A DNA stretch of 64,000 nt from the NCBI GenBank assembly GCA_944393005.1, contig CALXYO010000006.1, positions 1 to 64,000 on the forward strand, given 5' to 3'. The first letter of the stretch is position 1, and each line of letters opens with the position of its first letter. A program made the position numbers and the translations under genes. Under the pieces are notes generated by a model. It did no database searches, was not told the DNA's origin, and worked only from the letters and a program-made list of their open reading frames with translations. The DNA comes from an uncultured Spirochaetales bacterium. GTDB lineage: Bacteria > Spirochaetota > Spirochaetia > Sphaerochaetales > Sphaerochaetaceae. Positions 1-64,000 of this stretch are shown piece by piece.

Positions 1-74
1 GTCCCTTTCCTCAGACTGTCCAGCAGGCTGATCTCCTCATCGCTCAGCCTTGTGTTCACGAAGTGTTCTCTCAT
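1..74 (-). CDS. Partial ribbon-helix-helix protein, MobC-like relaxosome accessory (N-terminus only)
   Basis: Only the first 24 codons lie in the window; the gene runs off the left edge. The start at 74 is set by a strong ribosome-binding site, aagggaggt, eight or so bases upstream. The peptide carries VNTRLSDEEISLLDSLR, a beta strand followed by the first helix of a ribbon-helix-helix DNA-binding fold. The 'RLSDEE' pattern is common at the N-terminus of MobC-type plasmid mobilization proteins and some antitoxins. Its position beside a hairpin-rich non-coding region and a replication operon favours a relaxosome role, but a transcriptional repressor or antitoxin is equally compatible with so little sequence. 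Confidence 0.5.
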   Translation of the reverse strand, partial: MREHFVNTRLSDEEISLLDSLRKG

Positions 75-633
75 TCCTGACCTCCCTTGAAAGCAGTGGG
101 ACAATCTGGATGACAGGCCGACAACAGAGGCATGACATCCAGTATCGGCAACCCCCTGACCAGAGGGAACGGGGGCACATGCCTAGCATGTGGGGGACAA
201 GAATGTGAAGCATTCTTACCCCTTGCTGACCTGATGCGATCAGGGATGCGCGTGTAGCGGAGAGATTTCGATTGACCAGGATGAAATCTCGTAGCCGGAA
301 CCGGCCCTGCATCCGCATCATGTCCCGATACTGCTTCCTCATGGCTAAAGCGTAACAACGTATTGTCTGATGAGGAATCAGTGCAAATTAACGACAATTC
401 ACGTAAATTCACACTCTCGCTGACCTATGTGATTGTCGTATGCGCTTCAGAACAGAAAACGCATGGGTAACAACCAAGGGGATACGGCATCAACAGATGC
501 TGGAGGAAATGAAGACAGGTGGACGTTTATCAATAATGTAGTCTCAAGCTCAGCATTGACATGCTGAGCTTGAGACATTGATTATGGATTATATTTTATA
601 ATTAATAATCAATTATTGGATTATTGATAGGCC
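75..633. other. Non-coding region with dense hairpins; candidate oriT or replication origin
   Basis: I see no credible gene here. The left part holds four hairpins in 115 bp: arms 176-182/186-192 (7 bp), 199-205/211-217 (7 bp), 230-235/239-244 (6 bp) and 262-269/283-290 (8 bp). Further right is a perfect 16-bp inverted repeat, 541-556/561-576, with a 4-nt loop, next to an AT-rich stretch at 577-627. The region lies directly upstream of the MobC-like gene and downstream of the helicase gene, where mobilizable plasmids and integrative elements often place oriT or oriV. Function is inferred from structure and position only. Confidence 0.45.
541..576. repeat. Perfect 16-bp inverted repeat (hairpin)
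   Basis: The arm gtctcaagctcagcat is followed by loop tgac and its exact reverse complement. It lies about 60 bp downstream of the helicase stop codon on the minus strand, so it may terminate that operon, although no clear U-tract follows in that direction (tacattattga). The AT-rich flank on the other side also fits an origin or a protein-binding palindrome. Confidence 0.7.
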
Positions 634-2259
634 TCAGCTCTCTTCTGAACCGTTGGTGACACAACACTTGTCACCAGAAATCCTGGCTGACAACGCTGTC
701 AGTTTCTCGTTCTCGGATTCTGGTAGCATGATTATCGAGACGATATGCTTGTCATCATCGCGGATGACCTTCACATAATCGGCATCGATCAAGCCAGGAA
801 AGAACCTGTTTCCGGAAAAACACATGTACTTCTTGACCGTGCTATGCTCGATGTGGAGCCCCTCCTCGAGATGTCTACGGAATCCATCTCCTGATACCGA
901 CCATTCTCCGGACTTGAGCCGGGTTCCGTACCGAAGCATGGCATCATGGAGGATCTGAAGCTTGTCTCTGTCAACATCACTCAACTCGCCAGGGTCTATC
1001 GAGTTCGAGATATGCTTCATATAAGCTCCCTTCGGACGTTTCCCATCGGAATCGTAGTTCCAGAATTCAATCTCCCGCGAGGTGATGTCCGCCACGACGA
1101 AGTCACCTTCCTTGCCAAGCCTGTTCTTGTCGATAGTCGTGATGATCCGCCCCGTGACCACTGGATCAGCCTCAACGACGGACATGAAGTCGGCCATGCC
1201 CCTGATTGCTGTAGAACCCCTCATGTCCCGTGGATTGGCTTTCGGTGCATGATGCAGAAATACAAGCGTGCAATTGGCGACACCCATGAGCTGCACTATG
1301 ACATTTGCCCTGTAAGAGGCGATTGCGGAGGCGTCATTCTCGTCACCCGTGAAATAGCAGTTCCAGGTATCGAAGAAGATCACATCCGGCCTGAAACCCT
1401 GTCTTGCCTTCGTCTCGAGCTTCCTGATCATCCTTCTCATGCCGTCAGGACTGTCTAACGGCCACCTGAGCGGATAGAAGCAGAACCGTCTCGTGAAATC
1501 CTTTCCTCTCACGATCGACAGCGCCGCGAGACGAGCGTTGATTGCAGGAATGCTTTCTCCAGCGACATACATCACGTTGCCCTGGTGGCATGAGAAGCCA
1601 TGCCAGGATGGCGCTCCCTCGGCGATGTGTACACCCATATCCAGAGCCACATGTGTCTTTCCGACACCGCTAGGGGCATGTATGAAACCGAGCGTTTTTC
1701 CTCTGGGGATGAAGTCGCGGATGAGATACTCGACCGGTTCTATCTGCTCAAGAAGGGCATCGCCCATATAGTCAAGGTCATCATCAGTTTCGACACAGGA
1801 TTCCACGATCGCTTCTGGTGCCTCGGGTTTGGTTGAGATGTTTTCCTGATCATGGGCTTCGAAAGTGACGGAATCAATCCGAAGAAGCTCCTTGACGCTT
1901 AGGGTCTGAACTTCGCAACGCATATCCTTGAGCTTCTTCATGACCTGGCGCTTGGCAATCGGCGAGAACGCGGTGATAACCGGAGCATTCCCGTCAGCAT
2001 GGATGAGAACCGCCTCTCCCCAGCTCCTGCAGAAGAAGACGGGTTTGTACGGCTCAATGCTGCCGATGAAGAAATATCCCTGGCTACCAGGCCCCTTCAG
2101 CACGGAAGACTCTCGTCCGGATGCGGAGATCCTCTGATAATTCACGATCTCCTTCCCCTTGAAATGCGGAATATACATGTTTCCATGCTCATCCTTGCGG
2201 ATTCCATTGAGATTCTCAATCGGCTCCGTGATTTCACGAATCCTCTCAAGCTTTTCCAT
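634..2259 (-). CDS. RepA-like RecA-fold replicative helicase/ATPase (AAA_25 type)
   Basis: A 541-residue protein predicted to unwind element DNA with the primase encoded just upstream. The centre has a Walker A motif, APSGVGKTH (about residue 195), a Walker B stretch DVIFFDTW, and a following LVFLHHAPK strand with an RGSTAIRG loop, as in hexameric RepA/RSF1010-type and phage helicases. The first 120 or so residues (PVFFCRSWGEAVLIHADG) look like a degenerate Toprim-like or DNA-handling domain. The C-terminal 100 residues could be a winged-helix domain. A good Shine-Dalgarno (ggagag) precedes the ATG, which overlaps the primase end by 14 nt, indicating coupled translation. The family-level call is firm; the exact role in element replication is inferred. 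Confidence 0.8.
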   Translation of the reverse strand: MEKLERIREITEPIENLNGIRKDEHGNMYIPHFKGKEIVNYQRISASGRESSVLKGPGSQGYFFIGSIEPYKPVFFCRSWGEAVLIHADGNAPVITAFSPIAKRQVMKKLKDMRCEVQTLSVKELLRIDSVTFEAHDQENISTKPEAPEAIVESCVETDDDLDYMGDALLEQIEPVEYLIRDFIPRGKTLGFIHAPSGVGKTHVALDMGVHIAEGAPSWHGFSCHQGNVMYVAGESIPAINARLAALSIVRGKDFTRRFCFYPLRWPLDSPDGMRRMIRKLETKARQGFRPDVIFFDTWNCYFTGDENDASAIASYRANVIVQLMGVANCTLVFLHHAPKANPRDMRGSTAIRGMADFMSVVEADPVVTGRIITTIDKNRLGKEGDFVVADITSREIEFWNYDSDGKRPKGAYMKHISNSIDPGELSDVDRDKLQILHDAMLRYGTRLKSGEWSVSGDGFRRHLEEGLHIEHSTVKKYMCFSGNRFFPGLIDADYVKVIRDDDKHIVSIIMLPESENEKLTALSARISGDKCCVTNGSEES

Positions 2260-3133
2260 CTAGTTCTCTCCTTATCAGGTCAATCAGATCATGACCGGCA
2301 TTCACATAGTCGTTCGCATCCATTCCGGGAACCGGAATGAGTACATATTGGACGTCAGGGAACATCTCACAAGTCTTCCGTGCCGCCTTGAGGCCCGTGT
2401 TTGTTCCCTTGAGCGCGTCATTGTCGGCGAGAATGATGATTCTCGCATCTGGATGAAGAACACGCATCGTACCTGTCACGGCCGGAATGTTGCCGGCGTT
2501 GATGGCCATGACGGTCATGACCCCCGTGTTCTCAAAGGTTGAAGCGGCGGTCGCATAACCTTCAACTATCACAATCGGCCAGTTCTGCTTATGGTCACCT
2601 ATCGCATGGAAACAACCTTGAACGCAGCCTCCACCAAGCAGCCTCTTGGAGCCGTTTTCGGAGATGAACTGCAAGGTGCTGATGCGGCCATCACCATTCA
2701 CAAGAGGTATGATGAGCCTTCCGTCCATCGTTTGCCGGATGCCATGGACTCCGACCCTTTTGGCTACAAGATAATGGTGTGTGGGGAGAGCCGGACTGTT
2801 GCGCCTGAAGATGTCCAAGGCAAGCGTAGCCGCATTCCTTTGGACATCCTGGATTGTTTTATCCTTTTCCAGCTGCCTCTCCACGAAAACACGGTATTCA
2901 TCCAGATCGACTGGATCGGAGTGTTCCCTATGGGGAAAGTACGTGAGGGATATGTCACGGCTGAAATCTCCATAACATATGGAACCGTCATCGTTCTCAC
3001 GATACCATCCACACCAGTCATATGGACTTCCCCCGACGACTGGAAAGCGGAAGTAACCTGCCGCGTTCCTTCTTGGCGTTCTCAGCGGTACGATACCTGC
3101 ATTCTCCATGGCTTTCATGAATTCGTAATCCAT
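2246..3133 (-). CDS. Toprim-domain DNA primase of a mobile element
   Basis: A 295-residue protein with a C-terminal Toprim domain: the catalytic glutamate lies in IVIVEGYATAAS and the metal-binding aspartates in IIILADNDALKG, followed by DANDYV. Such short primases (TraC/phage type, often annotated DUF7146) make primers for plasmid or phage replication. The first part has a Cys-poor PYDWCGWYRE region in place of a classical zinc ribbon. I chose ATG 3133, which has GGAG six bases upstream; a GTG at 3187 is in frame but would put an 11-bp hairpin inside the coding sequence. It sits between the ssDNA-binding protein and helicase genes in one minus-strand operon. Confidence 0.8.
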   Translation of the reverse strand: MDYEFMKAMENAGIVPLRTPRRNAAGYFRFPVVGGSPYDWCGWYRENDDGSICYGDFSRDISLTYFPHREHSDPVDLDEYRVFVERQLEKDKTIQDVQRNAATLALDIFRRNSPALPTHHYLVAKRVGVHGIRQTMDGRLIIPLVNGDGRISTLQFISENGSKRLLGGGCVQGCFHAIGDHKQNWPIVIVEGYATAASTFENTGVMTVMAINAGNIPAVTGTMRVLHPDARIIILADNDALKGTNTGLKAARKTCEMFPDVQYVLIPVPGMDANDYVNAGHDLIDLIRRELDGKA

Positions 3134-3149
3134 ACTCCTCTCCATATGG

Positions 3150-3177
3150 AACGGGAGGCCCATGAAGGCCTCCCGTT
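3150..3177 (-). promoter_or_regulatory. Intra-operon hairpin ahead of the primase gene
   Basis: Arms aacgggaggcc and ggcctcccgtt form an 11-bp stem with a 6-nt loop in the minus-strand transcript, between the ssDNA-binding protein stop and the favoured primase start. No U-tract follows, so it looks like an RNA-processing or attenuation element rather than a full terminator. Confidence 0.5.
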
Positions 3178-3190
3178 TGATGCGCACCGA

Positions 3191-3646
3191 TTAGAACGGA
3201 GGCTCGTCGAGCCTGCTTTCCTCAGCCTTCGTCTCGACATGCTGGTCGACACTGGGAACTGTCTTCAGGAAGGCCTTTACCTCGTTCTGGATTCCCCTGT
3301 CTCCTGCATCCTTCTGCGTGACGATGACGTCAACCGTCCTGCCTACAAGACTCTCGAAGTCGGGGTTCGTCCTCGTGTCGAGTCCGGCGGCGTTGAAAAG
3401 CTGCGTGGACATCTTGGCTCCCCAGTACACAGCCGCGGCTGAGGGGTTCTTGAGCGTGATGTTCGAAAACACCACCGCACCGACATGATGCGGTGCTGAA
3501 ACCCTCAGCTTGACGGTCTCGTACTTCGCGCCAGGAGTCTTCGCATCCCGCTGCTCCACACTCTCGATGCCGACAGTGTACCTTCCCTCGGGAATGGGCT
3601 CGTAGCGGTCAACTTCGATTCCTTTGAAAAAATCATCGAATCTCAT
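3191..3646 (-). CDS. DUF669-like single-stranded DNA-binding protein
   Basis: A 151-residue protein opening with MRFDDFFKGIEVDRYEPIPE, then GRYTVGIESVEQRDAKTPGAKYETVKLRV, a beta-rich pattern typical of phage and conjugative-element DUF669 proteins, which are treated as OB-fold ssDNA-binding proteins. The acidic tail LDEPPF resembles the C-terminal tip by which SSB proteins bind partners. A textbook ribosome-binding site (aggaggaaaataa) precedes the start. Its place upstream of primase and helicase genes supports a replication role. No enzymatic motif is seen. Confidence 0.7.
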   Translation of the reverse strand: MRFDDFFKGIEVDRYEPIPEGRYTVGIESVEQRDAKTPGAKYETVKLRVSAPHHVGAVVFSNITLKNPSAAAVYWGAKMSTQLFNAAGLDTRTNPDFESLVGRTVDVIVTQKDAGDRGIQNEVKAFLKTVPSVDQHVETKAEESRLDEPPF

Positions 3647-3657
3647 TTATTTTCCTC

Positions 3658-3900
3658 CTATAATCTGGCCCCTTTGGGGCTTGTGTTCTTGTTTGCCGTT
3701 GTCAGGGTGGCGGTGGGCTCGTAGCCGTATTCAAGTACGCGTTCAAGATATTCCGGCGAGAAGAACGGCCGCTGCCCCTGCAACCTGATCGGCTGCAGCT
3801 TGCCCTGATAGATGTAGTTACGCACAGTGCTCACCGCCAGTCCGGTGGCGGATGCGAACTCCTTGATGGAAATCCGCTGATCAATAGGTATACTCTTCAT
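3658..3900 (-). CDS. Small helix-turn-helix protein (MerR/excisionase-like)
   Basis: An 80-residue protein whose segment ISIKEFASATGLAVSTVRNYI is a winged helix-turn-helix of the MerR/excisionase (HTH_17) type, followed by the wing GKLQPIRLQGQRPFF. Such proteins bend DNA for excision or regulate the element operon. It overlaps the next upstream HTH gene by 20 nt and lies 12 nt from the ssDNA-binding protein gene. A ggaggga ribosome-binding site supports the start. Excisionase and repressor roles cannot be told apart here. Confidence 0.7.
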   Translation of the reverse strand: MKSIPIDQRISIKEFASATGLAVSTVRNYIYQGKLQPIRLQGQRPFFSPEYLERVLEYGYEPTATLTTANKNTSPKGARL

Positions 3901-4126
3901 GCTGTCCCTCCTGCTCCCACCGCTCCAGGTCGCTCAACCGATACAGCGGACGATGCCCCTTGATTTTCACGAAGGGAATCTTTCGCATGCTCGTCCACCA
4001 GTGGACAGTGGCCGGCTTGACGTGATATCTTTTAGCCACCATGGGGACGGTGAGATACACATCTTCAGAAGCCCTCCGCTTCACGTCATTGATATCGATA
4101 GAACGATGCGGAATATGATGGTTCAT
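3881..4126 (-). CDS. Small helix-turn-helix protein (MerR/excisionase-like)
   Basis: An 81-residue paralogue-like protein with LTVPMVAKRYHVKPATVHWW as the helix-turn-helix and IKGHRPLYRLSDLERWEQ as the wing and dimer helix, the HTH_17 layout of phage and transposon excisionases. It is the first gene of the minus-strand replication operon and overlaps the second HTH gene, so the two are probably made together. Two different HTH proteins in tandem suggest one regulator and one excision factor, but which is which is not visible. Confidence 0.7.
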   Translation of the reverse strand: MNHHIPHRSIDINDVKRRASEDVYLTVPMVAKRYHVKPATVHWWTSMRKIPFVKIKGHRPLYRLSDLERWEQEGQHEEYTY

Positions 4127-4268
4127 GCTTTTGATCTACCATGGGTTTCACGATTGTGTCTTTCAACATGAAAACAAGGTGATTTTCTGCGTAAATCCTG
4201 ATAATACAAGAGGTTTTGTTATTCAATCTTTCCTGAAAAATGTTGATTTTCTACCTGAAGGCAAAAAA

Positions 4269-4302
4269 AATCAGGAAGACTGGGCTTCCTGATGATTGGT
4301 TT
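4269..4302 (-). terminator. Rho-independent terminator of radC
   Basis: Arms atcaggaag (4270-4278) and cttcctgat (4285-4293) form a 9-bp stem with a 6-nt loop. On the minus strand it is followed by eight T residues (plus-strand A run 4262-4269). It starts 17 bp downstream of the radC stop codon. Confidence 0.85.
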
Positions 4303-4310
4303 TTCTTGTT

Positions 4311-4988
4311 TTACTCCAACATCCCGTGTTCCAGCATGCTGAAATAGCCTTTCCTCGAGATGATGAGGTGGTCAAGCACCTTTATCCCGAGGATGTCTCC
4401 CGATAGCCGTATCCGCTTCGTGAGAGAGATGTCGTCATCGCTCGGCTCGAGGTTTCCTGATGGATGGTTGTGGACGATTGCGATGGCGGTTGCCCTTGCC
4501 TTTATCGCGTCCGAGAACACCTCTCTCGGATGGGCGAGGGTCTTGTTGACGACTCCCTTTGTTATGGACTTGCAGAAAAGAATCTCATGAGCGCCGTTGA
4601 GAGCGAGGACGATGAAGTTCTCCTGCTCGTCATGAGCATGGTGATAGGTCTCCCTGTAGATGTCGTCCGGGCTGGTGATTGTCCTTTCCGACTTCTCCCC
4701 CTTTCTTCTGCCGACCTCGAGTGCGATGAGGATGCCGGAGGCGAGTTCCTTGGAGACTCCTTTGATGCATGTGAGGTCTTCGAGTGAGAGCTCGATGTTC
4801 GAGTTCATTGCATCAAGGATTTCCTGAGCAGTCTTCCTTGCATCAGCTCTTGCTGAGAGATAGGGTCTGATGAGCTCAGTGATGAGCTCGGTGTCGCCAA
4901 GTCCTTTGACTCCATACTGGGCAATGCGCTCCGCGATGGTCTGTGGTTTCTCGACTGGTTCGAATAGGTCAAGCTGTGTGTAGGTCAT
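4311..4988 (-). CDS. radC: RadC-like JAB-domain protein
   Basis: A 225-residue RadC-family protein. The N-terminal helix-hairpin-helix-like part (LGDTELITELI; LTCIKGVSKELASGI) precedes the MPN/JAB domain with the metal motif VHNHPSGNLEPSDDD (HxHPSG...D). RadC homologues are common passengers of integrative elements and plasmids; despite the name, a repair role is not established, and anti-restriction or DNA-processing roles have been proposed. ATG 4988 is preferred over the in-frame GTG at 4994 because the aggag box lies 8 nt from the former and only 2 nt from the latter. It has its own terminator and a hairpin (5021-5029/5042-5050) in its upstream region. Confidence 0.85.
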   Translation of the reverse strand: MTYTQLDLFEPVEKPQTIAERIAQYGVKGLGDTELITELIRPYLSARADARKTAQEILDAMNSNIELSLEDLTCIKGVSKELASGILIALEVGRRKGEKSERTITSPDDIYRETYHHAHDEQENFIVLALNGAHEILFCKSITKGVVNKTLAHPREVFSDAIKARATAIAIVHNHPSGNLEPSDDDISLTKRIRLSGDILGIKVLDHLIISRKGYFSMLEHGMLE

Positions 4989-4994
4989 TTCCAC

Positions 4995-5249
4995 TTCTCC
5001 TGAAAAAAGATTTGAAATCTCCGTTGCGGCGATTACACCTCCCGCAGCGGGCAGGAAAAGAAGAAGACAGGGGTCAGGTGGTAGCGGATGTCACAGGGCA
5101 CACGCAGTGTCTCGTCTTGGCCCTTGACTGGAGCGTGGCTGTACCCCAGATGTAATAGAGAATCATAATGTATTCAGATGACAAGGAATCGCCTCTGCTT
5201 TGGAAGACCAGCAGAGGCGCATCAAAGAGTAAGTGATATAGCTGTATGC
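4995..5249. other. Intergenic region, element interior
   Basis: No gene is seen. It contains a 9-bp hairpin at 5021-5050 upstream of radC and a second hairpin with arms 5191-5199/5210-5218 (gcctctgct and its complement, 10-nt loop). The latter could end the short minus-strand ORF that stops at 5250, although its U-tract is poor. Confidence 0.4.
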
Positions 5250-5408
5250 TCAATCCCCGTTGTCAGCCTTGACCTGATAGACGAACGAATTGAACCTGCC
5301 TATCCATGTCGCATATGGATCTTCCGCAAGCTGCGCCAGCGAGATAATTACGGTATCACCATTGAGCATCTGGAGATCAACTTTCTCCTTGTACCAGCTG
5401 AAAGGCAT
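5250..5408 (-). CDS. Short ORF or gene relic of unknown function
   Basis: A 52-codon reading frame, MPFSWYKEKVDLQMLNGDTV onward, ending VYQVKADNGD. The composition looks protein-like (alternating hydrophobic strands, TWIGRFNSF), unlike the usual shadow ORF, and nothing on the opposite strand competes below 5490. There is no clear ribosome-binding site, and the frame continues upstream without an obvious start, so it may be the C-terminal remnant of a larger gene. No family is recognised. Confidence 0.3.
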   Translation of the reverse strand: MPFSWYKEKVDLQMLNGDTVIISLAQLAEDPYATWIGRFNSFVYQVKADNGD

Positions 5409-5493
5409 GATACAATATGGTATGAGCGCCATCAGACTGATGCCGGATGGGCCGGAACAGCAGTGTGGTGCCGTCAGCAGAAGGAGTACCCAC

Positions 5494-6054
5494 ATGAAAA
5501 GGAAATCCATACTACAGTTGATCGTCATCCTCCTTGCGGTGATGATCGCCATGTTCTCGTTCACAGCCTGTGATGACAATCCCAACGCCCCCCCAGAAAC
5601 GGGCGAAGAGCAGACTGGAAACCCAGATGACAATCCACCAGTGCTCTCGGACGAGGAGGCATTGAAGGGCCAGTGGTTCGTGTACGGGGTCCCCGAGGAA
5701 GCACAACAAATGTATTTTCTTGGTATTGTCATCGATATCCAGTACACGAAACCCGGATATTGGATAATAGCTGAGATGACGGACGTTTCCGATACGAATG
5801 CAGTAATACGGATGGGATTCGAATCAAACCGCGAGGACCATGATGGTGGCTGGCGTGTTTCACTGGCTCTAGAAGATGGCTCCGGGACCATAACATACAA
5901 ATTCAAAGATTCAGACAGGAACACGTTGGAAACAACACTTATTCAGACATATGGTTCAGAAAGTTCTGAGAGTCAGCTGGAACTCCGGCGGAATACGGGC
6001 GACCCAATAGAACTAACCGATGCGTCACCAGAAGAAGAACAGCCAGGCACATGA
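5494..6054 (+). CDS. Putative lipoprotein carried by the element
   Basis: A 186-residue secreted protein. The start at 5494 has aaggag seven bases upstream. A basic n-region (MKRK), a hydrophobic core (LQLIVILLAVMIAMF) and the lipobox FTAC predict cleavage and lipid attachment at the cysteine near residue 24. A Pro/Asp/Glu-rich linker follows, then a compact domain with EEALKGQWFVYG and IVIDIQYTKPGYWIIAEMTD, the layout of small lipocalin-like or calycin-like lipoprotein domains. No family is named with confidence. It is followed by a strong terminator. It is probably cargo of the mobile element. Confidence 0.7.
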   Translation: MKRKSILQLIVILLAVMIAMFSFTACDDNPNAPPETGEEQTGNPDDNPPVLSDEEALKGQWFVYGVPEEAQQMYFLGIVIDIQYTKPGYWIIAEMTDVSDTNAVIRMGFESNREDHDGGWRVSLALEDGSGTITYKFKDSDRNTLETTLIQTYGSESSESQLELRRNTGDPIELTDASPEEEQPGT

Positions 6055-6062
6055 TCCAGGCA

Positions 6063-6112
6063 AGGGCGGATGAGCAAAACGGAAATGGGCTATCCGCCCT
6101 CTTTTCTTTCTT
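6063..6112 (+). terminator. Rho-independent terminator of the lipoprotein gene
   Basis: Arms agggcggat (6063-6071) and atccgccct (6092-6100) are perfect, followed by cttttctttctt. Confidence 0.8.
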
Positions 6113-6257
6113 CCAGTACCTTCATGACGATGAGGAGCGCAGGAATACCCGCAAGACTGCAATAAGCATCATCGAACAGTGGATCTGAAAATCGTTGGAA
6201 AAAAGAAATAATAGTATTCAGCAGAACACTTCAAATAAGTCTTATCGACTCAAATAA
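6113..6257. other. Intergenic region between lipoprotein and methyltransferase relic
   Basis: I see nothing supportable here apart from increasing AT content towards 6250. Confidence 0.4.
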
Positions 6258-6479
6258 CAAAGAAGCGTCTTTACATTAAAAATACAGAAAAGGCATACAT
6301 CTTTCCCAGAGAATGCACGCCTCTTCATGTTGCATCACTTCCCTGATTCATTCAAGATTGTCGTAAGCGATACACAGGCTTATAAGCAGTTCGGCAATTC
6401 TGTTGTTGTTCCATTGATGACAGCAGTAGCAGAGACTGTTGTGGCCAAAATGAATGAGCTTGAAAAGACAATCGATTGA
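6258..6479 (+). pseudogene. C-terminal relic of a DNA (cytosine-5) methyltransferase
   Basis: An open frame of 73 codons with no proper start contains FPDSFKIVVSDTQAYKQFGN followed by SVVVPLM. This matches motifs IX-X of C5 cytosine methyltransferases, where 'AYKQFGNSVVVP' closes the SAM-binding domain. The catalytic PC motif, ENV motif and target-recognition domain are absent and an in-frame stop lies at 6255. It is therefore a decayed restriction-modification gene inside the element, next to the attachment site. Confidence 0.8.
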
Positions 6480-6490
6480 CAAATTTTGTC

Positions 6491-6542
6491 TGGGCACATA
6501 GAATGGGCACATATGGTGGGCACACAGATTGGGCACACAAAA
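6491..6542 (+). repeat. Four tandem 13-bp repeats
   Basis: Units tgggcacatagaa, tgggcacatatgg, tgggcacacagat and tgggcacacaaaa run head to tail at 6491, 6504, 6517 and 6530. The first eight bases (tgggcaca) are invariant. They lie 115 bp inside the tRNA-Gly fragment, where integrase arm-type or excisionase sites would be expected. Confidence 0.75.
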
Positions 6543-6656
6543 ACAACAAAGAGAGATAAAGGAGCTCAAAGAAATATAGACATTGGATGCACGAAAACAC
6601 CTTGTATAATCAAGAATTAGCAAATGTTTTCAAAGAATTATAAAGAAAGATGTGCG

Positions 6657-6702
6657 CACCTTGCCAAGGTGGATGTCGCGGGTTCAAGTCCCGTCTTTCG
6701 CT
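6657..6702 (+). pseudogene. 3' fragment of tRNA-Gly(GCC); probable attachment site of the element
   Basis: The 46 nt contain the anticodon stem-loop cacc-ttgccaa-ggtg (anticodon GCC), the variable region, the T-arm gcgggttcaagtcccgt and the 3' acceptor strand ctttcgc plus discriminator T. The 5' half (acceptor strand, D-arm) is missing: upstream sequence has no tRNA character. Tyrosine integrases that use tRNA genes leave exactly this duplicated 3' end at the far side of the element. No CCA is encoded. Confidence 0.85.
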
Positions 6703-6704
6703 TG

Positions 6705-6750
6705 AAGCCTGATTGATTCTTCATAAAGAATTGGTCAGGCTTTTTCTTTT
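6705..6750 (+). terminator. Terminator originally serving tRNA-Gly
   Basis: A 17-bp stem (6705-6721/6726-6742, three G-U pairs) with loop cata is followed by tttttctttt. It begins two bases after the tRNA-Gly fragment, showing that the native downstream context of the tRNA is preserved here. Confidence 0.85.
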
Positions 6751-6850
6751 ATTTGTGCATTATCTGAAACCCCAGCAGACAGAAAACGGAAATCAAACCT
6801 CTATCACGGACCTTGAATATCACATCTGATACTCTTCTCCCGTTAAGCAT

Positions 6851-6900
6851 TCCCCTTTAGCTCAGTCGGTATAGCAGCGGACTGTTAATCCGTCTGCCGT
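6851..6900 (+). pseudogene. 5' fragment of tRNA-Asn(GTT)
   Basis: The sequence tcccctttagctcagtcggt, then an intact anticodon arm around ctgttaa (anticodon GTT), matches a bacterial tRNA-Asn from base 1 to about base 48. The expected T-arm and the 3' acceptor strand (ggggga-like) are replaced by unrelated sequence from about 6901. The D-loop also reads ggtatagc where ggtagagc is usual. It cannot fold as a tRNA and is a relic. Confidence 0.75.
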
Positions 6901-6928
6901 AAGTAAGTTCCAAATCTGTATTAGCGAA

Positions 6929-6980
6929 TAAAAAAGCGGAAAGAAGGATGAAATATAGAGGATGGCTACCTTCTTTCCGC
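6929..6980 (-). terminator. Rho-independent terminator of the flavodoxin gene
   Basis: A perfect 12-bp stem, gcggaaagaagg (6936-6947) with ccttctttccgc (6969-6980), is followed on the minus strand by ttttttatt. It lies 16 bp past the flavodoxin stop codon. Confidence 0.85.
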
Positions 6981-6996
6981 AAATAATAATCGAAAA

Positions 6997-7413
6997 TTAC
7001 TTCAGCATTTCTGCCGCCAGATCTTTGAGCTGACTGACAGCCTCATCATCGGGGGCCCCCATTGCAATGACTGTTCCCATGACAATTGCACCGTCTGCCG
7101 TACAGCGCTCTTCCCAGTCTCTCATCCACTGCCCATCTCCCCATCCGTAGGAACCGAAGAGAACCACTTTCTTTCCCTTCAGAGAAGATTCTATGGCTGA
7201 GAACATGGGCTCAAAGCTGTCCTCTTCAAGAACCTCCTCTCCCATTGCGGGGGAGCCGAATGCAATTGCATCATATGCATCAGGATTGTCGAAAGACTGT
7301 GATGTAACATCAAAGATGTCAGTTTCAGCCTTGCCGTTAAGCTCATCAGCAAGCACTTCGGCCATGGCTTCCGTGTTTCCTGTGAGAGAAGCAAATACGA
7401 TTGCTGTTTTCAT
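6997..7413 (-). CDS. Flavodoxin
   Basis: A 138-residue short-chain flavodoxin, a cytosolic FMN electron carrier that can replace ferredoxin when iron is scarce. The phosphate-binding loop is SLTGNTEAMA (residues 9-18), the 60s loop is FGSPAMGEE and the 90s loop is FGSYGWGDGQWM, the standard FMN contacts. The start at 7413 has aaggag eight bases upstream; the longer in-frame extension has no support. It is 16 nt downstream of a DUF3793 gene and shares its promoter, which has a DtxR-like palindrome, so iron-limited expression is likely. Confidence 0.9.
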   Translation of the reverse strand: MKTAIVFASLTGNTEAMAEVLADELNGKAETDIFDVTSQSFDNPDAYDAIAFGSPAMGEEVLEEDSFEPMFSAIESSLKGKKVVLFGSYGWGDGQWMRDWEERCTADGAIVMGTVIAMGAPDDEAVSQLKDLAAEMLK

Positions 7414-7429
7414 TTGATTTCTCCTTACC

Positions 7430-7969
7430 TCATGCGCTGACGCACAAGGATTCAATTTGTATTCCTTTTTCAAGAGATGAAAGCAGACAGGCTGTGCATC
7501 TGGAGAACTTTCTGGACAAAGCCAGAGATTCTTCCGCGTTGTGGTAAATCTTCCACATGCCTTTTGCAATATAGGCTCTTCCCTCTTTGTCGATGAATGA
7601 GAAAACATCATCCGATGGGTAGCCGAGGAAAAAGCCTATCTCATGTGGAAAACTTTCTTTGCTGAGCCGCTTTTCAAGCAGCCTGAGGCATGAGACAAGA
7701 TCACCAGTGTCATAACCGATCGACGCAAGAAATTTTCTGGTATTCTCATTATAATTGAGACATTTCTTCAGCGCTTTCGGCCTGTATGCGAAAAGAAGTG
7801 TGCAGCCGTATGTGTTTTTGAAAAAACGGAAGCCGATGCCCTTCAGCCTGAGTCTTGAGAGAATGTCATCAAGACACGGACAGTCTCTTGGAAGACAGAT
7901 CAATGATGAACTCTTGATGTTTGCCAGTGTCGGTGCACATCCCCTGACTATCATGGCCTCGCTTCTCAT
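7430..7969 (-). CDS. DUF3793 family protein
   Basis: A 179-residue cytosolic protein with LLFAYRPKALKKCL, IGYDTGDLVSCLRLLEKRL and FPHEIGFFLGYPSDDVFSFI, the pattern of the DUF3793 family of anaerobes. These genes recur beside flavodoxin and iron-uptake genes; the biochemical role is unknown. The start at 7969 has ggaggt eight bases upstream. It is the first gene of a two-gene unit with flavodoxin, downstream of the palindrome at 8049-8068. Confidence 0.8.
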   Translation of the reverse strand: MRSEAMIVRGCAPTLANIKSSSLICLPRDCPCLDDILSRLRLKGIGFRFFKNTYGCTLLFAYRPKALKKCLNYNENTRKFLASIGYDTGDLVSCLRLLEKRLSKESFPHEIGFFLGYPSDDVFSFIDKEGRAYIAKGMWKIYHNAEESLALSRKFSRCTACLLSSLEKGIQIESLCVSA

Positions 7970-8048
7970 CGGCTTTTACCTCCGTTTCCTGTGTATCTGC
8001 ATCTTCCTGAACGGGTGAATGGTGAATGAGGAGTAGATTCCGTTCAAA

Positions 8049-8068
8049 AAGTTAGCATTAACTAACTT
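8049..8068. promoter_or_regulatory. DtxR/TroR-like palindromic operator upstream of DUF3793-flavodoxin
   Basis: The 20-bp sequence aagttagcattaactaactt has perfect 7-bp arms (aagttag/ctaactt) around a 6-bp spacer. TTAG-N-CTAA dyads are typical of metal-responsive DtxR-family sites. It is 80 bp from the DUF3793 start codon. Regulation by iron or manganese is inferred from motif and gene content. Confidence 0.5.
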
Positions 8069-8248
8069 ATACATCATACAGACAGCTTTGACAAGCCCTC
8101 TCATAAAAAAAATGTGAGGGCAAACGGCTCGGCTGTATCGTCAATCCGGCTGCCTCGGCATTGAGAAGAATGCCGATGAAGATTGCTGTTCTGCTGCCGA
8201 TCAGGAATATCAGATCATCATCCACTCGGAACAAGCTACATAAATCTT

Positions 8249-8300
8249 GAAATTGAAAAGAAATATAATAATTTCCAATTTCTTTTATTTTTTTCTTCTT
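8249..8300 (+). terminator. Terminator-like hairpin
   Basis: Arms gaaattg (8249-8255) and caatttc (8276-8282), extendable with A-T pairs, are followed by ttttatttttttcttctttt. No coding sequence precedes it on the plus strand, so it would end a non-coding transcript or read-through. Confidence 0.55.
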
Positions 8301-8445
8301 TTCACTAGCATCATTTGTCTTTGCCTGTTATTATTCAGGCGCAATAATAAAAAACTCACAGCCATCTGCCGTCGGCTGAAGGTATGAGGATATTGCCAAA
8401 CTTAAAAAATTCAAAGGTATTTTATGGAATAAGGACCAGAAAGGA

Positions 8446-9807
8446 ATGAAAGAAAACGAAAAGATGTCAAATCAGTACTACATTGACCGTCAGAATGACT
8501 TCGAGTCATCTGCCAGAAGCTACCCGAGGAAGTTCCCGTTCGCTCTGAAGAAGGCAAAAGGATCCTGGGTTGAAGATGTGGAAGGAAACAGATACCTTGA
8601 TTTCCTGTGCGGTGCAGGCACTCTTGCGCTGGGACACAATGATGATGAAGTGAACAAGGCCATGATAGACCTCATAAGCAGCGATGCTCCGCTTCATACT
8701 CTTGATTTGACAACGCCCGTAAAGGACCGTTTCGTTCAGACCATTCTGGACAATCTTCCTGGAGAGCTCAGGAACAACGCCAAGATACAGTTCTGCTCTC
8801 CTTCCGGTACGGATGCGACGGATGCCGCCATCAAACTCTGCAAGACAGTAACAGGCAGAGGCAGTGTTATCGCATTCTCAGGCGGTTATCATGGAATGGG
8901 CCATGGAGCACTGGCTCTCACCGGAAACCTGCACGCGAAAACACCTGTGGCAAATCTGATGCCGGGTGTGCAGTTCATGCCCTACCCGTACTCCTACCGC
9001 TGCCCGTTCTCTCTGGGAGGTGATGCGGGAACTGATGCCTGCTGTGCATATTTCGAGCGCATGCTGAAAGATCCTGAAAGCGGAGTTACAAAACCGGCTG
9101 CAGTAATTCTGGAAGCCATCCAGGGTGAAGGCGGTGTCATCCCGGCTCCCGTGAAATTCCTCCAGACAGTCAGAAGAGTAACGAAAGAACTCGATATCCC
9201 GATGATATGCGACGAGATCCAGTGCGGCATGGGGCGCAGCGGAAAGCTGTTCGCATTCGAATATGCGGATATCGTACCGGATATCATACTTGCCTCCAAG
9301 GCAATCGGCGGCACACAGCCCATGGCCGTTGTTATCTACAACAGGAAACTGGACAAATGGGAAGCCGGTGCCCATGCGGGAACATTCCGCGGCAACCAGC
9401 TTGCAATGGCTGCAGGAACCGTGGTTCTGAACAGAGTGACTAACCCCAGGTTCCTCGCTGAAGTCACAGAAAAAGGAAATTACATGAAGGCACGCCTTGA
9501 AAAGCTCAAGGCCGAGTGTCCGATCATTGCAGATGTCAGGGGAAAGGGTCTCATGCTCGGTATCGAGTTCGTGAACCCGGATGGAGATAAGGACCTCATG
9601 GGTCATCCGCTTCCCTCAGGAGAGATTGCCGCCAAAATCCAGAGGCTGTGCTTTGAGAACAGGCTTGTTATGGAAAAAGGCGGAAGAAACGGCTCTGTCA
9701 TGAGATGTCTCTGTGCTCTCAATGTTACAAAGGATGAAATCGATACAATGCTTTCAATCTTTGAAAAGGTTGTAAGACAGGTCAACAGCGATGTCACTGG
9801 AAAATAA
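8446..9807 (+). CDS. dat: Diaminobutyrate-2-oxoglutarate aminotransferase
   Basis: A 453-residue class III PLP aminotransferase that converts aspartate semialdehyde and glutamate to L-2,4-diaminobutyrate. Landmarks are SPSGTDATDAA (cofactor phosphate), the HGMGHGA stretch, ICDEIQCGMGRSGKLFAFE (Asp contacting the PLP nitrogen), the Schiff-base lysine in DIILASKAIGG, and HAGTFRGNQLA. The start has aagga ten bases upstream. It overlaps the decarboxylase gene by 17 nt, and that pairing is what separates this enzyme from ornithine or acetylornithine aminotransferases: dat-ddc modules make 1,3-diaminopropane in Acinetobacter and Haemophilus. Confidence 0.9.
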   Translation: MKENEKMSNQYYIDRQNDFESSARSYPRKFPFALKKAKGSWVEDVEGNRYLDFLCGAGTLALGHNDDEVNKAMIDLISSDAPLHTLDLTTPVKDRFVQTILDNLPGELRNNAKIQFCSPSGTDATDAAIKLCKTVTGRGSVIAFSGGYHGMGHGALALTGNLHAKTPVANLMPGVQFMPYPYSYRCPFSLGGDAGTDACCAYFERMLKDPESGVTKPAAVILEAIQGEGGVIPAPVKFLQTVRRVTKELDIPMICDEIQCGMGRSGKLFAFEYADIVPDIILASKAIGGTQPMAVVIYNRKLDKWEAGAHAGTFRGNQLAMAAGTVVLNRVTNPRFLAEVTEKGNYMKARLEKLKAECPIIADVRGKGLMLGIEFVNPDGDKDLMGHPLPSGEIAAKIQRLCFENRLVMEKGGRNGSVMRCLCALNVTKDEIDTMLSIFEKVVRQVNSDVTGK

Positions 9808-11230
9808 GACGGTACTCTCCGCAAGAACTGAGGACAGAAACGAACTGAGAAGGGAAATAGAGAAAACGCTTGATGCGGTTTTCTCTTCCTGCAGCGATGA
9901 TTCGGCTTTCTCAGGCATCAATCCGTATGAACTGAGAAAGCGCATCAGCTCGCTCACAGTCCTGCCTGAAAAGGGAATCGACTTCGACAATGCGCTAGAT
10001 GTGACTGCAAAAGAAATCATGCCTCACATGCTGCGCACGTGGTCATGTGACTACATGCCGCATCTCCACTCTCCTGCCCTGCTGGAATCACTGAGCGCTG
10101 AGCTTATGATAAACACGTTCAACGATTCAATGGACAGCTGGGATCAGAGTCCTGCGGCAACTGAAGTCGAGCTTGCAGTGATCAGCACATTGAAAAAGCT
10201 GTTCGGCTATGATGATGAAGCGGACGGCTGCTTCACCTCGGGCGGCAGCCAGTCAAACCTGAGTGCCATCACTGCGGCCCGTGACTGGTACTGCAAGGCA
10301 CATCTGGGCCATGATGCGAAGAAATACGGGAATCCTGAATGCTTCAGGAAGCTCAGGCTGTACACCTCAGAGATATCACACTTCTCGATGGACAAAAGCT
10401 GCCACATGCTCGGTCTCGGCTATGACGCCGTAGTGAAGCTTCCGGTTGACAGCAGCTGCTCTGTCGATATTGAGAAAGCAGAGGAGATCATAAAAGCTGA
10501 TGTGAAGAATGGACTGCTGCCCTTCTGCATCGTCGCGACAATCGGAACGACGGACTTCGGTTCCGTTGACGACATTGCCGAAATGAGGCGCATTGCCGAC
10601 AGGTACGGCATGCATCTTCATGCTGATGCCGCATACGGCTCAGGTGCCGTGATGAGCAGCAGATACAGCCGGAGGATCGGAGATCTGTCTCTGGCCGATT
10701 CCATCACAGTGGACTTTCACAAGATGTTCCTGCTTCCGATCAGCTGTTCGGCCGTGCTTGTGAAAAAAGCATCTCTCCTTGACTGCTTCCAGCTTCATGC
10801 CGACTACCTCAACAGGGAGGAGGATGAGGAGGACGGCTATGTGAATCTTGTGGGAAAGTCAGTACAGACCACAAGGAGGGCTGATGCCATAAAGGTTCTC
10901 TTCTCCTTCATGGCAAGGGGAAAGGAAGGATATGGACGCATCATCGACACAGTGATCGAGAATGCCGACTATTTCTACTCAAGGATCAGCAGTGATGAAG
11001 ATTTCGTCTGTCCGGTCAGGCCGACACTGAGTTCCGTTGTTTTCGCGCTCAGGAGCAGTGATGATGTGAACAAGGCTGTCAGAAGAAGGCTTCTGAATGA
11101 AGGAATTGTCATAGGACAGACCGTGATGAACGGTGCTGTCATGCTCAAGTTCACCCTTCTCAACCCACGCCTGACGCACGAACACATTGACAGGCTCATC
11201 GGAAAAATAAGGGAATACGGGGGCAGATGA
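9791..11230 (+). CDS. ddc: L-2,4-diaminobutyrate decarboxylase
   Basis: A 479-residue group II PLP decarboxylase that releases CO2 from 2,4-diaminobutyrate to give 1,3-diaminopropane. Visible landmarks are FTSGGSQSNLSA, TIGTTDFGSVDD, HLHADAAYGSGAV (Asp of the cofactor site) and SITVDFHKMFLLP, with the PLP lysine in DFHK. The length fits the family (470-510). Translation is coupled to dat through a 17-nt overlap. No norspermidine-pathway gene follows, so diaminopropane may be an end product, perhaps for polyamine or envelope functions. Other aromatic or glutamate decarboxylase activities are less likely given the partner. Confidence 0.88.
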   Translation: MSLENKTVLSARTEDRNELRREIEKTLDAVFSSCSDDSAFSGINPYELRKRISSLTVLPEKGIDFDNALDVTAKEIMPHMLRTWSCDYMPHLHSPALLESLSAELMINTFNDSMDSWDQSPAATEVELAVISTLKKLFGYDDEADGCFTSGGSQSNLSAITAARDWYCKAHLGHDAKKYGNPECFRKLRLYTSEISHFSMDKSCHMLGLGYDAVVKLPVDSSCSVDIEKAEEIIKADVKNGLLPFCIVATIGTTDFGSVDDIAEMRRIADRYGMHLHADAAYGSGAVMSSRYSRRIGDLSLADSITVDFHKMFLLPISCSAVLVKKASLLDCFQLHADYLNREEDEEDGYVNLVGKSVQTTRRADAIKVLFSFMARGKEGYGRIIDTVIENADYFYSRISSDEDFVCPVRPTLSSVVFALRSSDDVNKAVRRRLLNEGIVIGQTVMNGAVMLKFTLLNPRLTHEHIDRLIGKIREYGGR

Positions 11231-11314
11231 CAAAGCTCTGTCAATCTGTTATATTTACAAAGTTGTGTAAAAACAAAGACTTATTATCGAAAAATAAATT
11301 TAAGGACGGATATT

Positions 11315-12736
11315 ATGGCTGACGTGAAATTGGAAGCTAGAGCAAAAAGCCAGAAGGCTCTCACATTTACAATTCCTGCCGCTGAGATTGAAAGCGAGTA
11401 CGGAAACAAGATCGCTAAATATGCGAAGGAACTCACACTCAAAGGTTTCAGAAAGGGCAAGGCTCCTCTTTCTGTCGTTGAGCGCCAGCTCGGAGAGTAT
11501 GTAAGGGAAGAAGTCAGCTTCGACCTCATCGAGAAGAAGTTCGATGAGAATTCAAAGACACTTGCAGAAGGCGACCAGCCGCTTCCCTACTCCACTGTCA
11601 AGATTGAGAATGAGGATTCTCTTCGCCCGTTCAAAAAGGACAGCGACATCACTGTGACAGTCCTCTATGATGCGTTCCCGGCTGTGAAGCTCGGACAGTA
11701 CAAGGGTCTTTCTTTTGACGTTCTCAACGGAGAAGTCAGCGAGAAGGACATCGATGCGGAAGTCGAGAAGCTCAGAGAGCAGAACTCCGATGTCATCACA
11801 AAGGAAGGAAAAGCGGAGAAAGGCGATATCGCAACTGTCGACTATGTGCAGCTTGATGAGAACGGCGCTGAAGTCGAGAACACAAAGAGAAACGACTTCA
11901 CATTCACAATCGGTTCTTCATACAACCAGTACAAGATTGATGACGATATCATCGGCATGGCTGCAGGTGATGAGAAGAAGATCACAAAGACATATGATGA
12001 GAGTGAAAGCGATGAGTCTCTGCGCGGCAGGACAATCACTCTTTCCGTAAAGCTCACAAAACTCAAGGAGAGAAAGCTTCCCGTTGTAGACGATGAATTC
12101 GCACAGGATATCAAGGAAGAATACAAGACTGTCGCCGATCTCAGGGAAGGCATCAGGAAGGACCTCACAGAGCAGCTTGACCGCTATGCCGAAGATGAAA
12201 AGTACATGAAGGTCTTCTCATCCATCATCAAGAGCAGCGAGTACGAGATTCCACAGTCAATGATCGACTTTGAGATCAGAATGGAAACACGTGATTACCT
12301 GCGCCAGATCGGACGCTCCGCAGAGGAGATTGACAAGCTCATCAGCGCACAGGATCCGATGGCTCTCTACATCCAGAGCATGGTTGCAGGAAGAGCAATG
12401 ACAAGCCTCAACCAGCAGATCATCATGGATGCCATCAGGAAGGAAGGTGTCATTGAAGTCGCTGACAGCGAGATCGATGAAGCTGTCAAGGACAGAATCA
12501 ATGACCAGACAAGTGATGAGGACAAGGCGAAAATCCAACAGGAAGCAAAAGAATCTCTTGAATTCAGCAAGGTTCCTCAGTATCTTATCGACAACAACAC
12601 CTTCAACAAGACAGGTGACAAGCTTGATTTCTCTTCTTACTTCGATGCTTATTACAAGGAGCAGGAGAAATACAGCGCTCAGAATGACGAGAAAGAGGAA
12701 GCTGAGGCTGCAGAAGAGGAAAAGAAAGACAACTAA
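11315..12736 (+). CDS. tig: Trigger factor, ribosome-associated chaperone
   Basis: A 473-residue trigger factor. The ribosome-docking signature is TLKGFRKGKAPLS (about residues 40-52); the central PPIase domain starts near KGDIATVDYV, and the long helical C-terminal arms end in an unusually acidic tail (EEAEAAEEEKK). It holds nascent chains and has prolyl isomerase activity. Ribosome-binding site aaggacgg precedes the ATG. It heads a tig-clpP-clpX operon, the common bacterial order linking folding and proteolysis; spacers are 9 nt and 1 nt. Confidence 0.96.
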   Translation: MADVKLEARAKSQKALTFTIPAAEIESEYGNKIAKYAKELTLKGFRKGKAPLSVVERQLGEYVREEVSFDLIEKKFDENSKTLAEGDQPLPYSTVKIENEDSLRPFKKDSDITVTVLYDAFPAVKLGQYKGLSFDVLNGEVSEKDIDAEVEKLREQNSDVITKEGKAEKGDIATVDYVQLDENGAEVENTKRNDFTFTIGSSYNQYKIDDDIIGMAAGDEKKITKTYDESESDESLRGRTITLSVKLTKLKERKLPVVDDEFAQDIKEEYKTVADLREGIRKDLTEQLDRYAEDEKYMKVFSSIIKSSEYEIPQSMIDFEIRMETRDYLRQIGRSAEEIDKLISAQDPMALYIQSMVAGRAMTSLNQQIIMDAIRKEGVIEVADSEIDEAVKDRINDQTSDEDKAKIQQEAKESLEFSKVPQYLIDNNTFNKTGDKLDFSSYFDAYYKEQEKYSAQNDEKEEAEAAEEEKKDN

Positions 12737-12745
12737 GGAGAAATA

Positions 12746-13351
12746 ATGTCACTTAAGGACATAAAACTTAACACACTGGTGCCGTACGTCGTTGAACGTT
12801 CCGGTGCCGGTGAAAGACAGTATGATATCTTCTCCCGCCTTCTCAAGGACAGAATAATATTCCTTGACGGAGAGATCAGAGATGACATGGCGGACCTTGT
12901 TGTTGCCCAGCTGATCTTTCTTGAAAGCGAGAACCCGAAAAAGGATATCAACCTGTATATCAACTCTCCCGGCGGCTCTGTAACTGCCGGGCTTGCTATC
13001 TATGACACCATGCAGTACATCAGACCTGATGTAAACACAATCTGCATCGGTCAGGCCTGTTCCATGGCAAGTCTGATCCTTGCAGCGGGCGCCGAAGGCA
13101 AGCGCTCAGTGCTGCCGAATGCAAGAGTCATGATCCACCAGCCATACGGCGGAGCAGAAGGTCAGGCAAGCGACATCATTGTCGCCAACAGGGAACTTCA
13201 GAGAATAAAGAAGATCACAACCGAAATACTCAGCCGCCACACGGGAAAGTCTTTTGATGAAATCAGCACCCTGATTGAAAGGGATTATTATATGGACGCA
13301 TCCGAAGCCGTAGAGCTCGGAATCGCGGACAGAGTCATGAGGAAGGCATAA
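12746..13351 (+). CDS. clpP: ATP-dependent Clp protease proteolytic subunit
   Basis: A 201-residue serine protease forming the tetradecameric Clp chamber. The catalytic triad is visible: Ser106 in GQACSMASL, His131 in VMIHQPYGG and Asp180 in [19 protein letters not shown] is the oxyanion-strand signature. It degrades unfolded substrates delivered by ClpX, encoded 1 nt downstream. A ggagaaata ribosome-binding site sets the start. Confidence 0.97.
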
Positions 13352-13352
13352 G

Positions 13353-14630
13353 ATGGCAAGAAACAAAACATGCTCGTTCTGCGGAAGAGACGCCTCCGAA
13401 GTCGGAACTCTGATCCACGGTCCCGGGAACGTCGCAATCTGCAATGAATGCGTCAAGACATGTCAGGATATTCTCAAGGCCAACCGCCCTTCACAGGGGC
13501 AGGAAGAAGATTACAGCGATCTCGAGGTTCCCACCCCAAGGGAAATAAAGGAATATCTTGACCAGTATGTCATCGGTCAGGAGAATGCGAAGAGAGTTCT
13601 TTCCGTTGCGGTATATAACCATTACAAAAGGGTGAAATTCTCGCAGAAAATCGCTGATCAGGATATTGAGATGGACAAGTCAAACATCCTGCTCATCGGT
13701 CCTACCGGAACAGGTAAGACACTGCTCGCCCGCACTCTTGCGAAAAAACTCAATGTTCCCTTTGCGATTGCAGATGCAACCACCCTCACCCAGGCCGGCT
13801 ATGTCGGAGAGGATGTCGAAAACATTCTCCTCAAGCTGATCCAGGCTGCCGATAACGATATTTCCAGAGCCGAGAAAGGAATCATCTTCATTGACGAGAT
13901 CGACAAGATCGCGAAGAAAGGTGAAAATGTCTCAATCACCCGTGATGTCTCAGGCGAAGGTGTCCAGCAGGCTCTTCTGAAGATCATAGAGGGAACTGTC
14001 GCCTCTGTTCCTCCCCAGGGCGGACGAAAGCATCCGAATCAGGAGATGCTCAGAATCGACACAACAAACATTCTCTTCATCTGCGGCGGAGCATTTGTCG
14101 GCCTCGACAAGATAATCGAGAACCGTGTCGCCAACCAGACAATGGGTTTCGGAGCCAATGTGGAAAGCGCTGATGAAAAGAGCTTTGACGAGCTTCTGAA
14201 GGAACTCCATCCCGATGATCTCATCAAGTTCGGACTCATCCCCGAGTTCATAGGACGTCTCCCCATCCACGTAAGTCTTGAGAATCTCACGAAAGAAGAT
14301 CTCAAGAGAATCATCGTGGAACCGAAGAACTCAGTAATCAGGCAGTATATAGTCAATATGAGTCTGGACGGCGTGAAGCTTGTCTTCACTGACGATGCCA
14401 TTGATGCAATCGCACAGACCGCCATAGACCAGAACACAGGAGCAAGAGGCATCCGCTCGATCGTCGAGCAGATGATGCTTGACATCAGCTTTGACATTCC
14501 TTCCGAACACAACATAAAGCAGGTGACAATGACTGCGGACTGTGTGAACGGAAAAGGAAAGCCGGTGATAGAATACAAGACGGACCAGCTGACCTCTTCT
14601 CAGGACCTCCTTGACAAGGATAATGCATAA
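13353..14630 (+). CDS. clpX: ClpX, AAA+ unfoldase of ClpXP
   Basis: A 425-residue ClpX. The N-terminal zinc finger (CSFC at 7-10 and CNEC near 30) recruits substrates and adaptors. The AAA+ domain has Walker A GPTGTGKT, pore loop GYVGEDVE, Walker [10 protein letters not shown] and sensor motif GARGIRS. It ends with a normal C-terminal domain and is the last gene of the operon, followed by a strong terminator. Confidence 0.97.
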
Positions 14631-14635
14631 AAGAC

Positions 14636-14672
14636 ACTGAGCTGCAGTTTCATTCCTGCAGCTCAGTATTTT
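14636..14672 (+). terminator. Rho-independent terminator of tig-clpP-clpX
   Basis: A 12-bp stem, actgagctgcag (14636-14647) with ctgcagctcagt (14656-14667), has an 8-nt loop and is followed by atttt. Confidence 0.85.
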
Positions 14673-14679
14673 AAGAAAC

Positions 14680-15681
14680 ATGATCATGGAAGAAAACACG
14701 ATTTACACCCCATTCCCCACACAGCTCATCGATGCATTGAAGGCGGCAGAGGACATAGCCGTATTCGGCCATTCCAGCCCGGACGGTGACTGTATATTCT
14801 CACAGCTCGCATGCCGCGAGATCTTCAGCGCCATGGGAAAGAACGTCACCCTCTTCAATCAGGGACCTTTCACCAGAAACGAGATCAGACAGTTTGAAAG
14901 TGAATTCCTTACAGAAGTGCCATCATCTCTCGTGCAGAAAAAACCTCTTGTCGTGGTGGTTGACTGCTCCACCGCAGACCGCCCGGGAGACATCATAACC
15001 CCGCTGCTGGATGATAAGATAATAGTGCTGGATCATCACAGCTCAGGCGAAAGCTTCACTGATGAGAATCTCATGAAAATCATACCTGCATCAGTGTCTA
15101 CAAGCCTTATCGTAGATGCGCTGAGACAGGAGCTCGGCCTGCCCCTCACACCAACTCTGGCCTCCTATATTTACAAGGGATTCGCGACCGACACAGGCTT
15201 CTACCATTTCATAAACGAGAAAGTCGGAGGAGAAACACTGCGGAGAGTTTCCCATCTTGTGGATCAGGGCATTTCGCCGTACATAGTCTATGATGAGATG
15301 CATGACGGAAGAAACCTTTCATATTTCAAAATGGTTGCATCTCTTATTGACAGGGTGCACAGCGCATATGAGGGAAGACTTCTGTACACATACCAGAAAG
15401 CCTCAGACGAGGTTGAGGGAAAACCTGCCGATGACATTTACGCCCAGCTGCTTCAGGTGAAAGGAGTCAAGGTTGTTCTTTTCTTCAAGGAAAAGGACGG
15501 GTGTGTGGAAATCGGAATGAGGAGCAAGAACCTCAGCGGTATCGACATCGGATCGTTTGCAGCATCTCTCGGCGGCGGCGGACATAAGTACGCGGCAGGA
15601 GCGAAGAGTGCCGGAAAACTTGATGAAGTCATGAAAACGACAATCACAAAACTGGAGGGAATAATTTCCGCCAAAGACTGA
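14680..15681 (+). CDS. DHH-family phosphoesterase (NrnA-like nanoRNase/pAp phosphatase)
   Basis: A 333-residue DHH/DHHA1 protein. Metal motifs are GHSSPDGDCIFSQL, VVVVDCST, and VLDHHSSGE (the DHH motif). The C-terminal DHHA1 nucleic-acid-binding motif is GGGGHKYAAGA. Family members degrade 2-5-mer RNAs or cyclic-dinucleotide products (pGpG, pApA) and dephosphorylate pAp. There is a second in-frame ATG at 14686 and no clear ribosome-binding site for either; the start overlaps the end of the preceding terminator. It is monocistronic, ending in its own terminator. Confidence 0.85.
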   Translation: MIMEENTIYTPFPTQLIDALKAAEDIAVFGHSSPDGDCIFSQLACREIFSAMGKNVTLFNQGPFTRNEIRQFESEFLTEVPSSLVQKKPLVVVVDCSTADRPGDIITPLLDDKIIVLDHHSSGESFTDENLMKIIPASVSTSLIVDALRQELGLPLTPTLASYIYKGFATDTGFYHFINEKVGGETLRRVSHLVDQGISPYIVYDEMHDGRNLSYFKMVASLIDRVHSAYEGRLLYTYQKASDEVEGKPADDIYAQLLQVKGVKVVLFFKEKDGCVEIGMRSKNLSGIDIGSFAASLGGGGHKYAAGAKSAGKLDEVMKTTITKLEGIISAKD

Positions 15682-15724
15682 AAGAGAAATCAACAGAGAT
15701 TTCGTCCATTTCCTAATTTGTTTC

Positions 15725-15769
15725 AATGCCAGATGTTGGATCATGCGATCATGCATCTGGCATTCTTTT
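15725..15769 (+). terminator. Rho-independent terminator after the DHH phosphoesterase gene
   Basis: Arms aatgccagatg (15725-15735) and catctggcatt (15754-15764) form an 11-bp stem followed by cttttt. Confidence 0.85.
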
Positions 15770-15809
15770 TGCAATTTCTGATCCGGTTCACACCGGAGGA
15801 ATGCAGAAA

Positions 15810-16856
15810 ATGGAAATTAAGAGAATCATGAATCAAAGTGAGGAAAAACTGCTTGAACAGAAACTCACATCACTTTTCACTCTCAGGGAAAAAGCCGAGG
15901 ATTACAGAGATGAATACAGATACGTACGCACCAGGACCGAGGAGCTGATCTACCTCATCCCCTCTGCCCTGCTGCTGATAAGCGAGGACCTGTGCTCGAC
16001 AATCTTTCTCTCGCTCTACCCGCGTATCGACAAAATAATCTTCTCCTACCGCATAAGTCAGGGTACCGGCTATATAAACTACCTCAAGGCGATACTGAGA
16101 TTCAGGGCAAAGACGATTCTCAAGAAGAATGAGGAAAGCAGCAGTCTTGAAAGCACGGAATACTGCGATGGCACATCGTACAGCTTTACCCATGAACAGA
16201 GTCCGGACTACTACATCCAGCGCTTTGAGGATGCCCCTGTTGAGAAAGCAGCCTTCTATGATGTTTCCCTCAAGGAAATGAACGGCAGGAGGCAGCTTTT
16301 CAGTGATATAAACGAATGCTATCAGATGGTGATAAACCATATGCCAGGGAAAAGGAAGCTTGACAACCCGGTGCTTGAACAGATCAGGGTTCATCTGAAA
16401 GATTACAAGAACCGGCGCGACATGCTTCTCCTGCTGCTTTACTGCAGTGATGATTACGATACCTTCACCATAGAAAACCTCGCACTTGTATTTGATGTCC
16501 ATGCATCTGCAATCGCGGCACTGGCAAGTTTCAGCCATGAACTCAGGAGCGACATCCACGAAAGAGTCTCACGGGAAAGAGAAGTGAGGAACAAGCATTT
16601 CCTCCGCTTCATTGCCCTCAGCCGGTCAATAGAGGAAGAGACGGATGAGGAGAAGAGACAGGAGCTCATTTTCCTGCGCGGCAAATGCGAAGACCGTCTC
16701 AACAGCAAACATGAAAGACTGAGGAATATCGACAACCGCCTTTCAGTGAGGAAGCTTTCATCCGCACTGAACATTCCTCCTTCAACAGTGAGCAGGTGCA
16801 TAAGAAACGCCAGAGCCTATCTTGACAACATAATGACAGTACACGGAAAACCGTGA
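15810..16856 (+). CDS. Unknown helical protein with C-terminal helix-turn-helix (sigma-like)
   Basis: A 348-residue soluble protein. The start at 15810 is preferred because ggagg lies eight bases upstream; a longer frame would begin inside the terminator hairpin. It is mostly helical and charged, with long Arg/Glu-rich helices in the last third (residues about 250-310). The final 40 residues, LSVRKLSSALNIPPSTVSRCI, form a helix-turn-helix reminiscent of sigma region 4 or other regulators. The middle contains FRAKTILKKNEES. I do not recognise the family; the layout suggests a DNA-binding regulator conserved in this lineage. Confidence 0.6.
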   Translation: MEIKRIMNQSEEKLLEQKLTSLFTLREKAEDYRDEYRYVRTRTEELIYLIPSALLLISEDLCSTIFLSLYPRIDKIIFSYRISQGTGYINYLKAILRFRAKTILKKNEESSSLESTEYCDGTSYSFTHEQSPDYYIQRFEDAPVEKAAFYDVSLKEMNGRRQLFSDINECYQMVINHMPGKRKLDNPVLEQIRVHLKDYKNRRDMLLLLLYCSDDYDTFTIENLALVFDVHASAIAALASFSHELRSDIHERVSREREVRNKHFLRFIALSRSIEEETDEEKRQELIFLRGKCEDRLNSKHERLRNIDNRLSVRKLSSALNIPPSTVSRCIRNARAYLDNIMTVHGKP

Positions 16857-16917
16857 ACCTGCATTCTTTTTTCATCAGTATTTTCCCCTTCACCTGCAGA
16901 TAAAGCGGAAAGCAATG

Positions 16918-16946
16918 TTAACTTTAACCTCTGTTTCGGCTATTAT
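16918..16946 (+). promoter_or_regulatory. Sigma70-type promoter of rdgB giving a leaderless mRNA
   Basis: TTAACT (-35), 17-bp spacer, TATTAT (-10). The -10 box ends 6 nt before the ATG at 16953, and no ribosome-binding site lies between, so transcription should begin at or within a base or two of the start codon. Confidence 0.6.
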
Positions 16947-16952
16947 TATTTC

Positions 16953-17546
16953 ATGGAAAAACTGGATAAGCTGTATTTTGCATCATCGTCAGATCATAAG
17001 AAGCGCGAGATGCAGAGACTGATAAAAACCGGAATTGAGATAGTCCTGCCGAAGCAGCTCGGACTTGAATTCTCTCCGGATGAGAACGGTTCCTCTTTCA
17101 TAGAGAATGCACTCATAAAAGCAAAGGCTTTGTACGACATTGTGAAAGCCCCCGTGCTTGCAGATGATTCGGGCCTTGTCGTGGATGCCCTTGACGGCGG
17201 GCCCGGAATATATACGGCACGTTACGGCTGCAGCGATACCGTGAAGCTCACAAGCCGGCAGCAGTATACCCTCCTGCTGGAGGAAATGGAGGGAAAGGAA
17301 AACAGGAGCGCACGCTTTGTCTCTGCCTGTGTCCTCATGCTGGACAGAGAGCGCATATACATAGTGCAGGAAACGGTTGAAGGCAGCATAGCCAGTGAGG
17401 CTGAAGGAGAAAACGGCTTCGGCTATGATCCCGTATTCCTTGTTGAAGATACCGGCAGAAGCGCGGCTCAGCTCAGCGACAGCGAAAAAGACCGGTACTC
17501 ACACCGCGGCAGGGCAATGAGAAAGATCAATCTGCTGCTTTCCTGA
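16953..17546 (+). CDS. rdgB: XTP/dITP diphosphatase (RdgB/HAM1)
   Basis: A 197-residue HAM1-family pyrophosphatase that removes non-canonical purine nucleotides such as dITP and XTP. The N-terminal strand YFASSSDHKKREM stands for the usual ATxNxxK; IENALIKAKAL and VLADDSGLVVDALDGGPGIY hold the catalytic acidic residues; NGFGYDPVFLVE and SHRGRAM complete the signature. No Shine-Dalgarno sequence precedes the ATG, but a promoter ends 6 nt before it. pepF follows after 14 nt. Confidence 0.93.
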   Translation: MEKLDKLYFASSSDHKKREMQRLIKTGIEIVLPKQLGLEFSPDENGSSFIENALIKAKALYDIVKAPVLADDSGLVVDALDGGPGIYTARYGCSDTVKLTSRQQYTLLLEEMEGKENRSARFVSACVLMLDRERIYIVQETVEGSIASEAEGENGFGYDPVFLVEDTGRSAAQLSDSEKDRYSHRGRAMRKINLLLS

Positions 17547-17560
17547 GGAGGATCCGTTTT

Positions 17561-19333
17561 ATGAAGAGAAGTGAACAGAAAAAGGAAAACACCTGGAATC
17601 TTGAGGCGATGTACGACTCACAGGAGAAGTGGCTGGAAGAGTACGCTGAGGCCCTCTCCTCCCTGACACGGCTTGAACTTTACAAAGGCCATCTTGCCGA
17701 CTCCCCTGATGTGCTTTTCAACGCACTTGAGGAAATCAGGAAAATAACAATGAACGTGGAAAGCCTGTGTGTATGGGCTTCACTGCAGTATGAAAGTGAT
17801 GCGGGAGATGCCTCGAAACAGAAAAATGCAGGACTTGCATCCTCTCTGAGCGCCGCCTACAGCGAAGCTGTCAGCTGGTTTGATCCCGAGGTCATGGCAA
17901 TTGAAAAGGAAAAACTTGAAAAATGGCTCTCTGAAGACAGATTCGCAGAGTACAGGATCTTCATGTCAAAGCTGCTGAGGATGAAGGAGCACACTCTCTC
18001 TGCAGCCGAAGAGAGACTGCTGTCCCTCAATACGGAAGCTTCCTCAGCCTGCCAGGATGCCTTTCATGATCTCAATGACGTGGATCTTGATTTCGGCTTC
18101 ATCAATAACGAGAAACTCACCCAGTCGAGTTTCAGGGTATTCATCCAGGACAAGGACGAGAACATAAGAAAAGAAGCCTACGAAAAGCTGTACAGGCAAT
18201 ACGAGAAACACCAGCATGTGATTGCAAAACTCTATGCGGGTTCTGTTAATCAGGATATCTTCCAGGCGCGTGCCAGAGGGTACAGCTCCTCGCTTGAGGC
18301 CGCCCTCTATCCTGATGACGTTCCTCAGTCAGTATATGACAACCTGATAAATGCAGTGCATGAATCATTCCCTGTTCTGCACCGCTACTACAGACTCAGG
18401 GCGAAGCTGCTGGGAAAGGAAAAGCTCAGGCATTATGACGTATATCTTCCGATGGTCGCGGATGTCTCGTCAGTGTACACATATGATGAGGCTGTGGAAC
18501 TTATAAAGAAGGCAGTCAGCCCGCTGGGGAAGGAATATACAGACATACTGGTGAAAGGACTGACGGAAGACCGCTGGGTTGACCGTTATGAAAATGAAGG
18601 AAAGCGCTCGGGCGCCTTCTCGTCAGGTGCCTACACTTCCATGCCTTATATCCTGACAAACTACAAGGATGACATTCTTGACAGTGTGTTCACGCTGATC
18701 CACGAAGGCGGACATTCGATGCACAGCTATTATTCCGCAAGGAACAATCCGTTCATGCACTACGAGTACTCGATATTCGAAGCTGAAGTCGCATCAACCT
18801 TCAATGAGGAACTCCTCTCCCGCTACCTGATCGCCAGCAGCAGCGATGACAGGATGAAGGCATATCTCATCGCATCACGCCTTGATGATATCGTGGCGAC
18901 CCTATTCCGTCAGACGATGTTCGCGGAGTTCGAGAAGAAAGTGCATGAGGAAGTGGAAAACGGAGGAGTCGCGACTTTTGACTACCTGAGAAAGACATAC
19001 AGGAGTCTGCTTGAAGCTTATTTCGGCCCTGATGTCGAATTCGAGGAGTACAGCGATCTTGAATGTTTCAGGATCCCGCACTTCTACAATGCATTCTATG
19101 TCTACAAATATTCCACCGGAATCTGCGCTGCAATAGCACTTGTCAACAGAGTCCTTGAAGGAGGAGAAAAGGAAAGGGAAGAATACCTTTCTTTCCTCAA
19201 GAGAGGCGGCAGCATGTATCCTATCGAGAATCTTAAAGCCGCAGGTGTTGACATGTCAGGAAAAGAAAGCGTGAAGAGTGCCATAGGCTATTTCAGCCGC
19301 CTTCTCTGTCAGCTTGAGGAGCTGACTGAATGA
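17561..19333 (+). CDS. pepF: Oligoendopeptidase F (M3B metallopeptidase)
   Basis: A 590-residue cytosolic zinc peptidase that cleaves peptides of about 7-17 residues. The zinc site is TLIHEGGHSMHSYY (HExxH) with the third ligand glutamate in YSIFEAEVAST. The N-terminal helical part (residues 1-200) matches the oligoendopeptidase F cap. Length fits the family (about 600). A ggaggatcc ribosome-binding site precedes the ATG. It is probably co-transcribed with rdgB. Its last 41 nt overlap the end of a convergent gene. Confidence 0.93.
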   Translation: MKRSEQKKENTWNLEAMYDSQEKWLEEYAEALSSLTRLELYKGHLADSPDVLFNALEEIRKITMNVESLCVWASLQYESDAGDASKQKNAGLASSLSAAYSEAVSWFDPEVMAIEKEKLEKWLSEDRFAEYRIFMSKLLRMKEHTLSAAEERLLSLNTEASSACQDAFHDLNDVDLDFGFINNEKLTQSSFRVFIQDKDENIRKEAYEKLYRQYEKHQHVIAKLYAGSVNQDIFQARARGYSSSLEAALYPDDVPQSVYDNLINAVHESFPVLHRYYRLRAKLLGKEKLRHYDVYLPMVADVSSVYTYDEAVELIKKAVSPLGKEYTDILVKGLTEDRWVDRYENEGKRSGAFSSGAYTSMPYILTNYKDDILDSVFTLIHEGGHSMHSYYSARNNPFMHYEYSIFEAEVASTFNEELLSRYLIASSSDDRMKAYLIASRLDDIVATLFRQTMFAEFEKKVHEEVENGGVATFDYLRKTYRSLLEAYFGPDVEFEEYSDLECFRIPHFYNAFYVYKYSTGICAAIALVNRVLEGGEKEREEYLSFLKRGGSMYPIENLKAAGVDMSGKESVKSAIGYFSRLLCQLEELTE

Positions 19334-19676
19334 TTGAAAGGCTTTCAATCTGCCATTCTTCATTCAGGAAAACAGTCATGATCAGGCCTTTTGACCTGTC
19401 CTTTATACTGACAGTCCCGTCTTCCCCGCTCATGAGGACATCCTCAAGCGGGAGGATGGATGGCAGGATGCTGCCGTACATTGCGGTGAAATCCTGAATG
19501 AATGACGGACTCACATATTTCTCAACCCATTCGAGGGAGAATTCCTCCTTCAATGCGGCAATAAGTCTGTCATCCCCGCCTGTGAGAAGACCGATGTCAG
19601 AGTCATAGGCATACGTCACGGCAGAAAGCGGAAACAGCATGAAAGACAGAATGATGGCAGACAGAATTTTCCTCAT
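19293..19676 (-). CDS. Small secreted protein of unknown function
   Basis: A 127-residue protein with a signal peptide: MRKILSAIILSFMLFPLSAV then TYAYDS, with cleavage expected after TYA. The mature 100 residues contain EEFSLEWVEKYVSPSFIQDF and end acidic/polar. No lipobox and no recognisable domain are seen; it is presumably periplasmic. The start at 19676 follows gaaggg by eight bases. It is convergent with pepF and divergent from the HD-domain gene. Confidence 0.65.
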   Translation of the reverse strand: MRKILSAIILSFMLFPLSAVTYAYDSDIGLLTGGDDRLIAALKEEFSLEWVEKYVSPSFIQDFTAMYGSILPSILPLEDVLMSGEDGTVSIKDRSKGLIMTVFLNEEWQIESLSIIQSAPQADREGG

Positions 19677-19704
19677 TACAAATACCCTTCTCTTATGATA
19701 GACT
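19676..19704 (+). promoter_or_regulatory. Sigma70-type promoter of the HD-domain gene, probably leaderless
   Basis: TTACAA, 17-bp spacer, TAGACT; the -10 box ends 8 nt before the ATG at 19713 and no ribosome-binding site is present. It overlaps the divergent gene's start region. Confidence 0.5.
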
Positions 19705-19712
19705 AAATTGCC

Positions 19713-20972
19713 ATGGATAGAAAGACAGCAGAAGCAGCACTTGATACAGGTTTCATACACACTCTCAGGGATCCGCTGTGGAAAGACATCGGACTTGACG
19801 ATGCATTCAGGCACCTGTATCTGGAAAAGAATGTCCAGAAACTCGCAAACATAAAGCAGAACGGCCCCGCCTGCAACATATACCCGGGGGCGGTCCATAC
19901 GAGACTGAACCACAGTCTCGGCGTGTATCATGTGGGACGGCTGATCATGAAGAAGCTCTGCATGACAAGCAATGAGGATTTCACATACACGGGAATCCGC
20001 TCGTTTCTTGCTGCATGCCTCCTTCATGATATAGGGCATTTCCCATATGCCCACTCCCTCAAGGAACTCAGCATCAGGGAGCATGAGGATCTTGCATGCG
20101 ATCTCATAGACGGGGATGCAAATCTGAATGAAGCGGTCAGGGAATGCGGCGCGGATCCTGAAACCGTCATGCAGATAATCTCAAAGAAGAATATCGCGGA
20201 CCGTGAGACTGGAATCTATTCATCACTTCTTTCGGGTGCTCTGGATCCTGACAAGCTGGATTACCTGAACCGTGACGCGTTCTTCGCAGGCGTGCCTTAC
20301 GGTCTTCAGGACACAGGATACATAATCTCGTCAATGAGACTGGAAGACGGAAAGCCTGCGCTGGTCCGTGAAGCTGTCTCATCCCTGGAGCATCTGCTTT
20401 TCTCGAAATATCTGATGTACAGGAACGTCTACTGGCACAAAGGTGTCAGAAGTGCGACCGCAATGATCAAGAAAGCCCTGCTTGAAGGAATGCGCGACGG
20501 CATAATCAGCTGCAGCGACCTGTATTTCATCGATGACAGTCAGTTCAGCCGTTTTCCAGAGATGCATGAAAGCTATGAACCTTTCAGCCTGATTACAAGG
20601 GTTTTCGGCAACCAGCTGCTCTCCCGTGTCTTCGAAAAGCCTTATGAGGAAGGAGGCAGGCTTGAAACGCAGGGGGCGGACCTGTTCAGGAGACTTGAAA
20701 TCGAAAGCTCACTGTATGAGGAGCTGAGAAAACATTATCCGGAACTGAAAGAATACGAGATTGTGATCGACATCCAGGAACCTGTCTCGTTTGAAAGCAG
20801 CACAATGATCCTGAGTGATGAAGGTGTCCGTCCTTTCAGTGAAGTGACACAGGTTTTCACAAATGATGTGAACAGGCAGTTCACCTCATCACTGAGAAAC
20901 GTATCGCTTTATGCACCAGGGTACGTATCGGAAAAACTTGCACTAGGAATAATCAATGAATACACAGGATAA
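19713..20972 (+). CDS. HD-domain phosphohydrolase (dNTPase/YdhJ-like)
   Basis: A 419-residue HD-superfamily protein. The metal motif appears as HTRLNHSLGVYHVGRL and LLHDIGHFPYAHS (His-Asp), followed by the family's GALDPDKLDYLNRDA, which supplies the last Asp ligand. This arrangement is that of SAMHD1/dGTPase-related proteins such as YdhJ/YwfO rather than SpoT. The likely substrate is a nucleoside triphosphate, unproven. Its 3' end overlaps the TtcA-like gene by 17 nt. Confidence 0.85.
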   Translation: MDRKTAEAALDTGFIHTLRDPLWKDIGLDDAFRHLYLEKNVQKLANIKQNGPACNIYPGAVHTRLNHSLGVYHVGRLIMKKLCMTSNEDFTYTGIRSFLAACLLHDIGHFPYAHSLKELSIREHEDLACDLIDGDANLNEAVRECGADPETVMQIISKKNIADRETGIYSSLLSGALDPDKLDYLNRDAFFAGVPYGLQDTGYIISSMRLEDGKPALVREAVSSLEHLLFSKYLMYRNVYWHKGVRSATAMIKKALLEGMRDGIISCSDLYFIDDSQFSRFPEMHESYEPFSLITRVFGNQLLSRVFEKPYEEGGRLETQGADLFRRLEIESSLYEELRKHYPELKEYEIVIDIQEPVSFESSTMILSDEGVRPFSEVTQVFTNDVNRQFTSSLRNVSLYAPGYVSEKLALGIINEYTG

Positions 20973-21744
20973 ACTTGACTACCGCAGCCTGATCAGCGGA
21001 GACATTCCGCCATGGGTCATGCGGTATATAAAAAGTGTCGGAAAGACAATAAACACATATTCCATGATCAGGGAAGGAGATGAAGTTCTCCTTGCTGTAT
21101 CCGGGGGAAAGGATTCACTTGCCCTCGCGCTCGCACTTTCCCTCAGACTCAAATGGCTGCCGGTTTCATACCGTCTCAGGGCACTTATGATAAACTGGGT
21201 CGAACATCCCATCGAGGAAAGCTTCAGGGAAAAGCTGCATGAGTACTTCAGCAGTCTCGGCATCGGCTTCACAATGCTCGACGAACACCAGTTCCCCTCT
21301 TCATTCAATGGAGACTTCAACTGCTATCTGTGTTCGAGAAACCGCAGGAGGATTCTCTTTGAATACGCAGCACGGAACAACATACGCCTGATAGCAATGG
21401 GCCATCATCTTGACGACCTTGTCGAGACGAGCCTCATGAATCTCTGTTTCAGGGCATCCTTCTCCACCATGCTTCCGGTCCAGGATTTCTTCGACGGGAA
21501 GCTTTTCATCATAAGGCCGCTGATAGAAACGCATGAAAGTGTAACCAGAAGGCTGAGCGAATGCTATGACCTTCCCGTGATAAAACCGGTATGTCCATAT
21601 GACCAGACAAATATAAGGTCACAGCTCAAACCGATTGTTAAATCGTTATGCCATATAGATTCACTTACAAGAGAACATATATACAGGGCTCATAATCTCA
21701 GAACGGATCTCCTTAAAAATCACTTAAATGGCGAAAATATGTGA
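20956..21744 (+). CDS. TtcA-like PP-loop tRNA thiolation enzyme
   Basis: A 262-residue ATP-pyrophosphatase of the TtcA/TtuA group. The PP-loop VLLAVSGGKDSLALAL activates the tRNA base; CYLCSRNRR is the CxxC for the iron-sulfur cluster, with a third cysteine in KPVCPYDQTN; GHHLDDLVET is the second conserved block. It would insert sulfur at a tRNA cytidine (position 32) or a related site. Translation appears coupled to the HD gene through a 17-nt overlap. Confidence 0.85.
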   Translation: MNTQDKLDYRSLISGDIPPWVMRYIKSVGKTINTYSMIREGDEVLLAVSGGKDSLALALALSLRLKWLPVSYRLRALMINWVEHPIEESFREKLHEYFSSLGIGFTMLDEHQFPSSFNGDFNCYLCSRNRRRILFEYAARNNIRLIAMGHHLDDLVETSLMNLCFRASFSTMLPVQDFFDGKLFIIRPLIETHESVTRRLSECYDLPVIKPVCPYDQTNIRSQLKPIVKSLCHIDSLTREHIYRAHNLRTDLLKNHLNGENM

Positions 21745-21817
21745 CACAAGCCGAATTTTCGTTTATTATAAGGAAATGAAAGTAAATATTCTTTCAGAAC
21801 ATTGAGGAACAGATTGT

Positions 21818-23569
21818 ATGAGAAAACTTGTTACGCTTCTTGCCATATTTCTGACTGCCTTCACATTGTCCGCCGGCGATGCACTTGTTATGAGTCAGGG
21901 AGACATTGACTCAGTGAGGCTTTATTCCCCCACAGGATCTTCAGAGGATCCGGTAAGTGAAATACTGGAGGACGGTTACATAATCATAAGCGGGAGCAGT
22001 GACAGCTCATTCTCCTCGGTCTTCGGACAGATAAGCCTGAAACCGTACACGATTCTTGCGGTCACGGGCTACAACCTCATATCCCCCAGTCTTTACCTGC
22101 TTGACGGGCAGATGACCCTTTCTCTGGAGGGAATCGACAACATGGTGGTTTACACATCAAGTGCCAGCTATTCTGTTTCCGGCAGCGGGGAATATGAATT
22201 CATATACACTTCCGATGCAGACATGGCTTACAACTATTCCGCCAGTGATGTTGCCGTTTACGACGGAATCAGGAAGACCTCTTCGGTCATTGAGCCCCGG
22301 CATTTCTCAAACCTACTGACAAACGAACTCAATGTACCCTTTGAGCTGCCTCAGGCAGAAGAAGAACCTGAAGCCGTCCAGCCGGCTGAAGAGCCTGTCG
22401 TGGTGAGCGGCAGCTATTACCTCAGGGACAACAGTGTGGACTATGACCTCTCCACTGCAGGTTACGGCACGATCCGCTACAGCGTTCCTGAACTTCCTTC
22501 TTTCGATGCGGATGCATTTATAAAAGGCTATGCTGAATACACCTCTGTTCCTCAGGTCAGAAGCGTCATTTACGATGCATCTGAAGACGGAATCATAAAT
22601 CTTGTCTACCCCGCATGCAGCGAGGATGACCTGAATTACGTGATCTCGGACATTTATGACTATGCAGTACAGTGCATCGAAGCCATTCCATCAGTACCAG
22701 CCGCGCCTCAGTTCATCAAGGTGCAGACCACTGTTGACAGACAGGCCAGGGATTACATTGTCAGAACATCATACAGCGCATACTCACAGACTCTGGACTT
22801 TGAGTTCTCCACCGCCGGAAGCGGAAAGATCACCTACCCGTCAGCACTTATCGGCAGAGACGACATTGACCGCTTCATGATGAGCTATGCCTCTGCATCT
22901 GCTTATGCTGAAGTGAAAGATGTTGTTTATGACACATCGGAAGAAGGCATTGTGACATTCACATACTCACCTGACTTCACTGAAGAGGAGATCAAAGCAG
23001 TGCTTGATGACGTCAAGGCTTACCTTGATCTCTACATTCCACGCCTCTTCTCTCTCAGGGCTCCCCGGTTCACAGATGTTGACACAACAGTCGAGACAAG
23101 CATCATAAGGGACACTCACATCACGGCGGGTGTGCCGGTTGACTTCATCCTCTCCACAGGTGGAAACGGCTATGTCCTTTACCCGACCGGCATTGTAAGC
23201 AGGAATGATATCGACAGCTTCATGAAGAGCTATGCATCTGCTGCCACTTACGGTGAAGTGAAGGATGTTGTCTATGATGCATCTCAGGACGGAAAACTCC
23301 GCCTGACATACAGTGACGGATACAGCAGAGAGGAAATTGAAGCTGTTCTTGAAGATGCGACATCATACCTTGACCGCTATGTCGGAAATTATTTCTCATC
23401 AGAAGCTCCTGAGACAGATGACACTTTCATCGAGGTTCTTCCCCCTGCTCCTTCCAGCAATATTGTGGTGAGGACAACAGCCGAAGGAGGTATCCCTTCC
23501 GTACCTGTAATGAGCTTTGATGTACCGCCGGCACCGGCATTCACATCCGTTGAGCTAAAAAAAAACTAG
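21818..23569 (+). CDS. Secreted protein with three 110-residue repeats; possible N-terminal half of a frameshifted surface protein
   Basis: A 583-residue exported protein with signal peptide MRKLVTLLAIFLTAFTLSAG. After about 190 residues come three repeats of about 110 residues, each with an L/FSTAGxG strand pair, a D(A/D)FIKGYA- or DIDxFMxSYAS-type helix, V(I/V)YDxSxDG and a final helix such as AYLDLYIPRLF. A Glu/Pro linker (EEPEAVQPAEEP) precedes them. No known family is recognised. The ORF ends at a run of nine A (23557-23565) holding an in-frame A AAA AAC heptamer next to the stop; a -1 shift would join it to the following beta-barrel ORF and give a 1400-residue protein. Confidence 0.75.
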   Translation: MRKLVTLLAIFLTAFTLSAGDALVMSQGDIDSVRLYSPTGSSEDPVSEILEDGYIIISGSSDSSFSSVFGQISLKPYTILAVTGYNLISPSLYLLDGQMTLSLEGIDNMVVYTSSASYSVSGSGEYEFIYTSDADMAYNYSASDVAVYDGIRKTSSVIEPRHFSNLLTNELNVPFELPQAEEEPEAVQPAEEPVVVSGSYYLRDNSVDYDLSTAGYGTIRYSVPELPSFDADAFIKGYAEYTSVPQVRSVIYDASEDGIINLVYPACSEDDLNYVISDIYDYAVQCIEAIPSVPAAPQFIKVQTTVDRQARDYIVRTSYSAYSQTLDFEFSTAGSGKITYPSALIGRDDIDRFMMSYASASAYAEVKDVVYDTSEEGIVTFTYSPDFTEEEIKAVLDDVKAYLDLYIPRLFSLRAPRFTDVDTTVETSIIRDTHITAGVPVDFILSTGGNGYVLYPTGIVSRNDIDSFMKSYASAATYGEVKDVVYDASQDGKLRLTYSDGYSREEIEAVLEDATSYLDRYVGNYFSSEAPETDDTFIEVLPPAPSSNIVVRTTAEGGIPSVPVMSFDVPPAPAFTSVELKKN

Positions 23570-23593
23570 GGTATTATGTACCTGTCCATACCC
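23560..23593 (+). promoter_or_regulatory. Candidate -1 programmed ribosomal frameshift site
   Basis: The heptamer A AAA AAC (23560-23566) lies in the zero frame directly before TAG. A 6-bp hairpin, gggtat (23569-23574) with ataccc (23588-23593), follows 2 nt later. The -1 frame is open from the heptamer into the next ORF with no stop. A one-base homopolymer length change would have the same effect. Confidence 0.55.
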
Positions 23594-23628
23594 GTATAAC
23601 CGGTGAGACTGATGACAGGGAGGATAGA

Positions 23629-26019
23629 GTGAACTATGCTCCCGACAGTCCTTTCGACATCCTCATTTCTGCAGTCGCCAGACACAGCGGAGACGGGGAT
23701 GTCAGTTTTTCTCTCTCCTTCCAGCCACAGTACATTACTGATGACCTTTCCGTCCGCATCAATATCGATCCTTCCCGTATCAGGACTTTCAGGGACGGAA
23801 GCACACTGCGCTTCTACTGGAATTTCTTTTCTTCTTTCATTGATGAATTCAGCTATTCCCATAAAGACTTGTTTTCAATCCGCATGTCAGATGATCTGAT
23901 AATCCCGTCGGATCCTTTCGGCATTGCAAGTGCGATCACAGGATCATTTCACAGCAACGAGGAACGCCTCCCCTTCATCGCCACACTCGATACAACAAAC
24001 TATTCACATATGATCAGCTACAGCGATGTGTCACTTTCATCGGAAACAGGCTTTTTCATGTATCGCGGAAATACCGCATCACAGGCATCGGACCTGAATG
24101 CCGGACTGGCCCTGCTCGCCACAGTCAATCACGGAGATCTGTCACAAACCGCATTCTACCCTCAGTTTTTCGTCTACCGTGACTTCACGGACTTCAGCGG
24201 CGGAAGTTTTTCGCTTCAGCTGAACTCGGCAGTCAGGATAAGTCCGGAAGGCTTTGACGGCTGGGGCATTGCACTCTCCATTCCCCTTACAATGAAAAAC
24301 CTCAGCTTTTCAAGCGGACTTGCGCTGACCAACGGGATGCTGCAGTACGGGGAGTACCTCAACGGCTACCATACAAGAAGGGAAAACGAAGATACCCTCA
24401 TGCTGTTTTCCCGACTGCTGTATGAAATTGAAGACTTCTCCGTTGTCGTCGACATGCAGCTTCCAATCGATCTGGATCCCTTCAGGATCATAAAGGATGA
24501 GGACTATTTCTCAGTTGAAGCCTCCACCAATTTCTTCGGAATCTCCCTCGAGGGTGGTTTCAGGGCAAGAGGTCTTTTCACGGACTTCTCAAAGGCAGTC
24601 AGAGAATACAGGGAGGCTTTCGTGTCACTGGGCTACAGCAACAGGGCAATCAGCACGGACATATCGTTCTCGATTGACCAGAACAGACAGTCATCACTCA
24701 CGCTCAGTGCAACACTGAGTTCATATCATGCCCTCTTCTCACGTGACGGAAAGCTTGCTACAAGTCCCGGCTGGCTTGATATCGGGCTGTACACAGGATA
24801 CATGCAGGAGCCAGGACCATCCGTATTCCTCCGCCCGGTAATAAGATTCAACTGGAGCCGGGAAAGCAACATCGCACTGCGCATCCCGCTGAGTTTCTCA
24901 ATCGAAGAGGGGGCAATAACGCTTTCATCCGGCATCAGAAATGACGACTGGTTCAATTTCGGTTTCGGCAGTGATTCGACTTTCAATGTCGTATATGACT
25001 TCATCACAGACCTCTTCTCGCTTGTCGAGTCAATACACATAGGCGGAGAGGATATAGGAATATATCTCAATGCCGGGAGAAAGGGCACTGTTGATATCTC
25101 CCTCTTCAGCGACACCTACAGGAACTACGGAAAGGAGAACAGCCTGTCCCTCCTCTTCGGCTTCAGCGTGAAGGAAAAGGCTGATGTCAAGGCCTTCGTG
25201 AACAATATGGAGAGGCCTGACACATTCGCCCTTTCAATAGCCATCATGCCGATGGGTGATGACGGTCCACGGCTCATACTCGACACTGCGCTGTCCATTC
25301 TTTTCAGCGAAGATGACTACAAGGCGGAAACGGCTGTCGGACTTTCCCTTGAAAAAGATTTCTCTGCAGGAATAAGCAGTGCATTGTATGTGAACACATA
25401 TCTGGACTTCACTCCTCACGGTTTCAACCTTCACATCACAAGTGCAGATGACCTCTCGCTTTCTGCAGGCCTCAGGTTTGAGGCACAGGCCGGTCATTTC
25501 ACTTTTCCCTTCTCCCTTGGCTTCAACAGCGGAAAGGCAAGAGAATATTATTTCGATGCATTCACATACAGGAACCATGAGGCAATTGACAGCAGGCCGT
25601 TCCTTGAGGGTTACCACTTCTTCCTGAAAAGCGGTATCAGATGGGAGAGCGGAAGATTCGCACTCTCGCTTGACTGGCAGATCAGCTCACTGCCTTCCCT
25701 CTTTGATGCCTCTCAGAGCGATGACATCCTTTCGCTCGGCTTTTCCTACAGTACAGGAGACTTCCTCATCGGTCTCGATTTCATCAGAAGGAACCTTGTC
25801 TCATCACTCAGGCATCCGGGCAGTCCGGAGGATTTCTTCCTGAATGATGATTCTATTTTCTCCATATCGGTGGAAAAGACGCTCGGTCATCTGAGCTTCC
25901 GGGCATCACTGTATACCGCTCAGCGCTATGATGCGGATGCTGAGTATCTGAACGGGCTGAAGATGGAAAAGAACTCGACTTATCCGGCATTTTCGCTTAT
26001 AACAAGCTTGAGGTTCTAA
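23629..26019 (+). CDS. Large outer-membrane beta-barrel protein, probably the C-terminal part of the preceding ORF
   Basis: A 796-residue product if translated from GTG 23629, which has gggagg five or six bases upstream. The sequence is a succession of amphipathic strands ending in a terminal aromatic residue (SLITSLRF), as in transmembrane barrels. However, the first residues (VNYAPDSPFDILIS) form no signal peptide, and the frame is open upstream to the A-run at 23557. Fusion by -1 frameshift to the upstream ORF would supply the signal sequence and a periplasmic domain. Either a fusion product or an internal start is possible. mutL follows immediately. Confidence 0.7.
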   Translation: MNYAPDSPFDILISAVARHSGDGDVSFSLSFQPQYITDDLSVRINIDPSRIRTFRDGSTLRFYWNFFSSFIDEFSYSHKDLFSIRMSDDLIIPSDPFGIASAITGSFHSNEERLPFIATLDTTNYSHMISYSDVSLSSETGFFMYRGNTASQASDLNAGLALLATVNHGDLSQTAFYPQFFVYRDFTDFSGGSFSLQLNSAVRISPEGFDGWGIALSIPLTMKNLSFSSGLALTNGMLQYGEYLNGYHTRRENEDTLMLFSRLLYEIEDFSVVVDMQLPIDLDPFRIIKDEDYFSVEASTNFFGISLEGGFRARGLFTDFSKAVREYREAFVSLGYSNRAISTDISFSIDQNRQSSLTLSATLSSYHALFSRDGKLATSPGWLDIGLYTGYMQEPGPSVFLRPVIRFNWSRESNIALRIPLSFSIEEGAITLSSGIRNDDWFNFGFGSDSTFNVVYDFITDLFSLVESIHIGGEDIGIYLNAGRKGTVDISLFSDTYRNYGKENSLSLLFGFSVKEKADVKAFVNNMERPDTFALSIAIMPMGDDGPRLILDTALSILFSEDDYKAETAVGLSLEKDFSAGISSALYVNTYLDFTPHGFNLHITSADDLSLSAGLRFEAQAGHFTFPFSLGFNSGKAREYYFDAFTYRNHEAIDSRPFLEGYHFFLKSGIRWESGRFALSLDWQISSLPSLFDASQSDDILSLGFSYSTGDFLIGLDFIRRNLVSSLRHPGSPEDFFLNDDSIFSISVEKTLGHLSFRASLYTAQRYDADAEYLNGLKMEKNSTYPAFSLITSLRF

Positions 26020-27834
26020 ATGGAAATAAAATCACTGGACAGCACACTGAGGGCGAGGATCGCCGCAGGAGAAGTCATAGAACGGCCGCAGAGCGTGGCA
26101 AGAGAACTTATCGACAATGCAATCGATGCGGGTGCCGATGAGATCACCCTTTCAATCAGGGGTGGCGGAATCGACGAGCTCATGCTCACTGACAACGGAA
26201 AGGGAATAAGCAGGGAAGACCTGCCTCTTGCCGTAACGCAGTATGCAACCAGCAAGATATCGAAACTGGACGACCTGTACCACCTGAAAAGCATGGGCTT
26301 CCGCGGAGAAGCCCTGCACTCCGTCGCGGCTGTCTCCAAGCTAACGATCGCATCTTCATGGAAGGGGCAGCAGCCCTGGACCTATGTTGTGGACAACACA
26401 AGGGAAATAAGCCTCACCCCTCAGGGGCCGGACAGGGGTACCGTGGTGAAGGTCGAGGATCTTTTCAGCGAAATTCCCGCCCGCCGCTCATTCCTGAAAC
26501 GTCCGGCAAGCGAGGGAACGCTGTGCCGCAATGTGCTGCTGAGCAAGGCAATGCCATTTGAGAACATCCATTTCACATTCATCCAGGATGGTGCCATCAG
26601 ATCCGATCTTCCGAAACGGGGCACGCTTTACGACCGTGTCCTGGACATCTTCTGCGAGGACGAGGCATTCAACCGCAAGGAATTCGTCTATATGGAAAGG
26701 GAATTCGGCGACTTCAGGATAAGAATCGTCACATCACTTGCGGGAATACGCAGAAGCGACAGAAGCAGGATAAAAGTATATGTCAACAACCGCGCAGTCG
26801 AGGAGTTCTCCCTTGTGCAGGCGGTCTGCTACGGCTATGGCGAGACGCTTCCCGGCGGAAGCTTCCCCTATACGGCTCTTTTCATCGACGACAACCCCGA
26901 GCTGGTCGACTTCAATATCCATCCTGCAAAGAAGGAAGTCAAGCTCAGGAACAAGGCGGCAATACACCATGAGATCCACTCTCTAATCAGCTCTTCCCTT
27001 CCCCGCCAGATACCGGGTATCGCGGCAAGGAAAAGAGATGAGGACAGCCAGCCGTATCTTGCTCCTTCTGCGGCACAAACCCAGACAAGCTTCATCTCCC
27101 CTTCTTACGTTGCTGACAGGATAAAATATGATGGCAGCAGAAGTTATCAGGAGGCGGAAAAAGCAGGGGCAGTCTGTGAGAAACCTGCCGACAGCGAATG
27201 GCTTGAGAAAGCAAAAAAGCTTTTCAGACAGCAGGATGAGAAACAGTATGAGAAAACCCAGCTGAAGGCTGATGATTTCTGGCAAACAGAAAGCCGGCAT
27301 TTCCGCTATATCGGGCAGGCATTCAGGCTTTTCCTCATCTGCGAGAAAGACAGCTGTCTCTACCTTGTGGATCAGCATGCGGCACATGAGAGGATACTCT
27401 TCAACGAGCTGAAAGAACAGAAGGATGTTCAGCAGCTGCTTATCCCTGTTGATTTCGAAGTCGACAGCGATGTGGACGCCTTCCTCTGTGAAAACGCATA
27501 CATCTACACGCAGTACGGAATAAACATCGCACAGAAGGATGAGAAGCTGTGGACACTCTCCAGCATCCCTCACAGTGCGAGGGAAAACGAGAAAAGGATT
27601 GTCTCATACATCCAGAGCGCAATAGGAAGCGAAGAGGAAATAGAGGCAGGACTGTATGCCATCGTCGCCTGCAAGGCTGCAATCAAAGCCGGTGACATTA
27701 TCGATGACTACACTGCCAATGCACTGCTTGAGAAGGTTTTTGAGCTTGAAGATCCGGTCTGTCCTCACGGAAGGACCTTCGTGATCAGGCTGAGCGAAGC
27801 TGAGCTGAGGGAAATGGTGGGAAGGACTAAGTGA
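26020..27834 (+). CDS. mutL: DNA mismatch repair protein MutL
   Basis: A 604-residue MutL. The GHKL ATPase motifs are ARELIDNAIDAGADEI, LTDNGKGISREDL, TSKI and GFRGEALHSVAAVS. The C-terminal domain has DQHAAHERILFNEL, ACKAAIKAGD and CPHGRTF, the metal/nuclease motifs of endonuclease-type MutL, with N in place of the second E usually seen four residues after the first. It links MutS recognition to strand incision. The ATG follows the preceding stop directly, so it is translationally coupled. The 3' end overlaps a convergent lipoprotein gene by 8 nt. Confidence 0.95.
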   Translation: MEIKSLDSTLRARIAAGEVIERPQSVARELIDNAIDAGADEITLSIRGGGIDELMLTDNGKGISREDLPLAVTQYATSKISKLDDLYHLKSMGFRGEALHSVAAVSKLTIASSWKGQQPWTYVVDNTREISLTPQGPDRGTVVKVEDLFSEIPARRSFLKRPASEGTLCRNVLLSKAMPFENIHFTFIQDGAIRSDLPKRGTLYDRVLDIFCEDEAFNRKEFVYMEREFGDFRIRIVTSLAGIRRSDRSRIKVYVNNRAVEEFSLVQAVCYGYGETLPGGSFPYTALFIDDNPELVDFNIHPAKKEVKLRNKAAIHHEIHSLISSSLPRQIPGIAARKRDEDSQPYLAPSAAQTQTSFISPSYVADRIKYDGSRSYQEAEKAGAVCEKPADSEWLEKAKKLFRQQDEKQYEKTQLKADDFWQTESRHFRYIGQAFRLFLICEKDSCLYLVDQHAAHERILFNELKEQKDVQQLLIPVDFEVDSDVDAFLCENAYIYTQYGINIAQKDEKLWTLSSIPHSARENEKRIVSYIQSAIGSEEEIEAGLYAIVACKAAIKAGDIIDDYTANALLEKVFELEDPVCPHGRTFVIRLSEAELREMVGRTK

Positions 27835-28399
27835 GATTCTGAATGGCGGTTACCTCATTGCCCCAGGCATCTTTCTCACTTATTCTGACTTCTCCTGTCA
27901 GAGTGACGGCATCCCCTCCTGAAGCTGTCACTTCGCCGTCTTCCGTTGTGATGGTGCACACTCCTTCAGATACAAGAATTCCCTCCCTGCTGACATACGG
28001 TGGAATGACATCTTCCTGACGGAAAACGACATCGCCCTCTTCCATCTCTCCACGGGAGGATGTGACGGTGTATGAATAGCTTCCCTGAGCAAAAGCAGCC
28101 CCGTCACTCAGAGCAAGCTCGTCTGATGAATAAAACCCGTCGCCGTTCTTTGCAAGAGGTCCTGACCAGACAAGGCCGGAAGGATCGGAAAGTTCGAATG
28201 AATAGCTGTCATCAGGTGTGAGGACCGCACGGAAATGAAGATACGATGAGACCAGATAGGCTCCGCCTTTTTCATCAACCTCACAGGTTGTCTCACACCT
28301 GAGTGATGGAGATGAAACAGCAAAACCTTCACTGTTGCATGCAGTGAAGGCTGAACATACTGCTGTGATGATCAGGATAAGCTTACCTGACAGCCTCAA
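27827..28399 (-). CDS. Putative lipoprotein
   Basis: A 190-residue protein with signal peptide MRLSGKLILIITAVCSAFTA and lipobox FTAC. The mature part is beta-rich: YLHFRAVLTPDDSYSFELSD and SYSYTVTSSRGEMEEGDV look like an immunoglobulin-like fold. No family is recognised. It overlaps the acyltransferase gene by 17 nt and is the last gene of a minus-strand run, so envelope lipid or surface roles are plausible by context only. Confidence 0.7.
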   Translation of the reverse strand: MRLSGKLILIITAVCSAFTACNSEGFAVSSPSLRCETTCEVDEKGGAYLVSSYLHFRAVLTPDDSYSFELSDPSGLVWSGPLAKNGDGFYSSDELALSDGAAFAQGSYSYTVTSSRGEMEEGDVVFRQEDVIPPYVSREGILVSEGVCTITTEDGEVTASGGDAVTLTGEVRISEKDAWGNEVTAIQNLT

Positions 28400-29528
28400 G
28401 ATAGGACCTCACCGGGTTTGCATAGCTGTTGAGGATGAAAGATCTGACCTCGCTGTTGAGATGGCTGTAACGGGAAAGGAAAGCCTGTGAGTCAAATCCT
28501 TCATACTTGTCCCTGTTGTCCTCACTGCCGCTGACATAGTCATAGCTGAACCAGTTTGTATCGCAAAGGCGGTACATGGAATGTATCTGCCTGTCCACTT
28601 CAGCGGCGACTTCCTCTGCGCTTGTGTAAGCTCTGTCTGTAAGCGGAGTGCCGAATGAAATGTGTATATTCCCCTTCCACAGGCGCAGGCCTCTGATCAT
28701 TGAGAACACATCCTCATTCTTTTTCTTCTCGTAATGCCCCTTGCTGATTGTCGCAACTTCCTCACGGGCTTTCGAAATGTCATTGGGATCATACTCATAG
28801 CTGACCGCGACAGGAACTATGCGGCAGGTCTTTATGACATCGGCAAAGCTGACGCCTTCCCTCTTCCTGTCAAGGTAAAGCATCTTTATGATTGAAGGAT
28901 GAGTGACATCCTTTCCGTCCTTGCTCCTGCCGCTCTTCTGCGCGACCCAGATCGACTTTCCAGACTCGATCTTTCCGACAAAATATTCAGAAAGCCTGAT
29001 CGTCTCCAGATACTTCTCCCTGAAAGGAAGGTCTCTTTTGACTATGATCGCACCGTTGAGCTTGAAAATATCTTCAATGAGCTGGTTTGCAAGCAGGTTG
29101 TCACCGATGGCCATCTCACACAGTGGAAGGCCGCTTTTGAAGAGTGCAAGATCCAGAAGGGCGCAGTCAAGAACGATGTCCCTGTGGTTGGAAATGAAAA
29201 GATAGCTTGTGTCAGGACTCAGTTTATCAAGACCTGAGAAAGTGAACTTGTCAGCAGAATTGGAAAGCACAGTCGGCAGAAACACGCCTACTGTTATCTT
29301 TTTCTGGAAATCATCATAGGAGTGAACCTCGTCAAGACGGCTGATGACAGCCCCGGTGAACATCTTCCTTTTCTCATATGCATCTTCATCGCTTACAGGA
29401 AACAGCGCCGTTGCAATAGCGTATATGATCTCCGGATGAGCCTTGATCCTTGCACATGCCTCATTGCACTGCCTCTCGTCAAAATACGGTTCTATATCCA
29501 AAAACTTGTTTCTGTCAAACATTCTCAA
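28383..29528 (-). CDS. PlsC/PlsB-type acyltransferase
   Basis: A 381-residue protein with a lysophospholipid/glycerol acyltransferase core: LFISNHRDIVLDCALLDLAL (block I), GAIIVKRDLPFREKYLE (block II), SIWVAQKSGRSKDG (block III) and VPVAVSYEYDPND (block IV). Block I is NHRDIVLD, i.e. His and Asp separated by five residues rather than the HX4D of classical PlsC; this spacing occurs in a Bacteroidetes/spirochaete subgroup. The expected role is acyl transfer in phospholipid or envelope lipid synthesis. Its start overlaps the PyrD-like gene by 4 nt. Confidence 0.8.
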   Translation of the reverse strand: MRMFDRNKFLDIEPYFDERQCNEACARIKAHPEIIYAIATALFPVSDEDAYEKRKMFTGAVISRLDEVHSYDDFQKKITVGVFLPTVLSNSADKFTFSGLDKLSPDTSYLFISNHRDIVLDCALLDLALFKSGLPLCEMAIGDNLLANQLIEDIFKLNGAIIVKRDLPFREKYLETIRLSEYFVGKIESGKSIWVAQKSGRSKDGKDVTHPSIIKMLYLDRKREGVSFADVIKTCRIVPVAVSYEYDPNDISKAREEVATISKGHYEKKKNEDVFSMIRGLRLWKGNIHISFGTPLTDRAYTSAEEVAAEVDRQIHSMYRLCDTNWFSYDYVSGSEDNRDKYEGFDSQAFLSRYSHLNSEVRSFILNSYANPVRSYLEAVR

Positions 29529-30511
29529 TTACTCCCGCTCAGTTTCTTGATGTACTGTGTTCTCTCCCACAATCCGGTCTCCTCCATGTTTTCCTGGGCA
29601 AGTCTGCCCCTGAAATCGGAAATGGATGAGAAGCCGTGACGTGACATCCACGCTGAGAGAGTATCACACATTGTGCGGATTATTGAAAGATCCTTCAGTG
29701 CGGCAGTGCAGATCTGACAGGCAGAAGCGCCTGCAAGCAGCATTTTTATCATTGTCTCACCGTCATGAATGCCGGTTGACGCACACAGATCACACTTGAC
29801 TTCCCCGCTCATGAGTGCAATCCATCTGAGGCTCTCTGCATATTCATGACTGCTTGACAGGGGATTTGCGGCCTGAGACAGAGTCATCGACTCGATGTCG
29901 ATATCAGGACGGTAGAAACGGTTGAAAAGCACGAGAGCGTCAATGCCAATCACATCAAAGCCTTTTATCATATTTGCAAGGGAAGAATACCTGCTGCCGA
30001 TCTTGATTGAAACCGGCCGGGATGCTTCCCTCTTCACCTTTGAAGCAAAGTCAAGAGCCAGACGGTCCACAGTCCTGCCCTCCACAGAAGCAGCTGATGC
30101 GATAGGATAGTAGTTCAGCTCGATTGCATCGGCTCCGGCATTCTCGAATTCCTTTATATATGAAACCCATGTGGAAAGATTTGTACAGTTTATCGAGGCA
30201 ATTACGGGAATGGACAATTCCTTCTTCGCTTCCCTCAGCAGTTTCAGGTATTCATTCACATAATACCCCTTGCTCACGTTCTCAAAATAAAGCGCGGCAT
30301 CGGCATGGGAAAGATACTCTTCATTCTGCAGCATCTCCCTGTCCACCTGACTCTCTATCTGTTCCTCGAATATTGACTTGAGAACCACTGCTCCGGCTCC
30401 TGTCTCCTCGCATTTTCTGAGATTCGCAATATCCGCGGTAAGAGGACTTGAAGCTATGATTACAGGATTCCTGAGATCCAGTGACATATATCTTGCTGAA
30501 AGATCGGGCAT
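29525..30511 (-). CDS. Dihydroorotate dehydrogenase-like flavoprotein
   Basis: A 328-residue TIM-barrel protein of the PyrD-like group. It opens LSARYMSLDLRNPVIIASSP, has GAGAVVLKSIFEEQ and the C-terminal FMN phosphate-binding region STGIHDGETMIKMLLAGASA. The catalytic loop reads ASINCTNLSTW and the following strand AIELNYYP, unlike the NxSCPN of true class 1 enzymes, so the substrate may not be dihydroorotate. No pyr gene is nearby. Its ribosome-binding site lies within the 3' arm of a terminator-like hairpin. Confidence 0.75.
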   Translation of the reverse strand: MPDLSARYMSLDLRNPVIIASSPLTADIANLRKCEETGAGAVVLKSIFEEQIESQVDREMLQNEEYLSHADAALYFENVSKGYYVNEYLKLLREAKKELSIPVIASINCTNLSTWVSYIKEFENAGADAIELNYYPIASAASVEGRTVDRLALDFASKVKREASRPVSIKIGSRYSSLANMIKGFDVIGIDALVLFNRFYRPDIDIESMTLSQAANPLSSSHEYAESLRWIALMSGEVKCDLCASTGIHDGETMIKMLLAGASACQICTAALKDLSIIRTMCDTLSAWMSRHGFSSISDFRGRLAQENMEETGLWERTQYIKKLSGSN

Positions 30512-30551
30512 AAAAAAACTCCTTCTTTTTTTTCTTATCTTAAGAAGGAGT
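30512..30551 (-). terminator. Terminator-like hairpin that also contains the ribosome-binding site of the PyrD-like gene
   Basis: On the minus strand, actccttctt (30551-30542) and aagaaggagt (30527-30518) form a 10-bp stem, followed by a T run that reaches the ATG at 30511. The aaggag of the downstream gene is inside the stem. It lies between the anti-sigma and PyrD-like genes, so transcription stop and translation start are mutually tied. Confidence 0.7.
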
Positions 30552-30578
30552 ATAGCACAAATAATGAATTATTGAACC

Positions 30579-31109
30579 TCAATCTACAGGCTGAAGTCCC
30601 TTTATTGATATATCGACATTATAGCCCTTGGAATCAAGGTATGCGAGAATCTCCTCAAGAGAATAGCCGTCAAGCCCCGCACCCTCGCTTGAGACGAAAT
30701 GCACATTCTGGCTGTCAGCCTGCACGGTGAAAGAGGGAATGATCTCGCTGGTCTGTTCGCTTGAAGTTCCGAAAAGGACAAAACCTCCGATGAAAACGAC
30801 GATGAGACCGGCTGCCGCCGTGATCATCGACCCGAGTCCCATTTCCACACGGCGGCGGAAGAAACCGGGTTTCCTACCATCCTCAGAGAAAAACTTTTTC
30901 TCCAGAATCTGGTAAGTCGTATCCTTTCTGGCATTCAGCTCCTCTTCTGAAGGACCGTCTGCAGCAAGCGCCTGTGAAATCGTCCTGAGTCTTTCAAGAC
31001 GCGCCCTGCAGGCAGAACAGTGAGCAAGATGCTCTTCAGTCTGGCTTTTATAAGGCTCCTTCAGCTCACCGTCCAGATAACTGGAAAGCAAAGCTTCATC
31101 AATACACAT
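30579..31109 (-). CDS. Anti-sigma factor with zinc finger (zf-HC2) and one membrane segment
   Basis: A 176-residue membrane protein. The N-terminus has SSYLDGELKEPYKSQTEEHL followed by AHCSAC: the HxxxCxxC zinc motif of ZAS-type anti-sigma factors. A single transmembrane helix (SMITAAAGLIVVFIGGFVLF, near residue 95) leads to a periplasmic tail of about 60 residues. It should hold the ECF sigma factor encoded directly upstream at the membrane. ATG 31109 has aggag nine bases upstream; an ATG at 31118 lacks spacing. Confidence 0.88.
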   Translation of the reverse strand: MCIDEALLSSYLDGELKEPYKSQTEEHLAHCSACRARLERLRTISQALAADGPSEEELNARKDTTYQILEKKFFSEDGRKPGFFRRRVEMGLGSMITAAAGLIVVFIGGFVLFGTSSEQTSEIIPSFTVQADSQNVHFVSSEGAGLDGYSLEEILAYLDSKGYNVDISIKGLQPVD

Positions 31110-31635
31110 AGGCTTCATCTCCTGCTAAAGACTCTTCAAGTTTCTTTCTGGCTCTGTGAACGCGTATCTTCACATTGCCTTCGGAAATTCCAAGCACCTT
31201 GCTTATCGCCTTGTAGTCCATATTCCCGTATTCCTTCAGGATGATCACCATCCTCAGGTTCTCGGGCAGAGCGGCAACGGCAGAACGGACTTCCCTGATC
31301 GTCTCGCTGTCAAACACCTCCTTCTCTCCGCCATTGCCGGCAGAGGGGGAAAGAGAGACACCGATCTTCACTTTGTCAACCATATTGCTTTCTCTCTTCG
31401 AGCGCCTTATATGGTTGAGCGCGAGATTCTTCGCCACTCTTATCAGCCAGTATTTCGCCTCATCAGCACTGGGGAAACTGATGTTTTTCAGATAGAATCT
31501 CTCGAACGCCTCCTGCACCAGATCCTCCGCTATGTCCATATTGTAGACAACATGGTAGCAGATCTTCACCAGTACGCTGTAGCAGCTGTCATAGACCAGT
31601 CTGAAAGAAGCCGGGTCGGTACTTTTTATTTCCAT
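31099..31635 (-). CDS. ECF-family RNA polymerase sigma factor
   Basis: A 178-residue sigma-70 factor of the extracytoplasmic-function type. Region 2 is SVLVKICYHVVYNMDIAEDL then VQEAFERFY with the DNA-melting AKYWLIRVAKNLALNHIR; region 4 is LPENLRMVIILKEYGNMDYK with AISKVLGISEGNVKIRVHRA. It overlaps the anti-sigma gene by 11 nt. The start at 31635 lies 28 bp past cysS; its aggag is rather far (16 nt). The signal and target genes are not visible. Confidence 0.92.
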   Translation of the reverse strand: MEIKSTDPASFRLVYDSCYSVLVKICYHVVYNMDIAEDLVQEAFERFYLKNISFPSADEAKYWLIRVAKNLALNHIRRSKRESNMVDKVKIGVSLSPSAGNGGEKEVFDSETIREVRSAVAALPENLRMVIILKEYGNMDYKAISKVLGISEGNVKIRVHRARKKLEESLAGDEAYVY

Positions 31636-31663
31636 ATCGGTAAACGCAGTTCTCCTGAAAAGG

Positions 31664-33076
31664 TTACACTCTCTCAAGCTTTGCGCCCGAAGGTGTATCC
31701 ACAACTTTATAGCCCATCTCCAGCAGACGGTTTCTTATCTCATCCGCACGTGCGTAGTCCTTCGCCTTCTTCGCCTCACTCCTCTGGTCAAGAAGTCCGA
31801 GAGCCTCGCCGTCAGCCTCCACGCTTTCTTCCTTCAGCGGCTCCACCTTATCAAGGGAAAGGCCGAGAATCTCATCCATCATCAGACAGGCCCTGAGCTT
31901 CTGGTCATCAGGAACATCCCTGTCCCTGAGAAGAGACCAGACCTGACTGAGTGCCTGCGGTGCCTTGAGATCGTTGTCCATTGCATCAAAGAAGGCATCG
32001 ACATACCCCTGTGCTTTATTTTCAAGAACGTCTGCGGGTTTTCCCCCGGCCTTGAACTGTGCGATCTTCCGGCAGAGCCCCTGACGTGCGATGCGCGCCT
32101 GATCAAGAGACTCAAAACTGAACTTCAGCTGGCTGCGGTAATGACCGCCGAGGCAGAAGTAGCGGTAATCAAGCGCATCATAACCCTTCTCCTCGAGAAC
32201 CGACAGCGTGAGGAACTCGCCGCTGGACTTGCTCATTTTGCCTTTGTCGTTGATGAGGAATTCACCATGACACCAGTAATTCACCCACGGCTTTACGCCG
32301 AAAGCGGCCTCAGCCTGCGCTATCTCGTTTGTATGGTGTACGGGAATAGCATCTATTCCTCCGCAGTGGATATCAAAATGATTGCCAAGGTATTCGCTGC
32401 TCATCGCAGTGCATTCGATATGCCAGCCGGGATATCCCACTCCCCACGGGGAAGGCCATACCATTATCTGGTCCTTGAATTTTGAATTTGTGAACCAGAG
32501 CACGAAATCCTTGGGATTCCTCTTGTTTGAATCCACCTCGATACGTGCCCCTTCCCTGAGCTCATCAAGATTCAGCTTCGCGAGCTTTCCGTAATCATCG
32601 ATCGTGTCGATGGAGAAATACACATTGCCGCCCGCAATGTATGTGTGCCCCTTCTCCTCAAGCTTCTTTATGACATCGATCATCTGGTTTATATGATCGG
32701 TCGCCTTGCAGACAACATCCGGTCTGATGATGTTGAGATGACTCTCATCTTTGAAGAATGCATCAGTGTAGAAAGCCGCGATATCCCATACGGACTGTCC
32801 CTTCTCACGTGCGGATTTAGTCATCTTGTCTTCCCCGTCATCACCGTCACCGGTCAGGTGTCCCACATCCGTGATGTTCATGACATGAGTGAGCTTATAA
32901 CCGTCATGAACAAGCGTGCGGTGCAGAAGATCCTCAAAAATATATGTTCTCAGGTTCCCGATATGAGCAAAGTTATAAACAGTCGGGCCGCAGCAGTACA
33001 TGCCAGCCCTGCCCTCTTCGACAGGATGGAATTCCTCAATACGGCGGCTTAACGTGTTGTACAGTTTCAAAGACAT
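31664..33076 (-). CDS. cysS: Cysteinyl-tRNA synthetase
   Basis: A 470-residue class I synthetase charging tRNA-Cys. The HIGH motif is VYNFAHIGNLRTYIFED, the zinc-site cysteine is in MYCCGPTVYN, with WHIECTAM and the His/Glu of the zinc site downstream, and the KMSKS motif is GKMSKSSGEF. The length is normal. Ribosome-binding site aggagatacgca precedes ATG 33076. It is the first gene of the minus-strand block with the sigma and anti-sigma genes. Confidence 0.96.
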   Translation of the reverse strand: MSLKLYNTLSRRIEEFHPVEEGRAGMYCCGPTVYNFAHIGNLRTYIFEDLLHRTLVHDGYKLTHVMNITDVGHLTGDGDDGEDKMTKSAREKGQSVWDIAAFYTDAFFKDESHLNIIRPDVVCKATDHINQMIDVIKKLEEKGHTYIAGGNVYFSIDTIDDYGKLAKLNLDELREGARIEVDSNKRNPKDFVLWFTNSKFKDQIMVWPSPWGVGYPGWHIECTAMSSEYLGNHFDIHCGGIDAIPVHHTNEIAQAEAAFGVKPWVNYWCHGEFLINDKGKMSKSSGEFLTLSVLEEKGYDALDYRYFCLGGHYRSQLKFSFESLDQARIARQGLCRKIAQFKAGGKPADVLENKAQGYVDAFFDAMDNDLKAPQALSQVWSLLRDRDVPDDQKLRACLMMDEILGLSLDKVEPLKEESVEADGEALGLLDQRSEAKKAKDYARADEIRNRLLEMGYKVVDTPSGAKLERV

Positions 33077-33290
33077 TGCGTATCTCCTAAATTAAGTCAG
33101 AAGTAAATATATGTTTTTTGGCTGAAAAAGTGAACAACAATAATGAAGAGGAAAAAGATGGAACAACTTGAGGGAGTGAATCTCATCACATTGAAAAACA
33201 GAAAATGAGCCAGAAACATACATTTTTGAGTATAGAGATAAGGAACACATAAAGAGTTCCGAATCTTTATATAACAGCGGAGGTGCCGCA
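33077..33290. other. Divergent intergenic region between cysS and the Rpn-family gene
   Basis: AT-rich sequence with the promoters of cysS (minus) and the Rpn gene (plus). A weak dyad ggaac-N9-gttcc lies at 33242-33260. Nothing else is supported. Confidence 0.35.
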
Positions 33291-34139
33291 TTGACAGATG
33301 AACTGGAAACAGAATACGGCAGCATAGTATGTGAGAAGACACTCAGGTATCAGAGTATCATGGTTGATGAGAAAACCAGACAGAGGCTGGACAGGCTCAC
33401 ACTTCTTGATGATTCTTTCTTCCGTCTTGTCATGAAGGACAGACCGGAGTGCATAACACTTCTCATAACAGTCATACTGGAAAAATATGACATACAGGTG
33501 GATGAAGTAATCCTTCAGGCAGATGACCATTCAGTGGAACACAGGTCGGTTGTCTTTGATGTTCTGGTAAGGGATGTTGAGGGAAACTATTACAATGTGG
33601 AAATACAGAATGGAAGAGAGGGAGCATCGCAGAGGAGGATAAGGGTAAACTCTGCACATCTTGATATGAGGATGCTTGCAAAGGGAATGAGAGCCGGTGA
33701 GATAATGGACTCATATGTGATAGTCATATGTGACGGGGATTACTTTGACAAGAAGAGGACAATAGTAGAGGTGGAAAGGTATTTTGATGACGGCAGTCCG
33801 TATAAAGACGGCAATCACATAATATATTTCAACACGAGTGTGATGGATCTGAATACACCGGAAGGAAAGCTGGCATATGATCTGAAGTGTACAGAAGTGG
33901 AGAAGATGCATTATAATGAGCTGAGAGAAGCGGTGGCCGCATATAAGAACAGTGAGACAGGAGAAAGGAAAATGAGTTCGGTATGGAAAGAAGTGGAAGA
34001 TGAAGGGATGGCTAAAAAAGCATCTGCGATTGCAAGGAATCTTCTTGCGGAAAAGCTCCTTAGTGACGAGAAAATCGCACAGGTGACGGGACTGTCCCTT
34101 GATGAAGTCAACAGGATAAAGTCACAGATGAAGATGTGA
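33291..34139 (+). CDS. Rpn-family PD-(D/E)XK nuclease (recombination-promoting nuclease/putative transposase)
   Basis: A 282-residue Rpn-like protein. The nuclease core is visible: FRLVMKDRPECITLLITVIL, then VVFDVLVRDVEGNYYNVEIQ with the D...(E)xQ pair of the PD-(D/E)XK fold, then MRMLAKGMRAGEIMDSYVIV. The C-terminus (LSDEKIAQVTGLSLDEVNRI) is the usual small helix-turn-helix-like tail. It starts with TTG, with ggaggt about seven bases upstream. These multicopy genes promote RecA-independent recombination or act in phage defence; a truncated second copy lies at the right end of the window. Confidence 0.88.
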   Translation: MTDELETEYGSIVCEKTLRYQSIMVDEKTRQRLDRLTLLDDSFFRLVMKDRPECITLLITVILEKYDIQVDEVILQADDHSVEHRSVVFDVLVRDVEGNYYNVEIQNGREGASQRRIRVNSAHLDMRMLAKGMRAGEIMDSYVIVICDGDYFDKKRTIVEVERYFDDGSPYKDGNHIIYFNTSVMDLNTPEGKLAYDLKCTEVEKMHYNELREAVAAYKNSETGERKMSSVWKEVEDEGMAKKASAIARNLLAEKLLSDEKIAQVTGLSLDEVNRIKSQMKM

Positions 34140-34191
34140 TGAAGATCAAGGCAGAGTTCAGTGCGAACTGAGTCCGTATGATTCTTTTCTG

Positions 34192-34231
34192 GCTGCAGCG
34201 TATGCCTGTGTGAGCATGACTGCAGCTTTTT
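34192..34231 (+). terminator. Rho-independent terminator of the Rpn gene
   Basis: Outer arms gctgcag (34192-34198) and ctgcagc (34220-34226), with an inner atgc/gcat stem, are followed by ttttt. Confidence 0.75.
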
Positions 34232-34250
34232 CAGATGATGTCAAAGCTTG

Positions 34251-34279
34251 TTTCATGAGCCGGATGGCGGCTCATGAAA
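34251..34279 (+). repeat. 11-bp hairpin upstream of murB
   Basis: Arms tttcatgagcc (34251-34261) and ggctcatgaaa (34269-34279) flank a 7-nt loop. No U-tract follows. It lies upstream of the proposed murB promoter, so it is more likely a second end to Rpn transcription or a protein site than a murB leader. Confidence 0.55.
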
Positions 34280-34308
34280 TGTTCACTCCTCATTATTCCA
34301 TCAGGCAA

Positions 34309-34337
34309 TGGAAATGCTCAGCCATTTCCCTTATACT
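34309..34337 (+). promoter_or_regulatory. Sigma70-type promoter of murB giving a leaderless mRNA
   Basis: TGGAAA, 17-bp spacer, TATACT; the -10 box ends 7 nt before GTG 34345. The -35 box is weak but the -10 is near consensus, and no ribosome-binding site exists upstream of the GTG. Confidence 0.5.
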
Positions 34338-34344
34338 CACACAT

Positions 34345-35244
34345 GTGGAAGTTTTCAGTGAACTGATCAGAAGCGGAATCAGAATCGAGAAAGATTTCGA
34401 AATGAGCAAGATGACAAGCTTCAGGACAGGAGGATATGCCGACTACATAGCATTTCCCGAACACATAAACCAGCTTGCCGCCATACTCGCCCTCTGCAAC
34501 GACAAGGGAATACCCGTCACTGTTGCCGGGGGGCTTACCAACTGCCTTGTCTCTGATGACGGCATCAGGGGACTGGTGCTGTGCACAAGACACATACGGG
34601 GACTCGTCATGAAAGGCGGTCTTTTCATCGCCTATGCAGGTGAAAGTCTTGAAAACGTGATCAACAAATCGATAGAACATCATCTGACAGGTCTGGAGGA
34701 ACTGGGCGGCATTCCGGGCACCACAGGCGGTGCGACATGGGGCAATGCCGGGGCCAACGGAGTATCCATCTCCACATATTTTTTCTATGCCGACTACATA
34801 ACCTCAGACGGCAAGCTCAAGAGGATGCCATCATACTGCGATGCATTCTCTTACAGGAAATCCCCTTTCCAGAAGGGCGACATCATTCTTTCAACCGCAT
34901 TCCGGCTCAAGGCGGACAGGAATACCGCAGAGGCAAGGGAGAAGAAAGAATACTACAAGAGGGAAAGGAAACTCAAAGGACAGTATGATGCGCTCAGCGC
35001 AGGCTGTTTCTTCCGCAATCCTCCCGCCATGAGCGCCGGCAGTCTGATTGAACAGGCAGGACTCAAGGGTTTTTCGCACGGCGGCGCGATGGTAAGCGAC
35101 AGACATGCGAATTTCATCATAAATACAGGAAACGCAACATCCAAAGACATTTACGAACTCTCAGAGCTTGTGGCAAATGCCGTCGAGAAGAAATCCGGTA
35201 TAAAACTTGAAAGGGAAGTCACTCTTTTAGGGAAGTTCCAGTGA
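34345..35244 (+). CDS. murB: UDP-N-acetylenolpyruvoylglucosamine reductase
   Basis: A 299-residue FAD enzyme reducing UDP-GlcNAc-enolpyruvate to UDP-MurNAc in peptidoglycan synthesis. FAD-binding features are MTSFRTGGYADYIAFPE, TVAGGLTNCLVSDDGI and GIPGTTGGATWGNAGANG; the catalytic serine lies in SAGCFFRNP and the glutamate-bearing region near the C-terminus is KSGIKLEREVTLLGKF. GTG 34345 gives the usual length and sits 7 nt past a good -10 box; upstream ATGs lie in terminator and hairpin sequence. It overlaps a convergent gene by 18 nt. Confidence 0.92.
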   Translation: MEVFSELIRSGIRIEKDFEMSKMTSFRTGGYADYIAFPEHINQLAAILALCNDKGIPVTVAGGLTNCLVSDDGIRGLVLCTRHIRGLVMKGGLFIAYAGESLENVINKSIEHHLTGLEELGGIPGTTGGATWGNAGANGVSISTYFFYADYITSDGKLKRMPSYCDAFSYRKSPFQKGDIILSTAFRLKADRNTAEAREKKEYYKRERKLKGQYDALSAGCFFRNPPAMSAGSLIEQAGLKGFSHGGAMVSDRHANFIINTGNATSKDIYELSELVANAVEKKSGIKLEREVTLLGKFQ

Positions 35245-36243
35245 GACAAGAGTGTCTATCCTGCCGCTGCTTTCAGCCTTGAATGACATTTCAATGTTCC
35301 TGTACCTGACTGCATATTTCACTCCGAAGCTCATATCCTCAATGAAGAATGTTGCACGTCCTGCAGTATATGAAAGACTTGCTCCTGTATCCGAAGACCA
35401 TGATACGGACAATGGACCGGCGGTAATCGAGAACCTGATGCCGCTCTCCCATATTCCCCTTTGTGAAAAGAAGGCCTCCTGTTCCGATGACAGACGGAAG
35501 TGGGACCAGGAAAATTCGGACTTCATCCTGCACTCGATTTGTCTGAATGTTCCAGCCCTCACCGGATCATTCAGATAGCTGACTGAAAGGCTGAAGTCAA
35601 GATGCTCACTCTCAAGTGCCATCATATATGATTCCTTCACCGCCCAGCCACCAAGCAGGACAGCCTCCCCTCCTCTTGTGTATGCAAATGACAGTCCCCT
35701 GAATGAAAGACCTGCACAAACAAGAAGATCAAGGGATACGGGAGTGTGGGAAAGCTTGATCTTGAAAAGAAAATGGTCATCCATATAGCCGGCTTGCAGC
35801 ACATCAGCCTCATAACCGTACCGCTCATTGTATGAAAGGAAGTATTCATCATCGATGGTGTCTGCAGCCGCATGGGCATAGCCTAACAGGAAGCCCCCGA
35901 TATCGAGGGAAAAGCCTGTTATGAAACGCGGGGATGTAAGGAAGAAGAAACTTGCCCCGTCAAAACTGAGGCTTATACCCTTCACCGCTTTCACCCTGCC
36001 TCCTTCCACGCCTTCAAACGAAGCAGAACGGGAATCAAGAAGTGAATGCATCAGAGTGTTTCCACCCTGGCTTCCTATCCGCACGGGTCCTGCATCCATC
36101 CTCATATACCCGCCTGCTGTATTGAACGACACATGAGCACTGGAGAAAGAAAGGGAATATTCACTGCTGCTGAAAGAAAGCACAGAGGCCGGCAGCATCA
36201 GGGCAAGGTTCAGGAACAGAAACACACAAACAGACTTTCTCAT
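35227..36243 (-). CDS. Putative outer-membrane beta-barrel protein
   Basis: A 338-residue exported protein: signal peptide MRKSVCVFLFLNLALMLPAS then VLSFSS. The mature part consists of alternating amphipathic strands (SFSSAHVSFNTAGGYMRMDA; FLLGYAHAAADTIDDEYF) and ends in RIDTLVSLELP. It has no lipobox. The family is unknown. The start at 36243 follows tagga closely; the longer in-frame start lacks a signal peptide at its N-terminus. It is divergent from ackA. Confidence 0.65.
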   Translation of the reverse strand: MRKSVCVFLFLNLALMLPASVLSFSSSEYSLSFSSAHVSFNTAGGYMRMDAGPVRIGSQGGNTLMHSLLDSRSASFEGVEGGRVKAVKGISLSFDGASFFFLTSPRFITGFSLDIGGFLLGYAHAAADTIDDEYFLSYNERYGYEADVLQAGYMDDHFLFKIKLSHTPVSLDLLVCAGLSFRGLSFAYTRGGEAVLLGGWAVKESYMMALESEHLDFSLSVSYLNDPVRAGTFRQIECRMKSEFSWSHFRLSSEQEAFFSQRGIWESGIRFSITAGPLSVSWSSDTGASLSYTAGRATFFIEDMSFGVKYAVRYRNIEMSFKAESSGRIDTLVSLELP

Positions 36244-36368
36244 ATTCCTATATACAAAAAAACACGGGTATTTGTGCAAAAAGCAAAAGACGGAAAGTTG
36301 AACATTCGTCTTTTTAGTGGTTAAATGAATTGTCTGTATATGCACACAATCTTTAGGAGTTTTATATT

Positions 36369-37709
36369 ATGGTTATTCTTACACTGAACTGCGGAAGTTC
36401 CTCTGCAAAGTACCAGGTCTATGACTGGGACAACAAAGACGTCCTTGCTGTGGGCGTCGTCGAGAGAATCGGTCTGGAATACTCGACCATCGAGCAGAAC
36501 GCGACAGGCAAGCCCGAGTACGAGGCACGTTTCTCAAGCCCGACACACATGGAAGCCATCGAGCTCATCCTCAAGATGCTGGTCGATCCCGAGTACGGCT
36601 GCATCAAATCCCTTGGCGAGATCGGAGCTGTCGGTCACCGCGTCCTCCACGGCGGAGAGTATTTCAAGAAATCAACACTCGTTACAGATGAGGTCATAGA
36701 GAAGCTCAAGACAATCATTCCTCTGGGACCGCTCCACATGCCGGCCAACATCATGGGCATTGAAGTCGCCCGCAAGCTCATGCCGGATGTGCCTCAGGCA
36801 ATCATCATGGACACAGCATGGCATCAGACAATGCCGGAAGAAGCCTATATGTATGCCGTACCATATTCCTGGTACAAGGACTTCAACGTGCGCCGCTACG
36901 GTTTCCACGGAACAAGCCATCTGTACTGCGCAAAGAGAGCCGCAGTGCTTCTTGGAAAGGAGAACAAGGATACGAACGTGATCATCCTCCATATCGGAAA
37001 CGGAGCTTCCGCATGTGCTGTCAAGAACGGCGTATGTGTTGAAACCTCAATGGGTCTCACCCCGCTTGAAGGTCTCGTGATGGGAACACGCTCCGGCGAT
37101 ATCGATCCGGCAATCGTTCCTTACATCTGCAAGAACCTCGGTGTCACAGTCGAAGAGATGGACACAATCCTCAACAAGAAATCTGGTCTTGTCGGTCTTT
37201 GCGGAAAGTCTGACAGAAGAGATGTGCACACAGCTGCCGACAACGGAGACAAGATGGCACAGCTTGCAATAGACATGGAATGCCACAGAATCAAGAAGTA
37301 CATCGGTGCATACGCTGCCCTTCTCGGCCGTGTTGATGCAATTGTCTTCACAGCAGGTGTCGGTGAAATGGGCGAACACATCCGCCGCGGTTCTCTTCGC
37401 GGTCTTGAAAGCCTCGGCATCAAGATGGATGAGGACAAGAACAACCTCTCACACTGCCGAAATGCAGAGACCTGCATCTCAACTGACGATTCCCCTGTGA
37501 AGATCTTCGTCATCCCGACAGATGAGGAGCTGGTAATGACAGAAGATGCATATGCCCTCATGAACGGCACATACGATGTCCACACCAACTTCCACTACAC
37601 ATTCGAGGATCCGACCTATGTCAACAAGGCAAGGGAAAGAGGTCTTGTCGAAAACCTCAAGAAGAAGCCTGAACTCAAGTCAATCATTGTAAGACCTGCA
37701 GTGAAATAA
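36369..37709 (+). CDS. ackA: Acetate kinase
   Basis: A 446-residue acetate kinase making ATP and acetate from acetyl phosphate. Signatures are [15 protein letters not shown] (N-terminal phosphate loop), [30 protein letters not shown], and the C-terminal [14 protein letters not shown]. It is longer than the usual 400 residues by a C-terminal extension of about 35 ([17 protein letters not shown]), a feature of a known subset. Taggag precedes the ATG by nine bases. No pta gene is adjacent. A strong, efficiently translated codon pattern suggests high expression. Confidence 0.95.
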
Positions 37710-37734
37710 CAGAAGGCGGAAAACACATCATATT

Positions 37735-37770
37735 CAAAGGCTTTCGGGTAAGTTCCTGAAAGCCTTTTTC
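37735..37770 (+). terminator. Rho-independent terminator of ackA
   Basis: Arms aaaggctttc and gaaagccttt with a 12-nt loop are followed by further T residues, about 30 bp past the ackA stop. Confidence 0.8.
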
Positions 37771-37826
37771 ATCAGAAGAGGCAACACATCATCAATAACA
37801 ATAACTGAACACCGTATTAAAAAAGT

Positions 37827-37855
37827 CCTCCCAATCCCATGCGGGAAAAGGAGGT
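37827..37855 (+). promoter_or_regulatory. Hairpin sequestering the ribosome-binding site of peptide 1
   Basis: The sequence cctcc-caa-tccc-atgc-ggga-aaa-ggagg pairs the Shine-Dalgarno core with an upstream anti-Shine-Dalgarno stretch and nests a tccc/ggga stem. The same element precedes peptide 2 with one extra A. Confidence 0.65.
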
Positions 37856-37862
37856 GATGAGT

Positions 37863-37967
37863 ATGTTTAAAATAGTACTAGAGCTTGCTCTGATGCTTCT
37901 AAGGATTCTTCATGAAATTCTTGGTCTTGTTAAGGATATAAAAAATCCTCGCCGTCCTAAAAGCTAA
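37863..37967 (+). CDS. 34-residue hydrophobic peptide, candidate type I toxin-like protein (copy 1)
   Basis: The peptide reads MFKIVLELALMLLRILHEIL then GLVKDIKNPRRPKS: one hydrophobic or amphipathic helix and a basic tail, the make-up of type I toxins (Ldr, Fst, AapA) and other tiny membrane peptides. A very strong aaaggaggtg site lies just upstream but is predicted to be closed in a hairpin. A 7-bp hairpin (37946-37952/37975-37981) spans the stop codon without a T run. The 3' block at 37994-38040 is nearly identical to that of copy 2. Coding is supported by conservation with copy 2 (VLELALMLLRI, LGL, KD, KN, RRP) amid third-base differences. Confidence 0.7.
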   Translation: MFKIVLELALMLLRILHEILGLVKDIKNPRRPKS

Positions 37968-38247
37968 TGGGTAAGCGAGGAAACTCAAATTAACCAGAGG
38001 TCACCGTCTTGCTGGCGACTCTTTCTATCTGAATAATAAAATCCGAAGAACAAAGAAATCAACACTTTTCTCTAAATTTGTTTATATAATGTACTTAAAT
38101 TACGGATTTTCATAATCTGAACACCATACAACACGTAAAATCAGTAATTTAAGGGAAAATAAGCTTGCGTACTCTCCTCTTCTTCTGTTAGGATACACAA
38201 GTCGTCAGCAGATGTGAGACGGTGGCCTCCTGCGTCCCGCGGGAGGA

Positions 38248-38277
38248 GTCCTCCCAATCCCATGCGGGAAAAAGGAG
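38248..38277 (+). promoter_or_regulatory. Hairpin sequestering the ribosome-binding site of peptide 2
   Basis: The stretch cctccc...tccc-atgc-ggga...ggagg repeats the element before copy 1, so the structure is conserved between paralogues. A further gggagga/tcctccc palindrome lies immediately upstream. Confidence 0.65.
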
Positions 38278-38286
38278 GTGATGATT

Positions 38287-38394
38287 ATGATAAAAACAGT
38301 ATTGGAGCTTGCTCTGATGCTTCTGCGGATCTCCAGAGAGGTTCTCGGCCTGTTGAAGGATACAAAAAATCTCCGCCGTCCAGACCAAAGGTAG
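38287..38394 (+). CDS. 35-residue hydrophobic peptide, candidate type I toxin-like protein (copy 2)
   Basis: The peptide reads MIKTVLELALMLLRISREVL then GLLKDTKNLRRPDQR, a close paralogue of copy 1. The start at 38287 lies six bases after aggaggtg; an in-frame ATG at 38281 is too near. The stop codon falls in an intrinsic terminator (tctccgc/gcggaga then tttttt). Unlike copy 1 it retains both arms of the long inverted repeat, the terminator T run and the ribosome-binding-site hairpin, so it is likely the active copy. Toxicity, an antisense antitoxin, and membrane targeting are inferences. Confidence 0.75.
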   Translation: MIKTVLELALMLLRISREVLGLLKDTKNLRRPDQR

Positions 38395-38407
38395 CGGAGA
38401 ATTTTTT
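38370..38407 (+). terminator. Rho-independent terminator overlapping the end of peptide 2
   Basis: Arms tctccgc (38370-38376) and gcggaga (38394-38400) are followed by six T. The stop codon ends at the first base of the 3' arm. Confidence 0.75.
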
Positions 38408-38743
38408 CCATAAACCAGAGGCCACCGTCTTGCTGGCGACTCTTTCTATTTGAATAATAAAATATGGAAAGCAAAAAATCAATCTTCATTTTATCGAAAC
38501 TTGAACTGAAATTCGGTAAAAGTTCAGAATTCACTAAACTCAATTTATAAGGAAATATGCTTTTTGTATTTAAATAAATATTTTGTTTACTTATATTTAT
38601 ACAAACTACTCAGAACAAAATCAAGCAATATCCTTTAGTGTCACTTCAAATATTTCATAAAAATGGTTCATAAAACAATAAAATCAAGTCAGAATTCCAC
38701 TCTAATGTGAGCCGGTTTACGGCTTTTCCGTGTATAAGTGAAT

Positions 38744-40180
38744 ATGAACAAATTTGAAACAGAAGAAGTCATAAACAGAAATGCCAGCGAGATTTTCAAA
38801 ATAGACTATTTACGGCCATACCAGCTCCTGATAACCTCTGCACTCCTTGAGGAAGACAACAGGCAGAACCTTCTTGCCGTGCTTCCCACCGGAAGCGGGA
38901 AAAGTCTCTGCTTCATGCTTCCGGCTGTAATGCTTGAAGGCATAACAGTAATTGTCTATCCCCTGCTTTCCCTGATGAGTGATCAGGAAAAGCGTTTCAG
39001 AAAGCTTTCAATACCCTGCACTCTTCTCAAAGGAGGACAGAGTAAGGAAGAGAGAAATGAAGTTTTCAGGAAACTGTACAGAAAAGAGGCAAAGATACTC
39101 ATAACGAATGTCGAGATGCTTAACCAGCACAGGATAAGGAACAATCTTAAAAGGATGAAAATATCGCTGCTGGTGCTGGATGAAGCCCACACTGTGATAG
39201 CATGGGGAAACTCTTTCCGTCCTGCATACAGAAGCATAAAGGAAGTATGTGATGAACTCCGCCCCGGCAGGATCGTGGCATTCACTGCCACAAGCGACAG
39301 GAAATGCACGGAAGAACTCAAGGAAACCGTACTTGGCAATGATGCGCTTGTGATCTTCGGCGGTTCTAACAGAAGCAACATAATCTACCACAGAGTAAAG
39401 ACTCTTTTCCCCCTGCTTGACATCATTCATATTCTCTCAAGTCCGGCATCACGCCCTGCTCTGGTTTTCTGCCAGTCAAGGGAACTTACACAGCAGCTTG
39501 CCTCAAGACTTTCTCCGTTTTTCAGAACGTATCACTACCATGCCGGCCTTGATAAAGACATACGAAGCGAAATCGAGAATTCATTCTACAGCGACAGGGA
39601 AGCCGTGATGGTTTCAACATGTGCCTACGGCATGGGTGTCGACAAGAGCGATATAAGAACTGTTATACACTACTCTCTTCCGCAGACTGCCGCGGACTAT
39701 CTTCAAGAGTCAGGCCGTGCAGGACGGGACGGTAAGACAAGTCATGCCTATGCATTCCTCGGCAACTCTTTTCATGAAAGTCAGCTTGAGGAGCTTTTCA
39801 GTAAAAATGAATGCATCCGTGAAAACCTCATAAAGGCAATGGGACAGGCTGTGGATGAGGAATGCACCGGCTGTGATGTCTGCAACCGTACTGACCACAT
39901 TCCTCAGGGAGCTGTGGAAACATACAGGCAGCTCAGGTTACCTTATCTTTACAAGAAGGACACGCTTATAAGGAAACTCCTGCATAAGGAACCTTTCACA
40001 ATTCTAAGTGAAAGGGAAATAGCGGAAGGCATAAGCCGCATGCTGAAATACAATATGATTATCTCCAGATTTAACCGTCTCAGACGAGGTAAAACAATTG
40101 CCAAAGACTCCGGATATGGTAGAATGGAGAAAAACATCAACCAGGAGAAAACAAATGAAGGATATCAGCCATCTGTATAA
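38744..40180 (+). CDS. recQ: RecQ-family ATP-dependent DNA helicase (short form)
   Basis: A 478-residue superfamily 2 helicase. Motifs: LRPYQLLITSALL (motif 0), AVLPTGSGKSLCFMLPAVML (Walker A), LDEAHTVIAWGNSFRPAY (DExH box and aromatic loop), ATSDRKC, LVFCQSREL, STCAYGMGVDKSDIRTVIHY and QESGRAGRDGKT (motif VI). The zinc-binding domain shows ENLIKAMGQ...CTGCDVCNR. There is no HRDC domain, so it is shorter than E. coli RecQ (about 610). Start is ATG 38744 or GTG 38738; no ribosome-binding site is seen. Its end overlaps galK by 26 nt. Confidence 0.9.
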   Translation: MNKFETEEVINRNASEIFKIDYLRPYQLLITSALLEEDNRQNLLAVLPTGSGKSLCFMLPAVMLEGITVIVYPLLSLMSDQEKRFRKLSIPCTLLKGGQSKEERNEVFRKLYRKEAKILITNVEMLNQHRIRNNLKRMKISLLVLDEAHTVIAWGNSFRPAYRSIKEVCDELRPGRIVAFTATSDRKCTEELKETVLGNDALVIFGGSNRSNIIYHRVKTLFPLLDIIHILSSPASRPALVFCQSRELTQQLASRLSPFFRTYHYHAGLDKDIRSEIENSFYSDREAVMVSTCAYGMGVDKSDIRTVIHYSLPQTAADYLQESGRAGRDGKTSHAYAFLGNSFHESQLEELFSKNECIRENLIKAMGQAVDEECTGCDVCNRTDHIPQGAVETYRQLRLPYLYKKDTLIRKLLHKEPFTILSEREIAEGISRMLKYNMIISRFNRLRRGKTIAKDSGYGRMEKNINQEKTNEGYQPSV

Positions 40181-41408
40181 GGATCTTTACGGTGATAAAT
40201 ATGACAGGAATGACATGGACCAGCGTTATGAGTCTCTGCTCAGAAGGCATGAGGAGCTTTTCGGTGTAAGTGAGGACAAGGTCGCCCTATTCTCCACTGC
40301 CGGCAGGACCGAGCTTGCCGGAAACCACACTGACCACAACCTCGGCATGGTCATAGCCGGCACCATCAACCTCGATACCATCGCAGCAGTATCGCTGAGA
40401 GGTGACAGCAAGGTCATCGTCAACAGCGAAGGCTTCCCTGAAGTCGTTGTCGACATAACGGATCTTGAAATCAAGAAGGAAGAAGAGAATACAACACATG
40501 CACTGCTGCGCGGTATTGCAAAGGCCTTCACTGACAGGGGAATAAAGATCGGTGGCTGGCAGGCAAACACCACAACAAGAGTTCTTAAAGGTTCAGGCCT
40601 TTCCTCCTCCGCCGCCATTGAGGTTCTCTGTGCAGAGATCTTCAACAACCTCTTCAACGAAGACAAGCTGGAACCTGTCGAGCTTGCAAAGATCAGCCAG
40701 TATGCTGAGAACGTATACTTCGGAAAGCCCAGCGGCCTGATGGATCAGATCGGCTGTGCACAGGGCGGTGTTGTCGGTATTGATTTCAAGGACAGCAAAA
40801 ATCCGGTCCTCACTCCCATCGCAGTCGACTTCGAGAAATTCGGCTATGATCTTGTCATTGTCGACACTAAAGGCAACCATGCAGATCTCACAGGTGAGTA
40901 TGCAGCAGTTCCCGTGGAAATGAAGGAAGTCGCCGCTTTCTTCGGCAAGTCAGTCCTACGTGAAGTCGATTATGAGGAATTCATCGACAGCCTGCCCCAG
41001 CTCAGGGAGAAGATCAGAAATGACAGGGCAATTCTCAGAGCATTCCACTACTTCAATGAGAACCTCAGGGTGAAGGCAATGCTTGACTGTCTCAAGGAAG
41101 ATGATTTTGACAGCTACCTCTATTACGTTGAGGAAAGCGGAAACTCCTCATTCAAGTATCTTCAGAATGTCTACCCCGCCATCAACGTGAAGGAACAGGG
41201 GCTTTCCATTGCACTTGCCGTAAGCGAGGACTTCCTCTACGGCGAAGGTGTGTGCCGTGTACACGGCGGCGGCTTTGCCGGAACAATCCAGGCTTATGTG
41301 CCCAAGGATCTGACTGAAGCCTACATAGAGCTCATCAACAGCATCTTCGGCCCGGGCTCCGCAACCGTTCTTGCAATCAGAAAGAAGCCTACATGCCGCC
41401 TTATCTGA
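40155..41408 (+). CDS. galK: Galactokinase
   Basis: A 417-residue GHMP kinase phosphorylating galactose at C1 in the Leloir pathway. Signature AGRTELAGNHTDHNLGMVIA is the galactokinase N-terminal motif; LKGSGLSSSAAIEVL is the ATP loop; VHGGGFAGTIQAYVP is GHMP motif 3. ATG 40155 has ccaggag eight bases upstream and lies inside the recQ 3' end. No galT or galE is adjacent, and pairing with recQ appears incidental. Confidence 0.94.
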   Translation: MKDISHLYKDLYGDKYDRNDMDQRYESLLRRHEELFGVSEDKVALFSTAGRTELAGNHTDHNLGMVIAGTINLDTIAAVSLRGDSKVIVNSEGFPEVVVDITDLEIKKEEENTTHALLRGIAKAFTDRGIKIGGWQANTTTRVLKGSGLSSSAAIEVLCAEIFNNLFNEDKLEPVELAKISQYAENVYFGKPSGLMDQIGCAQGGVVGIDFKDSKNPVLTPIAVDFEKFGYDLVIVDTKGNHADLTGEYAAVPVEMKEVAAFFGKSVLREVDYEEFIDSLPQLREKIRNDRAILRAFHYFNENLRVKAMLDCLKEDDFDSYLYYVEESGNSSFKYLQNVYPAINVKEQGLSIALAVSEDFLYGEGVCRVHGGGFAGTIQAYVPKDLTEAYIELINSIFGPGSATVLAIRKKPTCRLI

Positions 41409-41460
41409 GGAAAACAGGAAAACAGAAGAGAAAAACAACTGAATACCAATCAGTAACGAA

Positions 41461-41500
41461 AGAAGCCTGACTCCGGGAAAAGGAATCAGGCTTCTGTTTA
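41461..41500. terminator. Bidirectional terminator between galK and the outer-membrane protein gene
   Basis: A 10-bp stem, agaagcctga (41461-41470) with tcaggcttct (41486-41495), lies between convergent genes; moderate T-rich stretches follow on both strands. Confidence 0.65.
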
Positions 41501-41515
41501 TGAAGTTGATATATC

Positions 41516-42802
41516 TCAGATTGAATATCCGACGGAAAGGCCGAAACCAAGCTTGTTGAGACTTGTCGATGCCTCCACCGTGAAGTTATGGAAATCAATA
41601 CCGAAGCTCAGCTTTGAATATCCAAGATGTGTATTTATGCTGAAATCCTCGTTGATATCATAGGTGAAACCAAGCTTCGGAATTGCAAAGAAGTTATAGT
41701 CATAACCACTCACTTCCCTGTCCCAGATCACCTGATTGATGACATCGCTGAACTCAACCACAAGATGATACGGACCGTAATCCCAAAGTGCCTTCAACAC
41801 AAGATCCATCGGCTGGTAATAGACATCCATCTCATCAAATCCGTCATAACTTCCACTCAGGTCATTAACATCAAGGTAATAATACTTCCTGAAGCTTGCC
41901 ACATTGGTTAAATCCAAAGTGAATGCAAGAGTCTCATTCTGACGGTACATGCCTCCAAAATTAAGACCGAATCCAAGCCCCATGTCGAGAGTGAAATTCG
42001 GATCACCAGTAAAAGCAAAAAGAATATCATCTTCAAACCTTGCAGCAAGAAGGTCATTATTCGAAATTCTGGCCTGTCCTCCAGCTAGCACATCAAGAGC
42101 AACACCTACACTGAATTTATCCGATAAGATATTGAACGCATAAGCAAAATCTGCCCTGACATCAAATGCAATGACACTCTTCTGATTGGAAAGCATGTTC
42201 TCAGGAGTCATGAACCCTGCATCTGCCTTGATTCTCCATGCAAAGCCGTTTGAATAGGATGCACCACCGTGAAGACTAAGACTAAGATTCACATCACTAT
42301 ACAATTTTTCATCATCAAGTAAATCATTCTGAATTGCATTGTATACAGCAACTGCCTTATGTGTTGAATCAAAACGATTGTTGAATGAATCTGACAGATA
42401 AGCTCTTATCTGAGAAACATACACATCCATTTGTTCTTCTGACATTGTATCACGTGGCATACTTGGCAAGTTACTTATATCAAAACTAAACACTTTTTCA
42501 AATTCATCTTCGTATAACTGTCTTGTCCAATTATCTATTGAATAGAAATAATCATACAGTGAATCTACATATTCATCTTCACTTAGCTTGTTTACAGGGT
42601 TTGAAAGATAGGAAAGATAATCTACAGCACCAAATGTATTGATCTCAAAACCGAATGGTGATATTTCTTGTTGCTCTGTAAATCTGGCAGGAGATGTGAA
42701 GATATCTTCTGTTGTGTAAAATGGATCATAATATGGATTCATCGCAAAAATAGCACTACCTGTAAGCATTAAACAAAGCAATATAGCTATAAACTTCTTC
42801 AT
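41516..42802 (-). CDS. Putative outer-membrane beta-barrel protein
   Basis: A 428-residue exported protein with signal peptide MKKFIAILLCLMLTGSAIFA. The mature N-terminal part is acidic and Tyr/Asn-rich (NPYYDPFYTTEDIF); the C-terminal half is barrel-like (FSVGVALDVLAGGQARI, LDMGLGFGLNFGGMY) and ends LNKLGFGLSVGYSI, with aromatic-ended strands. It resembles conserved spirochaete envelope proteins of unknown function. Its start overlaps the lipoprotein gene by 4 nt (ATGA), so the two products probably act together at the surface. Confidence 0.7.
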   Translation of the reverse strand: MKKFIAILLCLMLTGSAIFAMNPYYDPFYTTEDIFTSPARFTEQQEISPFGFEINTFGAVDYLSYLSNPVNKLSEDEYVDSLYDYFYSIDNWTRQLYEDEFEKVFSFDISNLPSMPRDTMSEEQMDVYVSQIRAYLSDSFNNRFDSTHKAVAVYNAIQNDLLDDEKLYSDVNLSLSLHGGASYSNGFAWRIKADAGFMTPENMLSNQKSVIAFDVRADFAYAFNILSDKFSVGVALDVLAGGQARISNNDLLAARFEDDILFAFTGDPNFTLDMGLGFGLNFGGMYRQNETLAFTLDLTNVASFRKYYYLDVNDLSGSYDGFDEMDVYYQPMDLVLKALWDYGPYHLVVEFSDVINQVIWDREVSGYDYNFFAIPKLGFTYDINEDFSINTHLGYSKLSFGIDFHNFTVEASTSLNKLGFGLSVGYSI

Positions 42803-44715
42803 TCTGCACCTCCTGTTGCATCTTCAACCAAGCCCAATGCCCAGACATAACCATTAATTACATTTTCATCAGATAAATATGTTGGGAATGTTGTCTTTTG
42901 ATTTGTTTGCAATCCCATGGAAGCCCAGCTACCCTGAGGTGCCTCATTTATAAACTTTATATATGGAATAACCATATTACCAATTCTTTTCTCACAAAAT
43001 TCAAAACTTGTTGAAGCCGAAAATGTTGAAGATGGAGTAAACGAAGTTTTAGAAATAGATGTATACGTAATAGTCTTTACAAAATCTTTCTTTATTTCCG
43101 ACAGACCTTCTCCTTTTTGTATATTCCATGACGTTGTAGGGATATTAATCCCTTTCTTTTTCCATTTTCCTTCATTTATTAAGTAAGCATCATTTTGCTT
43201 TGAGAAATCAATATTATTTTCAGAAAGTCCATTTGCTGTTTTAACATATCCATCAATAGAAGGCTCTGCTAAACTACCCAAACCTTCAGAATCATCCACA
43301 AGAGGCATTAATCTATATTTTGACTTTGAATAACTTTCTGTCTTATCTAGATTAGGCATTTCTGTATCATTACCAGAAAAGTACACGTAATAAGGATAAT
43401 CACTACCTACAGGAGAATCTGTAACATAAATAATAAAATTCCTGTTAGTTAGTCCCTCCAAATCGCCTTCCCATTTAAAATACTTATTTCCGAAGCTCTT
43501 TGTATTAAATGAATCAAGCACTACTGTAATACGATCGGCTTCTTTAGTCGCTCTTAAATTGAGATTTGGATACCTTGTATTACTGCTGAGTCCATTTATA
43601 ACCAACAGATATGTACCATCTCCTTGCTTAATGTATTCAAAAGTACTGGGTGTACTAGGTGTTGAAAGCTTTATATCTGTTGCAGGATCAATTATCTGAT
43701 CAGAGAATTTGACTTTAAGGTCAACACTTCTGTAATTAGGAGTAATTTCAAGAACAGTGATTGGAGTAATTGTATCTACATAATTACTTATATATTCTTC
43801 TCCTGCTGATGTTGTCTTTGCATAGAACAAACCAGCTTCAAGACTTGGAATCTGATCATAAGCAAATGTTGCAGAATTTCCTGTTACATCAACAGTAGCG
43901 AGTTCTATATCTGTAGTATCATTTACAAGCGTTACTGTACTTATTCCTGTTAAATCCTCAGCAATTTCCACAACAAAACCTGTGTTTTCCTCTTCTGAAA
44001 GAACTAGTTTAACTTCATTAGTAAAAGGCCCTACTTCCACACTTGAAAAAATTGTAGGATACTCATTTTCTTCTCCAGCTTTTTTCTGATAAACATCAAA
44101 TATATAAGACTTGTCTTTCTCAAGATTTGAGATATGCAACATCATCTTTCCATCGTTTATATTAGGAAGTAAATCAGATACAGATAGTCCTTCTATTGGA
44201 TCCCCGTTACTATCTTCTTTAACATCAACTTTATACATCATTCCTGCAGGAGGTGAATCGAGATACAGAACAGCATCTGTCTCATTTCTGGCATAAAGAT
44301 TAACAACAGGAGCTGTTCCTTCAATAGCTATACTGTATTCCGTGTAGCCAATATTAACCCACTCTTCTGTACCAACATCACTGGGGACTTTTCCATACAG
44401 ATAAATTTCACCATTATACTGGTTACCAATATCCTCACTGGGGATTGTAAATTCGTAGTTAGCCCCCCCTATAACCTTTATTTCACTGTCAGGGATCTCC
44501 TCAATATCTGAGCTATTTATATCGTAACCATATTGAGCAATGTAAGGCACAGCATTGAAACGGAGTTTTAAAGCAGCAGAAGTTCCATCCTGTGTTGCTG
44601 TCAGAGTTGTAGAATATTTTCCACCGATTTCAACAGACGGCAGATTATCATAAACCACCTGTGAACACGATACTGCCAGAAGAACTGTCAGCAGTATTAG
44701 AATTACTTTTTTCAT
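42799..44715 (-). CDS. Large AT-rich surface lipoprotein
   Basis: A 638-residue lipoprotein: MKKVILILLTVLLAVSCSQV has the lipobox AVSC. The mature protein is beta-rich, Thr/Ser/Asn-rich and built of fibronectin-like segments (KSYIFDVYQKKAGEENEYPT; SVDLKVKFSDQIIDP). A ggggaga box five bases upstream sets the start. Codon use is visibly more AT-rich (ATA, AAA, TTA) than the neighbouring chromosome, suggesting a recently acquired or fast-diverging surface antigen. It is the first gene of a pair with the barrel protein, like lipoprotein-OMP partner systems. Confidence 0.7.
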   Translation of the reverse strand: MKKVILILLTVLLAVSCSQVVYDNLPSVEIGGKYSTTLTATQDGTSAALKLRFNAVPYIAQYGYDINSSDIEEIPDSEIKVIGGANYEFTIPSEDIGNQYNGEIYLYGKVPSDVGTEEWVNIGYTEYSIAIEGTAPVVNLYARNETDAVLYLDSPPAGMMYKVDVKEDSNGDPIEGLSVSDLLPNINDGKMMLHISNLEKDKSYIFDVYQKKAGEENEYPTIFSSVEVGPFTNEVKLVLSEEENTGFVVEIAEDLTGISTVTLVNDTTDIELATVDVTGNSATFAYDQIPSLEAGLFYAKTTSAGEEYISNYVDTITPITVLEITPNYRSVDLKVKFSDQIIDPATDIKLSTPSTPSTFEYIKQGDGTYLLVINGLSSNTRYPNLNLRATKEADRITVVLDSFNTKSFGNKYFKWEGDLEGLTNRNFIIYVTDSPVGSDYPYYVYFSGNDTEMPNLDKTESYSKSKYRLMPLVDDSEGLGSLAEPSIDGYVKTANGLSENNIDFSKQNDAYLINEGKWKKKGINIPTTSWNIQKGEGLSEIKKDFVKTITYTSISKTSFTPSSTFSASTSFEFCEKRIGNMVIPYIKFINEAPQGSWASMGLQTNQKTTFPTYLSDENVINGYVWALGLVEDATGGAE

Positions 44716-44810
44716 TGGAATCTCCCCGGATTCAGATTTTATCGAACATTTTTGATAGTTTTTGTTCGAAAACACCTAAACAATAACCATATGGAGACTT
44801 TAAGGCAAGA

Positions 44811-44963
44811 TCAGGAATGCTCCCTTCCGTTCTTTTTATGACAATCTGAAGAGAATGCACAGCCGCTGCAGGAAGAGGAACAGGAACCCTTCCCTTTTCC
44901 CATGCTGCGTATGGCAAGAATGACGCACAGTGCTATTACTGTCAGGACGAATACGGTGGCCAT
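44811..44963 (-). CDS. FeoB-associated Cys-rich small membrane protein
   Basis: A 50-residue protein: one transmembrane helix (MATVFVLTVIALCVILAIRS) followed by a short linker and a cysteine cluster, GSCSSSCSGCAFSSDCHKK. This helix-plus-CxxxCxxC layout is that of FeoB-associated Cys-rich membrane proteins, thought to assist ferrous iron uptake. Cggag seven bases upstream supports the start. No feoA or feoB is in the window, so it is an orphan or a remnant. It is divergent from the MATE gene. Confidence 0.75.
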   Translation of the reverse strand: MATVFVLTVIALCVILAIRSMGKGKGSCSSSCSGCAFSSDCHKKNGREHS

Positions 44964-45008
44964 TTGTGAACTCCGTTTGAAATCTAATATTTATCTTTGT
45001 TTTTTTCA

Positions 45009-45026
45009 AATGACGTACTGGTCATT
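45009..45026. promoter_or_regulatory. Palindromic operator in the MATE promoter
   Basis: AATGACGTACTGGTCATT has perfect 6-bp arms around a 6-bp spacer (TGAC-N6-GTCA), a shape typical of TetR-family sites. It overlaps the proposed -35 box (45019-45024), so a bound regulator would block transcription. Confidence 0.5.
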
Positions 45027-45047
45027 AGTTTTAATTTTATCTAATAT
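45019..45047 (+). promoter_or_regulatory. Sigma70-type promoter of the MATE gene, probably leaderless
   Basis: TGGTCA, 17-bp spacer, TAATAT; the -10 box ends 8 nt before GTG 45056 and there is no ribosome-binding site. Confidence 0.5.
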
Positions 45048-45055
45048 AGCGGGCT

Positions 45056-46456
45056 GTGAGCACAACAACTAATACCGGTACAAACAAGATTCTGGATGGC
45101 GTAATCTGGAAGGGAATCCTCTCATTCTTCTTCCCGATCCTGCTGGGAACTTTCTTCCAGCAGCTCTACAACACAGTCGATGCCGTTGTCGTGGGACAGT
45201 TCCTCGGCAAGCAGGCGCTTGCCGCTGTGGGAGGCGGAACCTCGACGATCATCAACCTGCTGATCGGCTTCTTCACCGGTCTTGCATCCGGTGCGTCTGT
45301 CGTGATCAGCCAACGTTTCGGCTCAGGCAAGTACGACAGGGTCTCGAATGCCATTCACACCTCCATCGCACTTTCCATCGTGGGAGGTATCATCATATCA
45401 ATCTTGGGATATGCGACCACGGACTGGGCGCTTGAGGCGATAGGAACACCACAGGATGTCATGCCTCTGGCATCCCTTTACATGAAAATATATTTCGCAG
45501 GATCACTCACCCTTGTCATCTACAACATGGCATCCGGTGTCTTCCGTGCACTTGGGGATTCAAGGCACCCTCTCTACTTCCTCATCTGCGGATGCGGTGT
45601 GAACATAGTCCTTGACGTTGCATTCGTCGGTTTCTTCGGCATGGGAGTTGAAGGTGCGGCCATCGCAACAGTGATCTCACAGCTCATTTCAATGATTTTC
45701 TCACTGATCTGGCTGAGGAAGCTTCCAAAGGCATACCGCCTGAGCATGAGGAAGATACGCTTCGTGAAGGCTGAACTCACAGATACGATCAAGATCGGTT
45801 TCCCTGCCGGAATCCAGTCAATCATGTACACGATCTCGAACCTCATCATTCAGTCGAACATCAACTCATTCGGCACCGACACCGCTGCCGCGTGGTCGGC
45901 ATACGGCAAGATCGATGCGACATTCTGGATGATCGTCAACGCTTTCGGTATCGCCATGACAACCTTCGTAGGTCAGAACTACGGCGCAGGAAAGCTGGAC
46001 AGGGTGAAGAAAGGTGTGAGACAGACACTGGGAATGTCAGCAGGATCAACGATTGTCATCTCCGTACTCTTCTGTCTCTTCGGCCGCTATGCATACATGC
46101 TCTTCACAACTGATGCCGCCGTCATCGACATCGGCATGGAGATACTTCTCTTCATCGTGCCGACATACATCACATACATTGCAATTGAAATCCTTTCCGG
46201 TGCGATAAGAGGTGCGGGAAAGTCATTGATCCCGACTGTGATATCAATCACGGGTGTATGTCTCCTGCGCATACTCTGGCTTGAGATTGCGGTACCTGTG
46301 ATTCCCAACATCAAGACAGTATGTGCCGCCTACCCGATCACATGGACAGTCACAAGCATCATGTTCTTCATCTACTATAAAAAAGGCTCATGGCTTTCAG
46401 ACAGACACCATGAGCTCAAGCTTAAGTGGCTCAAATTCAAGCACCACACAAACTGA
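45056..46456 (+). CDS. MATE-family multidrug efflux transporter
   Basis: A 466-residue inner-membrane protein with about 12 transmembrane helices, exporting drugs or metabolites by Na+ or H+ antiport. Diagnostic stretches are LSFFFPILLGTFFQQLYNTV, DAVVVGQFLGKQALAAVGGG, SGASVVISQRFGSGKYD and AMTTFVGQNYGAGKLDRV. The sequence matches the MATE group common in clostridia and spirochaetes. GTG start without Shine-Dalgarno fits the close promoter. The palindromic operator upstream suggests drug-inducible repression by a regulator encoded elsewhere. Confidence 0.93.
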   Translation: MSTTTNTGTNKILDGVIWKGILSFFFPILLGTFFQQLYNTVDAVVVGQFLGKQALAAVGGGTSTIINLLIGFFTGLASGASVVISQRFGSGKYDRVSNAIHTSIALSIVGGIIISILGYATTDWALEAIGTPQDVMPLASLYMKIYFAGSLTLVIYNMASGVFRALGDSRHPLYFLICGCGVNIVLDVAFVGFFGMGVEGAAIATVISQLISMIFSLIWLRKLPKAYRLSMRKIRFVKAELTDTIKIGFPAGIQSIMYTISNLIIQSNINSFGTDTAAAWSAYGKIDATFWMIVNAFGIAMTTFVGQNYGAGKLDRVKKGVRQTLGMSAGSTIVISVLFCLFGRYAYMLFTTDAAVIDIGMEILLFIVPTYITYIAIEILSGAIRGAGKSLIPTVISITGVCLLRILWLEIAVPVIPNIKTVCAAYPITWTVTSIMFFIYYKKGSWLSDRHHELKLKWLKFKHHTN

Positions 46457-47722
46457 TCAGTCGAACAGTCTGTGGTAATCGGAGGGAATCTCCTTATAGC
46501 TGACAGGCCTGTCGAGAAGACTCTTCAAGGCAGGCGGAAGCGGGACTTCGGTGCCGATGAGAGGTTCCACTATGGTCTCGAACTTCGCAGGATGCGCGGT
46601 TGAAACCAGAAGGACATTGTCCTTTCCGTCCAGGAGACGTTCCCTCACCCTTTCACCGCATGCTGTATGGGGACACATGATATAGCCGTCCTTACTGTAC
46701 ACTTTCTTTATTGTTTCCCTTATCTCGTCATCGCTTACCGAGGCGGCTGAAAGATGCGCCCTGACTTCCTCGTATGTCGGGTAAAGAGAGAATATCCTCT
46801 CCATGTTTGAAGGAGCACCCACATCCATCGCATTTGCAAGTGTCTTCACTGACGGACGCGGTCTGTATTCTCCGCTTTCAAGGTAATCGGGGATGGTCCT
46901 GTTTGCATTCACGGCAAGAACTATCCTCTCGATCGGAGCTCCCATGCTCATGGCCCAGTAGGCACCGGTGGAGTTTCCTACATTGCCGGAAGGGATGACG
47001 ATGACAGGTTTCTTCCCGTTTTCCTTTTCATAAACCATCGATGCATACACATAGTAGACCATCTGAGGCAGGAGACGTCCGAGGTTGATTGAGTTCGCAG
47101 ATGAAAGACCTGCACTGTACTGAGGATCGACAAAGGCATCCTTCACCATCTTCTGACAGTCATCGAAGCTTCCCTCCACCTCGTATGATGATATGTTGCC
47201 ATCCCAGCATGTGAGCTGTTTTTTCTGCCGTTCGGCAACCCTTCCCTTCGGAAAGAGCACCTTCACTGAAAGATTCTGTCTGTTATGGAAGGCTGCGGCC
47301 ACAGCGCCGCCTGTGTCCCCGCTGGTTGCGACAAGGATACAGAGCTTCCTGTCATGACGGACAAGAAGCTTTTCCATTGAAAATGCAAGGAAGCGTGCAC
47401 CGAAATCCTTGAAGGCAGAAGTCGGGCCGTGGAAGAGCTCAAGCACAGTTGAATCTGAAAGCTTTTTCAACGGGATGGGGAAATTGAAAGCGGCGCTGCA
47501 GATATCCTCCAGCTCGCCTTCAAGCTCATCGCCTTCGAAGAAAGGTTTCAGGACCATGGCGGCAAACCTGCCGTATGGCATGTCCACGGAAAGAGAGGAA
47601 GGAAGTGATGGGAGATGATCCGGCACGAAAAGACCGCCGTCTTCCGCAAGGCCCTTAAGTATTGCATCGCTTGCCTTCAGTTTATTGTTTCTGTTCTTAT
47701 CGCGTGTTGAGTAATAGTACAT
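46457..47722 (-). CDS. thrC: Threonine synthase
   Basis: A 421-residue PLP enzyme turning phosphohomoserine into threonine. It begins MYYYSTRDKNRNNKLKASDA; the PLP lysine is in HGPTSAFKDFGARFLA, with VATSGDTGGAVAAAF and PSGNVGNSTGAYWA binding the cofactor phosphate. ATG 47722 has aaggag upstream (about 11 nt). It lies 19 nt downstream of the homoserine dehydrogenase gene, forming thrA-thrC. No thrB (homoserine kinase) is adjacent. Confidence 0.94.
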   Translation of the reverse strand: MYYYSTRDKNRNNKLKASDAILKGLAEDGGLFVPDHLPSLPSSLSVDMPYGRFAAMVLKPFFEGDELEGELEDICSAAFNFPIPLKKLSDSTVLELFHGPTSAFKDFGARFLAFSMEKLLVRHDRKLCILVATSGDTGGAVAAAFHNRQNLSVKVLFPKGRVAERQKKQLTCWDGNISSYEVEGSFDDCQKMVKDAFVDPQYSAGLSSANSINLGRLLPQMVYYVYASMVYEKENGKKPVIVIPSGNVGNSTGAYWAMSMGAPIERIVLAVNANRTIPDYLESGEYRPRPSVKTLANAMDVGAPSNMERIFSLYPTYEEVRAHLSAASVSDDEIRETIKKVYSKDGYIMCPHTACGERVRERLLDGKDNVLLVSTAHPAKFETIVEPLIGTEVPLPPALKSLLDRPVSYKEIPSDYHRLFD

Positions 47723-47741
47723 ATGAGTCAAATCTCCTTTT

Positions 47742-50132
47742 TCAGATAAGTCCTGCCCCCAGATACACTGACAGACGGATGAGATCGCTGAAGACACCGC
47801 CGGCAGTAACCGCAGGACCGGCTCCCGGTCCCTTGATCACAAGCGGCTGTTCCTCGCTGTAGCGCGCTGTCGTGAATGCTATGATGTTGTCGGTACCGCC
47901 TACCTGGGCAAACGGGTGAGAAAGAGGAAGAGCAGTAAGGGACACAGAACATTTTCCATTGTCCACACAGCCTATGTAACGCAGGCACTTCCCTTCTCTC
48001 TCAGCCTTCTCGTATCTCTTCTTTATGTCATCATCGAGCTCAGTCAGCCGTGCAAGGAACTCATCCCTGCTTACATCTTTCAGCGAAGACGGGACAAGTG
48101 ACTCGACCTCAAGTTCCCCAAGTTCGACATGAGAGCCGATCTCACGGGCGAGGATGACAGTCTTTCTGGCAACATCCATACCTGAAAGGTCATCACGGGG
48201 ATCCGGCTCGGTGAAGCCCATTTCACGGGCTTTCAGCACAAGCTGGCTGAAAGGCGTGCTGCCGTCGTAATTGCAGAAAAGCCATGCGAGGGTGCCGGAG
48301 ACAATACCTTCGATCTTTCTCACCTCATCACCTGTCTGTATGAGGTCATTGAGGGTATTGATGATTGGAAGTCCAGCACCGACTGTGGTCTCATACAGGA
48401 ATCTCTTGCCGGATTTCCGGCTCACTTCCATCATTTCCCTGTAGTACTCATAACTTGCGGTACAGGCTTTCTTGTTCGGTGTTATGATATGGAAATTCTC
48501 AAGCCATGATGCATACTGCATGGCAAGTTCCTGACTTGTGGTGCAGTCGATGAGAACCGCATGAGGATAGTAGGACGCACCTACATGACGGAGGAACTCT
48601 TCCCTGTCCAATGGAACCGAGCAGAGACGGAACTGTTCTCTCCATGAAGAGAGATCAACACCGTCCTCGGCCAGAAGCATTCTTCCGGAGTTTGCGATAC
48701 CGCGTATCCTTATGTCGAGGTCGAACTGCTTTCTCAGTCTGTCCTGTTCCTGTGCAAGCTGGTCAAGAAGCGTTCCTCCTATGTTGCCCGGACCGAATAG
48801 TCCGACTGAAAGAGTCTGCGCGGAAAGGAAGAATGAGGAGTGAAGCGCACTGAGGGCCTTATGTGAATCCTTCTCGCTTATGACTGCAGAGATGTTTCTC
48901 TCTGATGACCCCTGTGCAATTGCACTTACGTTGACACCGGCACGGGCAAGTGCGGAGAAGAATTTGCCGGACACACCGATCTGACCGCTCATCATCTCGC
49001 CCACCGCCGCAATGATCGCCATGCCGCTGACGGCGGAAATAGATGCGATCTGATGCGAATTGAGCTCGGAGGCGAATTCATGCCTGGTTCTGGCGGCAGC
49101 CGCAGTGACCTGGCTTGAAGGCACCGCAAAACAGATTGAGTATTCACTTGATGCCTGTGAGATGAGGATCACTGAAATACCGGCTTCACGCAGCGAATTG
49201 AAAAGTCTTGATGAAATACCCGGCACACCGGACATACCGGCACCTTCGACATTTATTATCGAGATGTTTCTCATGACGGAGAAAGCCTTCACCGGATAGC
49301 GTCTGTCTTTTGCACTGACACTGTTCGTGATCAGCGTTCCCACGTTTTCCGGCTCATACCAGTAGCGGAGTTCTATCTCGAGGTTCGCACTCTGTGCCGG
49401 TATGAAGGCATGCGGGTGGACAATCGGGGCACCGAAGAAGCTGAGCTCGGTCGCCTCGGCGTAGGTGAGCCGTTTTATGACTCTGGCAGATGGAATCTCG
49501 CGGGAACTTGCGGAGCAGAAAAGCGAACGTGTGTTCCAGTATGTGATGTCGGCACCGCACTGTGCGGCAATGAGGGCCGCAGTGTATTCACTTTCCCCTT
49601 CTCCAACATAGGTGCTTGTCGGACTCTGCTCAAGCGTGCCGTACACAAGGGTGACACCGTTTGTGAAACTCCTTGCCCTGAGCGAGGTTCTTGTCTCTAT
49701 CGCAGTACAGCTGATTCCGTTTCTCGCAAGATAATCGCAGGCGACAGCGGCAAGAAAGGTGCTTGTGAGGGAAGAAAAATAATTCTCCGTGTTCTTTGAA
49801 ACATCCTCAAGCAGCCATACAGAACGGAGAAGATCCTCCATATCCTCAAAATGACGGCGGAGCTCATCATCCACGAAAGCGGAGCTTGACGTTTTTGAAA
49901 GGAAATCTTCCCAGCTGTTCTGGCTCTTCTCAAGCAGGGACCACAGCTTCTCGTCCTTCATCGCGGCGTTTGCAAGCAGATGTGAGAAAGACAGCTCACC
50001 GCTTCTCACCGGCGATATGACAACAACCTGACAGGGGTTATCATACAGGGAAAGGACCGACCTCAGTTTTTCGATCCCGCCCAGTGACGAGATCATCCCC
50101 CCTTCTATTGCATGTACTCTTACAGTTTCCAT
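47742..50132 (-). CDS. thrA: Homoserine dehydrogenase fused to a degenerate aspartokinase domain (ThrA/MetL-type)
   Basis: A 796-residue fusion. The C-terminal homoserine dehydrogenase is intact: LFGPGNIGGTLLDQL (nucleotide loop), TPNKKACTASYEYY, ETTVGAGLPIINTLNDLI and GFTEPDPRDDLSGMDVARK. Two ACT domains precede it (NISIINVEGAGM; ISVILISQASSEYSICFAV; VSAIAQGSSERNISAVI). The N-terminal 250 residues align with aspartokinase in length and in SFFGAPIVHPHAF, but the KFGGTS motif, the GRGGSDYTA motif (here GEGESEYTA) and the TDVDGV motif (here YWNTRSLF) are lost. The kinase half is therefore probably inactive, perhaps regulatory. ATG 50132 has gagg five bases upstream. Confidence 0.9.
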   Translation of the reverse strand: METVRVHAIEGGMISSLGGIEKLRSVLSLYDNPCQVVVISPVRSGELSFSHLLANAAMKDEKLWSLLEKSQNSWEDFLSKTSSSAFVDDELRRHFEDMEDLLRSVWLLEDVSKNTENYFSSLTSTFLAAVACDYLARNGISCTAIETRTSLRARSFTNGVTLVYGTLEQSPTSTYVGEGESEYTAALIAAQCGADITYWNTRSLFCSASSREIPSARVIKRLTYAEATELSFFGAPIVHPHAFIPAQSANLEIELRYWYEPENVGTLITNSVSAKDRRYPVKAFSVMRNISIINVEGAGMSGVPGISSRLFNSLREAGISVILISQASSEYSICFAVPSSQVTAAAARTRHEFASELNSHQIASISAVSGMAIIAAVGEMMSGQIGVSGKFFSALARAGVNVSAIAQGSSERNISAVISEKDSHKALSALHSSFFLSAQTLSVGLFGPGNIGGTLLDQLAQEQDRLRKQFDLDIRIRGIANSGRMLLAEDGVDLSSWREQFRLCSVPLDREEFLRHVGASYYPHAVLIDCTTSQELAMQYASWLENFHIITPNKKACTASYEYYREMMEVSRKSGKRFLYETTVGAGLPIINTLNDLIQTGDEVRKIEGIVSGTLAWLFCNYDGSTPFSQLVLKAREMGFTEPDPRDDLSGMDVARKTVILAREIGSHVELGELEVESLVPSSLKDVSRDEFLARLTELDDDIKKRYEKAEREGKCLRYIGCVDNGKCSVSLTALPLSHPFAQVGGTDNIIAFTTARYSEEQPLVIKGPGAGPAVTAGGVFSDLIRLSVYLGAGLI

Positions 50133-50173
50133 CCGCACCTCTTTTATTTTTCACATATCCTCTGAATACAGAA

Positions 50174-50197
50174 AGAGCCCGCATACGGGGCCCTTGT
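50174..50197 (-). terminator. Possible terminator of rpmB
   Basis: On the minus strand an 8-bp GC-rich stem (aagggccc with gggctctt, one G-U pair) lies about 40 bp past the rpmB stop; the following T content is modest. Confidence 0.45.
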
Positions 50198-50237
50198 TCA
50201 GAAACGAAAAAATTTTATGATGAATATTTACAGCAGG

Positions 50238-50468
50238 TTATACGACCTTCTGGATCTTTCCGCTTCTGAGACAGCGTGTGCATACCTTTATTGTCTTAGG
50301 TGTGCCGTCAATGATTGTCTTGATTGTAACAAGATTCGGTCTGAATTCTCTCTTCTTTGTTACGCCAATGTGCTGTCCGACACCACCTTCCTTCTTAGGC
50401 TTACCTTTACGAGGAACAACCTGTCCTGCAACAGTACCTTTTCCGCAAATGTCACATCTTCTTGCCAT
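50238..50468 (-). CDS. rpmB: 50S ribosomal protein L28
   Basis: A 76-residue L28 starting MARRCDICGKGTVAGQ. It retains both CxxC pairs (CDIC and CTRC), so it is the zinc-binding form; some bacteria switch to a cysteine-free copy in low zinc. The basic body RKGKPKKEGG and FRPNLVTIKTI match the family. An in-frame ATG at 50480 would add MDII and lacks support. Confidence 0.95.
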   Translation of the reverse strand: MARRCDICGKGTVAGQVVPRKGKPKKEGGVGQHIGVTKKREFRPNLVTIKTIIDGTPKTIKVCTRCLRSGKIQKVV

Positions 50469-50655
50469 GATTATATCCACCTTAGTCAGTTTATTATTTT
50501 ATATCAGCTATAGGCTCTTCTGTACGAATCTGTTACAATCCGTGAGCATGAACAGAGAAGCGAATCGCCGCAACGTATTAGACTCTATCAAAAAAAGAGA
50601 AAGTTTGTAAAGTGGATTCTACCACAATTCTTTCAATTATTGTAATGTTTTAGGG

Positions 50656-51060
50656 ATGAGCGGGAATTTACTGGTCCTCGTGCCTGACATACCGGCAGAA
50701 GGAAAAACAAGAGAAGCAAGAAAGGCTGTCTACGCACAGTGCGGCGAAGCATCGCTTTATGCCCTTCCCCCTGTCATAATCCTCGGCAAGACGGAGAAAA
50801 ACGGCTTTGAGAGGAAAAGCTGGCATAAGGACATCACACTGACCTCTGCCGATGCGCTCATGAGCGTTTTCGGTTTTGTCCTTCATGAGAAAGAGACAGT
50901 TACGGCAATACAGAAGGAACTTGGACTTGAAGTCACACCTTCCGGCCTTTATATCGCAGCGGTGCCGGTTCCTCTTCCCGGCAATATTGAAATAAAGATG
51001 AAAAGACTGAGGCTAGCCATGCTGAAGAAGACAGAGTGCGGCTATTATTTCCTGCAGTAG
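50656..51060 (+). CDS. Protein of unknown function
   Basis: A 134-residue soluble protein, MSGNLLVLVPDIPAEGKTRE..., with an N-terminal beta strand and a basic C-terminal helix (IKMKRLRLAMLKKTECGYYF). No family is recognised. It could have a small alpha/beta fold. No convincing ribosome-binding site precedes the ATG. It overlaps the end of the convergent nth gene by 16 nt. Confidence 0.55.
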   Translation: MSGNLLVLVPDIPAEGKTREARKAVYAQCGEASLYALPPVIILGKTEKNGFERKSWHKDITLTSADALMSVFGFVLHEKETVTAIQKELGLEVTPSGLYIAAVPVPLPGNIEIKMKRLRLAMLKKTECGYYFLQ

Positions 51061-51644
51061 TCCCTTACCGGACAGATGTCACATTCCGGCTTTCTGGCAT
51101 GGCAGTATTTCCTTCCGTGGAGATTGAGAACCATTGAAAGGCGGAAAAGCTCGTCTTCGTCAAACTCTTTTCTTATGTCTTCCTCGATTTTCGCTGGATC
51201 AGTGCTGTTCGTATAGCCAAGACGTCCTGCCACACGGGCAAAGTGAGTATCCACGATCACGGCACCGCGGCCGAGAATATGACCTATGTAGCAGTTGGCT
51301 GTCTTCCGCCCAACTCCAGGCAGTTTCACAAGCTCATCTATGGTATCGGGGATGAAGCCGAGCTCATCTATTTTAGCGGCAAGAGCCTTGAGGTTTTTCG
51401 CCTTCGCACGGTAGAAGCCGAGCGGATGGAGTATTTCCTCCAGCTGGGTAATATCGGCAGTGGCAAGTTTTTTCACCGTGTCGTATTTTGAAAACAGGAT
51501 AGGTGTCACTTCATTGACTCTTTTATCGGTTGTCTGTGCTGAAAGAAGAACGGATGAGAGAAAGCGGAAATCATCTCTCTCATCAAGGAAATTTATATCT
51601 TCAGGATAAATATCCGACAGTATGTGGAAGGCATCTTTGTTCAT
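51045..51644 (-). CDS. nth: Endonuclease III
   Basis: A 199-residue base-excision glycosylase/AP lyase for oxidised pyrimidines. The helix-hairpin-helix is LPGVGRKTANCYIGHILG with the catalytic lysine in GRKTANC; the catalytic aspartate is in AVIVDTHFARVAGRLG; the four cysteines CHARKPECDICPVRDYC hold the [4Fe-4S] cluster. There is no Shine-Dalgarno sequence; a TAGACT -10-like box ends 7 nt before the ATG, suggesting a leaderless mRNA. Confidence 0.95.
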   Translation of the reverse strand: MNKDAFHILSDIYPEDINFLDERDDFRFLSSVLLSAQTTDKRVNEVTPILFSKYDTVKKLATADITQLEEILHPLGFYRAKAKNLKALAAKIDELGFIPDTIDELVKLPGVGRKTANCYIGHILGRGAVIVDTHFARVAGRLGYTNSTDPAKIEEDIRKEFDEDELFRLSMVLNLHGRKYCHARKPECDICPVRDYCRK

Positions 51645-51651
51645 GTGAAAC

Positions 51652-51657
51652 AGTCTA
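51652..51657 (-). promoter_or_regulatory. -10 box of nth, probably leaderless
   Basis: TAGACT on the minus strand ends 7 nt before ATG 51644, the same hexamer as before the HD gene at 19699. The -35 region is poor. Confidence 0.4.
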
Positions 51658-51735
51658 ACAATTTTGAATTATTTATAGAATCTCTCTTGACTCTTTTTAC
51701 ATCTTAGGCAACAATACCGCTTGTGCTTAAGGTAT

Positions 51736-51808
51736 CGGGATGTCGCCTAGCGGCTATGGCGTCTGCTTTGGGAGCAGAATATCGATGGTTCGAGTCCATT
51801 CATCCCGA
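51736..51808 (+). tRNA. tRNA-Pro(TGG)
   Basis: Acceptor cgggatg (51736-51742) pairs with catcccg; anticodon stem tctgc/gcaga encloses loop tttggga with anticodon TGG; T-arm atggttcgagtccat is regular. No CCA is encoded. A terminator follows. Confidence 0.93.
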
Positions 51809-51823
51809 TCATGTAATTTACAG

Positions 51824-51860
51824 ACAACTCCTTGTTTTTCAAGGAGTTGTTTTTTATTTT
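51824..51860 (+). terminator. Rho-independent terminator of tRNA-Pro
   Basis: An 11-bp stem, acaactccttg (51824-51834) with caaggagttgt (51840-51850), is followed by tttttatttt. Confidence 0.9.
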
Positions 51861-51866
51861 CCGTAC

Positions 51867-51895
51867 TTGCCCTTCATGTTTCCCTTTTTTATACT
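51867..51895 (+). promoter_or_regulatory. Sigma70-type promoter giving a leaderless mRNA
   Basis: TTGCCC, 17-bp spacer, TATACT; the -10 box ends 6 nt before ATG 51902, which would place the transcription start at or next to the A of ATG. Confidence 0.65.
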
Positions 51896-51901
51896 TTCAG
51901 T

Positions 51902-52711
51902 ATGTCCAGATTGAGAAAAGCAGCACTTTCAGCCATACTGATCATCGCAATGAGCACGGGGTGCCTTTTCAGCGAGTCTGTCTTCTCAAACTATGATTTC
52001 ACCTTCTACAATACTGTCTCACAGTCACTTGCAATAATGGACAGTTCCACATTCGGTCTTGACTTCACAGGTTTCGGGTTTATCGGAAACAGCCGCACAA
52101 ACGGTCTTTTCGTGCGCATCGGGCTGCAGGCGCCGCTTACAACAATAGGAAACATCTGGCAGATCGGAAAAGATGAGGCAAATCCTTCCGATGAGGAAGA
52201 TGTCACGATAACCACAGGTGATGAGGATATAGACCTTTCAAACGAATTCCGCTTCACCCTGATTCTCGGTCCCGCCGTTCGCTATGTATTCTCCCCTTCT
52301 TTCGATGCCTATGCCGGAATAGGATTCAAGGTCGAGGAACATATAATCACAGTTGATGATCCATCATCCGCATACAAAAGCACAAGCTACGGCACGCAGC
52401 TGGCGGTTGACTGCGACATGGGCGTGAAGTTCAACATAGAGAACAACACATCCGTGCGTATCGGAATATACTCAACATTCGAGGTCCTGAGCTACAACTA
52501 CATGGTCAACAGCAGGGACGGAAAGGAAGACTACACAACTTCCGACATAAGACTGAACATAATAGCAAGCGGAGATGCAAGAGAGCCGCTGTCGGCCGTG
52601 GGCTACATATCGCTTGGCAAGACCTTCAGCAGCAGCAATGTGGAGACTGTATACCGCTATGAGATAACCTCCAGCATTCCAGGCACGGGGAATTATGCTC
52701 CCCTCTCCTGA
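51902..52711 (+). CDS. Putative outer-membrane beta-barrel protein
   Basis: A 269-residue exported protein: MSRLRKAALSAILIIAMSTG then CLFSES forms a signal sequence. The mature part is a run of amphipathic strands (GLDFTGFGFIGNSRTNGLFV; FRFTLILGPAVRYVF; YAGIGFKVEEHIITV; LSAVGYISLGKTF) typical of an 8- to 12-stranded barrel. The cysteine after STG could instead be lipidated (MSTGC), although the barrel character argues against it. There is no ribosome-binding site, in keeping with the promoter 6 nt upstream. The family is unknown. Confidence 0.65.
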   Translation: MSRLRKAALSAILIIAMSTGCLFSESVFSNYDFTFYNTVSQSLAIMDSSTFGLDFTGFGFIGNSRTNGLFVRIGLQAPLTTIGNIWQIGKDEANPSDEEDVTITTGDEDIDLSNEFRFTLILGPAVRYVFSPSFDAYAGIGFKVEEHIITVDDPSSAYKSTSYGTQLAVDCDMGVKFNIENNTSVRIGIYSTFEVLSYNYMVNSRDGKEDYTTSDIRLNIIASGDAREPLSAVGYISLGKTFSSSNVETVYRYEITSSIPGTGNYAPLS

Positions 52712-52779
52712 TTTTCCCTTGAAAAAAGAGAAGATGCAATCTATCTTTAAACCAGTAAAAGAGAAAAAGGAGGAAACAA

Positions 52780-53058
52780 ATGGCAGATTTTCGCAATAAT
52801 GAAGATGTCTATGATTTCATAGGCGAACTGGCAATCGCACTCTACTCAAAGAAGATCAGAATCTCCCTGGGTGCATTGAGGACGATTCTTGCCGAAAAAG
52901 GCAAGGATTACAATAACAACAGAGGAATGGCTTCCGGTGTAAGCGCCGCCTACAGAAGCTGGAAGGACAAGGATCCTGTTGTATACCATGCAATCGCCTA
53001 TACCTATACCGACAAGGACGGAAACCTTGCATGGGAAGGAACTTCAGCAACAGAGTGA
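52780..53058 (+). CDS. Small protein of unknown function
   Basis: A 92-residue soluble protein: FRNNEDVYDFIGELAIALYS, then a Lys-rich middle and VYHAIAYTYTDKDGNLAWEG. A very strong ribosome-binding site (aaaggaggaaacaa) implies high translation. No domain is recognised. It is monocistronic, with its own terminator. Confidence 0.7.
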   Translation: MADFRNNEDVYDFIGELAIALYSKKIRISLGALRTILAEKGKDYNNNRGMASGVSAAYRSWKDKDPVVYHAIAYTYTDKDGNLAWEGTSATE

Positions 53059-53066
53059 AAACAATG

Positions 53067-53095
53067 ACGGCACCTGAAAAGGTGCCGTTGCTTTA
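53067..53095 (+). terminator. Rho-independent terminator
   Basis: An 8-bp GC-rich stem, cggcacct with aggtgccg and loop gaaa, is followed by ttgcttta. Confidence 0.75.
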
Positions 53096-53114
53096 TCATG
53101 AGCAGAGGCATTCC

Positions 53115-53735
53115 TCAGCTGTTTGTCATTATGACTCTTTCAACAACATCCGCTACATGCTCGGTCGCATCCGTGCATTTCTCGAGATAGAAGTAGATCT
53201 CCCTCCACTTGATCATGTTGATGGGATCATCCTCATGTTCATGCAGTTCCCTCATGGCCTGGATGAACAGGCGGTCGGCATCTTCCTCAAGCGTGTTTAT
53301 CCTGATGATGTGTTCATGAATTGACTTGCTCCTCTTGAAGTTCTTGAACTCCTCAAGCAGAATGACCATCTCCTCACAGCTGTCAACGACAATCCTCGCC
53401 ATGTCGATTGCTGCAGGCAGGATGTAATGGATGTTGTTGCAGTACATGCGCAGCACGACATCCTCGATCTTGTCAGTCACCTCGTCAAGGCAGGAAGAAA
53501 GCAGCATGATGTCCTCTCTTTCGATCGGAGTCATGAAAGCTTTCATGAGCACGCCAAGCATCTCATGCTTCTTCGTGTCGGCCTCATGCTCTATGTCATG
53601 CATCTTGTCCATGTCTTCCTTTATCTTTGCGGGATCGAAATTCTTCATTGTGTCCTGAAGAAGTCTTGCGGCCCTGAGAGCACAATCCGTGCATTCAACG
53701 AAATTATCGAAATAGAACTGATCCTGTTTTTTCAT
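53115..53735 (-). CDS. DUF47 (PhoU-like) phosphate transport accessory protein
   Basis: A 206-residue all-helical protein of the DUF47/PhoU-like family: YFDNFVECTDCALRAARLLQ, KMHDIEHEADTKKHEMLGVL, TPIEREDIMLLSSCLDEVTD and the repeated acidic-helix pattern EDADRLFIQAM. Such proteins bind metals and regulate PiT transporters. It lies 13 nt downstream of the PiT gene, and aggagg is present upstream of the ATG. Confidence 0.9.
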   Translation of the reverse strand: MKKQDQFYFDNFVECTDCALRAARLLQDTMKNFDPAKIKEDMDKMHDIEHEADTKKHEMLGVLMKAFMTPIEREDIMLLSSCLDEVTDKIEDVVLRMYCNNIHYILPAAIDMARIVVDSCEEMVILLEEFKNFKRSKSIHEHIIRINTLEEDADRLFIQAMRELHEHEDDPINMIKWREIYFYLEKCTDATEHVADVVERVIMTNS

Positions 53736-53748
53736 TATTGAAGTCCTC

Positions 53749-54801
53749 CTAGAAAATAAACATGAAAAGCTTTGCCATTATGAAGCTTATGAGTCCGCAG
53801 CCGGGGAATGTGAATATCCAGGTGAGCACCATGTCCTTCACGACAGAGAAGTTTATGGCTGAAAGCCTTCTCGATGCCCCCACCCCCATGATGGCGCTGG
53901 TCTTTGTATGTGTAGTGGAAACCGGAATGCCGAAAAGTGAAGACAACAGAAGACACAGCGATGCTGCTATGTCGGCGCATGTCCCCTGATACTTCTCAAG
54001 CTTCACCATGTCCATGCCGACGCTTTTGATGATCTTCTCGCCTCCGACACTGGTTCCGACACCCATGACCACGGAACACAGCATCATAAGCCATGCAGGA
54101 ATGAGCATGCCCTCCACGCTTGTCTGACCGTTTGAGAAAGCGACGGCAAGGAAAAGGACACCTATGAACTTCTGTCCGTCCTGGGCCCCGTGCATGAAGC
54201 TCATTGCCGCAGCGCCTCCGATCTGGGTGTAAGTGAAGAATGCGTTGGCCTTCCTGCGGTCCATCCAGCGGAAAAGGAATCCTATGAGCTTGCAGATCAC
54301 GTAACCGATCACGAAACCGAGGAAAAGCGATGCGAAAAGACCGTATATGACCTTTACCCATTCAGCGAAGTTGACACCTTCAAGACTGTTGTGAGTCGCG
54401 ATCGCCGCTCCCGTCAGACCGGCGATGAGACTGTGGCTCTCGCTCGTCGGGATTCCGAGGTATGATGCTCCGGTCGAATACACCACAATAGAAAAAAGGG
54501 AGGCGGAAAGCGCTACCAGCGCCGTTTCCGTATCTCCCCCGAAGTCGACCATGTTTGAAATGGTTGATGCAACACTCGCGTTTATATGTGTCATGATGAA
54601 TACGCCAAGAAAATTGAACACCGCGCTCATTATTATGGCCTTGCGCGTTGACAGACAGCGTGTGGTTATACATGTGGCAATAGCATTAGGTGCATCGGTC
54701 CAGCCGTTGACGAAAATCACTGAAAGCGTGAGCACAACCGACACCAGAAGTATCGGTGATGACATGATTTCAGAAACGAAATACGAAAATGATACGTCCA
54801 T
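53749..54801 (-). CDS. PiT-family inorganic phosphate transporter
   Basis: A 350-residue inner-membrane transporter for metal-phosphate with H+ or Na+. Both halves of the inverted repeat carry PiT signatures: GWTDAPNAIATCITTRCLST in the first and DIAASLCLLLSSLFGIPVST in the second, with GIPTSESHSLIAGLTGAAIA between. About ten helices are visible. It forms an operon with DUF47, the usual low-affinity phosphate pair. No Pho-box is recognised. Confidence 0.93.
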   Translation of the reverse strand: MDVSFSYFVSEIMSSPILLVSVVLTLSVIFVNGWTDAPNAIATCITTRCLSTRKAIIMSAVFNFLGVFIMTHINASVASTISNMVDFGGDTETALVALSASLFSIVVYSTGASYLGIPTSESHSLIAGLTGAAIATHNSLEGVNFAEWVKVIYGLFASLFLGFVIGYVICKLIGFLFRWMDRRKANAFFTYTQIGGAAAMSFMHGAQDGQKFIGVLFLAVAFSNGQTSVEGMLIPAWLMMLCSVVMGVGTSVGGEKIIKSVGMDMVKLEKYQGTCADIAASLCLLLSSLFGIPVSTTHTKTSAIMGVGASRRLSAINFSVVKDMVLTWIFTFPGCGLISFIMAKLFMFIF

Positions 54802-55054
54802 GTTACCTACTTGTTACAATTATTTTACTTCGATTTTACCGTCTTTTCACGATTAAGAATAGATAATAACAGGTGCCGGCAAAAATAAAGATTTCAAGCC
54901 CGGCTTTATATTCATATCCGATTATATTTTTCATTTGAAAACAGATACTTGCGGCAACCCGCCTGTTTACCATGTCCAGTGTCGGATTGTCACAAAGAAA
55001 AAATTATCTGAATCCGGCAACTGATGCTAGGCTAGAGGGAAAAGAGGAGTGTCG

Positions 55055-55708
55055 ATGAAATACGTATGTACAGTATGCGGCCACGTCTATGACGAGGAAG
55101 CGGAGAAAGTTCCTTTCTCATCCCTTCCACCACAGTGGACATGCCCGCGCTGCGGTGCAGAAAAAGCCATGTTTGACCCGCTTGAGGAGAAGAAGGAGCG
55201 GGGAAATGACGGCAGTACAGATGAAAGCCCTGAACAGGGACAGGGGGAGACAAAGCTTTCAGCAGGTGTGCTTGCCGCCGTTTTCTCAAATCTGGCAAGA
55301 GGCTGCGAGAAACAGTACAAGGCCGAGGAAGCAGAGCTGTTTGCAAAGATCGCGGCTTTCTACACTTCACTTTCAGACGATGATGATACAGACGCATCGC
55401 CTGAAAGTCTTGCAGCTCTTGCACAGGAAGATATTTCCAGCACCTACCCCGCAGCAAGGAAAACAGCAGAGAACAAGATGGACAGAGGGGCGCTGAGGAT
55501 CTGCACATGGGGTGAGAAAGTGACGAGAATCGCACGTTCCCTGCTCTCTCAGTACAGAAAGGGAGGAGAAGAACTGCTCAGGGAAAGTGAAGTGTGGCTG
55601 TGCACGGTATGCGGGTTTGTCTATATCGGCAGGAAGCCTCCTGAGCTCTGCCCGGTCTGCAAGGTTCCTTCATGGAAATTCACGAATGTGGAAGGAGGTG
55701 AGATGTGA
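55055..55708 (+). CDS. Double rubredoxin-type protein (rubrerythrin-related)
   Basis: A 217-residue cytosolic protein with rubredoxin-like iron knuckles at both ends: [12 protein letters not shown]...[10 protein letters not shown] (residues 3-45) and [20 protein letters not shown] with VCK near the C-terminus. The middle 130 residues are helical and acidic ([20 protein letters not shown]). This looks like a diverged rubrerythrin in which the di-iron ExxH residues are not obvious. ATG 55055 is six bases from aggag. The ferredoxin gene overlaps by 4 nt, so it likely passes electrons in oxygen or peroxide defence. Confidence 0.75.
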
Positions 55709-56199
55709 AGAAAACCGCAGTCAGGAATCTCAGGCTCTGCACAAAGGACTGCCTGTGCCTCTATGTCTGCCCTACCGGAGCGACTGACACCGAGAACAGC
55801 ATAATCGATACGGACAAGTGCACAGGCTGCGGTGACTGTGCTGCAGCATGCCCAAGCGGGGCCATAAGCATGGTGGTCACCCATTATCCTCCGCAGCAGC
55901 AGAAGAATGATGATGTGAAGAGCATTCTCACATCTCTTGCTGAAAACAGATGCCGAAGTGAGAGGATTGCCCGTCAGCTTGCAAGGAAAACTGACAGACC
56001 GGGAGAGAAAAAACTGCTTACTGCAATTGCCATTTCCTCAAGGCTTGTCGCTGAAGATATAATGAGGGAAGCCGGCTTCATGCTCCCGCAGTCGCGCTGC
56101 ACCCATGAGCTGCTTGAGAAGATTCTCGCAGATCCTCCTCAGGGTTTTCCCGCAGAGGCGGCACGGAAGCTGCTTGAAATGATCGAAATCAACGACTGA
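55705..56199 (+). CDS. 4Fe-4S ferredoxin with helical C-terminal domain
   Basis: A 164-residue protein starting at GTG 55705 (ggaggtgagat upstream) inside the preceding stop (GTGA). The second cluster motif [16 protein letters not shown] is classical; the first is irregular ([15 protein letters not shown], CxxxCxCxxxC). The C-terminal 90 residues are helical ([20 protein letters not shown]) and resemble the helical middle of the preceding protein. It probably is the electron partner of the rubredoxin-like protein. A strong terminator follows. Confidence 0.8.
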
Positions 56200-56213
56200 A
56201 AACAGTACAGCAT

Positions 56214-56242
56214 GAGGCAGAGCCGGCTCTGCCTCTAATTTT
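56214..56242 (+). terminator. Rho-independent terminator of the rubredoxin-ferredoxin pair
   Basis: A perfect 22-bp palindrome (56214-56235, gaggcagagcc and its complement) is followed by taatttt. Confidence 0.8.
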
Positions 56243-56316
56243 CACAACCCTCTTGAACAATATTTTTCTTTCGTGTAATATCCAGCAAGTGTCGTCAGGA
56301 AACTGATGATGACAAT

Positions 56317-56390
56317 GTGCCCTTAGCTCACCTGGATAGAGCAGCTGCCTTCTAAGCAGCAGGTGGTTGGTTCGAATCCAACAGGGCATA
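56317..56390 (+). tRNA. tRNA-Arg(TCT)
   Basis: Acceptor gtgccct pairs with agggcat (G1-T72 wobble); the D-arm begins gctcacctggatagagc; anticodon stem gctgc/gcagc holds loop cttctaa with anticodon TCT; T-arm gttggttcgaatccaac is regular. No CCA is encoded. Confidence 0.92.
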
Positions 56391-56392
56391 TG

Positions 56393-56423
56393 AGCCGGAG
56401 AGTTTCTCCGGCTTTTTCTTTTT
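56393..56423 (+). terminator. Rho-independent terminator of tRNA-Arg
   Basis: Arms agccggaga and tctccggct with a 3-nt loop are followed by ttttcttttt. Confidence 0.88.
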
Positions 56424-56463
56424 CGAGACGGCGCCGCTGACCGCCAGCACCGTCTGAATGCTT

Positions 56464-57735
56464 TCACTTCCAGTATTCCGCCATTCTCTCCCTGAGTGAG
56501 GCACGGTAGGCATCCCAGTCCTCAATGGGACACATTGCCACACCGTCTTCCACCGCAGCCTTTGCCACGGCAACGGCCTCTTCCTCAATCACCCTGGGAT
56601 CAAACGGTTTTGGAACGATGTATTCGCGGCCGAATGAGAAATGCTGTCCATTGTATGCCTTGCTGACACTTTCGGGAACTTCCTTCCTCGCAAGGTCCCT
56701 CAATGCCATGGCAGCCGCCATCTTCATGTTCTCCGTTATCTTTGACGCACGCACGTCAAGAGCACCGCGGAAGATGAACGGAAAACCGAGTACATTGTTT
56801 ATCTGGTTTGGGTAATCGCTTCTGCCTGTGGCCATTATGACATCACTTCTGGTGGCCTTTGCCTTCTCATAGGTGATCTCCGGGTTCGGGTTCGCCATGG
56901 CGAACACCACAGGATCAGATGCCATTGAAAGAAGCATTTCTGATGAGACGCAGTCTGCAACGGAAAGGCCCATGAACACATCGGCGCCTTTCATTGCATC
57001 CTCAAGAGTACGCTCAGCCGTGTCACGGGCGAACTGTGCCTTCTCAGGTGTAAGGCCTTCCCTTCCGCTGTGAATCACACCGCGGCTGTCGCAAAGTGTG
57101 AGATTCTCCTTTCTCACACCTGCTGCGATGAACATTCTGGAACAGGAGATTCCCGCAGCCCCGGCGCCGTTGACAACGACCTTCACCTTTGAGATGTCCT
57201 TGCCTACGATATCAAGAGCATTCATGAGTCCGGCAGTCGCAATGATCGCAGTGCCGTGCTGGTCGTCATGGAAGACCGGGATGTCACACTGCTTTATGAG
57301 TTCTCTCTCTATGTGGAAACACTCAGGCCCCTTTATATCCTCAAGATTGATGCCACCGAATGAAGGTGAAATAGCCTTTATGATTTCTATCAGCTTGTCG
57401 GGATCCTTCTCGTTTATCTCGATGTCGAACACATCAATGTCGGCAAACCTCTTGAAAAGAACACCTTTTCCTTCCATTACAGGCTTGCTTGCAAGTGCGC
57501 CGCGGTCCCCAAGTCCGAGGATCGCAGTTCCGTTTGATATGACGGCAACAAGGTTTCCCTTTGAAGTATATCTGTAGGCATTCGCCTTGTCTTTCTCGAT
57601 TTCAAGAACAGGTTTCGCCACACCGGGTGTGTATGCATATGAAAGGTCTTCTGCACTCATGCAGGGCTTGGTCGGCACCACGCTCACCTTGCCGGGGACT
57701 CCGTTCATACAATGATATTCCAATGCTTTATCCAT
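56464..57735 (-). CDS. NAD(P)-dependent malic enzyme (short form)
   Basis: A 423-residue enzyme decarboxylating malate to pyruvate. The catalytic tyrosine region is [15 protein letters not shown], the lysine lies in [20 protein letters not shown], the metal site includes FDIEINEKD and [16 protein letters not shown], and the nucleotide fold is [16 protein letters not shown]. The length matches stand-alone short malic enzymes lacking the phosphotransacetylase-like domain. Cofactor preference cannot be read safely. A strong aggagg precedes the ATG. Confidence 0.94.
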
Positions 57736-57808
57736 ATATCATTCCTCCTGAATATGAACATTATTACACATCGGAAGACAAAAGTCCCCACCAAAGAAGC
57801 TGATTTCA

Positions 57809-57837
57809 TTGTCCGCAGTGCGCTTTTCTGCTAGAAT
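57809..57837 (+). promoter_or_regulatory. Sigma70-type promoter of the alpha/beta hydrolase gene
   Basis: TTGTCC, 17-bp spacer, TAGAAT; the box ends 13 nt before ATG 57851, predicting a leader of about 6 nt. Confidence 0.55.
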
Positions 57838-57850
57838 CAGAGACAAAATT

Positions 57851-58795
57851 ATGGATGACATTCAGGATCTTATATTCAACGACGGGGAATTTCAGGCGGG
57901 AATCGCAAGAAAAGTACTGCCCTATCTGAGTTCGCGCCAGCAGAAAGGCTACTCGACAGGCGGCTTGTATTACTCAATCCACACCAGCGATGAAGCCAGG
58001 GGCACACTGGTGATCGTGCACGGTTTCTCGGAAGGCATGTACAAATACAGGGAATTCATTTATTACATGGTGCGCCTCGGCTACAACTGCGTGATCTATG
58101 AACACCGCGGTCACGGAAGGAGCGTGCGTGTCACAGACGAGAACAGCAGCATCCACATCGATGATTTCAGCATATATCTTGATGATCTCCTCTCAATAAC
58201 CGAAGAAATTGTCATTCCGCGTTTCAGGGGTATTCCTCTCTATCTTTACGGACACAGCATGGGAGGCTGCATAGCGGCTCTTTTCGAGGAACAGCATCCG
58301 GACATGTACTCAAAGCTGATACTCTCCTCCCCCATGCTTTCGCTCAGGATGAAAGGAATCGCAGGACTCATGGCGCATACCGCAGCCAGACTGATGTGCG
58401 CTGCAGGCAAGGCGGAAGAACCTGTGAGAATATTCACAGAGAAGGAGAAATTCGAGAATTCCTGCTCGACAAGCAGGGAAAGATGGGTTTACTACACCTC
58501 TGTGAGGGACAACAATGTGCTTCTGAAAATGTCAAACCCGACCTATGCCTGGGCAAAGGCGGCCTTTGATGCGAGCAGGGATGTAATGAAAAACGCAGGC
58601 AGGATCAGCATTCCCACACTTGTTTTCGAGGCAGAGAAAGACAGCATGGTGGACAACCAGAGCATCGAACGTTTCGCATCCGGCAGCAGCATGTGCACTC
58701 TTGTCAGGATGCAGGGAACGAAACACGAAATCATGTCTTCTCCTTCTGCTGTCCTCGTAAAATATTATTCCGAAATTTCATCGTTTCTCAATTGA
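57851..58795 (+). CDS. Alpha/beta hydrolase (monoacylglycerol lipase/lysophospholipase-like)
   Basis: A 314-residue serine hydrolase of the Hydrolase_4 type. The oxyanion region is LVIVHGFSEGMYKYREF, the nucleophile elbow LYGHSMGGCIAALF (catalytic Ser), the aspartate in VFEAEKDSMVDNQS and the histidine in GTKHEIMS, matching the lipase/lysophospholipase L2 pattern. No signal peptide is present. ATG 57851 was chosen because the promoter lies between it and the upstream in-frame start at 57809. It is likely a membrane-lipid or acylglycerol hydrolase. Confidence 0.85.
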   Translation: MDDIQDLIFNDGEFQAGIARKVLPYLSSRQQKGYSTGGLYYSIHTSDEARGTLVIVHGFSEGMYKYREFIYYMVRLGYNCVIYEHRGHGRSVRVTDENSSIHIDDFSIYLDDLLSITEEIVIPRFRGIPLYLYGHSMGGCIAALFEEQHPDMYSKLILSSPMLSLRMKGIAGLMAHTAARLMCAAGKAEEPVRIFTEKEKFENSCSTSRERWVYYTSVRDNNVLLKMSNPTYAWAKAAFDASRDVMKNAGRISIPTLVFEAEKDSMVDNQSIERFASGSSMCTLVRMQGTKHEIMSSPSAVLVKYYSEISSFLN

Positions 58796-58820
58796 CGCGC
58801 CGTGGCTGGCGGCTTATCAT
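58792..58820 (+). promoter_or_regulatory. Sigma70-type promoter of the cation efflux gene, leaderless
   Basis: TTGACG, 17-bp spacer, TATCAT; the -10 box ends 8 nt before ATG 58829. The -35 box overlaps the stop codon of the hydrolase gene. Confidence 0.6.
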
Positions 58821-58828
58821 ACGCGGAT

Positions 58829-59944
58829 ATGGTAAAAGCAGAGGAAAGACAGTCCGTCATCACAAAAGTAACAGGGGTCGGGATCATCACCAACCTCATT
58901 CTTGTAGTGTTCAAGATGATAGCAGGCCTTGCATCAGGTTCTGTGTCAATCGTCAACGATGCCGTGAACAACGCTGCCGACTGTGTAAGCAGTGTTGTGA
59001 CAATGACTTTCTACTCGCTTGGCAGGAAACGTCCGACAAGAAAACATCCTCTCGGCTACGGACGCATGGAATACCTGTCGGCACTCATTGTCTCTTTCCT
59101 CGTGATCATCACAGGTTTTCAGTGCCTCACCTCATCAGTTGATGCGATACGCAATCCTTCGGCCGTGAGTCTTTCAGCTGCAGGCTATGTGATAATAGCG
59201 GCATCCATCGCGGCAAAGGTTTTCCTCAGCATACTCAATACGAAACAGGGAAAGAAAATCGATTCGGACTCGCTCATCGCCACCGGAAAGGATGCGCTCA
59301 GCGATGTGCTTGTCACCGCCCTGACTCTTGTGTCGGCGCTTTTCAGCCCGCTCACCGGCTTCCCTGTTGACGGTGTTGCCGGCATCATCGTCTCCCTATT
59401 CATACTCTACAGCGGTTTCTCATCCGTGCAGGAGACTGTCTCATCAATAATGGGAGAAAGACCGAGCGAGGAGACAGTGAAGAAAATAAGATCCATCATT
59501 GAAAAGCATCCTCCCCTCAAAGGCGGCTATGACATAATGCTGCACAATTACGGCCCGGAGAGGACACTGGGCACATGCAATGTGGAAGTTCCCATCGACA
59601 CACATGCCGAAGACATATTCGATGCCATGACCGACACAACGAAAGACATCATGGATCAGCTCGGCATATATATGACATTCGGAATGTATGCGGTCAATGA
59701 CTACCGTGCCGATGTCAGGGAAATGAAGGAGAAAGTCCTTGAGATCATGAAGACCACAAGTCATCATGTGCTTTCCCTGCATGCGTTCCACGTGCACTTC
59801 GACACCCATATGGTCCACTTTGATGTGGTTGTGGATTTCAACGTCAAGAATTCAGTCAACCTCAAGAACAAGCTGACAAAGGCGCTGAAGCTGTACTATC
59901 CGGACTACTCCTTTGAATTCACGATTGATCCGGAATACGGCTGA
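58829..59944 (+). CDS. Cation diffusion facilitator (CDF) family transporter
   Basis: A 371-residue inner-membrane metal efflux protein. The metal-site helix is SIVNDAVNNAADCVSSVVTM, with the family's RKHPLGYGRMEYLSALIVS following, and SLIATGKDALSDVLVTALTL in helix V; note N-D-A...D rather than the H/D pairs of zinc transporters, which may indicate Mn, Fe or another metal. A cytoplasmic C-terminal domain (GGYDIMLHNYGPERTLGTCN; HAEDIFDAMTD) is present plus an extra 90 residues. A closely spaced promoter and no Shine-Dalgarno support ATG 58829. Confidence 0.9.
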   Translation: MVKAEERQSVITKVTGVGIITNLILVVFKMIAGLASGSVSIVNDAVNNAADCVSSVVTMTFYSLGRKRPTRKHPLGYGRMEYLSALIVSFLVIITGFQCLTSSVDAIRNPSAVSLSAAGYVIIAASIAAKVFLSILNTKQGKKIDSDSLIATGKDALSDVLVTALTLVSALFSPLTGFPVDGVAGIIVSLFILYSGFSSVQETVSSIMGERPSEETVKKIRSIIEKHPPLKGGYDIMLHNYGPERTLGTCNVEVPIDTHAEDIFDAMTDTTKDIMDQLGIYMTFGMYAVNDYRADVREMKEKVLEIMKTTSHHVLSLHAFHVHFDTHMVHFDVVVDFNVKNSVNLKNKLTKALKLYYPDYSFEFTIDPEYG

Positions 59945-59953
59945 CCATGATTT

Positions 59954-59972
59954 CCATTAAGTCATTTAATGG
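59954..59972. promoter_or_regulatory. Palindrome upstream of the metal ABC operon, candidate operator
   Basis: CCATTAAGTCATTTAATGG has perfect 7-bp arms around gtcat and lies 24 bp upstream of the -35 box. It is 10 bp past the CDF stop, so a terminator role is possible, but no T run follows. Confidence 0.4.
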
Positions 59973-59995
59973 TTGATCTCCCATTATATTTTCAT

Positions 59996-60024
59996 TTGAA
60001 TATTGGACCTTTTCATGCTATAGT
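59996..60024 (+). promoter_or_regulatory. Sigma70-type promoter of the metal ABC operon, leaderless
   Basis: TTGAAT, 17-bp spacer, TATAGT; the -10 box ends 6 nt before ATG 60031 and no ribosome-binding site is present. Confidence 0.65.
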
Positions 60025-60030
60025 GTTTCC

Positions 60031-61077
60031 ATGCAGAAAGGCGGAGAGATAAAGGACACAGTGAAATTCAGGGTTAAGGAAAGGCCGTATGTCCTGCCCC
60101 TTCTCCTGCTTGTTTTCATCCTCACTTTTTTCATCTCCTTCGCTCTGGGCCGTTACCCGGTGGATCCCATCACACTCGTGAAAATACTTCTCTCACGCAT
60201 TCTTCCACTGGAGGAGACATGGTCCTCACAGGCTGAGACAGTCGTATTCAACATAAGGCTGCCGAGAGTCCTCATAGGAGCATTCATAGGAGCAGGCCTG
60301 TCGCTTTCGGGGCTTGTGTATCAGGGAATATTCCAGAACCCGATGGTATCGCCGGACGTGCTGGGCAGCACCTCAGGCGCCGCTGCAGGCAGCGCGCTGG
60401 GCATCCTGGCAGGCATGGGATATTTCTCAATATCGGCAATGAGCTTTCTCGGAGGAATAACCGCAGTGCTCATTGTCCTCATGATAGCACGGCGTGTGCC
60501 GGGACAGCCTGTACTCGGACTTGTCCTCTCAGGAATAATGATCTCTTCCCTCTTCAATTCACTTCTGAGCTTCATAAAGCTCGTTGCGGATACGGATGAT
60601 GTCCTTCCGCAGATAACATACTACCTAATAGGTTCACTCAGTTCGACAAGAAACAGCGACCTTGCCGCATGTGCCCTTCTCATAACGGTCCCGGCAATAG
60701 TCCTGTACCTCATACGCTGGAACCTCAACGTGATGACACTCGGAGAGGAAGAGGCAGTGAGCCTCGGCGTGAACACGAAAGCCATACGTTTCACGGCAGT
60801 CGTATGCGCGACCCTCATGACAGCCGTATCAACGGCAGCAGCCGGCATGATCGGCTGGATAGGCCTCGTGATCCCGCATCTTGTCCGCATGAGCATCGGC
60901 TGTGATTACCGAAAAACAATTCCAGCAACGATTCTTATGGGATCATCGTTCCTCATGCTTGTCGATACTGTCTCAAGAAACCTGACCACAAGCGAAATAC
61001 CGATAGGAATACTCACAAGCTTCATAGGAGCGCCTTTCTTCCTCTACCTCATCATAAGGGAGGGAAAGAAAACATGA
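60031..61077 (+). CDS. FecCD-type ABC transporter permease (iron, siderophore or cobalamin)
   Basis: A 348-residue permease with about ten helices. Signatures are FNIRLPRVLIGAFIGAGLSL (G-x-x-Q-x-h region SGLVYQGIFQNPMVSPDVLG follows) and the EAA-like ATPase contact AAAGMIGWIGLVIPHLVRMS. Family members import ferric siderophores, haem, cobalamin or nickel/cobalt chelates. It is first in an operon in which each gene overlaps the next by ATGA. The transported ligand is unknown. Confidence 0.92.
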   Translation: MQKGGEIKDTVKFRVKERPYVLPLLLLVFILTFFISFALGRYPVDPITLVKILLSRILPLEETWSSQAETVVFNIRLPRVLIGAFIGAGLSLSGLVYQGIFQNPMVSPDVLGSTSGAAAGSALGILAGMGYFSISAMSFLGGITAVLIVLMIARRVPGQPVLGLVLSGIMISSLFNSLLSFIKLVADTDDVLPQITYYLIGSLSSTRNSDLAACALLITVPAIVLYLIRWNLNVMTLGEEEAVSLGVNTKAIRFTAVVCATLMTAVSTAAAGMIGWIGLVIPHLVRMSIGCDYRKTIPATILMGSSFLMLVDTVSRNLTTSEIPIGILTSFIGAPFFLYLIIREGKKT

Positions 61078-61847
61078 AGCTTGAAATAAGGAATCTCACA
61101 TTCAGCTATGACGGGAAAAAGAATGTTCTCGACGGTATCTCAACCTCATTTGAAAGCGGAGAGTTCACAGTAGTTCTCGGCCGCAACGGTGCCGGCAAGA
61201 CCACTCTCTTCAAAAACCTGCTGGGTCTGCTGAAACCGCAGAAAGGAGAAGTTTTATGTGACGGTCTTTCCTTTTCAGACATGAGCATCAGGGAAAAGGC
61301 AAGAAAGATCGCATATATCCCCCAGGAAAGCAATCCTGCCTTTTCCTACAGTGTGCTCACAAGCGTTCTCATGGGTACGACCAGCATGATCTCCAGCCTT
61401 TCCTCCCCTAAGGAGAAGGAAATCAGGAAAGCATATGAGGCGCTTGAGAAATTCCATATAGCAGACCTTGCCGGGCGTAAGACAAATACGCTATCAGGCG
61501 GAGAGAGGCAGCTTGTTCTATGTGCAAGGGCTGTTGCCCAGGAAGCCGGCATTCTTCTCTTTGACGAGCCGACTTCAAATCTTGACTGGGCGAACCAGAT
61601 CAAGACATTGGGAAACATCAGGGCGCTGACCAGGGACGGCTACACGGCAATCGTGTCGACACACAATCTTGAGCAGGCACTTAACTTCGCATCCCGCATC
61701 ATCCTCATAAAGGACGGAAAACTCTGTTATGATGCATCCCCTGCTGAACTCGCCAGCTCATCCCTTCTCTCTTCATTCTATGACATCGACATCTCGGTTG
61801 AAGAATACAAGGGACATTACATCTGCATCCCGAAGGAGAGTGAATGA
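61074..61847 (+). CDS. FecE/BtuD-type ABC transporter ATP-binding protein
   Basis: A 257-residue ATPase: Walker A VVLGRNGAGKTTLF, Q-loop IAYIPQESNPAF, signature LSGGERQLVLCARAVAQ, Walker B ILLFDEPTSNLDW and H-loop IVSTHNLEQAL. It drives the permease encoded just upstream (4-nt overlap). The C-terminal 40 residues (ISVEEYKGHYICIPKE) resemble those of FepC/BtuD homologues. Confidence 0.93.
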   Translation: MKLEIRNLTFSYDGKKNVLDGISTSFESGEFTVVLGRNGAGKTTLFKNLLGLLKPQKGEVLCDGLSFSDMSIREKARKIAYIPQESNPAFSYSVLTSVLMGTTSMISSLSSPKEKEIRKAYEALEKFHIADLAGRKTNTLSGGERQLVLCARAVAQEAGILLFDEPTSNLDWANQIKTLGNIRALTRDGYTAIVSTHNLEQALNFASRIILIKDGKLCYDASPAELASSSLLSSFYDIDISVEEYKGHYICIPKESE

Positions 61848-62509
61848 TGGGATGGTGGAATGAGAGAAAAGCCGGTATGTATCTCAGGGCCGTATCAATG
61901 AGCAACTTTCACTCATCTCTCGCATCGCTCATACAGCCTTATCTTGAAAAAGGAATGAGCATTGCAGAGCTCGGATGCGGCCTGGGGACTCTGACACATG
62001 AACTTTCATCAAGGGGATTTGACATCAAGGGCTATGACATTGACGATACTGCACTTGAGACGGCAGCGCGGCTGTATCCTGATGATACTTTCATCAAGGA
62101 TGACTGCTATAAGCTGTCCGGCGTTGCAGATACAGCGCTGTGTGTGTTTTTCGGCCGCATAAGCATTGAAGACAACTATGAAAAACTCATGAACACCTGC
62201 AGGAAAAGACTGATATATGTTAGCAGCGAACATGCGGATTACACAGAGACAACGTATAGGGAAACTGATGGGATTGCATCATATCTGGACTCCCGGAAAG
62301 CATCTTTCACTGTCATGAAGGAACATCTGCATTTTGACCAGTACCTGAAAGATGAGGAAGAACTTCAAATATTCATAGAGGAAAACTATACGAAAAGAGG
62401 AAGGCCGTTCAGCAGGAAAGTCGTCACAGTCCCGGGGGTGTACCCCATAAAGGTTGTAAACGACAAGGCCTTCGGTCTGTTCGTGATAGAAAAGGAAGAA
62501 AAAACATGA
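61844..62509 (+). CDS. SAM-dependent methyltransferase inside a metal ABC operon
   Basis: A 221-residue Rossmann methyltransferase. The SAM loop is IAELGCGLGTLTHELSSRGF, followed by IKGYDIDDTALETAARL (acidic ribose-binding residue) and FIKDDCY; a motif IV-like stretch is ALCVFFGRIS. The first 30 residues (GWWNERKAGMYLRAVSMSNF) may form the substrate-binding cap. It overlaps both neighbouring transporter genes by 4 nt, so it is made with them. It may modify the imported ligand (chelator, cobamide or corrinoid) or a metallophore, which is inference. Confidence 0.82.
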   Translation: MMGWWNERKAGMYLRAVSMSNFHSSLASLIQPYLEKGMSIAELGCGLGTLTHELSSRGFDIKGYDIDDTALETAARLYPDDTFIKDDCYKLSGVADTALCVFFGRISIEDNYEKLMNTCRKRLIYVSSEHADYTETTYRETDGIASYLDSRKASFTVMKEHLHFDQYLKDEEELQIFIEENYTKRGRPFSRKVVTVPGVYPIKVVNDKAFGLFVIEKEEKT

Positions 62510-63567
62510 GGAAAATCCTTGCAATGCTTCTGGTTCTCTTCATTTCCCTTATGTACCTGAGTGCACAGGGAAACATAGAGAATACAAGTGCTGCCAGTGA
62601 AAGGCAGATGGTGAGTTTCACTGATGATCTTGGACGTGTCGTGGACGTGCCTGCCGACATAGGCTCAGTCACACCGAGCGGCTCGATGGCACAGGTCATA
62701 CTCCTTACATTCGACCAGTCAAAGATCAGCGGACTGACAACAGCGATGAGCGATGAGGAAAGAGCTTACTACCCAGATCTCAGTGAAGACATTCCCGTCC
62801 TCGGGACTTTCTACGGAAAGAAGGCGAACCTCAACAAGGAAGCTCTGATCGTTGTCAGTCCCGACGTTGTCATCGATATCGGTGAGATAAAGGGATCAAT
62901 TGATGAGATGATCTCTGATCTTGATGTCCTGCAGGAACAGATCGGAATTCCGGTGGTGTTCATTGAATCATATCTTGCGGACAGTGCACACACTTACACA
63001 AGACTGGGCGAACTGCTGGGTGATGAGGAGAGAGGAAATGAGCTGGCAGCATACGCCGGGGAGGCGGTTGCCTTTGCTGAGGATACAAAAGAAGCTTTCG
63101 GAGGTGAAGTCACTTTCTACTATTCTTCATCTGTTGACGGGCTTGAGGCGATTCCTTCCGGCAACTTTCACGGTGAGGTGCTTGAAGCTGTGGGAGGCGT
63201 GAATGTGGTTCCCTCAACATTCTCATCCGGAGGCAATGCCATAAGCCTGGAACAGCTTTTCCTCTGGAATCCAGATGTGATCATTCTCTCAGATGAAAAT
63301 GCATTCAGAACAGTCACGGCAGAGGATTCTTCATGGCAGAGCCTGGATGCCGTGAAAAACGGCAGGGTATATCTTGTACCTGCTGTGATAAACAACTGGA
63401 TCGACTCCCCTCCTTCGATCAACAGGCTTATCGGGATATGGTGGGCAGCAGATGTATTCTACGGCAGTCAGGCCGGTGTGGATGTCAAGGCTGAAGCAGA
63501 GCGTTTCTACTCTCTCTTCTACGGGTATGACATCAGCGGAGAAGAGCTTGCGGAATACGGAATCTGA
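62506..63567 (+). CDS. Periplasmic binding protein of the FecB/BtuF type
   Basis: A 353-residue TroA-like binding protein for metal chelates. Signal peptide MRKILAMLLVLFISLMYLSA precedes FTDDLGRVVDVPADIGSVTP, the standard strand of the class III fold; the long backbone helix is around YTRLGELLGDEERGNELAAY; the second lobe has EAVGGVNVVPSTFSSGGNAI and FLWNPDVIILSDEN. No lipobox is seen after the signal peptide. It completes the import system with the permease and ATPase; the C-terminal half binds ligand through residues that cannot be read off here. Confidence 0.9.
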   Translation: MRKILAMLLVLFISLMYLSAQGNIENTSAASERQMVSFTDDLGRVVDVPADIGSVTPSGSMAQVILLTFDQSKISGLTTAMSDEERAYYPDLSEDIPVLGTFYGKKANLNKEALIVVSPDVVIDIGEIKGSIDEMISDLDVLQEQIGIPVVFIESYLADSAHTYTRLGELLGDEERGNELAAYAGEAVAFAEDTKEAFGGEVTFYYSSSVDGLEAIPSGNFHGEVLEAVGGVNVVPSTFSSGGNAISLEQLFLWNPDVIILSDENAFRTVTAEDSSWQSLDAVKNGRVYLVPAVINNWIDSPPSINRLIGIWWAADVFYGSQAGVDVKAEAERFYSLFYGYDISGEELAEYGI

Positions 63568-63647
63568 CCGAAAGAAATCTCAGGTTCACCGTTGTCGTAT
63601 CGTCTAGCCTGCCGGGAATTGAGGTGGCCCCTCAAGCTGGGCATTCA

Positions 63648-63678
63648 GGGCAGGATTATGATATATCCTGTCCTGCCC
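63648..63678. repeat. Hairpin downstream of the binding-protein gene
   Basis: Arms gggcagga (63648-63655) and tcctgccc (63671-63678) form an 8-bp GC-rich stem about 80 bp past the stop. No T run follows on the plus strand, so termination is uncertain; on the minus strand it lies just past the Rpn relic. Confidence 0.5.
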
Positions 63679-63695
63679 GTGTTCCAGCAGCCCAT

Positions 63696-63950
63696 TCAGC
63701 AAAGCCCTGCGGCTATTTTCCTGACCTCATCAAGGGAAAGCTCTGTCACTTCAGCAATCTCTTCTGTACTCAGTATCTTCTGTGCAAGCAGATTCCTTGC
63801 AATTTTAACAGATATTTCAAATTTACCTTTTTCAATACCTTCATCTTCCACTTCTTTCCATATTGAACTCATTTTCATTTCTCCTTTCTTACTGTTCTTA
63901 TATGTAGCGACTGCTTCTTTCAATTCATTACAACAATAGCAAGGAACCAT
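63696..63950 (-). pseudogene. 5'-truncated Rpn-family nuclease relic (C-terminus only)
   Basis: From about 63929 the frame reads NELKEAVATYKNSKKGEMKM then SSIWKEVEDEGIEKG, IARNLLAQKIL and VTELSLDEVRKI, closely matching the last 75 residues of the complete Rpn protein at 33291-34139 (LREAVAAYKNSETGERKMSS). The nuclease domain is missing: upstream codons are unrelated and hit stops within 17 codons. An inverted repeat (tggcaag/cttgcca with an inner cagaa/ttctg) flanks the break at 63953-63990. Confidence 0.8.
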
Positions 63951-64000
63951 AATGGCAAGCAGAAGAAATTATATTTCTGTTTACTTGCCATCATGATAAA

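Follow-up and report, generated by a model that had tools for sequence, protein, structure and literature searches.

Until a cyanobacterial case in 2025, type I toxin-antitoxin systems had been reported only from the Proteobacteria, Firmicutes, and Tenericutes (PMC12390103). In one of the systems closest to the locus described here, BsrG/SR4, binding of the antisense RNA at the 3' end of the mRNA alters the structure around the Shine-Dalgarno sequence and blocks translation (PMC8167048). In the aapA mRNAs, aapA1 among them, an interaction between the 5' and 3' ends sequesters the Shine-Dalgarno sequence, and trimming of the 3' end activates the message (PMC8167048, PMC6733600). TisB and DinQ of Escherichia coli are amphipathic helices of 27-29 residues whose narrow polar strip carries a few charged residues, and a PXXXGC motif has been reported for Fst/Ldr peptides (PMC8309996). 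The literature we searched, which left most subscription journals outside its scope, contained no spirochaete type I system; the modules described below would be the first type I toxin-antitoxin-like system in the Spirochaetota.

We analysed a window of 64,000 nucleotides (the whole stretch of DNA under study, belonging to contig 6 of a 2.26 Mb, 20-contig assembly of an uncultured gut Spirochaetales bacterium), in which two very short genes lie between neighbors that we take to be ackA and recQ (named from their protein sequences, without a family search). An initial annotation had read these genes as a type I toxin-antitoxin-like or regulatory membrane-peptide family, an interpretation now supported by homologues, covariation in a long-range stem, coding constraint, and an antisense promoter, with toxicity and transcription still inferred. 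We consider it probable, though well short of established, that they are a tandem pair of modules that resemble type I toxin-antitoxin systems and belong to a new family, with a proposed RNA switch. Comparison of sequences establishes the family itself, the covarying stem, the promoters on both strands, coding constraint, and, in some genomes, an association with integrases. The elements of the two copies, several of them predictions, are as follows.

37824-37855, plus strand: copy 1 Shine-Dalgarno hairpin (CCTCCCAATCCCATGCGGGAAAAGGAGG), preceded by neither a 5' repeat nor a matching toxin promoter
37863-37967, plus strand: copy 1 open reading frame (ORF), 34 residues, MFKIVLELALMLLRILHEILGLVKDIKNPRRPKS
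37947-37981, no strand assigned: copy 1 stop-codon hairpin (TCCTCGC...GCGAGGA), of the same class as the hairpins of other units
37997-38019, plus strand: copy 1 3' repeat, GAGGTCACCGTCTTGCTGGCGAC
38033-38062, minus strand: copy 1 antisense promoter (TTGATT 38062-38057, 18-nt spacer, TATTAT 38038-38033)
38165-38194, plus strand: copy 2 toxin-mRNA promoter (-35 TTGCGT 38165-38170, 18-nt spacer, -10 TAGGAT 38189-38194)
38201, plus strand: predicted start of the copy 2 toxin mRNA
38201-38229, plus strand: copy 2 5' inverted repeat, forming the mRNA 5' end (GTCGTCAGC, a 7-nt bulge, then AGACGGTGGCCTC); pairs with 38418-38440
38226-38279, plus strand: copy 2 Shine-Dalgarno lock predicted by folding, in which CCUCC at the end of the 5' repeat pairs with GGAGG at 38274-38278; hairpins CCCGC/GCGGG and GGGAGG/CCUCCC are nested inside it
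38287-38394, plus strand: copy 2 ORF, 35 residues, MIKTVLELALMLLRISREVLGLLKDTKNLRRPDQR; predicted amphipathic helix at residues 2-29, followed by a basic tail
38371-38399, no strand assigned: copy 2 stop-codon hairpin (CTCCGC...GCGGAG), in this copy with T-runs on both sides
38418-38440, plus strand: copy 2 3' inverted repeat, GAGGCCACCGTCTTGCTGGCGAC (the TCTTTCTAT that comes after it is possibly a weak mRNA terminator); the repeat's opposite strand forms the 5' stem-loop of the predicted antisense RNA
38358-38447, minus strand: predicted copy 2 antisense RNA of ~90 nt, inferred from promoter, fold, and terminator hairpin; starts at about 38447 and spans the 3' repeat, the stop hairpin, and the last ORF codons
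38454-38482, minus strand: copy 2 antisense promoter (-35 TTGATT 38482-38477, 17-nt spacer, -10 TATTAT 38459-38454)

Both ORFs are present where the initial annotation had placed them (37863-37967 and 38287-38394). The ribosome-binding-site hairpin that it described as shared is identical over 26 nt (37824-37849 and 38247-38272), and the copies have two further direct repeats, a 64-nt start block (86% identical) and a 69-nt 3' block (87% identical). The inverted repeat noted around copy 2 likewise exists, joining 38201-38229 to 38418-38440 with a perfect 13-bp arm, and it belongs to copy 2 only. The description as a tandem pair holds in part: both peptide genes are real, but copy 1 lacks a 5' repeat and a recognizable promoter of its own, so the window carries one intact and one 5'-truncated unit. 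Copy 1 keeps its ORF, 3' repeat, and antisense promoter; its counterpart in another genome, G012, has lost and kept the same elements. A third unit lies on another contig of the window's own genome (G000:C14).

In the arrangement we propose for an intact unit, a weak promoter would drive an mRNA of roughly 250 nt encoding a 35-residue, amphipathic, basic-tailed peptide, which most likely enters the inner membrane and, if made in excess, damages the cell, its toxicity being inferred. A stronger promoter on the opposite strand, just past the mRNA 3' end, would yield the ~90-nt antisense RNA, fully complementary to the mRNA 3' end, the stop codon, and the last codons.

Homologous units are found well beyond the window. 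DNA and profile searches found units in 12 of 150 relatives and in 28 to 33 of 139 genomes of the same bacterial family, in two genera. There is also a 26-base DNA match in G139. At the class level (395 genomes), matches were confined to two genera plus one marginal case (G383), and a phylum-level search (393 genomes) returned nothing beyond the same two. A nucleotide profile recovers 51 distinct units, some interrupted by contig ends or insertions, and a peptide profile 60 ORFs when weak matches are counted in. In all, about 50 units were collected, with counts that depend on the threshold. Some loci were collected repeatedly under different names; deduplication was by sequence, which means that identical copies at different places count once. 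All genomes are metagenome assemblies. Copy numbers in these drafts are probably underestimates because assemblies break at near-identical repeats. The matches in L046, L042, and L086 lie at bases 127-222 of their contigs, and, consistent with such breaks, several copies stop 126 bases short of a contig end.

Intact units share a common anatomy of toxin promoter, 5'-3' stem, Shine-Dalgarno hairpin, ORF, stop-codon hairpin, and antisense promoter. Their peptides fall into at least four sequence types, A (the window type), B, C, and D, with a probable fifth, E. The type D/E units that were found by peptide alone (L143, L144, L146, and L147) all carry the antisense promoter, and three of these four also have the paired repeats, L147 being the exception. 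Tandem pairs also occur among type D-like units (L111, G171:C88; L110, G010:C130; L145, G151:C154). Searches of Rfam, Pfam, and NCBIfam gave no family match; PHROGs gave no family (best E 0.03), plasmid and phage collections no match, a peptide search of viral contigs no hit, and a PDB profile search weak matches only. A PADLOC match to PDC-S35 (E 0.013) was dropped as insignificant. A 17-mer of the 3' block matched 13 viral contigs, the best of which (L135) lies inside coding sequence and looks coincidental. As far as these sequence comparisons reach, the module family is previously undescribed and multi-copy.

In units with both repeats, the mRNA ends are predicted to pair strongly, with RNAduplex energies that mostly fall between -44 and -69 kcal/mol when the whole flanks are included. 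The stem consists of 9 outer and 13 inner pairs, with 3-12 nt bulging out on the 5' side, and the copy 2 mRNA as a whole folds with z = -5.8. The long-range pairing that had been proposed for copy 2 is borne out by covariation: across 26 distinct sequence pairs, 15 of the 22 stem pairs show compensatory changes, 94.1% of stem cells are paired, and 95 cells are changed on both sides versus 34.8 in shuffles. The covariation score is 0.534, versus 0.262 for shuffled alignments (0/500) and 0.04-0.13 for slid versions. In place of the outer strand of type A, GTCGTCAGC/GCTGGCGAC, other units have, for example, GGCACTGC/GCAGTGCC, GGTGCTACC/GGTAGCACC, or GGCATAGCC/GGCTATGTC. The alignment was built on motif anchors from the units themselves, which favors pairing, and the covariation measures and the slide control remedy this bias only partially. 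MAFFT misplaced the repeats when all types were aligned together, which made for a poor automatic consensus fold; the stem was therefore realigned on its own anchors before counting.

Two readings in which the RNA plays no part must be weighed against this pattern. The repeats could be chance or decayed sequence without function, some copies being truncated or frameshifted, but covariation, promoter spacing, and coding constraint over about 50 units refute this unless the alignments are artefactual, and we give it practically no credence. Alternatively, the unit could be a miniature mobile element, with terminal repeats for a transposase or integrase and an incidental ORF, as its several copies per genome, its inverted repeats, and the location of some copies just downstream of a tyrosine integrase might suggest. 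The repeats, however, are internal, the conserved unit running about 40-50 nt past both, to the -35 boxes. The stem contains 83 G.U cells versus 11 A.C cells, as for RNA and unlike DNA repeats, an excess indicating that it is selected in the toxin-strand RNA. In addition, the ORF is under coding constraint, many units have no integrase nearby, and in those flanks that were read by eye no target duplication stood out. We regard a mobile element as very improbable and retain the type I-like interpretation.

The promoters on both strands are recognizable across the family. On the toxin strand, most of the 37 units whose 5' repeat can be recognized have a -10 box that stops 6 nt short of that repeat; per-base conservation peaks at the -10 and -35 boxes, with the spacer near background, and the type A -35 boxes are mediocre (TTGAAG, TTGCGT). 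Beyond the 3' repeat on the minus strand lies a near-invariant sigma-70 promoter that the initial annotation missed. In the 43 units compared, it reads TTGAC or TTGAT, a spacer of 16-18 nt, and then mostly TATTAT, GATAAT, or AATAAT, with the -10 box usually 15 nt outside the 3' repeat. Its mean score is 12.0 (9.9 in shuffles, 9.4 in the adjacent 75 nt), and GTCAA, which is TTGAC read on the opposite strand, occurs 35-52 nt past the 3' repeat in 34 of the 43 units, versus 0, 1, and 4 in control intervals. Footprint-like conservation stops at the antisense -35 box, beyond which it falls to background. Both window copies have this promoter (38482-38454 and 38062-38033). It predicts an antisense RNA of ~90 nt, a transcript inferred from the DNA and so far unobserved.

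The minus-strand promoter and a terminator hairpin are conserved together in nearly all intact units. The arms of this stop-codon hairpin covary among units (TCCTCGC/GCGAGGA, ATTCCCAC/GTGGGAAT, AAACCCGC/GCGGGTTT), and family-wide its T-run is found mainly on the minus side (about 5-7 of 9, versus 1-6 on the plus side), consistent with a putative antisense terminator. Conservation of the minus-side T-run may partly reflect the peptide, since the run overlaps conserved lysine codons. The mRNA 3' end is undefined; transcription of several units could already stop at the stop-codon hairpin, short of the 3' repeat.

The ORFs of intact units are 32-41 codons long and under purifying selection. Pooled pN/pS, available for types A and B only, is 0.45 over the first 24 codons (the core) in type A, where the median dN/dS is 0.31, and 0.53 in the type B core, values that show coding constraint. 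Differences at codon positions 1/2/3 are 0.29/0.15/0.32 in type A and 0.42/0.26/0.48 overall. Variation is almost absent from alignment columns L6, L10, L13, and L22 and only slightly greater at K3, E7, D25, and K27. The core forms an amphipathic helix with a moment of 0.42-0.48, a value matched by 0.5% to 14% of shuffles, and AlphaFold2, run on a single sequence, predicts one helix at residues 2-29 (mean pLDDT 84.8). Net charge ranges from +1 to +4, varying between types along with composition, and the PXXXGC motif is absent from the peptide alignments. The N-terminal halves of the tandem ORFs are exchanged between the window genome and G012 (L004; MFKIVLELAL vs M[IV]KTVLELALMLLRISREV), a swap suggesting that gene conversion may have occurred between copies.

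Folding predicts that the Shine-Dalgarno sequence is sequestered in the toxin mRNA and partly hidden in every state. In 35 units, the mean cost of opening it is 4.8 kcal/mol in the full-length mRNA and rises to 8.3 kcal/mol when the 3' repeat is masked, 8.1 when the whole antisense footprint is masked, and 8.2 in nascent RNA without its 3' end; control masks within the ORF give 4.5 kcal/mol. Masking the 3' repeat raises the cost in 30 of the 35 units and lowers it in 4 (p = 2e-7). Masking both repeats gives 3.9 kcal/mol, which identifies the 5' repeat as the lock. In 35 of 35 units, the 3' repeat forms a stronger duplex with the antisense RNA than with the 5' repeat (-57.0 vs -40.9 kcal/mol). 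Processing of the 5' end as an activator was also modelled and gave no consistent change.

These values suggest a possible switch. In the nascent mRNA, CCUC at the end of the 5' repeat would pair with the Shine-Dalgarno GGAGG, so that no peptide is made during transcription. When the antisense RNA is present, it would pair perfectly with the 3' repeat and leave the 5' repeat on the Shine-Dalgarno sequence, the resulting duplex presumably being degraded by RNase III, a role that is inferred. When the antisense RNA is absent, the 3' repeat would take the 5' repeat off the Shine-Dalgarno sequence and license translation. The antitoxin RNA may thus be a decoy that copies the mRNA 5' repeat and competes for the 3' repeat in a three-strand switch, a proposal that has a serious chance of being right but that we advance only tentatively. 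Both the switch and its direction are predictions from thermodynamic folding, without kinetic or experimental support. If the decoy reading is true, translation would require a complete mRNA, free of antitoxin, that has folded back on itself, and a three-strand RNA switch would exist in a phylum without a reported type I system.

The initial annotation drew an analogy with hok and aapA, in which the 5'-3' stem hides the ribosome-binding site. In both of those known systems the interaction is inhibitory, contrary to the direction that we propose, which counts against our model. In a variant of the present module along those lines, the stem would make the full-length mRNA inert, 3' trimming would activate it, and the antisense RNA would act mainly via cleavage of the 3' duplex by RNase III. 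The precedent of aapA1, the great strength of the stem, and the partial occlusion of the Shine-Dalgarno sequence in the closed form (the 4.8 kcal/mol above) are in its favor, but folding predicts the opposite, as loss or masking of the 3' partner makes the Shine-Dalgarno sequence less accessible. Moreover, natural 3'-truncated alleles in several genomes keep the promoter, the 5' repeat, and the ORF core without the antisense promoter, and a cell could hardly afford such alleles if truncation switched the toxin on. We therefore think this mechanism unlikely.

Several of these alleles are interrupted at the stop hairpin and lack the 3' repeat. The predicted Shine-Dalgarno cost in the 3'-truncated alleles is 4.9 to 12.1 kcal/mol, above 6 in 8 of 9, as the decoy model expects for an RNA without its 3' end. 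In L042, L037, and L081, the same foreign DNA is inserted at the stop-codon hairpin and in L081 encodes an IS-type transposase protein (HTH_Tnp_1); L046 and L086 share a different insertion there. Judging from these alleles, the palindromic hairpin resembles a hotspot for insertions.

About ten distinct units lie directly downstream of a full or decayed tyrosine integrase gene (PF00589; L006, L009, L025, L032, L037, L044, L045, L046, L050, and L077), and where read (e.g., L025) the unit's -35 box shares bases with the integrase stop codon. Other neighbors include an IS21 IstB and an IS605-type protein. An AbiD/Abi_2 gene adjoins one unit (downstream of L026), a PIN-domain gene lies downstream of two (PIN_3 in L078, a similar-looking one in L082), and a conserved protein of ~305 residues is encoded a few hundred bases past the unit in L025, L044, and L065, the L025 copy having no Pfam match. 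Comparison of ackA-recQ loci shows that G012 has the same tandem pair as the window, G009 has only a remnant matching 37824-37872, after which the match resumes at 38670, and in G015, G004, and G007 the two genes are 200-350 bp apart with no matching unit. Presence, remnant, and absence at one locus indicate that the module is gained and lost.

This behavior bears on a further possibility, that the peptide is an antisense-regulated small membrane protein, a non-toxin regulator or stress peptide, governed by the same RNA switch. No toxicity data exist, the variation of charge and composition between types would be compatible with such a role, and the window copies lie between ordinary genes. 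Against this, the modules are multi-copy, patchy, present or absent at the same locus, and linked to tyrosine integrases, and their frequent decay, IS insertion, and heavy translational control are typical of toxin-antitoxin systems rather than of a housekeeping regulator. We find a non-toxin role doubtful, somewhat more so than a hok-like mechanism, and continue to prefer a type I-like module. The position of units behind tyrosine integrases suggests a possible role in stabilizing integrated elements in gut spirochaetes. More generally, the family illustrates that unrelated type I-like modules can be recognized by convergent promoters and a covarying 5'-3' stem, without similarity to known toxins, which offers a way to search other phyla. 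The predicted logic, in which the antitoxin copies the mRNA 5' end and flips a lock, departs from the textbook hok/aapA scheme.

Among known systems, the proposed general resemblance to Fst/Ldr stands, in the short hydrophobic helix, charged tail, antisense RNA (predicted here), and bidirectional hairpin between convergent RNAs, but the PXXXGC motif is missing and the shared repeats are inverted here, whereas those of par/fst are direct. As in TisB and DinQ, charged residues (alignment columns E7, R14, E18, and D25) line up along one side of the peptide when it is drawn as an ideal helix; the searches run detected no sequence relation, the TisB/IstR-1 and DinQ/AgrB antitoxins are trans-encoded, and tisB uses 5' processing. 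Like hok/Sok, the module combines a 5'/3' fold-back of the mRNA with an antisense RNA, predicted here, and a membrane peptide, toxic in hok and inferred to be so here. Unlike hok/Sok, its peptide is unrelated, no mok-like overlapping frame was identified (upstream frames differ between units), and the predicted antisense RNA, whose promoter lies beyond the mRNA 3' end, covers that end rather than the 5' leader.

AapA/IsoA of Helicobacter and Campylobacter also comprises multi-copy short membrane peptides with a 5'-3' interaction, Shine-Dalgarno hairpins, and a cis antisense RNA. It differs in that the 5'-3' interaction here is predicted to unlock the Shine-Dalgarno sequence (30 of 35 units) and the predicted antisense RNA covers the 3' end; searches of Rfam, Pfam, and NCBIfam gave no sign of kinship with AapA or any curated family, and homologues occur only in the two spirochaete genera. 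BsrG/SR4 of Bacillus subtilis, with TxpA/RatA, BsrE/SR5, and YonT/SR6, shares with our module a convergent antisense RNA over the mRNA 3' end (predicted in ours), a small hydrophobic peptide with a charged tail, and an antitoxin promoter stronger than the toxin promoter. The antisense overlap of the 3' end and the greater Shine-Dalgarno occlusion that mark this class are, by folding prediction, met here. BsrG/SR4 is prophage-borne and, by the same three databases, without sequence relation to the spirochaete units. In the spirochaete module, moreover, the mRNA 5' end shares the sequence of the antisense RNA 5' end and is predicted to compete with it for the mRNA 3' end; we know of no such repeat pair in BsrG/SR4. 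Without claiming membership in either, we place the module nearest to BsrG/SR4 by function and nearest to aapA by mRNA shape.
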